Source of the DNA: a virus
Virus record (IMG/VR): IMGVR_UViG_3300025646_006748
Location: 1-20,325 of that record
Length of the DNA: 20,325 nucleotides
Reading direction: 5' to 3' (one strand)
The position numbers were made by a program, and so were the translations under genes. Positions 1-20,325 of the stretch are shown here, one piece after another. Each line of letters begins with the position of its first letter. Within the stretch, counting starts at the first letter, position 1. The notes under the pieces are model-generated. The model did not search any database. It was not told where the DNA came from and saw nothing but the letters and a program-made list of their open reading frames with translations.

Positions 1-1470
1 ATCATCAAACTCCTCACTATACTGCACAAGATTAACACTACCAAAGTTCCGTCCCGTAATACTCGTCACGTCAGCAGCGCGGGTGACGGTAGAACCTTCG
101 GTGGGGATGTAGCTGGTGGGGAAGGAACCGGCTTCTAATTGAACTGCGTCAATGAATAACTCGGAATTAGCCGTTCCTAGTCCAGTGTCACTATTCGTAG
201 CAGAAGAAAATCCAATGTCCCACTGTGTATAATTAGTGTTAATGCTGGATACTTGCGTAACAATGCTGATTCGGGTCCACTTGTTCCCAACGGGGACAGC
301 GGAAAAGTCACTTGCTGTAATCGCAGGTGGGGCAGATGCGCCAAAAGGTGAACTTGACGTAAAGGTATAAACGGAATCTTCTCCGTCGTCCGATACTTCT
401 ATCAGTACAGCCTGCCCGCCAGCAGCAGTTCTTATTCGTGCAACTATTCCACGAATATCTGAGCCTGCTGGTTTGGCTACGTAAAAGCTAAATGTAACCA
501 CAGTGCCTGCTGTATATGCTCCTGATAGCAATCTATTAACTCGGTGGGCAGCTGTTGATGTATCTGTTAAAAAAGCAGTAATCGTTTCCCCATCAACAGC
601 GGTTTTTGTAGATGTTCCGATTGATGCGGCGCCAAACGTCCATTGGCCGTTCTCATACCTGCTGTAGGGACTAAGATTCGTCCTACTTTCCTCCACCAAC
701 AACCCGAGGCTTTCACCCGTCGTTGGGTCGTGATCAAACCGTGGAGCACTGTTGATCGCGGTGGTGGTTTTGACGTATTGTCCGACGGTGCTGGATTCCT
801 CTAGTTGGGCGCCCCAGACCAACAATGTCCCTGTGCCATCTTGGGTATACGATCCTGTATCCAAATAGATCAACCCTTGCTGACTTGTGGCGCCCGTGCT
901 TGAATTTGCAACAACGATGCAACGATACCAACCGCTCCCGACCGGCTGAATTGAAGAAGAAATAGCATTGCCTACACTTGTCGTGCCAGCGGTTAAATCA
1001 AAGTTGCTGAGAATATAATTGCTAGCTTTGTCGCGTATGCCGACTCGTGCCGTGCTTTTCGTGCCAGCCTTTAAGTAGCACGAAATTGTGTACGTTGTGC
1101 TGTCAGCAAGGGTGACAGTTTGAAAAACAACCGGATTTGCTGTGGTTCCGTTTGTATCTGTCAAAGTGTCGGCTGTTGCTGTTCCGTTTGGCGCAATAGC
1201 CGTTCCCGCTGTTGCTACAGCACCACCAGCGCCTGACCAATTTACACTGTCAAACTCCTCACTCCTCAGCAACAAATTAGTAACCGCCGTTCTAATCACC
1301 CCATCGCCGTCAACATACGTTGCGCTACTTTGGCGGGTGTGGGTGACCCTTGTATCAAGAGTCCTAGTGCGAGCAAACTCAAGGTCAAGGGAAGCCTGAT
1401 TAAAAATGTCACCATTACGAATAATGGGTGACAAATTTCGCATCAAACGCTTAGGAGCGATAACTTTCAT
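1..1470 (-). CDS. Partial tail fibre / spike protein with repeated carbohydrate-binding-like modules (C-terminus missing)
   Basis: My translation gives an open frame from ATG at 1470 to the window edge, 490 codons with no stop, so the C-terminus is cut off. After a head of about 60 residues containing FARTRTLDTRVTHTR and SSATYVDGDG (typical of phage head-spike/fibre proteins), modules of about 200 residues begin. Each opens with an NL-x-x-x-S motif: NLLLRSEEFD at residue 65, NLSPYSRYENGQW at 265, and NLVQYSEEFDD at 480 where the window ends. Modules close with a QLEE or QLEA motif (about 222-225 and 444-447) followed by a YV/YIPT segment. Beta-rich, Thr/Ser/Gly-rich composition suits jelly-roll carbohydrate-binding domains on a virion fibre. 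Its start overlaps the stop of the 41-aa gene (ATGA). The likely role is host surface recognition; no enzymatic motif is visible in the part present. The family assignment is from motif memory, not a search. Confidence 0.8.
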   Translation of the reverse strand, partial: MKVIAPKRLMRNLSPIIRNGDIFNQASLDLEFARTRTLDTRVTHTRQSSATYVDGDGVIRTAVTNLLLRSEEFDSVNWSGAGGAVATAGTAIAPNGTATADTLTDTNGTTANPVVFQTVTLADSTTYTISCYLKAGTKSTARVGIRDKASNYILSNFDLTAGTTSVGNAISSSIQPVGSGWYRCIVVANSSTGATSQQGLIYLDTGSYTQDGTGTLLVWGAQLEESSTVGQYVKTTTAINSAPRFDHDPTTGESLGLLVEESRTNLSPYSRYENGQWTFGAASIGTSTKTAVDGETITAFLTDTSTAAHRVNRLLSGAYTAGTVVTFSFYVAKPAGSDIRGIVARIRTAAGGQAVLIEVSDDGEDSVYTFTSSSPFGASAPPAITASDFSAVPVGNKWTRISIVTQVSSINTNYTQWDIGFSSATNSDTGLGTANSELFIDAVQLEAGSFPTSYIPTEGSTVTRAADVTSITGRNFGSVNLVQYSEEFDD

Positions 1471-1592
1471 TTACCTTGGCCTCGGTATGCCTTTTTACCT
1501 ATTTTAGGCTTACTGTTTTTACTTGAACCTTGTCGGGTGGATTTGGGTTTTGACGGTAGTTTTACTTTACCGCCGCTAATAGTTTTACGCAT
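1467..1592 (-). CDS. Small Lys/Arg-rich hypothetical protein (41 aa)
   Basis: A 42-codon frame (including TGA) runs from ATG at 1592. The product begins MRKTISGGKVKLPSKPK and ends YRGQGK. About a third of residues are Lys or Arg, there are no acidic residues and no hydrophobic segment, so it is probably disordered and strongly cationic. Support for it being real is positional. Without it there would be an unexplained gap of about 115 bases in an otherwise gapless operon. Its start overlaps the end of the 187-aa gene by 8 bases, and its stop overlaps the next start as ATGA. No good ribosome binding site precedes it, so translation would rely on coupling. I do not recognise a family. It might bind nucleic acid or act as a small fibre accessory protein, but this is a guess. 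Confidence 0.55.
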   Translation of the reverse strand: MRKTISGGKVKLPSKPKSTRQGSSKNSKPKIGKKAYRGQGK

Positions 1593-2148
1593 CAGGCCAA
1601 GGGGTAATAAACGGTTCGGGGTTGGGTTCGGCTTTGCCGGTTGCTTCGACGTAAACTACAGGAGAGCTGGTTACCAGTGCTGCTAGCTCTTCAGTAGCGA
1701 CGCAAGCTGCAATTTCAGCTTCTCGGTTGTTACAAACGGTGCGAACAGATTGGCGGTAAGTCAACACGTCAGCTGGAATTTCGACACCGGTTTCAGCTTT
1801 ACGGGTGACGTACCAATCAGAAGGGGCAAGTAGGGTGCCAGCGATTTCCTTTTGCTTGGCAATCCACTCGGTTTTCAAACCGCGATTGATAATCTGAACG
1901 CCGTCCTCATCGAGCACAGGGTCACCGTTTTCATTGACCGCAGGTTCATCCTCAAGACGTTTGGGAAGATTGTGGTCCCAATAGAACCTAGTGTCTACAG
2001 GAACTGGATCAGGTTGCCAAGTAATACCTAAAGCATCTTTTTCAGCTTGAGTGGCGTTACGAAGAAACGTGTTGGGATACCAAGTCCCGTCAGAACCCCG
2101 GAACGATTTGCCAACCCTTAGTTGGGTGCCGTTTAGAAAATAAGGCAT
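1585..2148 (-). CDS. Putative tail-fibre assembly-like protein (187 aa)
   Basis: The product is 187 aa. The N-terminus (YFLNGTQLRVGKSFRG, then WYPNTFLRN) resembles small phage proteins that begin with a short beta segment describing a field to be filled by partner binding. The C-terminal half contains LLAPSDWYVTRKAETG followed by IPADVLTYRQSVR, at about residues 106-136. This pattern is familiar from phage tail-fibre assembly/chaperone proteins encoded beside fibre genes. The middle carries an acidic stretch with PAVNENGDPV and DEDGVQI. It lies between two large adhesin genes, which supports a fibre-folding or fibre-attachment role. A gap of 23 bases separates it from the 804-aa gene upstream, and no strong SD precedes the ATG (the upstream bases read AAACACAAGAAACA). 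The coding region is confident; the function is moderate to weak. Confidence 0.75.
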   Translation of the reverse strand: MPYFLNGTQLRVGKSFRGSDGTWYPNTFLRNATQAEKDALGITWQPDPVPVDTRFYWDHNLPKRLEDEPAVNENGDPVLDEDGVQIINRGLKTEWIAKQKEIAGTLLAPSDWYVTRKAETGVEIPADVLTYRQSVRTVCNNREAEIAACVATEELAALVTSSPVVYVEATGKAEPNPEPFITPWPDA

Positions 2149-2171
2149 TGTTTCTTGTGTTTACTAGTAGT

Positions 2172-4586
2172 TTATCTCGCTGTGGCGGGCGAAACGCCGG
2201 AGCCGCCAAATGGGTTTGAGGCAAAACACATATACACAAATGTTCCGCCATTGGCATTGCGGTCAGCGGTAGAGGCGCGTAATTTAAATCCGTTTGACAA
2301 AAAATCTACATCTGTAAAAGTATTTTCGGCATTGGATTGATCTGAGTAGAACTCTTTGTCCACAGGGTTATATGTGTTTCGTGCGGCATCAACCATGAAC
2401 CAGTTAGCCGTACTGTCGGTGCGCTTCCATATCAAAAATGCAGGAGCAAACGATGTCGCTACAAACGGGCCATCGCTAGAACCATTTCCGGTGTAGCTGC
2501 CGAACTTGCTGTAGCCTTCGACTTCGGCAAAGCAGTAGGCGACGTGATTGCTTCCGTTTTCATTTAGAGCGTTCCAATTCCCCAAGGTAAAAACCGTCGA
2601 ATTTGGAAGTGTGTCATTCCAAGCTGTAGTTGCGTCCGCAGTCCCCGCAGTTGTATTAAGAACAAGATAGTCCGTCTCAGGAGCAGAAGTATTGGCGGCG
2701 TGATACACCGGCCAAGCTTCAATTGAACTTCTGTTTTTAATGATAATCATTTTTGGGGCAACACCAAGACCATGCCCAACTGTGGCGCCACTTACGTTGG
2801 TCCCCGTATAAGTAACAATCGAGAACCCAGCGGTGGGGTTGGCGCTTACCGTGCTGGTGATGCTGCCGTCGGTGTTGCTTGAGCCGCTGCCGCCTGCTTT
2901 CCAGTTCCAAGCGACGTATGTATAACCGCTACCGTTGGTAGATCCAAAACTAGTGTTTTCACTGCCTAAGGTAAAACCTGTGCTAGTTGGCGTAACGCTG
3001 CCGTCCGTGATTTCGGAATCAGTTGCGCTAGAGCCAATAACCTTGGTAGCGCCTCTAAGCACGTCATACCAAGCGTGATTGCTGCTAAGACTTCGGATTT
3101 TTATCCAAGTAAGATCAGGTTGGAACCCAACATCAGTTCGAGCATTGGTTGTACCCGTACCCGTATAAAGCACCGTATTGAAATAATCCGACCCATCCGC
3201 AATGTCCGGCGCGGGCAGGTTGGCGGTGTTCAAGGGCAAGAAATTAGTCGGTGGGGTGTAGGCAAAATCGCGTTGTCCGAAGTTTACCTCAAAGCCAGAT
3301 GATCCTCCGCTGTTATTGTCGCAAACAGCAATCATCGTTGGAACACCTGAAATACTGGAAATGTTTATGCTTCCAGTCCCTGCAGCAGGATCAGCTGAAT
3401 TTTGCCAAGTTCCGTTTTTGGAAAAATAAAGTTTATGGTTATCCCTGTCTAAAGCTATGCCAACAATATCATTAGTTGTATATGTACTGCCAAACGTAGT
3501 CTGTGTACCATTGTTGATATACTGTCCGTCCCAGCCGTCATACGCCCAGGAATCAGCATCTGTGCCAAGAATTTTATTCGTAGATGTTGTCCTAGTTGCT
3601 ATGCCAATTTGCTCAAAACCGCTTGTTGATGTGACTTTGATTTCTGCATAAAACTTGCCCGCCGATGGCCAGATAGTGTTGCCCATGTAGCGGAAGCCAG
3701 TACTCGCCGTAGTTACATTCAAGTTGCCGTTTGACAATGTAGATCCTGAAAAGCCAGTGTCTATCGGATTGAAGGTACACCAGTTCGTCGTCGGCGTGTC
3801 GCTCATCACGTCCGTACCAATGCCGGAGGTGGTGAAATTATTGGCAGTGAAGTGATTGCCGTTACCGCTGTGGTCGTGCCCGATGCCGTTGGTGGCAGTG
3901 GAGTCAAATGTTAGATACCAGCCACGATTTCCATAAGTAATTCCAGTAACTTCGATGGGACGCCAAACGCCATTGTCGTCGTACTCACCAAAATCAGTCG
4001 GATCATGCGCCGTACCATCAACGTGGTGGTATTCAGCCATGTACCCATCAAAGTAATTGGTAAAAGTAGTTGTAAGACGCCCAATACCTACCGCATAGCT
4101 ACCGTTTTGCCCCAGAGGCACTTGGTTCTGCCCTGGATAACTTGCGCTATCAAACTGAGTTATTTGTGCGCCATTGACGTACATTTTCACTCGATCCGAA
4201 GACGTGGCTTGGGTCGTGTCAACTGCTACAACAATATGAAGCCAAGCAGAAGGGTCTCTGTATCTTGCAGATGTTTTGAGAGTCCACTGCGATGCGCCAC
4301 CAGAACTGTGAATTTGACGATAATAAAGTTGATCATTACTGTCAAACTTAATGTCGTTGTAAAGGGTGCTAGTAGGAGCAGATCCGAAGACATTGTTATC
4401 GTTACCACTAATTCCCGACCGTTTTACCCATACGCTGTGGGTGAAAATCTTGCCATCTGTAGGGCTGGTGCCTCCATTTAACTGAAGATATGCACTGTCG
4501 TCATCATTAAACCGCAAGCTCTGCTCGATCTGATACCCAGCAGCAGCAGCGGCAGAATCAACAAAGAAAGAAGGATATAGAGGCAT
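2172..4586 (-). CDS. LamG + SPRY + tandem-repeat adhesin / receptor-binding protein (804 aa)
   Basis: Three regions are visible. Residues about 22-205 look like a LamG/concanavalin-A-like lectin fold: SLRFNDDDSAYL, WVKRSG, WLHIVVAVD, VKMYVNGAQI, and a DHSGNGNHFT boundary at 238-247. Residues about 280-440 look like a SPRY-type beta sandwich: KFYAEIKV, IVGIALDRDNHKLYFSKNGTW, FEVNFGQRDFAYTPP. Residues about 469-790 hold three diverged copies of a repeat opening F-x-x-V-x-YTG (470-476, 589-594, 695-700), with a hydrophobic PDLTWIK / PKMIIIK / PAFLIWK segment in each. This arrangement is familiar from marine phage structural proteins. The fold suggests glycan or protein binding on the virion surface. 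No signal peptide is expected. The gene starts within a TAATG junction with the 332-aa fibre gene, with GAAGG 9 bases upstream. It could be a fibre, a whisker or a head decoration; receptor binding is inferred from fold and position. Confidence 0.85.
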   Translation of the reverse strand: MPLYPSFFVDSAAAAAGYQIEQSLRFNDDDSAYLQLNGGTSPTDGKIFTHSVWVKRSGISGNDNNVFGSAPTSTLYNDIKFDSNDQLYYRQIHSSGGASQWTLKTSARYRDPSAWLHIVVAVDTTQATSSDRVKMYVNGAQITQFDSASYPGQNQVPLGQNGSYAVGIGRLTTTFTNYFDGYMAEYHHVDGTAHDPTDFGEYDDNGVWRPIEVTGITYGNRGWYLTFDSTATNGIGHDHSGNGNHFTANNFTTSGIGTDVMSDTPTTNWCTFNPIDTGFSGSTLSNGNLNVTTASTGFRYMGNTIWPSAGKFYAEIKVTSTSGFEQIGIATRTTSTNKILGTDADSWAYDGWDGQYINNGTQTTFGSTYTTNDIVGIALDRDNHKLYFSKNGTWQNSADPAAGTGSINISSISGVPTMIAVCDNNSGGSSGFEVNFGQRDFAYTPPTNFLPLNTANLPAPDIADGSDYFNTVLYTGTGTTNARTDVGFQPDLTWIKIRSLSSNHAWYDVLRGATKVIGSSATDSEITDGSVTPTSTGFTLGSENTSFGSTNGSGYTYVAWNWKAGGSGSSNTDGSITSTVSANPTAGFSIVTYTGTNVSGATVGHGLGVAPKMIIIKNRSSIEAWPVYHAANTSAPETDYLVLNTTAGTADATTAWNDTLPNSTVFTLGNWNALNENGSNHVAYCFAEVEGYSKFGSYTGNGSSDGPFVATSFAPAFLIWKRTDSTANWFMVDAARNTYNPVDKEFYSDQSNAENTFTDVDFLSNGFKLRASTADRNANGGTFVYMCFASNPFGGSGVSPATAR

Positions 4587-5584
4587 TAGGCAATACCTTC
4601 AACGAAGTTACCAAGCAGAATTGTTCCACTAGCTTGAACAAAGAACGGCACAATAGCTGGGAATGAAGTAGGAGCTGTATAAGACCCTCCTGGGAAGTCA
4701 AAGTGGCTACCAAACGAAGTAGGAGCAGCAGTGACTCGAATCAAACCAGCTGTACCAGCAGTTTGGTTGGTGGGGTTAGGGATAGCAATAGCACCGCACG
4801 TCCAGTAGTTACCAGTACTGAGATCGAAGTCACTTACCGTGATAGTACGTTCTGTGCTTGATTGAGTGGCAGTAAAGGATTGTGCAACGTCAGTCTTTGC
4901 TGTATCTGCGTCAAAGGCTTGGACATCAGTACCGATAGCAACACCAAGAGTGGTACGTTGTGCTGAAGCATCTGCATCATCAAGCAATGCACGTCCAGCT
5001 GCAGTACAAGTAATCTCTTCTACATCACCAGATCCTGCGCTACTACGACCAAGGAGTTTGTCAGTAGCTGAAACGTCTTGGATCTTTGCGTAGGTAACAG
5101 CCCCTGCAGCGATTTTGCCTTCAGTAACAGCCCCTGCAGCGATTTTGCCTTCAATAACAGCTCCGGTATCAATGGACCAAAGCGTACCGTTACCAGCAAC
5201 AACAATTTCTCCTTTATCACCGTCAGGAACACCAGCACCCTCTTGAACAGAGTCTTGATACTCTTGAAGGCCGTAGCGGATTTGGTTATCAGCGTTGTTA
5301 AGGTCTTGAGCTGTCAGCGTAGAACCTGCTGTGTAAACCACAGTTGGATCTGCGATTGATGTGATTCGTTGAAGGAAGACCTTAGCGTTACTTACAGCAC
5401 TGTTAAGAACAATTGCAGTTCCAGCGCTGTTAAAGGTGTAATCAGTTGTCAGAGTTTGTAAAACATCGTTTACATAAACTTTGATGTCTGATTGCCTGAT
5501 GTAAGGAATGGCGTTGCCATCACTATTCGTCAGAGCAAAAGTGGTACCAGATGCACTGGTATAGGTGATTGATGCAAATGCCAT
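4586..5584 (-). CDS. T7 gp17-like tail fibre protein, short, with N-terminal tail-attachment domain (332 aa)
   Basis: Residues 1 to about 112 match the pattern of the T7 tail-fibre N-terminal domain that anchors fibres to the tail: ITYTSASGTTFALT, DIKVYVNDVLQ, DYTFNSAGTAIVLN, VFLQRIT, and the LTAQDLNNADNQIRYGLQE helix. A linker at about 142-168 has tandem 10-residue repeats around EGKIAAGAVT, then ALLDDADASAQRTTLGVAIGT, a motif common in phage fibre shafts. The last 80 or so residues are beta-rich and may be a tip domain or an oligomerisation end. At 332 aa it is much shorter than T7 gp17 (553 aa), so it probably acts as an adaptor to which the downstream 804-aa or other fibre proteins attach. 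The start is set by a TAATG junction with gp16 and a strong GGAGGT 8 bases upstream. Confidence 0.88.
   Translation of the reverse strand: MAFASITYTSASGTTFALTNSDGNAIPYIRQSDIKVYVNDVLQTLTTDYTFNSAGTAIVLNSAVSNAKVFLQRITSIADPTVVYTAGSTLTAQDLNNADNQIRYGLQEYQDSVQEGAGVPDGDKGEIVVAGNGTLWSIDTGAVIEGKIAAGAVTEGKIAAGAVTYAKIQDVSATDKLLGRSSAGSGDVEEITCTAAGRALLDDADASAQRTTLGVAIGTDVQAFDADTAKTDVAQSFTATQSSTERTITVSDFDLSTGNYWTCGAIAIPNPTNQTAGTAGLIRVTAAPTSFGSHFDFPGGSYTAPTSFPAIVPFFVQASGTILLGNFVEGIA
5094..5153. repeat. Perfect 30-bp tandem duplication inside the fibre gene
   Basis: Bases 5094-5123 and 5124-5153 are identical 30-mers. The next bases (5154 on) begin a diverged third copy with a-for-g and tc-for-cc changes. 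In the protein this is an in-frame 10-residue repeat containing EGKIAAGAVT in the linker of the 332-aa fibre protein. Perfect identity suggests a recent slippage or duplication that could vary linker length. Confidence 0.95.
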
Positions 5585-8500
5585 TAGCGGGTACCTCCAG
5601 TTAAGCGGTTGTTGGTGATCATCTCTTTCATTTCAGCAGGCATTTTGTACCGCTGACCTTCGTTAGTGCCGTTGTAATACTGCTGTCTACCTAACTCAAA
5701 TAGCATTTTGATGTGGTTCGATAGTTTAATTTTACGAGGATTATTGTCTCGATCCCAATTTGGAGTTTCCCAGCCAAGCATTCCTCCAAATAGTCCCGAT
5801 ACTCCGCCACCAGATGGCATCAAAAATGGGCTATCAACTGAGGGAAGAGAAGCGTAGTCTTTTCTACTGATAAAGTCTTTAAGAGCACTGTGTATTCCTT
5901 TGTGTTGTTTACCAGATACTGGGTCTGTATATTCAAGTTCAGAATTCAAAAACCAATTGAAATAATTCAGCTGAGTTTCGTCCATACCAACGCCATCTTT
6001 ATGGAACATACTGGTTCTTGGGCCTTCTTGTAGGTTATGAACAATTTCCCTTTTAACAGGATCATCTTCCAATTTGTCAGGGAAAGCCCAATAACGACCC
6101 AGAACAGACTGAAGCATATACCACTGACCTGCGTGGTTAGCGCTTACTGTTTCTCCAGGTTTACCGTACCAAAGTGCCTTACGGGAGCTAGTTTCCGGTA
6201 AGTTTTTAGCTTTAGCGACAAGGATATCAATAATAGGTTTCAAAGGTTGGTATTCAGCTGTGTACCCAAAAGTATTTCCAAGGGTATCAAACGCCATATC
6301 AATAGTTCCTTCAAAAACATCTGCAAAGTCAAACTTACCTTTACCAGCTTTTCTTTGATAAAAACCTTTTTTTGTAAAACGGGTTGTGGGGCTAGCTGGT
6401 TTACTGGGATCAATCCCTTCAGCAATAACTTTACGCAAGTTGAGATAAGGGTCTCCAGCCCGAGCAAAGGCTCCGCTCAGCACTTTAGACACTTTGGCTG
6501 TATCATTTCGGCCCGCAGCACTAAGAGCTTCGATAGCTCTTTGAATACCAGCAACGCCTGGAGTATCCAAAATGTAATTAGCTAAAGCAGCCGTAGCCGC
6601 AGTAACTAGATTTTCATTACCCCTAGAAACTCCAAATTGATGCAAATCTCGAAGTGTTGCGTGAAGTGCAATGGTGTCGCCAAGTGGAGGGAAGTAGCGA
6701 TAAGGAAAGCGACGATCACCAACTTTCCAAGTAAACATATCTACTTGTCCCATGGTTGGTCGATAGCTATTTTCTAAACCGCCGGTAATATCTTGATTAC
6801 CATCTCGAACTAGGAAAAACGCTGCAAGCTGGAGGCCGGTTGCAAGAGCCAAAGCCCCTTGAGCTTTAATGCGAGTGTCAAAATCAGAACTGAAGTACTT
6901 ACTCTCAAATGATTTGATACTGTTTTTCATATTTGCTGGTAATACTTCTAGAACTTGATCTGGAAGATTTTTAAAGCCAACGCGAGCAACATCAACTCCA
7001 GCTTGGACGATTTCACCACCAGAGCTAATCATTACAACGTTTTTGATGGCATTTAAAGGAGATGTAACAATTCCAGCCATGTCGTTAGCAAAAGCTGAAA
7101 CCACAGGATTTGAGGAATACCGCCATTTATTGATGCCTTCAGCAACGTCAGCAAAACCGCCAGTTAGCTCAGCAGTCATATTGCTAGCCTGAATCAGCTC
7201 CATAAATTGGTTATCTAAAATTGAATAACCAATTGTTTGACTATCTAGCCCAACGGTTACAGGGCTATACATTTTGTTGAATTCTTTATCTAGGAGCTTA
7301 GTAATTTCTTGCTCTCGATCTGCAATGTTAAGAAGACCTGCGTTGATCTTTTCATCAACTTCTTCAATAGCTTTTGCGTGAACCCGTGCGTTAGCAAATA
7401 GAGCCGTAGTCATTTCATCTCCAGCAGCTGAAAGTTGGAAAGGAAGACTAAGATTCACGTATTCACCAGCTGGGTAATAGCTAGTTTTACCTAAACCAGC
7501 GCGTCGCAGTAGAGAGGTGCTAGGCCCAAGGAGGGCTTTAGAAAGAAGACTCCTGTACTGCCACCGCTCTCCTGCAATGAAGTAATCGTGAAAAACCTTA
7601 CCAAATACTCGTGAATTATTGATAAAGTCAAAAATTTTAGGATCTACATCTCCCCGTTCCAACGTGTAGTTAACAAATGGGAAAGTCACTTTATTAGCTT
7701 GTAGGTCGGCAAGAATCGCATCGTCACGCCTCAAGCTAGTACCACCAGGCATTTCAAAGGCCTTCTTCATAGCTTGACTGGGATCAGTGATGCTTCGCCC
7801 AAACACAAAAGATTTAAAGGCTTGATCTAAGGCCAAGCTGTAATAGTTTTTAAGTAACAGCAGCGTATCCGTTTCAAGCTTTGCTCTTTTAAAGCTTTGA
7901 GCAGCTGCTTGGGTTTGACCTAAGAATTTTGCCGTAGTTCCGTTCAAAGTTGCAGCAGTTAGTTGGCCCATAATTCGGGCGCTAATTGTACCAACGTTTT
8001 GAACTGGAATAGAGCCAATAGTTTGAGGAGCAGAGATCATACTTCCAGTCTGAATGCCACGAAGAATGGCAGGACCAGACAGTTTCAACTCACGAAGTCT
8101 GTCAATATTTCCTTCAGTTTGAACGACTTCATCAGCAAGCTTTTCAATTGCTGCAAGTTCTTGCTCAGCAAACGTTTCATTGTTCTCCGCTTTTTTGAGA
8201 AACTCTCCAAGTTGGTTATCGACCTCTTCCTTAGCTTCTCGTGCAGTTTTACTTGCAATTTCAGCAAAATCAACTGCATCGCCAAATCCGAGCAGTTTTT
8301 TGTTTGCGTAAGTCAGTAGTTCCTTTTTACTCTTAGCTGTAGAAACAAATTCAATTTGATTCTGCTTAGCAAAAGACCTAAGACCGTTACCAAAACCTTG
8401 GAACAGTACGTCCATTGTGCCAAGATTCTGCTTAAGCAAGGCAAAGTTTTTAGCCAAATTGCTCAGAGCTACAGCGCGGTCATTTGGAGTGCTATCAGGG

Positions 8501-11334
8501 TTATTAGAAATAATCCTGTATTCTCTAGACGATTTGAGCGCGTTTACACCGCTGTCCCGAAGCATAGCCGTAGGCGCTATGACTTTATTCAGGTTGTTGC
8601 TTACCTCTTTACCAAACTTTTCACTTTCAAGCAGCAAGCCAAACCGTTTGATATAAGAGTCACCACCTAAGGTATCTGCCAAATTGTCAAACGCAATTCG
8701 ATACTGATTTTTTAGGTAGTTTGGATCTCGAGCATCGAGAAACTCAACGCTAGCTTTAACTGCAGCCGCTTCACTAAGATCTGCTGTGTACTTCACAGCG
8801 TTAGTGTTAAATATTTTAGTTGTCTTTTTAGCCAGGTCTAGACCGTTATTTGGGTCTTCAGCGATAAGCTTGTTTTGACGATTAATTGTGTCTTCAACAC
8901 CTTTGACATACTCCTCAAGGGTTTCTTTAGTTTCAGCTGGATTTTGGTATTGATTTCGACCTTTATTGATGTCTTTGACGACTTCTGCGTTGGTTAATTG
9001 CGGTTCATCTCGGAGTACTTCATTAGAAGCCCTTTGAACTGCTTGCAAATCTGAATCAATAACAATCTCACCAGAGTCTGTTTTGGTAAGAGGGGCTTTA
9101 TTAACAACAGGCGTAGGAGCCTTAGGGCGAACCAACCCTGTAGTCAAAGGCAGTTCTAGTTGATTAAATTCTTCAATATCCCCAACAACAGGTGCCAAAC
9201 CACCGTTGTCGATGACCTTGTTATGAATCTCGTCAACACGAGCAATAAAAGCGTCTACAAACTCAGGATTAAAGTTGTCGGTTGCTACAGCAATTTCAGC
9301 TGAATTTAAAAGGTCTTTCAGTTCTCCGTAAGCCTGACCGAGATTATCTTTTAAGGTGTAATCGTAATCAATTTCATCCAAACGATTTTCGCTAAACAGC
9401 AGGCGGTTGCGAGCCTCTAAATAACCGATCCTTTGAGCGTTTAGCTGATCAAGAGCATCGACAAGAATACGAGCATCACTTAGTGAATTTCTAAACCCAA
9501 TAGAAGCTCCTTTTTCCCTGATCAAAGCGTTTTCAAGTTGTGCAACTCGAGCAGCCTTTTCAAGCGACAGATTCTCAACTGTTTGACGTTCAAGACGCAA
9601 AACATCAAAAGCATCCAACCGCTCAAGAGCTTGATTTACTAGGCGTACTTTTGTGCTGTTTTTACTGGCTCGTTTTCCAGTACCGGTTGATTTGTTGATC
9701 CAATTCGGATCTTTTGCAACTGCTTCGTCATAAGACGCTAGCCGTGCCTCAAGATCAGCCCGTTTTTTGATTAGCTGTTCTTCAGTTTTGATCCCTAGCT
9801 GCTGCTCTGCTTGAGCGACACGAGCATCAATGTCTGCCTTTTGAGCGGTAACATCTGGAAGCTCTTGAACAGATTTAGTTAAAGATTCAATTTCTGGGAT
9901 AATGCTTTGACGTGATTGAAGGTATGCTTCAGCTCCGGAACGAGAACTAAAAGTAATTTTGCCTACGTTTTCATCAATTTTGCGGTAAAGATCAAAGTTA
10001 ATTTCCCCCAGTTTTTCTTCAATATTTGAGTAGGCTTTTGCGATACCATCAGCTACAACTTCTGCTTGGGTTTCGGGAGTAGCCTCTTCAACGGCTTGTT
10101 TAAGTGCAGAGCTTAGGGGTACTCCAGCGCCTGCTTTATTGAAAAACCTGTTTGCAGCCCAGAAAGCCCCACGAAGGCCAGTCAAAGTAACTGCGCCCAT
10201 ACCAAGCTCTTTATATTGCTCATAGGCGTAATTAAAGGCGTCAGGCGATTCAGCCATCAAAGCTTGGACACGAGCAACGCGCTGTTCATTTGTTTCTAGT
10301 TTTTGAGCTTGGTCTAGTTTTGCTGCGTAAACTCCAGACGCTTCTGGACGAATCGCTATAGCACTGACCAAAGCATCAGGCAAAAGATCTTTAGCCAAGA
10401 ACGTTGCCCCAAGTTCAAGACCCTGTTTAATGTTTTCTGCTTTCCAAATATTCTGAAAATTAAGAGCAGTTTGACTAGCTTTAACGCCCAGGGACGGTGC
10501 TTGACTTAGGCTGCTAATGCCACGATCTAACAGCATCGCAGAAGCGACTGTAGAAGCAAACTGACCAACAGCAGTCTGTGGTTTAACGTATTGTTTTACA
10601 TACTCACTGTCGTCGCTAAAAATAGGACCAACAATTGGGGTAGATGGTTTAATACCGTATTTGAAACCCTCAACATCTCGACCGGTCTTTTGAAGGGTTT
10701 CAATAGCTGCTTCAGCGTTTTTAAATCGTTGTTCAACTAAATCGGGATTAGTTTCTGTCATAGCGCTGACATCACCACCACTGGCAAGAGCGGCACCAAG
10801 ATCAACACCTTGAGTAACAGCTCCAATCTGCTCACCAGCTGCTACTAAAGAGTTAAGAGCCTGTCGAGGGGCGTCTTTAAGAACACGAGCCGATTCCTGC
10901 CCAATTGTTGTTTGTGTTCCTGGAATTTTAGTTTTACCAAGACCTGAGGCAGACTGAGCTGCAGCTACTACCGGGGCAAAAGGACCAGCCAAAAACGTCA
11001 GACCAGCGCCTTGTACTGCTTGTTTTAGCTGTTTCTTAATATCTTCAGCAGCACCTTGAGCTGCACCAAATACTTGTTGGCCTACTCCTTGAGCAGCGCC
11101 TAGCGCCTGTTGCCGAAGGAACTGACCAACATCAAAATTACGAGCAGACTGGCGTTTGTTCTTTGTTTTAGTGGTAGTTTTTGGGGCTGGCTTAGGAGCT
11201 GGCTTAGAAGCCGCTTGAGGGGCTGCTTGGGGTTTAGCGGTAGTTGATTCCCATTCTTGCTTATACCGTTGATCAGCTTGCTGAGGATCCTCAATAAAAA
11301 CAGATTGACCGTTACGAAGAGGGATATAAGGCAT
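5584..11334 (-). CDS. Very large internal virion protein, gp16-like (1916 aa)
   Basis: Assigned to T7 gp16 by its place after the gp15-like gene and before the gp17-like gene and by size, not by a clear sequence match. T7 gp16 is 1318 aa; this is about 600 residues longer. The first 30 residues precede a Pro/Ala/Lys/Thr-rich linker (about 32-62). An Ala/Gly-rich apolar stretch follows (about 108-130, with GLTFLAGPFAPVVAAAQ). Long helical, charged, coiled-coil-like stretches occupy much of 430-720. A second apolar stretch (LALATGLQLAAFFLV, about 1495-1510) leads into an aromatic-rich region with WKVGDRRFPYRYFPPLGD (about 1537-1554). I see no convincing lysozyme or transglycosylase motif at the N-terminus. 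In T7, gp14-15-16 form the DNA-ejection channel across the envelope; the two apolar stretches fit membrane contact. The start at 11334 is fixed by two in-frame TAG codons just upstream, but has no SD nearby. Confidence 0.85.
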   Translation of the reverse strand: MPYIPLRNGQSVFIEDPQQADQRYKQEWESTTAKPQAAPQAASKPAPKPAPKTTTKTKNKRQSARNFDVGQFLRQQALGAAQGVGQQVFGAAQGAAEDIKKQLKQAVQGAGLTFLAGPFAPVVAAAQSASGLGKTKIPGTQTTIGQESARVLKDAPRQALNSLVAAGEQIGAVTQGVDLGAALASGGDVSAMTETNPDLVEQRFKNAEAAIETLQKTGRDVEGFKYGIKPSTPIVGPIFSDDSEYVKQYVKPQTAVGQFASTVASAMLLDRGISSLSQAPSLGVKASQTALNFQNIWKAENIKQGLELGATFLAKDLLPDALVSAIAIRPEASGVYAAKLDQAQKLETNEQRVARVQALMAESPDAFNYAYEQYKELGMGAVTLTGLRGAFWAANRFFNKAGAGVPLSSALKQAVEEATPETQAEVVADGIAKAYSNIEEKLGEINFDLYRKIDENVGKITFSSRSGAEAYLQSRQSIIPEIESLTKSVQELPDVTAQKADIDARVAQAEQQLGIKTEEQLIKKRADLEARLASYDEAVAKDPNWINKSTGTGKRASKNSTKVRLVNQALERLDAFDVLRLERQTVENLSLEKAARVAQLENALIREKGASIGFRNSLSDARILVDALDQLNAQRIGYLEARNRLLFSENRLDEIDYDYTLKDNLGQAYGELKDLLNSAEIAVATDNFNPEFVDAFIARVDEIHNKVIDNGGLAPVVGDIEEFNQLELPLTTGLVRPKAPTPVVNKAPLTKTDSGEIVIDSDLQAVQRASNEVLRDEPQLTNAEVVKDINKGRNQYQNPAETKETLEEYVKGVEDTINRQNKLIAEDPNNGLDLAKKTTKIFNTNAVKYTADLSEAAAVKASVEFLDARDPNYLKNQYRIAFDNLADTLGGDSYIKRFGLLLESEKFGKEVSNNLNKVIAPTAMLRDSGVNALKSSREYRIISNNPDSTPNDRAVALSNLAKNFALLKQNLGTMDVLFQGFGNGLRSFAKQNQIEFVSTAKSKKELLTYANKKLLGFGDAVDFAEIASKTAREAKEEVDNQLGEFLKKAENNETFAEQELAAIEKLADEVVQTEGNIDRLRELKLSGPAILRGIQTGSMISAPQTIGSIPVQNVGTISARIMGQLTAATLNGTTAKFLGQTQAAAQSFKRAKLETDTLLLLKNYYSLALDQAFKSFVFGRSITDPSQAMKKAFEMPGGTSLRRDDAILADLQANKVTFPFVNYTLERGDVDPKIFDFINNSRVFGKVFHDYFIAGERWQYRSLLSKALLGPSTSLLRRAGLGKTSYYPAGEYVNLSLPFQLSAAGDEMTTALFANARVHAKAIEEVDEKINAGLLNIADREQEITKLLDKEFNKMYSPVTVGLDSQTIGYSILDNQFMELIQASNMTAELTGGFADVAEGINKWRYSSNPVVSAFANDMAGIVTSPLNAIKNVVMISSGGEIVQAGVDVARVGFKNLPDQVLEVLPANMKNSIKSFESKYFSSDFDTRIKAQGALALATGLQLAAFFLVRDGNQDITGGLENSYRPTMGQVDMFTWKVGDRRFPYRYFPPLGDTIALHATLRDLHQFGVSRGNENLVTAATAALANYILDTPGVAGIQRAIEALSAAGRNDTAKVSKVLSGAFARAGDPYLNLRKVIAEGIDPSKPASPTTRFTKKGFYQRKAGKGKFDFADVFEGTIDMAFDTLGNTFGYTAEYQPLKPIIDILVAKAKNLPETSSRKALWYGKPGETVSANHAGQWYMLQSVLGRYWAFPDKLEDDPVKREIVHNLQEGPRTSMFHKDGVGMDETQLNYFNWFLNSELEYTDPVSGKQHKGIHSALKDFISRKDYASLPSVDSPFLMPSGGGVSGLFGGMLGWETPNWDRDNNPRKIKLSNHIKMLFELGRQQYYNGTNEGQRYKMPAEMKEMITNNRLTGGTR

Positions 11335-11369
11335 TTGGAGGAAAAGCTACTAAGGGCGCTTCCTCCAAA
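11334..11369 (-). promoter_or_regulatory. Inverted repeat overlapping the gp16 start: buried GGAGG, CCTCC next to ATG
   Basis: On the minus strand, arm TTTGGAGGAA (11369-11360) is perfectly complementary to arm TTCCTCCAAA (11343-11334) across a 16-base loop. The last A of the second arm is the A of the gp16 ATG. A good SD (GGAGG) is thus 27 bases from the start and paired, while the usual SD position holds its complement. It is likely an RNA hairpin governing gp16 translation or mRNA processing. It lacks a T-tract, so it is not an intrinsic terminator. Confidence 0.7.
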
Positions 11370-11392
11370 ATACCGGATATATCTAGAAATTG
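11335..11392. other. 58-base gap between gp15 and gp16 genes
   Basis: This is the only gap among the internal virion genes; the others overlap by one base. Apart from the inverted repeat in its lower half, it holds an AT-rich stretch on the minus strand (TTTCTAGATATATCC, about 11375-11389) in which I can see no defined promoter. Confidence 0.6.
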
Positions 11393-14116
11393 CTATTTGC
11401 GGCGGAACATTGGAACCAAATTCAACTGAATGAACCTAGCTTGAACAGACTGGTCCTCGTATTGAAATTCTTGAGTAGGTCTACCAGGACCTGGCTTATA
11501 GAGTTGAAAATGGACGTGACCGGGGTCTCCAGCGCCTGTACCCGAGTAGCCAGGGTTTGAGTTAAACGGGGAGTCATCTCCACTTTTACCTACAGGCCTC
11601 CCCTTACTGATGACGTCACCTTCTTTCCAATAAAGGCGCGCCAAATGAGAAATTCGGAGACGATCCCGTTTGTTGTAACCAGGGCCACCGTTACTTGCCT
11701 CAATAATCACTGACAAACCGAAGCCTCCATCCATACCAGCAAAAATCACCTTACCGCTTATGGGAGAAGGGACGTTATTTGCTAGTTGATTGTTCTGTCG
11801 TACAAGGGTGACATCAATAGCTCGGTTTTTACTGTGGCTGTGGTGGGGGTTTGTAATTTTAAGAGCGACATCACTTGGCATTGGACCAGTGACTGCTACA
11901 GCTGGCTGCGTTATAGCTTGAAGGTTTTTTGAGATTTTTTGAATGTTGGGGGGAAGATTCTTATTGCCAAAGAAAGTTTTGATCTGCCGTTCAACAAGCT
12001 CAGAAATAGGGATCTGCCCTTTAAAAGCTAGCGTATTCAGATTCTGTAGCGAAGCTCTAGTTGCGTTACTAACGCTTTGAGGGTTGTCTGTAATTGCAGC
12101 GTTAACCAGTTCTCCCATTTCTGTTTGATTAAAGAAAAGTTGAGAATCCAATGCGGCACGGGCTAGTTTTGGGTTGTTACCAAACGTACTAGACGCTCTC
12201 AAAGACCAAGCTGCTCTGTTGTCAGTGTCTCTAAAACCAAAGACCCAACGACCACTGGTATCCTTTTTAGAGCCGGTTATAGGCGTTTTATTAAACTTGC
12301 CTGGCTCAAGGTTGTAGTAATAATCAACATCGTTGTACTCAGGTCTTGTAAAGAACGACCTTTCAGCATCAATCAGCAGCTGCCTTTGAAACTGAGGATC
12401 AGTAATATCTTTTCCTGCAGCTCGAGCTTCATTCAGTTTTCGAGAGAAATAACTAGTGGCCTCGTCTTGAAGCAACCGACCAGCTTCTGTAATAGCTTGC
12501 TTTAAAAGTTTGTCTTTTTGAGATCTAACACCAGCTTCATCAGTGGCCATTTCTTTGATTTGAGGATCTTGTAAAAATTGACCCCTCAAACCTTCTTTAA
12601 GATCTTTAATCAAATCAGCTCGAGTTTTATTAAACGCAGTGCGGTCTGCTGCGTTATCTTTGCTTTTTGCTTCATTGATCATCTTCAAAAGATCAGGATA
12701 AATATCTGATCCCTTTGCCTCTTCCCTGACATTTGCAGGAAGCTCAAAAATTTGATTATCAATAGCAGCCTGAGTTAAATCAATCAATTCTTGCTTTCGT
12801 TCTGGTGTCAACAGCTTTTGAGACAGCTTGTAATTTTTTCGAATTTCATCGACGAAATCCTGATAAGGAATTCCCAATTGCTTTGCTTTTATTGCAGCGT
12901 TTGCTTCCTCCCTGTTAATCTGCTGAATAATTGCATTATCATCTGCATTTGGATTTTGAATCCACCAATCAGTTGCTGTAGTTTGAATCGTTCTAAAAGC
13001 TTGCCGTTTTTGACGTTGGAGTCCGCGCTCAATAGAACCCTCTCGCAGTTCATCACGTTTAGTAGCTCGATCAGCAGCAGCTTGAATAACCTCTCCAAGA
13101 GGACGGTTTTTACTATCACGTAAATCAGTCAGCTTCACGCCGTTAACATCAATCTGACTGAGAACTCCGATCAAATCTGATGCGCTATAAGCGTGACCAA
13201 TATCACTCAAACCATTGCCATCAGCGTCCAAAAGAAGAACGTTTTTGTCGAAAAGCTCAGCAAAAGCGTCAGTAGCTTGTTGACCTGAGTAATTGTTTTT
13301 GTTGATTAACCAATCACGATATTCTTCAATACCCTTTTTAATAGCATCAGCGTTGTAGGTTGTATAGCCGGTTGCTGCACTAAACGATGCTCCTAGCTTC
13401 CAGGCTCCTTTAAGTTTCTCACCAGCAGTCTGCCGAGTAATTCGATCGTTTAGTTCAAAAGCTTTGTTATCTAAATCTCGTTTGAGATCAAATAAAGTGG
13501 CACTAAGTGGTGGATCAATTTTTGCGGCTTGGTATGCCTCAGGAATATCTGAATACTCTGCTTTTAGCTCTTGAGCTTTTGCAGCTAAGATCGCAGCTCT
13601 TTGATCAACTGGAAGTTCTGCAAGATTGTCAGCTGCTTGTTTGCCCCAAGAAGCGAGGTTTACAGCAATCTGATTTCCAGCGTTAGTAGCCTTGGCGTCG
13701 TAATAGTAGAAATTAGTCCAAGGGTTGCTCAGTTGATTTTGACGAGCTAATTCAAATTCGCCTTTCTTTTTAAGCTGTTCAGTTTCGCTAGCGTTTTGAA
13801 TTAAGTCTTTATAAGCTGTAGCTTCAGAAGCGAGGATGCGTTCTGCTTGTTGCCTCTTCTCTGCTTTGTAGTTTTCAAATAAAAGTGTTGAACCTCGCTC
13901 AAAAACACCGCCTTGAGCTAAAAAGTTTTCAATGTTTTTAATGCCCTGTTCTGCTGCAGTATCCCGCTGAAAACTAGCGGCATACATCAACTGACCTCCT
14001 ACTTGCTGAGGGATCGCTGAGGGTTGTGCAGGAGCTGGAAGAGCAGCAGGTTTTTCTGGTTGAGCTACCAGATCTCGAATCTGGCGTTGAGGCGTAATAC
14101 CAAAGCTGCTAGTCAT
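11393..14116 (-). CDS. Internal virion protein, gp15-like, with C-terminal M23-type peptidase domain (907 aa)
   Basis: Position between the gp14-like and gp16-like genes and size (T7 gp15 is 747 aa) indicate an ejected internal core protein. Residues 15-40 are Pro/Ala-rich; about 50-740 is mostly helical and charged. Residues about 744-880 look like an M23 (lysostaphin/LytM) metallopeptidase: HHSHSKNRAIDV gives His759/His761 and Asp768, then PSPISGKVIFAG (783-794), the GGFGLSVIIE strand, LRISHL, GDVISKGRPVGKSGD, and the HVH pair at 867-869. His, Asp and HxH are the zinc-binding set of that family. It would cut peptide cross-links of peptidoglycan during DNA entry, a job T7 gives to a transglycosylase in gp16. 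A DADGNGLSD loop at 297-305 resembles a calcium-binding loop. The start is a TAATG junction with GAGGAG 8 bases upstream. Confidence 0.87.
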   Translation of the reverse strand: MTSSFGITPQRQIRDLVAQPEKPAALPAPAQPSAIPQQVGGQLMYAASFQRDTAAEQGIKNIENFLAQGGVFERGSTLLFENYKAEKRQQAERILASEATAYKDLIQNASETEQLKKKGEFELARQNQLSNPWTNFYYYDAKATNAGNQIAVNLASWGKQAADNLAELPVDQRAAILAAKAQELKAEYSDIPEAYQAAKIDPPLSATLFDLKRDLDNKAFELNDRITRQTAGEKLKGAWKLGASFSAATGYTTYNADAIKKGIEEYRDWLINKNNYSGQQATDAFAELFDKNVLLLDADGNGLSDIGHAYSASDLIGVLSQIDVNGVKLTDLRDSKNRPLGEVIQAAADRATKRDELREGSIERGLQRQKRQAFRTIQTTATDWWIQNPNADDNAIIQQINREEANAAIKAKQLGIPYQDFVDEIRKNYKLSQKLLTPERKQELIDLTQAAIDNQIFELPANVREEAKGSDIYPDLLKMINEAKSKDNAADRTAFNKTRADLIKDLKEGLRGQFLQDPQIKEMATDEAGVRSQKDKLLKQAITEAGRLLQDEATSYFSRKLNEARAAGKDITDPQFQRQLLIDAERSFFTRPEYNDVDYYYNLEPGKFNKTPITGSKKDTSGRWVFGFRDTDNRAAWSLRASSTFGNNPKLARAALDSQLFFNQTEMGELVNAAITDNPQSVSNATRASLQNLNTLAFKGQIPISELVERQIKTFFGNKNLPPNIQKISKNLQAITQPAVAVTGPMPSDVALKITNPHHSHSKNRAIDVTLVRQNNQLANNVPSPISGKVIFAGMDGGFGLSVIIEASNGGPGYNKRDRLRISHLARLYWKEGDVISKGRPVGKSGDDSPFNSNPGYSGTGAGDPGHVHFQLYKPGPGRPTQEFQYEDQSVQARFIQLNLVPMFRRK

Positions 14117-15012
14117 TAGGGTGACTCCTCAGGAGTAGTAGGTGCGGATGCTGCTGGTTTAGTTCCAGAATACTGGGATTGTCCTGGCACAGCTTTAGGA
14201 GCCGGGGGTTGCATCGCCTGGTAGTTCAAAAACGAATCCAAACCAACTGTTCCAAGTTGGAATGTAAGGTTTGAAACACTAGGACCTCTAGCAGGCGTAG
14301 GCGCAACAGCTGTAATAGGCAGCGGAGCTAGGGGTTTAACTGGATCAGCAATCGGTTGAGGTGTATAGAACTGAACCTGATTTACAGTGTTCTCACGAGC
14401 CACGTTAAGAGCTTCACCAGCTCGTATCTTGTCAGCAATCCTGAAGTTACGAGTAATTTGACGATTGCTTACGTTAGCCAGCCACTGTTGACTCTTAGCT
14501 GATTGCATTCCAATAACGGAACGGCCAACTTGACCGCCAGCTGCAATCTTGGCTGCAGAAGCAATGTTTTGAGCACGAATGTTTTCTAGCTCAATCGTTT
14601 CCTTTGCTTCCTCTTCGTAGAAGCGTCCTTCAAGGTCTGCTAGCTGCTTTTCAAAGTTTTTAGTAGCAGTAGTAGCTACAGCACCTTTAAAGATGGCTTG
14701 CTGCTCTGCTAGTTGTTCTTCATACTGTCTACGACGTTCAACGTAATCAGCCTCCCGATACCAAGCGTTGAGCTGCATCTCGTAGTTACGGTAGTTCTGC
14801 TGGCTTTGAGCGGCGTATTTAGTCCAAAACTCCGTTTCAGCTGCAGCGTTTGCTCGTTGAGTTTCAGTCTGCGCAAGTAGATGGGACGCAACAACGCCAT
14901 AAGTCTCAAGACCAGTCCTAGCAATATTGAGAATTGAAGGTAGGTCAAAAATACTTGATTTAGGTTCTACTGGAGAAGCTTGCGGGATAATAGTTTTTTC
15001 TGTTTTAGCCAT
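14116..15012 (-). CDS. Internal virion protein, gp14-like (298 aa)
   Basis: Assigned to the T7 gp14 class (internal core protein that enters the outer membrane during ejection) by position after the tail tube gene, and by composition. An apolar N-terminal part (DLPSILNIARTGLETYGVVASHLLA, about 23-47) precedes a long Ala/Glu/Gln/Arg-rich helix (about 48-170). A RAQNIASAAKIAAGGQVGRS segment (about 145-165) looks like the glycine hinge often seen in this family, where a helical hairpin ends. The last 90 residues are Pro/Ala/Thr-rich and probably flexible, ending TTPEESP. T7 gp14 is 196 aa, so this one carries about 100 extra, mostly low-complexity C-terminal residues. The start is in a TAATG junction with the gp12-like gene, with GAGGAA 9 bases upstream. 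Alternatives are few given the context. Confidence 0.82.
   Translation of the reverse strand: MAKTEKTIIPQASPVEPKSSIFDLPSILNIARTGLETYGVVASHLLAQTETQRANAAAETEFWTKYAAQSQQNYRNYEMQLNAWYREADYVERRRQYEEQLAEQQAIFKGAVATTATKNFEKQLADLEGRFYEEEAKETIELENIRAQNIASAAKIAAGGQVGRSVIGMQSAKSQQWLANVSNRQITRNFRIADKIRAGEALNVARENTVNQVQFYTPQPIADPVKPLAPLPITAVAPTPARGPSVSNLTFQLGTVGLDSFLNYQAMQPPAPKAVPGQSQYSGTKPAASAPTTPEESP
14124..14136 (-). promoter_or_regulatory. Palindrome containing the gp15 ribosome binding site
   Basis: The 13 bases ACTCCTGAGGAGT (minus strand) form a perfect 6+1+6 palindrome. Its right half holds the GAGGAG SD of the gp15 gene, 8 bases before ATG at 14116. The palindrome lies inside the last codons of gp14, so a ribosome finishing gp14 would melt it. 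This fits translational coupling across the TAATG junction. Confidence 0.65.
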
Positions 15013-18000
15013 TAGCCGTACTTCCTCGCAACATCAAAATAGAGACCAGTCCACTCAAGCGCGATGAACTTAGCCTGGTCGATGCTGTTGTTCACTAGCT
15101 CCACTGTAACTTGGTCGTTCTTGCTTTGAATATAGGCTCGGAATTTTGATTCCTCGAACGCCTCCTCTTCGTTGATGACAATGTTGCCGTTTAGGGGTTC
15201 ACGACGATCAAACTCATACGTCACCTTGTCGCGGTGTTTAGGAGTCACCTCAACGGTAAAGTATCGAGAATCGTTGTAATAAATATCAACGTATCTAAGC
15301 TGCAAACGCCCAGTACGATTACCAATAAAAGTGTTCTCAGTTGCTGTTCTTGAGTAAGGCATAAGCTGAGGCGGTCTGAAAGTGAACGTATATTGCTCAC
15401 CAAAGACCCAAGAGCTGTTTGAAAAATCCCCAAGGCTATCGCAAACGAAACTAGTAACACCAGCCGCAATATTATTAGCCACGATCCAACGCTTTTCAGG
15501 TTCTGTTGCGTCGCTTGCATCGGACTTGATGACAGCAAATTGACTGGTGTTAACAGTACGGTAAGGCAGAGTGACCGTGGTTTTGTTGGTACCAGCGTCG
15601 TAACTGAACGTCACAGCACCGATGTCAGTTGTGATAGAGCTAGACAGCTGGCGATCCAGCAAGAACAACTGATTAGGATTTTGCGGAGGTCGTGAGGCGT
15701 TAATACCTTCAAGGTAGTACTCAGCTGTTCCGCTGTTGTCGTATTCAACCAGTTTGAACAGAGTACCTTCAATAAAGTCACACCAGTGAATTTGTTTGTT
15801 AGGGAAGATCCACTTATGCCAAGCATTCTGTCTGTTAGTTAGAGAGCCCCCAGAGGCTTCCCAGAAGAACTGGTACACATACAAAGCGTCGTTGTCGTCT
15901 CTGCTGAGCGCCACTAGGTACTGATCAGTACGGCTAACGGCTAGCGAGTCAATGTTCTTAGGGATGTACTTGGGAACAGTTTCTGTGATAACTGCTGTTT
16001 GACCCAAGTTGATACCAACGGTTCGGTCAGTCGTAATGAAAGTATGCAGACCAGTAAAGTCACCTTCTTTAACTGGAAAGATAACTTGCGGGCCAACCTG
16101 CTCAGGACGTACATCAGATTCCATAGTGATGGAACTGATACGACCAACAGAAGCAGTTTCAGGAGAGAACGTAACGTTGTCACCTGAATACAGACGGAAC
16201 TGGTTTTCGTTGGAGAACAAGATCAATTCGTCCTGTTGCTGCAACGCATAGTTCAACACAGCAACGTCGTTACTGACTGCGGTCAAGTCAATAGGATCAC
16301 TGTCTACAACTTGCAAAGCTGATTGCTGCCAGAAGTTGTAGTAAGCGCCCGCCTCACTCAGGATGACGTTCTCACCGCTTACAAAGCCAAGACGGTTCTT
16401 AAAGAACACGATGTCGTTGATGGTGTTTTCAACAAACGACGGTCCTGGCATTTCATCTGCATCACCAGCTAGTCGGTTAATCCAGCCAGGAATATCAATA
16501 GACGTAGAACCGTCGGTATACGCCGTACCGCTAAACGGTTGGAAAGTAAACCGAGTCAGGCCGTTGTCGTTTCTGTAGTGGACAAAGGCGTGGGGCATCG
16601 TGGTTTTGTCATACTGTCCACGAGTTCCCCAACCAGCAGACTCTTCCCACACACCGCGAGCAAAGTCACCGTTAGTAGTGGTGTTCTCTGCGTTGAATTT
16701 GAGGTAGTACGAGCTTTGATCTGTTGCTCCATCAGGAGCTACAAGCACTGTGTAGCCTTCCCAAGAGAACGAAGGTAGCTCAGTGATGTTTGTAATCTGA
16801 TTAGAGAAGCCAGACATCAGGGTGTTACCCCTGGCGTCAGCAGCAAGGATGCTTTTGATGTAGCGGTTTGCGTTAGCGCAAGTAATCAGAATTTGAGAGT
16901 CTTGAACCTCAAAGTTCAGCTCGTTGTGAACGTCAACTTGATCAAGACCGTGGCCAATGGTCAAAGTGGTTGAGCCGTTAGCTGTTGCGTTAACAGCTGT
17001 ACCAGCCTCGTTGACCAGAGTAAAGGTCAGTGCAGTTGTATCGACAGTACCAATAAAAGTATTAGCAGGAATGCCAGTACCAGTAATACGTTCTCCGCCA
17101 TGGACCTGAACAATATCTGTAGCTGTAACACTTGTGATAGTAGAGCTACCAATAGATGTTGAACCAGTAATGGTATTTGTAAAACTAACTATTCTTGCGG
17201 CAATGTCAGCAGAACTAACAACGTTTGCGTCCCCTGCAGCGTTAGTAAGAGACGGTGTTAAGTAATGACCACTAATCTCATCACCGTTATCAAGAGTGAT
17301 GTGAACTGAATACTCAGTATCGTAGTCAACAAGTTTTACCCAAATTTGAGCACGGGTAGGAACATAGGCACTACTGATCTCGCTAATGTTGTAACGAGTC
17401 AGAGTTTCTGTGCTGTCGTAATCAATCTGTTTTTGGATGTTGGTTATAAAAACGTAATCTTGAAACGACGTAGCCCTAAAGCGATCACGAGCCCTACCGG
17501 AACCACGCAGGTAACCAAGGTTACTAGAGGTAATGTTTGCAAAGGTTTGCTCAGCAGGAACAACAGTAGGCAATACCCCGCTTAGAGGTTCAATGTTGGA
17601 GACACCAGTAATAAACGTGTAACTAGATTCAACAGTAAGAGTTACGCCTGTAGTTGTTGCCGTTGCGTTCTTATCTAGCGTTACTCGTGAAGTTGCTGTA
17701 TCAATATCAAGAATCTTGGTGCCATCTGGAATACCAGTACCAGTAACACCAGCACCAACATACAGATCTGTCATTGAGCTGACAGAAGCAACAACAGCAG
17801 AACCGCTAGTGATGTTACCTGTACGAGATACTGTACGACTATCGTCTACGGCTAGAAGAACAAAGCGTTCAGTGCTACTGCGGTTGTAAACAAAAACCCA
17901 AGCTTCATCCCACTTAATGGGATTAGTCAATGTTAAACCGCCAGCGTTTTTAGTAAGAGTATCAATACGCTTTACAGGCACAGAGCCCAAGCGTTTTTTG

Positions 18001-18131
18001 AGACCCTCAACGAGATCACAGTTACCGTTTTCAAGTACCTTGGCAAACCCAGGCAGCACAAAGCTATCCGCTTGCTGGTTTACGCCTTTGTTCAGTGGGC
18101 CAATGATTTGGCTAAATAGTTCTCGTGACAT
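15012..18131 (-). CDS. Tail tubular protein B, gp12-like (tail nozzle), with two inserted beta modules (1039 aa)
   Basis: Sequence matches to T7 gp12 are direct: an N-terminal GPLNKGVNQQADSFVLPGFA start, EGLKKRLGS, then PSFVENTINDIVFFKNRLGF with SGENVILSEAGAYYNFW, SDPIDLTAVSNDVAVLNYAL, LILFSNENQFRLYSG, and near the C-terminus TGRLQLRYVDIYYNDSRYF. gp12 forms the hexameric nozzle at the tail tip to which fibres and gp11 attach. T7 gp12 is 794 aa. Much of the extra length lies in two related Thr/Val/Gly-rich modules at about 103-168 and 320-393, each with TGTGIP followed by a T-x-I/F-I strand. These are probably surface-exposed loops on the nozzle. The start sits in a TAATG junction with gp11 and no SD is visible upstream (the bases read CATCCTGAGCCGC), so it probably depends on coupling. 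Confidence 0.95.
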   Translation of the reverse strand: MSRELFSQIIGPLNKGVNQQADSFVLPGFAKVLENGNCDLVEGLKKRLGSVPVKRIDTLTKNAGGLTLTNPIKWDEAWVFVYNRSSTERFVLLAVDDSRTVSRTGNITSGSAVVASVSSMTDLYVGAGVTGTGIPDGTKILDIDTATSRVTLDKNATATTTGVTLTVESSYTFITGVSNIEPLSGVLPTVVPAEQTFANITSSNLGYLRGSGRARDRFRATSFQDYVFITNIQKQIDYDSTETLTRYNISEISSAYVPTRAQIWVKLVDYDTEYSVHITLDNGDEISGHYLTPSLTNAAGDANVVSSADIAARIVSFTNTITGSTSIGSSTITSVTATDIVQVHGGERITGTGIPANTFIGTVDTTALTFTLVNEAGTAVNATANGSTTLTIGHGLDQVDVHNELNFEVQDSQILITCANANRYIKSILAADARGNTLMSGFSNQITNITELPSFSWEGYTVLVAPDGATDQSSYYLKFNAENTTTNGDFARGVWEESAGWGTRGQYDKTTMPHAFVHYRNDNGLTRFTFQPFSGTAYTDGSTSIDIPGWINRLAGDADEMPGPSFVENTINDIVFFKNRLGFVSGENVILSEAGAYYNFWQQSALQVVDSDPIDLTAVSNDVAVLNYALQQQDELILFSNENQFRLYSGDNVTFSPETASVGRISSITMESDVRPEQVGPQVIFPVKEGDFTGLHTFITTDRTVGINLGQTAVITETVPKYIPKNIDSLAVSRTDQYLVALSRDDNDALYVYQFFWEASGGSLTNRQNAWHKWIFPNKQIHWCDFIEGTLFKLVEYDNSGTAEYYLEGINASRPPQNPNQLFLLDRQLSSSITTDIGAVTFSYDAGTNKTTVTLPYRTVNTSQFAVIKSDASDATEPEKRWIVANNIAAGVTSFVCDSLGDFSNSSWVFGEQYTFTFRPPQLMPYSRTATENTFIGNRTGRLQLRYVDIYYNDSRYFTVEVTPKHRDKVTYEFDRREPLNGNIVINEEEAFEESKFRAYIQSKNDQVTVELVNNSIDQAKFIALEWTGLYFDVARKYG

Positions 18132-18769
18132 TAGCGGCTCAGGATGTCGGGACCAAAGTTAGTGATCACACGGCCACCGTACATATCATCAGGACCGCTG
18201 ATGAAGTTATAGTTCTGAGCCATGTCTTCAGTACGTTTCAACGTTTGAAGAGCTTTTTCCTCATCTTCAGCTGTGTAGCTTTCAATACTTGAAGACGTTA
18301 CAGCACGGTTAGCAAAGATACGTCCAGCTCGAATCGTAATGTAACGTCGTCCAGTTTCTGGGATACTGTCCCAATCCAACTCTTCAACAATCTCAGCAAC
18401 GAGGTCGCTGGTGTTACCAGTCATTGCGACACCAAGGCTGTTCCTTAAATCGTATGTATTCTTAACGCGATCAAAAAGCCGCAGACCGCGAAGAACAAAC
18501 CTTTGTGACGGGTAACTAAGCGGGTTAAACCGGACAGCCAAGGTGTTGCTAGGAAGTTGGGATTGGCCTGTAGAAGCGTCCAGAGGAATGGAGTCATAAA
18601 GCATTGTGTTCCAAGACCAACCTGCGCCTTGAACCTCTCGACTAACCTCATCAAGAACTTGATCTGCCAGGCTTACATCACCTGTCAGTGGAGGAACGAG
18701 ACTGTTTACAGGAGCTTCGCCAATAATGGCAAGAAGCGTATTAACTGCACTGAGTTTACTAGTCGCCAT
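18131..18769 (-). CDS. Tail tubular protein A, gp11-like (212 aa)
   Basis: Length (T7 gp11 is 196 aa), place between capsid and nozzle genes, and sequence fit the tail tubular protein A family. The N-terminus SKLSAVNTLLAIIGEAPVNSL is the typical opening helix. SREVQGAGWSWNT follows at about residues 44-56, and RYITIRAGRIFANR at about 141-154 matches the family's conserved region. The C-terminus YNFISGPDDMYGGRV is a short tail. The protein is expected to form a ring joining the portal to the gp12-like nozzle. No SD is visible before the ATG; the 9 bases between the terminator T-tract and ATG read GTTGCGATA. It is therefore the first gene of a second segment that starts right after the terminator. 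Confidence 0.92.
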   Translation of the reverse strand: MATSKLSAVNTLLAIIGEAPVNSLVPPLTGDVSLADQVLDEVSREVQGAGWSWNTMLYDSIPLDASTGQSQLPSNTLAVRFNPLSYPSQRFVLRGLRLFDRVKNTYDLRNSLGVAMTGNTSDLVAEIVEELDWDSIPETGRRYITIRAGRIFANRAVTSSSIESYTAEDEEKALQTLKRTEDMAQNYNFISGPDDMYGGRVITNFGPDILSR

Positions 18770-18838
18770 TATCGCAACAAAAAGGGGGAAACATTTCTGC
18801 TTCCCCCATTGTATTGGTAATTAGCTAATAGCTATTTA
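18770..18838. other. Intergenic region between capsid and gp11 genes
   Basis: These 69 bases hold the terminator at 18779-18807 and, before it, two adjacent AT-rich palindromes on the capsid side: aatagctatt (18827-18836) and ttagctaa (18821-18828), which share two bases. I cannot identify a promoter motif. Confidence 0.6.
18779..18807 (-). terminator. Intrinsic terminator after the major capsid gene
   Basis: On the minus strand, GGGGGAAGCA, a GAAA tetraloop, then TGTTTCCCCC form a 10-bp stem (one G-T wobble) at 18807-18784, followed by TTTTT at 18783-18779. This is a textbook Rho-independent terminator. It lies 31 bases after the capsid stop, where T7 has T-phi downstream of gene 10. Leaky termination there would raise capsid mRNA over tail gene mRNA. 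Confidence 0.93.
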
Positions 18839-20251
18839 TCAATAAGGATTGCCATCGTGCAGCAGGCTGACGCAGCACTCAGGACGCAGCACACCGTGAC
18901 CCACAGCGTAGCTAGCAACCATCATGGTGCTCTGAGTCATTGCTTTGTACTCAGAACCAGTCATCTGCATGGACACGTCCTTCAGAGACACGGTACCCAC
19001 GGCTTCCTTGGTGAAGCACAGGCCGAAGCAGTTAGCGATGGAGCTGGTGTTACCCTGCTCATCTTGCCAGTAATCGTTGTAGCCAGCTGCAGCTTGGCCG
19101 TCAGAACCGTCGCGACCGTTGACGTAGTTGGGACGCTCACCACGGGTGGTAGCGGCTTGGTTGTTAATACCAACGTAGGTCTGACCAGAGGTGTAGCTGT
19201 TAATACCCAGGTGGTTAGAAGTACGCAGGGTGAAACCAGCCACAGAAGCAACACGGTTAGAAGCAAAGGTGCCGTTAGCACCAGTACCACCGTTGAAGTC
19301 AGTGTTGATTGCGCGGTCAGAAGCCAGAACGTCGTAGTAGGCGCCAGGGCTCAGAACACAAACGCGACCGTCCTTAGGAGCATCCTTTTCGTCCAGAGCT
19401 TGGCAAGCTTTGAACAGGTTCTCAACGATCAGATCGCCACGAGCGTTACGATCAGCAGCACCGTTGAGGTTAATCCCGGTATAGGAGGTACCACCAGGCA
19501 GTGCATTCAGAACGAACAGACGCTCGCCAGCGGTGAAGGCTGCCAGAGAGCCAGTACCGATAGCGCTGATGGGGCTGATACCGAAGGTGGCTGCACCGTT
19601 GGTAGGAGCGGTGGTGATGACGGCATAAGCACCGGAATCTTCACCGTAAACAACTTCACCCACTGCCCAGTAGCTGAGTTCAGCGGTAGCGAAGTTAGCG
19701 CTCATGGTGATGGTGGTACCCGAGACAGAGCTGTAGGTACCGCCTGCGATTTGGAAGCGCTTGGAATCCCAGTCCTTGACGCGACCGTCAGACTCAGAAG
19801 CAGTCAGCAGGGTGCGAGCAAGGCGCTGGTCATAAGCCCGAGCCAGAGCGCGACCAAGTTCGGTGGAATAAATGCTACGGACGTCCCAATGAAGTTTGGC
19901 TTCATCGAGGTCGTAGATCGAAGCATCAGCAATAAGAAGGTCATCAATGGTGATGATCTTCTCACCGATCATGCCTTTGTTACCTTGGCCAACAATCCAA
20001 TCACCAGGACGGTGGTAACGGCTAGAGAAGCGACCAGTAATGGGGAAGCTTGCAGACTTGCCCGAAGAAATCGAGCGCTTCATCGTGAGATCTTTGAAGA
20101 TCGTTTCACGGTTGAAGGTGGTCAGAACTTCGCCAGAAAAGATTTTGAGGAAGTTTGCGTTTTCACGCTCAAAGTTACCGGAGGCGGAACCAGCGTTATA
20201 TTGAACGCCATTAAGTCCACCCAACCGGCTAAGAGATGCAAAGTCAGGCAT
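18839..20251 (-). CDS. Major capsid protein, T7 gp10-like (470 aa)
   Basis: Similarity to T7 gp10A is direct: FLKIFSGEVLTTFNRETI, MKRSISSGKSASFPITGR, IITIDDLLIADASIYDLDEA, HWDVRSIYSTELGRALA, and at the C-terminus KEAVGTVSLKDVSMQ and ASYAVGHGVLRPE. The fold is therefore HK97-type. T7 gp10A is 345 aa. The extra length is mainly one insertion at about 165-260, rich in Gly/Thr/Val/Ala with VGEVVYGEDSGAYAVI and FTAGERLFV, and a smaller one at about 363-402 (Gly/Asn/Asp-rich). Both probably face the capsid surface. No SD is visible before ATG at 20251 (upstream bases CTACTAACTAACG), yet this should be the most highly translated gene, so initiation probably does not depend on SD pairing. A terminator follows the gene. 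Confidence 0.96.
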   Translation of the reverse strand: MPDFASLSRLGGLNGVQYNAGSASGNFERENANFLKIFSGEVLTTFNRETIFKDLTMKRSISSGKSASFPITGRFSSRYHRPGDWIVGQGNKGMIGEKIITIDDLLIADASIYDLDEAKLHWDVRSIYSTELGRALARAYDQRLARTLLTASESDGRVKDWDSKRFQIAGGTYSSVSGTTITMSANFATAELSYWAVGEVVYGEDSGAYAVITTAPTNGAATFGISPISAIGTGSLAAFTAGERLFVLNALPGGTSYTGINLNGAADRNARGDLIVENLFKACQALDEKDAPKDGRVCVLSPGAYYDVLASDRAINTDFNGGTGANGTFASNRVASVAGFTLRTSNHLGINSYTSGQTYVGINNQAATTRGERPNYVNGRDGSDGQAAAGYNDYWQDEQGNTSSIANCFGLCFTKEAVGTVSLKDVSMQMTGSEYKAMTQSTMMVASYAVGHGVLRPECCVSLLHDGNPY

Positions 20252-20325
20252 CGTTAGTTAGTAGGTAGGAATGTTTAACGCGCTCGCTTCGCACTGTTGT
20301 TATCGCCTCAGCGGCAACAATGTTT
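20252..20325. other. Leader region upstream of the capsid gene (window edge)
   Basis: These 74 bases precede the capsid start on the minus strand. They hold a hairpin (20297-20320) and no clear SD. One minus-strand frame is open from the window edge to a TGA at 20246-20244, just inside the capsid gene. It could be the tail of an upstream gene such as a scaffold protein, but 26 codons are too few to decide. Confidence 0.4.
20297..20320 (-). promoter_or_regulatory. Hairpin in the capsid leader
   Basis: Minus-strand bases 20320-20297 fold as TTGTTGCCGC, loop TGAG, GCGATAACAA: 9 pairs (one G-T) with one C-A mismatch. No T-run follows on either strand, so it is unlikely to be a terminator. An mRNA-stabilising or RNase III-processed hairpin, as known upstream of T7 structural genes, is possible. 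Confidence 0.4.

Follow-up and report, generated by a model that had tools for sequence, protein, structure and literature searches.

In a sequence from a cyanophage-like virus (the window, 20,325 nt; IMG/VR record IMGVR_UViG_3300025646_006748), the hairpin over the start of the giant gp16-like gene is real but is not the conserved object. Judged from alignment with relatives, the conserved object is a 33-nt element, TTTCTAGATATATCCGGTATTTTGGAGGAAGCG (11357..11389, minus strand), that contains the left arm of the hairpin. Our preferred reading, to which we give a little less than an even chance, is that the element serves the host RNA polymerase as an internal promoter and also encodes the 5' arm of the hairpin, and that the hairpin blocks the gp16-like start on read-through RNA.

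The window's genes are on the minus strand, in the order capsid (20251-18839), tail tube A, tail tube B, a 298-aa protein, a 907-aa protein, a 1916-aa protein and fibre proteins. The names gp15-like and gp16-like are positional. The gp15-like gene (907 aa, 11393..14116, minus strand, stop codon at 11395-11393) encodes a C-terminal Peptidase_M23 domain (Pfam PF01551, E 4e-7; 11393-11800). The gp16-like gene, for the giant internal protein of 1916 aa (5584..11334, minus strand), starts with ATG at 11334-11332. Its protein had no match in PHROGs or Pfam, and its sole tblastn match was a 1912-aa protein of Prochlorococcus phage P-RSP2 (25% identity). P-RSP2, which is in culture on Prochlorococcus MIT9302, is the nearest sequenced phage; its tail tube B is about 76-79% identical to that of the window, and its gp15- and gp16-like proteins are just about 25-27% identical. 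The N-terminus MPY is common to P-RSP2 and the relatives, which supports the ATG at 11334-11332 as the true gp16-like start. In the P-RSP2 record (L005:10480-10780), the annotated gp15-like gene ends 241 nt 5' of gp16. L073 and L135, which are close to P-RSP2, have an intact gp15-like frame of 925-929 aa ending in TAATG; the short P-RSP2 gene is likely due to a frameshift or a sequencing error in the record.

Relatives were gathered with tail tube B and gp15-like alignments, giving more than 100 loci, and the junction was also surveyed by an unbiased walk from tail tube B. A pattern scan then yielded 26 distinct junction sequences from one clade of P-RSP2-like podoviruses. In all 26 the left arm lay inside an element of about 33 nt with the consensus TTTCTAGTTATATCCATTAGTTTGGAGGAAGCG, located 18-22 nt before the ATG. 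In all contigs of this clade whose junction was resolved, the element is present, in a gap of 50-59 nt between the two genes; a gap of 35 nt called at first in L022 came from an in-frame upstream TTG taken as the start. Invariance was judged on 19 representatives. The last 13 nt of the element were identical in 19/19, and the T and A of a TANNNT hexamer were likewise fixed. The flanking gp15-like proteins are just 33-56% identical among the clade, yet the element is kept; it is therefore under strong constraint. In TTG GAG GAA GCG even the wobble positions show no variation, which places the constraint on nucleotides. An overlapping small ORF or stop read-through was rejected, as the frame is broken by early TAG or TAA in L115, L024 and L035. 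In other groups (P-RSP2 type, L093, L071/L079/L080 and L083) the two genes overlap or nearly touch, and the element is absent. A scan of sequenced phages for the element gave no match beyond chance. Each genome has one copy at the junction; a multi-copy promoter family was rejected, since neither this element nor its counterpart after the capsid gene (described below) has close extra copies in near-complete relatives. Four short contigs (L157, L161, L168 and L190) have an end no more than about 65 nt from the junction element, seemingly more than expected; perhaps assemblies break there on strain variation of the spacer or on the inverted repeat.

The hairpin in the window is formed by a perfect 10-bp inverted repeat on the minus strand, in which TTTGGAGGAA (11369-11360), inside the element, pairs with TTCCTCCAAA (11343-11334) across a loop of 16 nt. 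The right arm ends at its 3' end on the A of the ATG, as the earlier note had described. The minimum free energy of 11325-11372 was -17.1 kcal/mol (z -3.4), and 0 of 200 dinucleotide shuffles folded equally well. A wider fold of 141 nt (z -3.0) lengthened the stem by GATATA/TATATC and GGTAT/ATGCC and buried the start codon; GATATA (11378..11383, minus strand) forms the outer left arm and TATATC (11328-11323), in the gp16-like coding start, the outer right arm. RNA folding, as proposed in that note, supports a covered start. Counting perfect inverted repeats with arms of 10 bp or more and loops of 3-30 nt, we found four in the whole window, compared with 0.4 ± 0.6 in 20 shuffles; perfect 10-bp repeats are rare but not unique here. 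The repeat at the gp16-like start is the only one of the four outside large coding genes, and it sits at a gene start. The other three (551-600, 7205-7234 and 10661-10703) are all within coding regions. No T run follows the stem at 11334-11369, and it does not qualify as an intrinsic terminator. An Rfam search gave no family match up to E = 5. Searches of IMG/VR for the exact hairpin gave matches of which 11 of 12 were chance matches without a gene start, and 25 matches to the exact hairpin or element in prokaryote genomes were about the chance number; the exact hairpin as a widespread motif was rejected on these counts.

Two further observations of the earlier note held at this start. No ordinary Shine–Dalgarno (SD) sequence was found before the gp16-like ATG in the window, and the gp16-like start is without the TAATG that occurs at the starts of tail tube B, gp14, gp15, the 332-aa gene and the 804-aa gene. 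The capsid and tail tube A starts also have no SD, so its absence at the gp16-like start is not special.

Alignment of the junction in relatives, also proposed in the note, showed that most relatives retain some hairpin at the gp16-like start, with the left arm fixed and the right arm changing. The spacer of 18-22 nt between element and ATG varies, and it pairs with different parts of the element. The register GGAGGAAG(C) is used by the window lineage, L031/L064, L034/L063, L109 and L154. L115 and L100 use AGCAATTTCTAGTT, their spacer being a perfect 14-nt reverse complement (14 bp); the L024 spacer pairs with CAGTAGTT, and that of L038 with CATTAGT. The CCTCC/GGAGG pairing is therefore one lineage's version and not a conserved feature. 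With each of 11 lineages represented by its worst member, spacer–element pairing exceeded that of shuffled spacers (Fisher p 2e-6, an optimistic value because lineages share ancestry). A helix beyond shuffles (p<0.07) was found in about 8 of the 11, in differing registers. L035 and L158 have little pairing and no significant hairpin; they too are without an SD, so the case that the earlier note named as refuting its reading, relatives with the repeat lost and an ordinary SD, was not found. Pairing does not explain the conservation of GGAGG, 23-27 nt from the ATG, since it is invariant also where it is looped out (L115 and L024) or unpaired.

In the main rival reading, the element would be a promoter or another protein-binding DNA site, with the inverted repeats as by-products of template switching or chance that play no role in translation. 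A left arm kept irrespective of pairing, registers that differ by lineage and the two relatives without a significant hairpin all suit such an origin, as does the L115 right arm, which repeats the upstream box perfectly in inverted form, the product expected of template switching. Against it, most of the 11 lineages show more pairing than expected, and in every case the right arm is at the ATG. We consider this rival doubtful.

A second copy of the signal lies in the gap between the capsid and tail tube A genes. This gap carries TTCTAGTTAATTACCAATACAATGGGGGAAGC, followed by a terminator hairpin and a T run, and the junction element resembles its TACAATGGGGGAAGC within the same genomes. The copy (18802..18830, minus strand), recognised by its likeness to the junction element, consists of the box TATTAGCTA, TACAAT and GGGGGA. 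The corresponding box at the junction is TTCTAGATA (11380..11388, minus strand; clade consensus TTCTAGTTA). The terminator-like hairpin GGGGGAAGCAGAAATGTTTCCCCC with its T run (18779..18807, minus strand) has a left arm that overlaps the putative discriminator and start, and the GC-rich stem and T run of an intrinsic terminator are present at 18784-18807. In the surrounding region (18770-18838, minus strand) the hairpin is kept in relatives together with the upstream TTCTAGTTAATTACCAATACAAT, and partly in P-RSP2; P-RSP2 has the capsid-site copy and no junction copy, and in the L115 genome another, plain terminator takes its place after the capsid gene. Local alignment of the junction element with the capsid gap of the same genome gave p<=8e-4 in 5 of 6 genomes and p 0.15 in L035. 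The two sites resembled each other more within a genome than between genomes (p 0.007, n=6). Both sites fit TANNNT, six purines and AG, and a scan of the six genomes for TANNNT-R6-AG with at least three G in R6 found only these two sites, the motif having been derived from the same sites. Elsewhere in the window, an inverted repeat TTGTTGCCGC...GCGATAACAACA lies 5' of the capsid gene (20260-20325, minus strand); it is also present in G001 and G002.

The shared pattern plausibly represents a promoter of the -10/discriminator type, in which TANNNT is followed by a G-rich block at -6 to -4. At the junction the putative -10 hexamer is TATTTT (11367..11372, minus strand; TA[GT]TTT in the clade), with TANNNT fixed at both sites. 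The invariant GGAGGA (11361..11366, minus strand) would be the discriminator, from -6 to -1. The predicted transcription start is the A at 11360 (minus strand), a purine 7 nt past the hexamer; the matching position at the capsid site is 18801 (minus strand). GGG at -6 to -4 gave long-lived open complexes in several studies, with output that was not uniformly higher (PMC10911233). The hexamers TATTTT and TAGTTT match TATAAT at just 3-4 of 6 positions. A standard sigma-70 scan called neither site; no -35 hexamer was present, and no -10/-35 pair at 16-18 nt was found. A T7-type RNA polymerase (PF00940) was absent from P-RSP2 and eight relatives, with Syn5 positive as control, and a T7-type promoter was rejected for this reason. 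As no such polymerase was found in these nine phages, the host enzyme presumably transcribes the late genes. Start-site maps for the P-RSP2-like phage group were sought in the literature, and none were found.

A promoter nested in the blocking arm would work as follows. The host RNA polymerase would recognise TANNNT and GGAGGA and start at the A of AGCG, and a phage or host factor possibly reads the TTCTAGTTA box. The promoter DNA would double as the 5' arm of the hairpin, and the 3' arm abuts the gp16-like ATG. Read-through RNA from the upstream structural operon would carry the two arms and fold, so that the start codon is hidden. RNA begun at the internal promoter would be without the 5' arm and leave the start exposed, and the giant protein would be made from its own transcript. 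At the capsid site, the terminator hairpin would stop read-through RNA, and new RNA without the left arm would pass. The predicted cost of opening the start is raised in the longer RNA of most lineages. Removing the RNA 5' of the predicted +1 lowered this cost in 22 of 24 junctions, for the window from 15.5 to 2.2 kcal/mol. The drop was larger than with shuffled spacers (Fisher p 1e-7, again optimistic given shared ancestry). For the capsid-site terminator hairpin, the predicted energy went from -23.0 to -0.4 kcal/mol in RNA from the predicted start, in which the hairpin is lost. The model is limited in that the window-type hairpin requires a start 3' of GGAGG, and L035 and L158 count against it, having no meaningful hairpin; L035 also fails the two-site similarity test.

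Such a design is known from phage T4. In gene e, and also in soc, gene 49 and I-TevI, late promoters lie in the DNA of the 5' arm of an inhibitory hairpin; for gene e, translation is poor from read-through RNA and good from late RNA (PMC3014915). The junction resembles gene e in that the start is helix-covered in read-through RNA, the 5' arm is encoded by promoter-like DNA and the truncated RNA is predicted to be open. By analogy with the T4 lysozyme gene, the hairpin probably shuts the gp16-like start only on messages entering from upstream. A gene e-like design explains why the left arm is fixed, why the right arm is free and why the register changes. The differences are that no T4 late promoter (TATAAATA) is present here, the putative promoter being of the -10/discriminator type, and that the gene encodes a giant internal virion protein of a T7-like podovirus, with a pairing register that shifts among relatives.

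T4 genes 38 and 25 suggest another role for GGAGG. Their split ribosome-binding sites have spacings of 22 and 27 nt (PMC3014915), and an intervening hairpin at the junction could likewise bring the invariant GGAGG, 23-27 nt off, near the ATG. The spacing fits, and a small AAGC/GCTT helix lies between the two in the window and several relatives. However, unlike in genes 38 and 25, the SD-like sequence takes part in pairing in most lineages, and exposing it costs 7-14 kcal/mol in 9 of 12 representatives, so that it is not free. The intervening hairpins are weak (0 to -3.9) or, in L038, missing, and the similar G-rich block at the capsid/tail tube A gap cannot act as an SD there. We regard a split site as unlikely.

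The stem-loop might also mark a place between the gp15 and gp16 messages where RNA is processed or protected, either cut by RNase III or RNase E or stabilising a 5' or 3' end. Nothing specific spoke for RNase III cutting, nor for the suggestion of the earlier note that the hairpin brings an upstream ribosome to the start. An AU-rich stretch followed by a stem-loop occurs at both sites, and the stem is long in the window lineage. Stem length and register are not conserved, the sequence is kept where no stem forms and Rfam offered no match, which makes processing a less likely explanation, one we hold to be improbable.

The reading of the earlier note is less likely too and the one we least expect to be right. 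In it there is a single message, on which the hairpin hides both a real SD and the start and keeps gp16 low until a factor or ribosome opens it. The window hairpin is indeed very stable and could hold translation low by covering the start. A role via an SD is not supported, for the SD-like arm lies 5' of the anti-SD-like arm and too far from the ATG, and the hairpins of L115, L024 and L038 do not use GGAGG.

Returning to the nested promoter, the capsid site invites comparison with T7, which has the Tphi terminator after its capsid gene, and with the late promoters of the T7 family. In LUZ100, as in T7, a terminator is reported directly behind the capsid gene (PMC10134795). The shared features are a terminator-like hairpin 3' of the capsid gene and a putative transcript start that is G-rich; unlike in T7, a T7-type RNA polymerase was not found here and the element recurs before the gp16-like gene. 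None of the papers we found explains how the proportions of late proteins are set in T7-like phages that have no RNA polymerase of their own. A signal present twice, once behind the capsid gene and once ahead of the gene for the giant internal protein, offers a concrete and testable explanation. As a tentative generalisation, which we think possible but rather doubtful, a group of T7-like podoviruses without their own RNA polymerase may split the late operon with a two-copy promoter-plus-hairpin module. Read-through RNA would be terminated after the capsid gene or start-blocked before the giant gene, module-started RNA would escape, and, with the promoter fixed, the 3' arm would have evolved anew in three or more pairing registers. 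If true, the gene e trick of a promoter in the blocking arm would have an independent origin here, with a pairing arm free to evolve while the promoter stays the same.

A separate hairpin was observed at the primase-helicase gene of relatives. This gene lies directly 3' of a hairpin, CCTCCAGGGG...TTGGAGG followed by TCTTTTTATG, at about 31.57-31.63 kb in G001 (L140:11500-11633) and about 11.77-11.83 kb in G002 (reverse-complement orientation). An SD-like GGAGG is in its right arm, and from its sequence it looks like a terminator or an SD-blocking hairpin.
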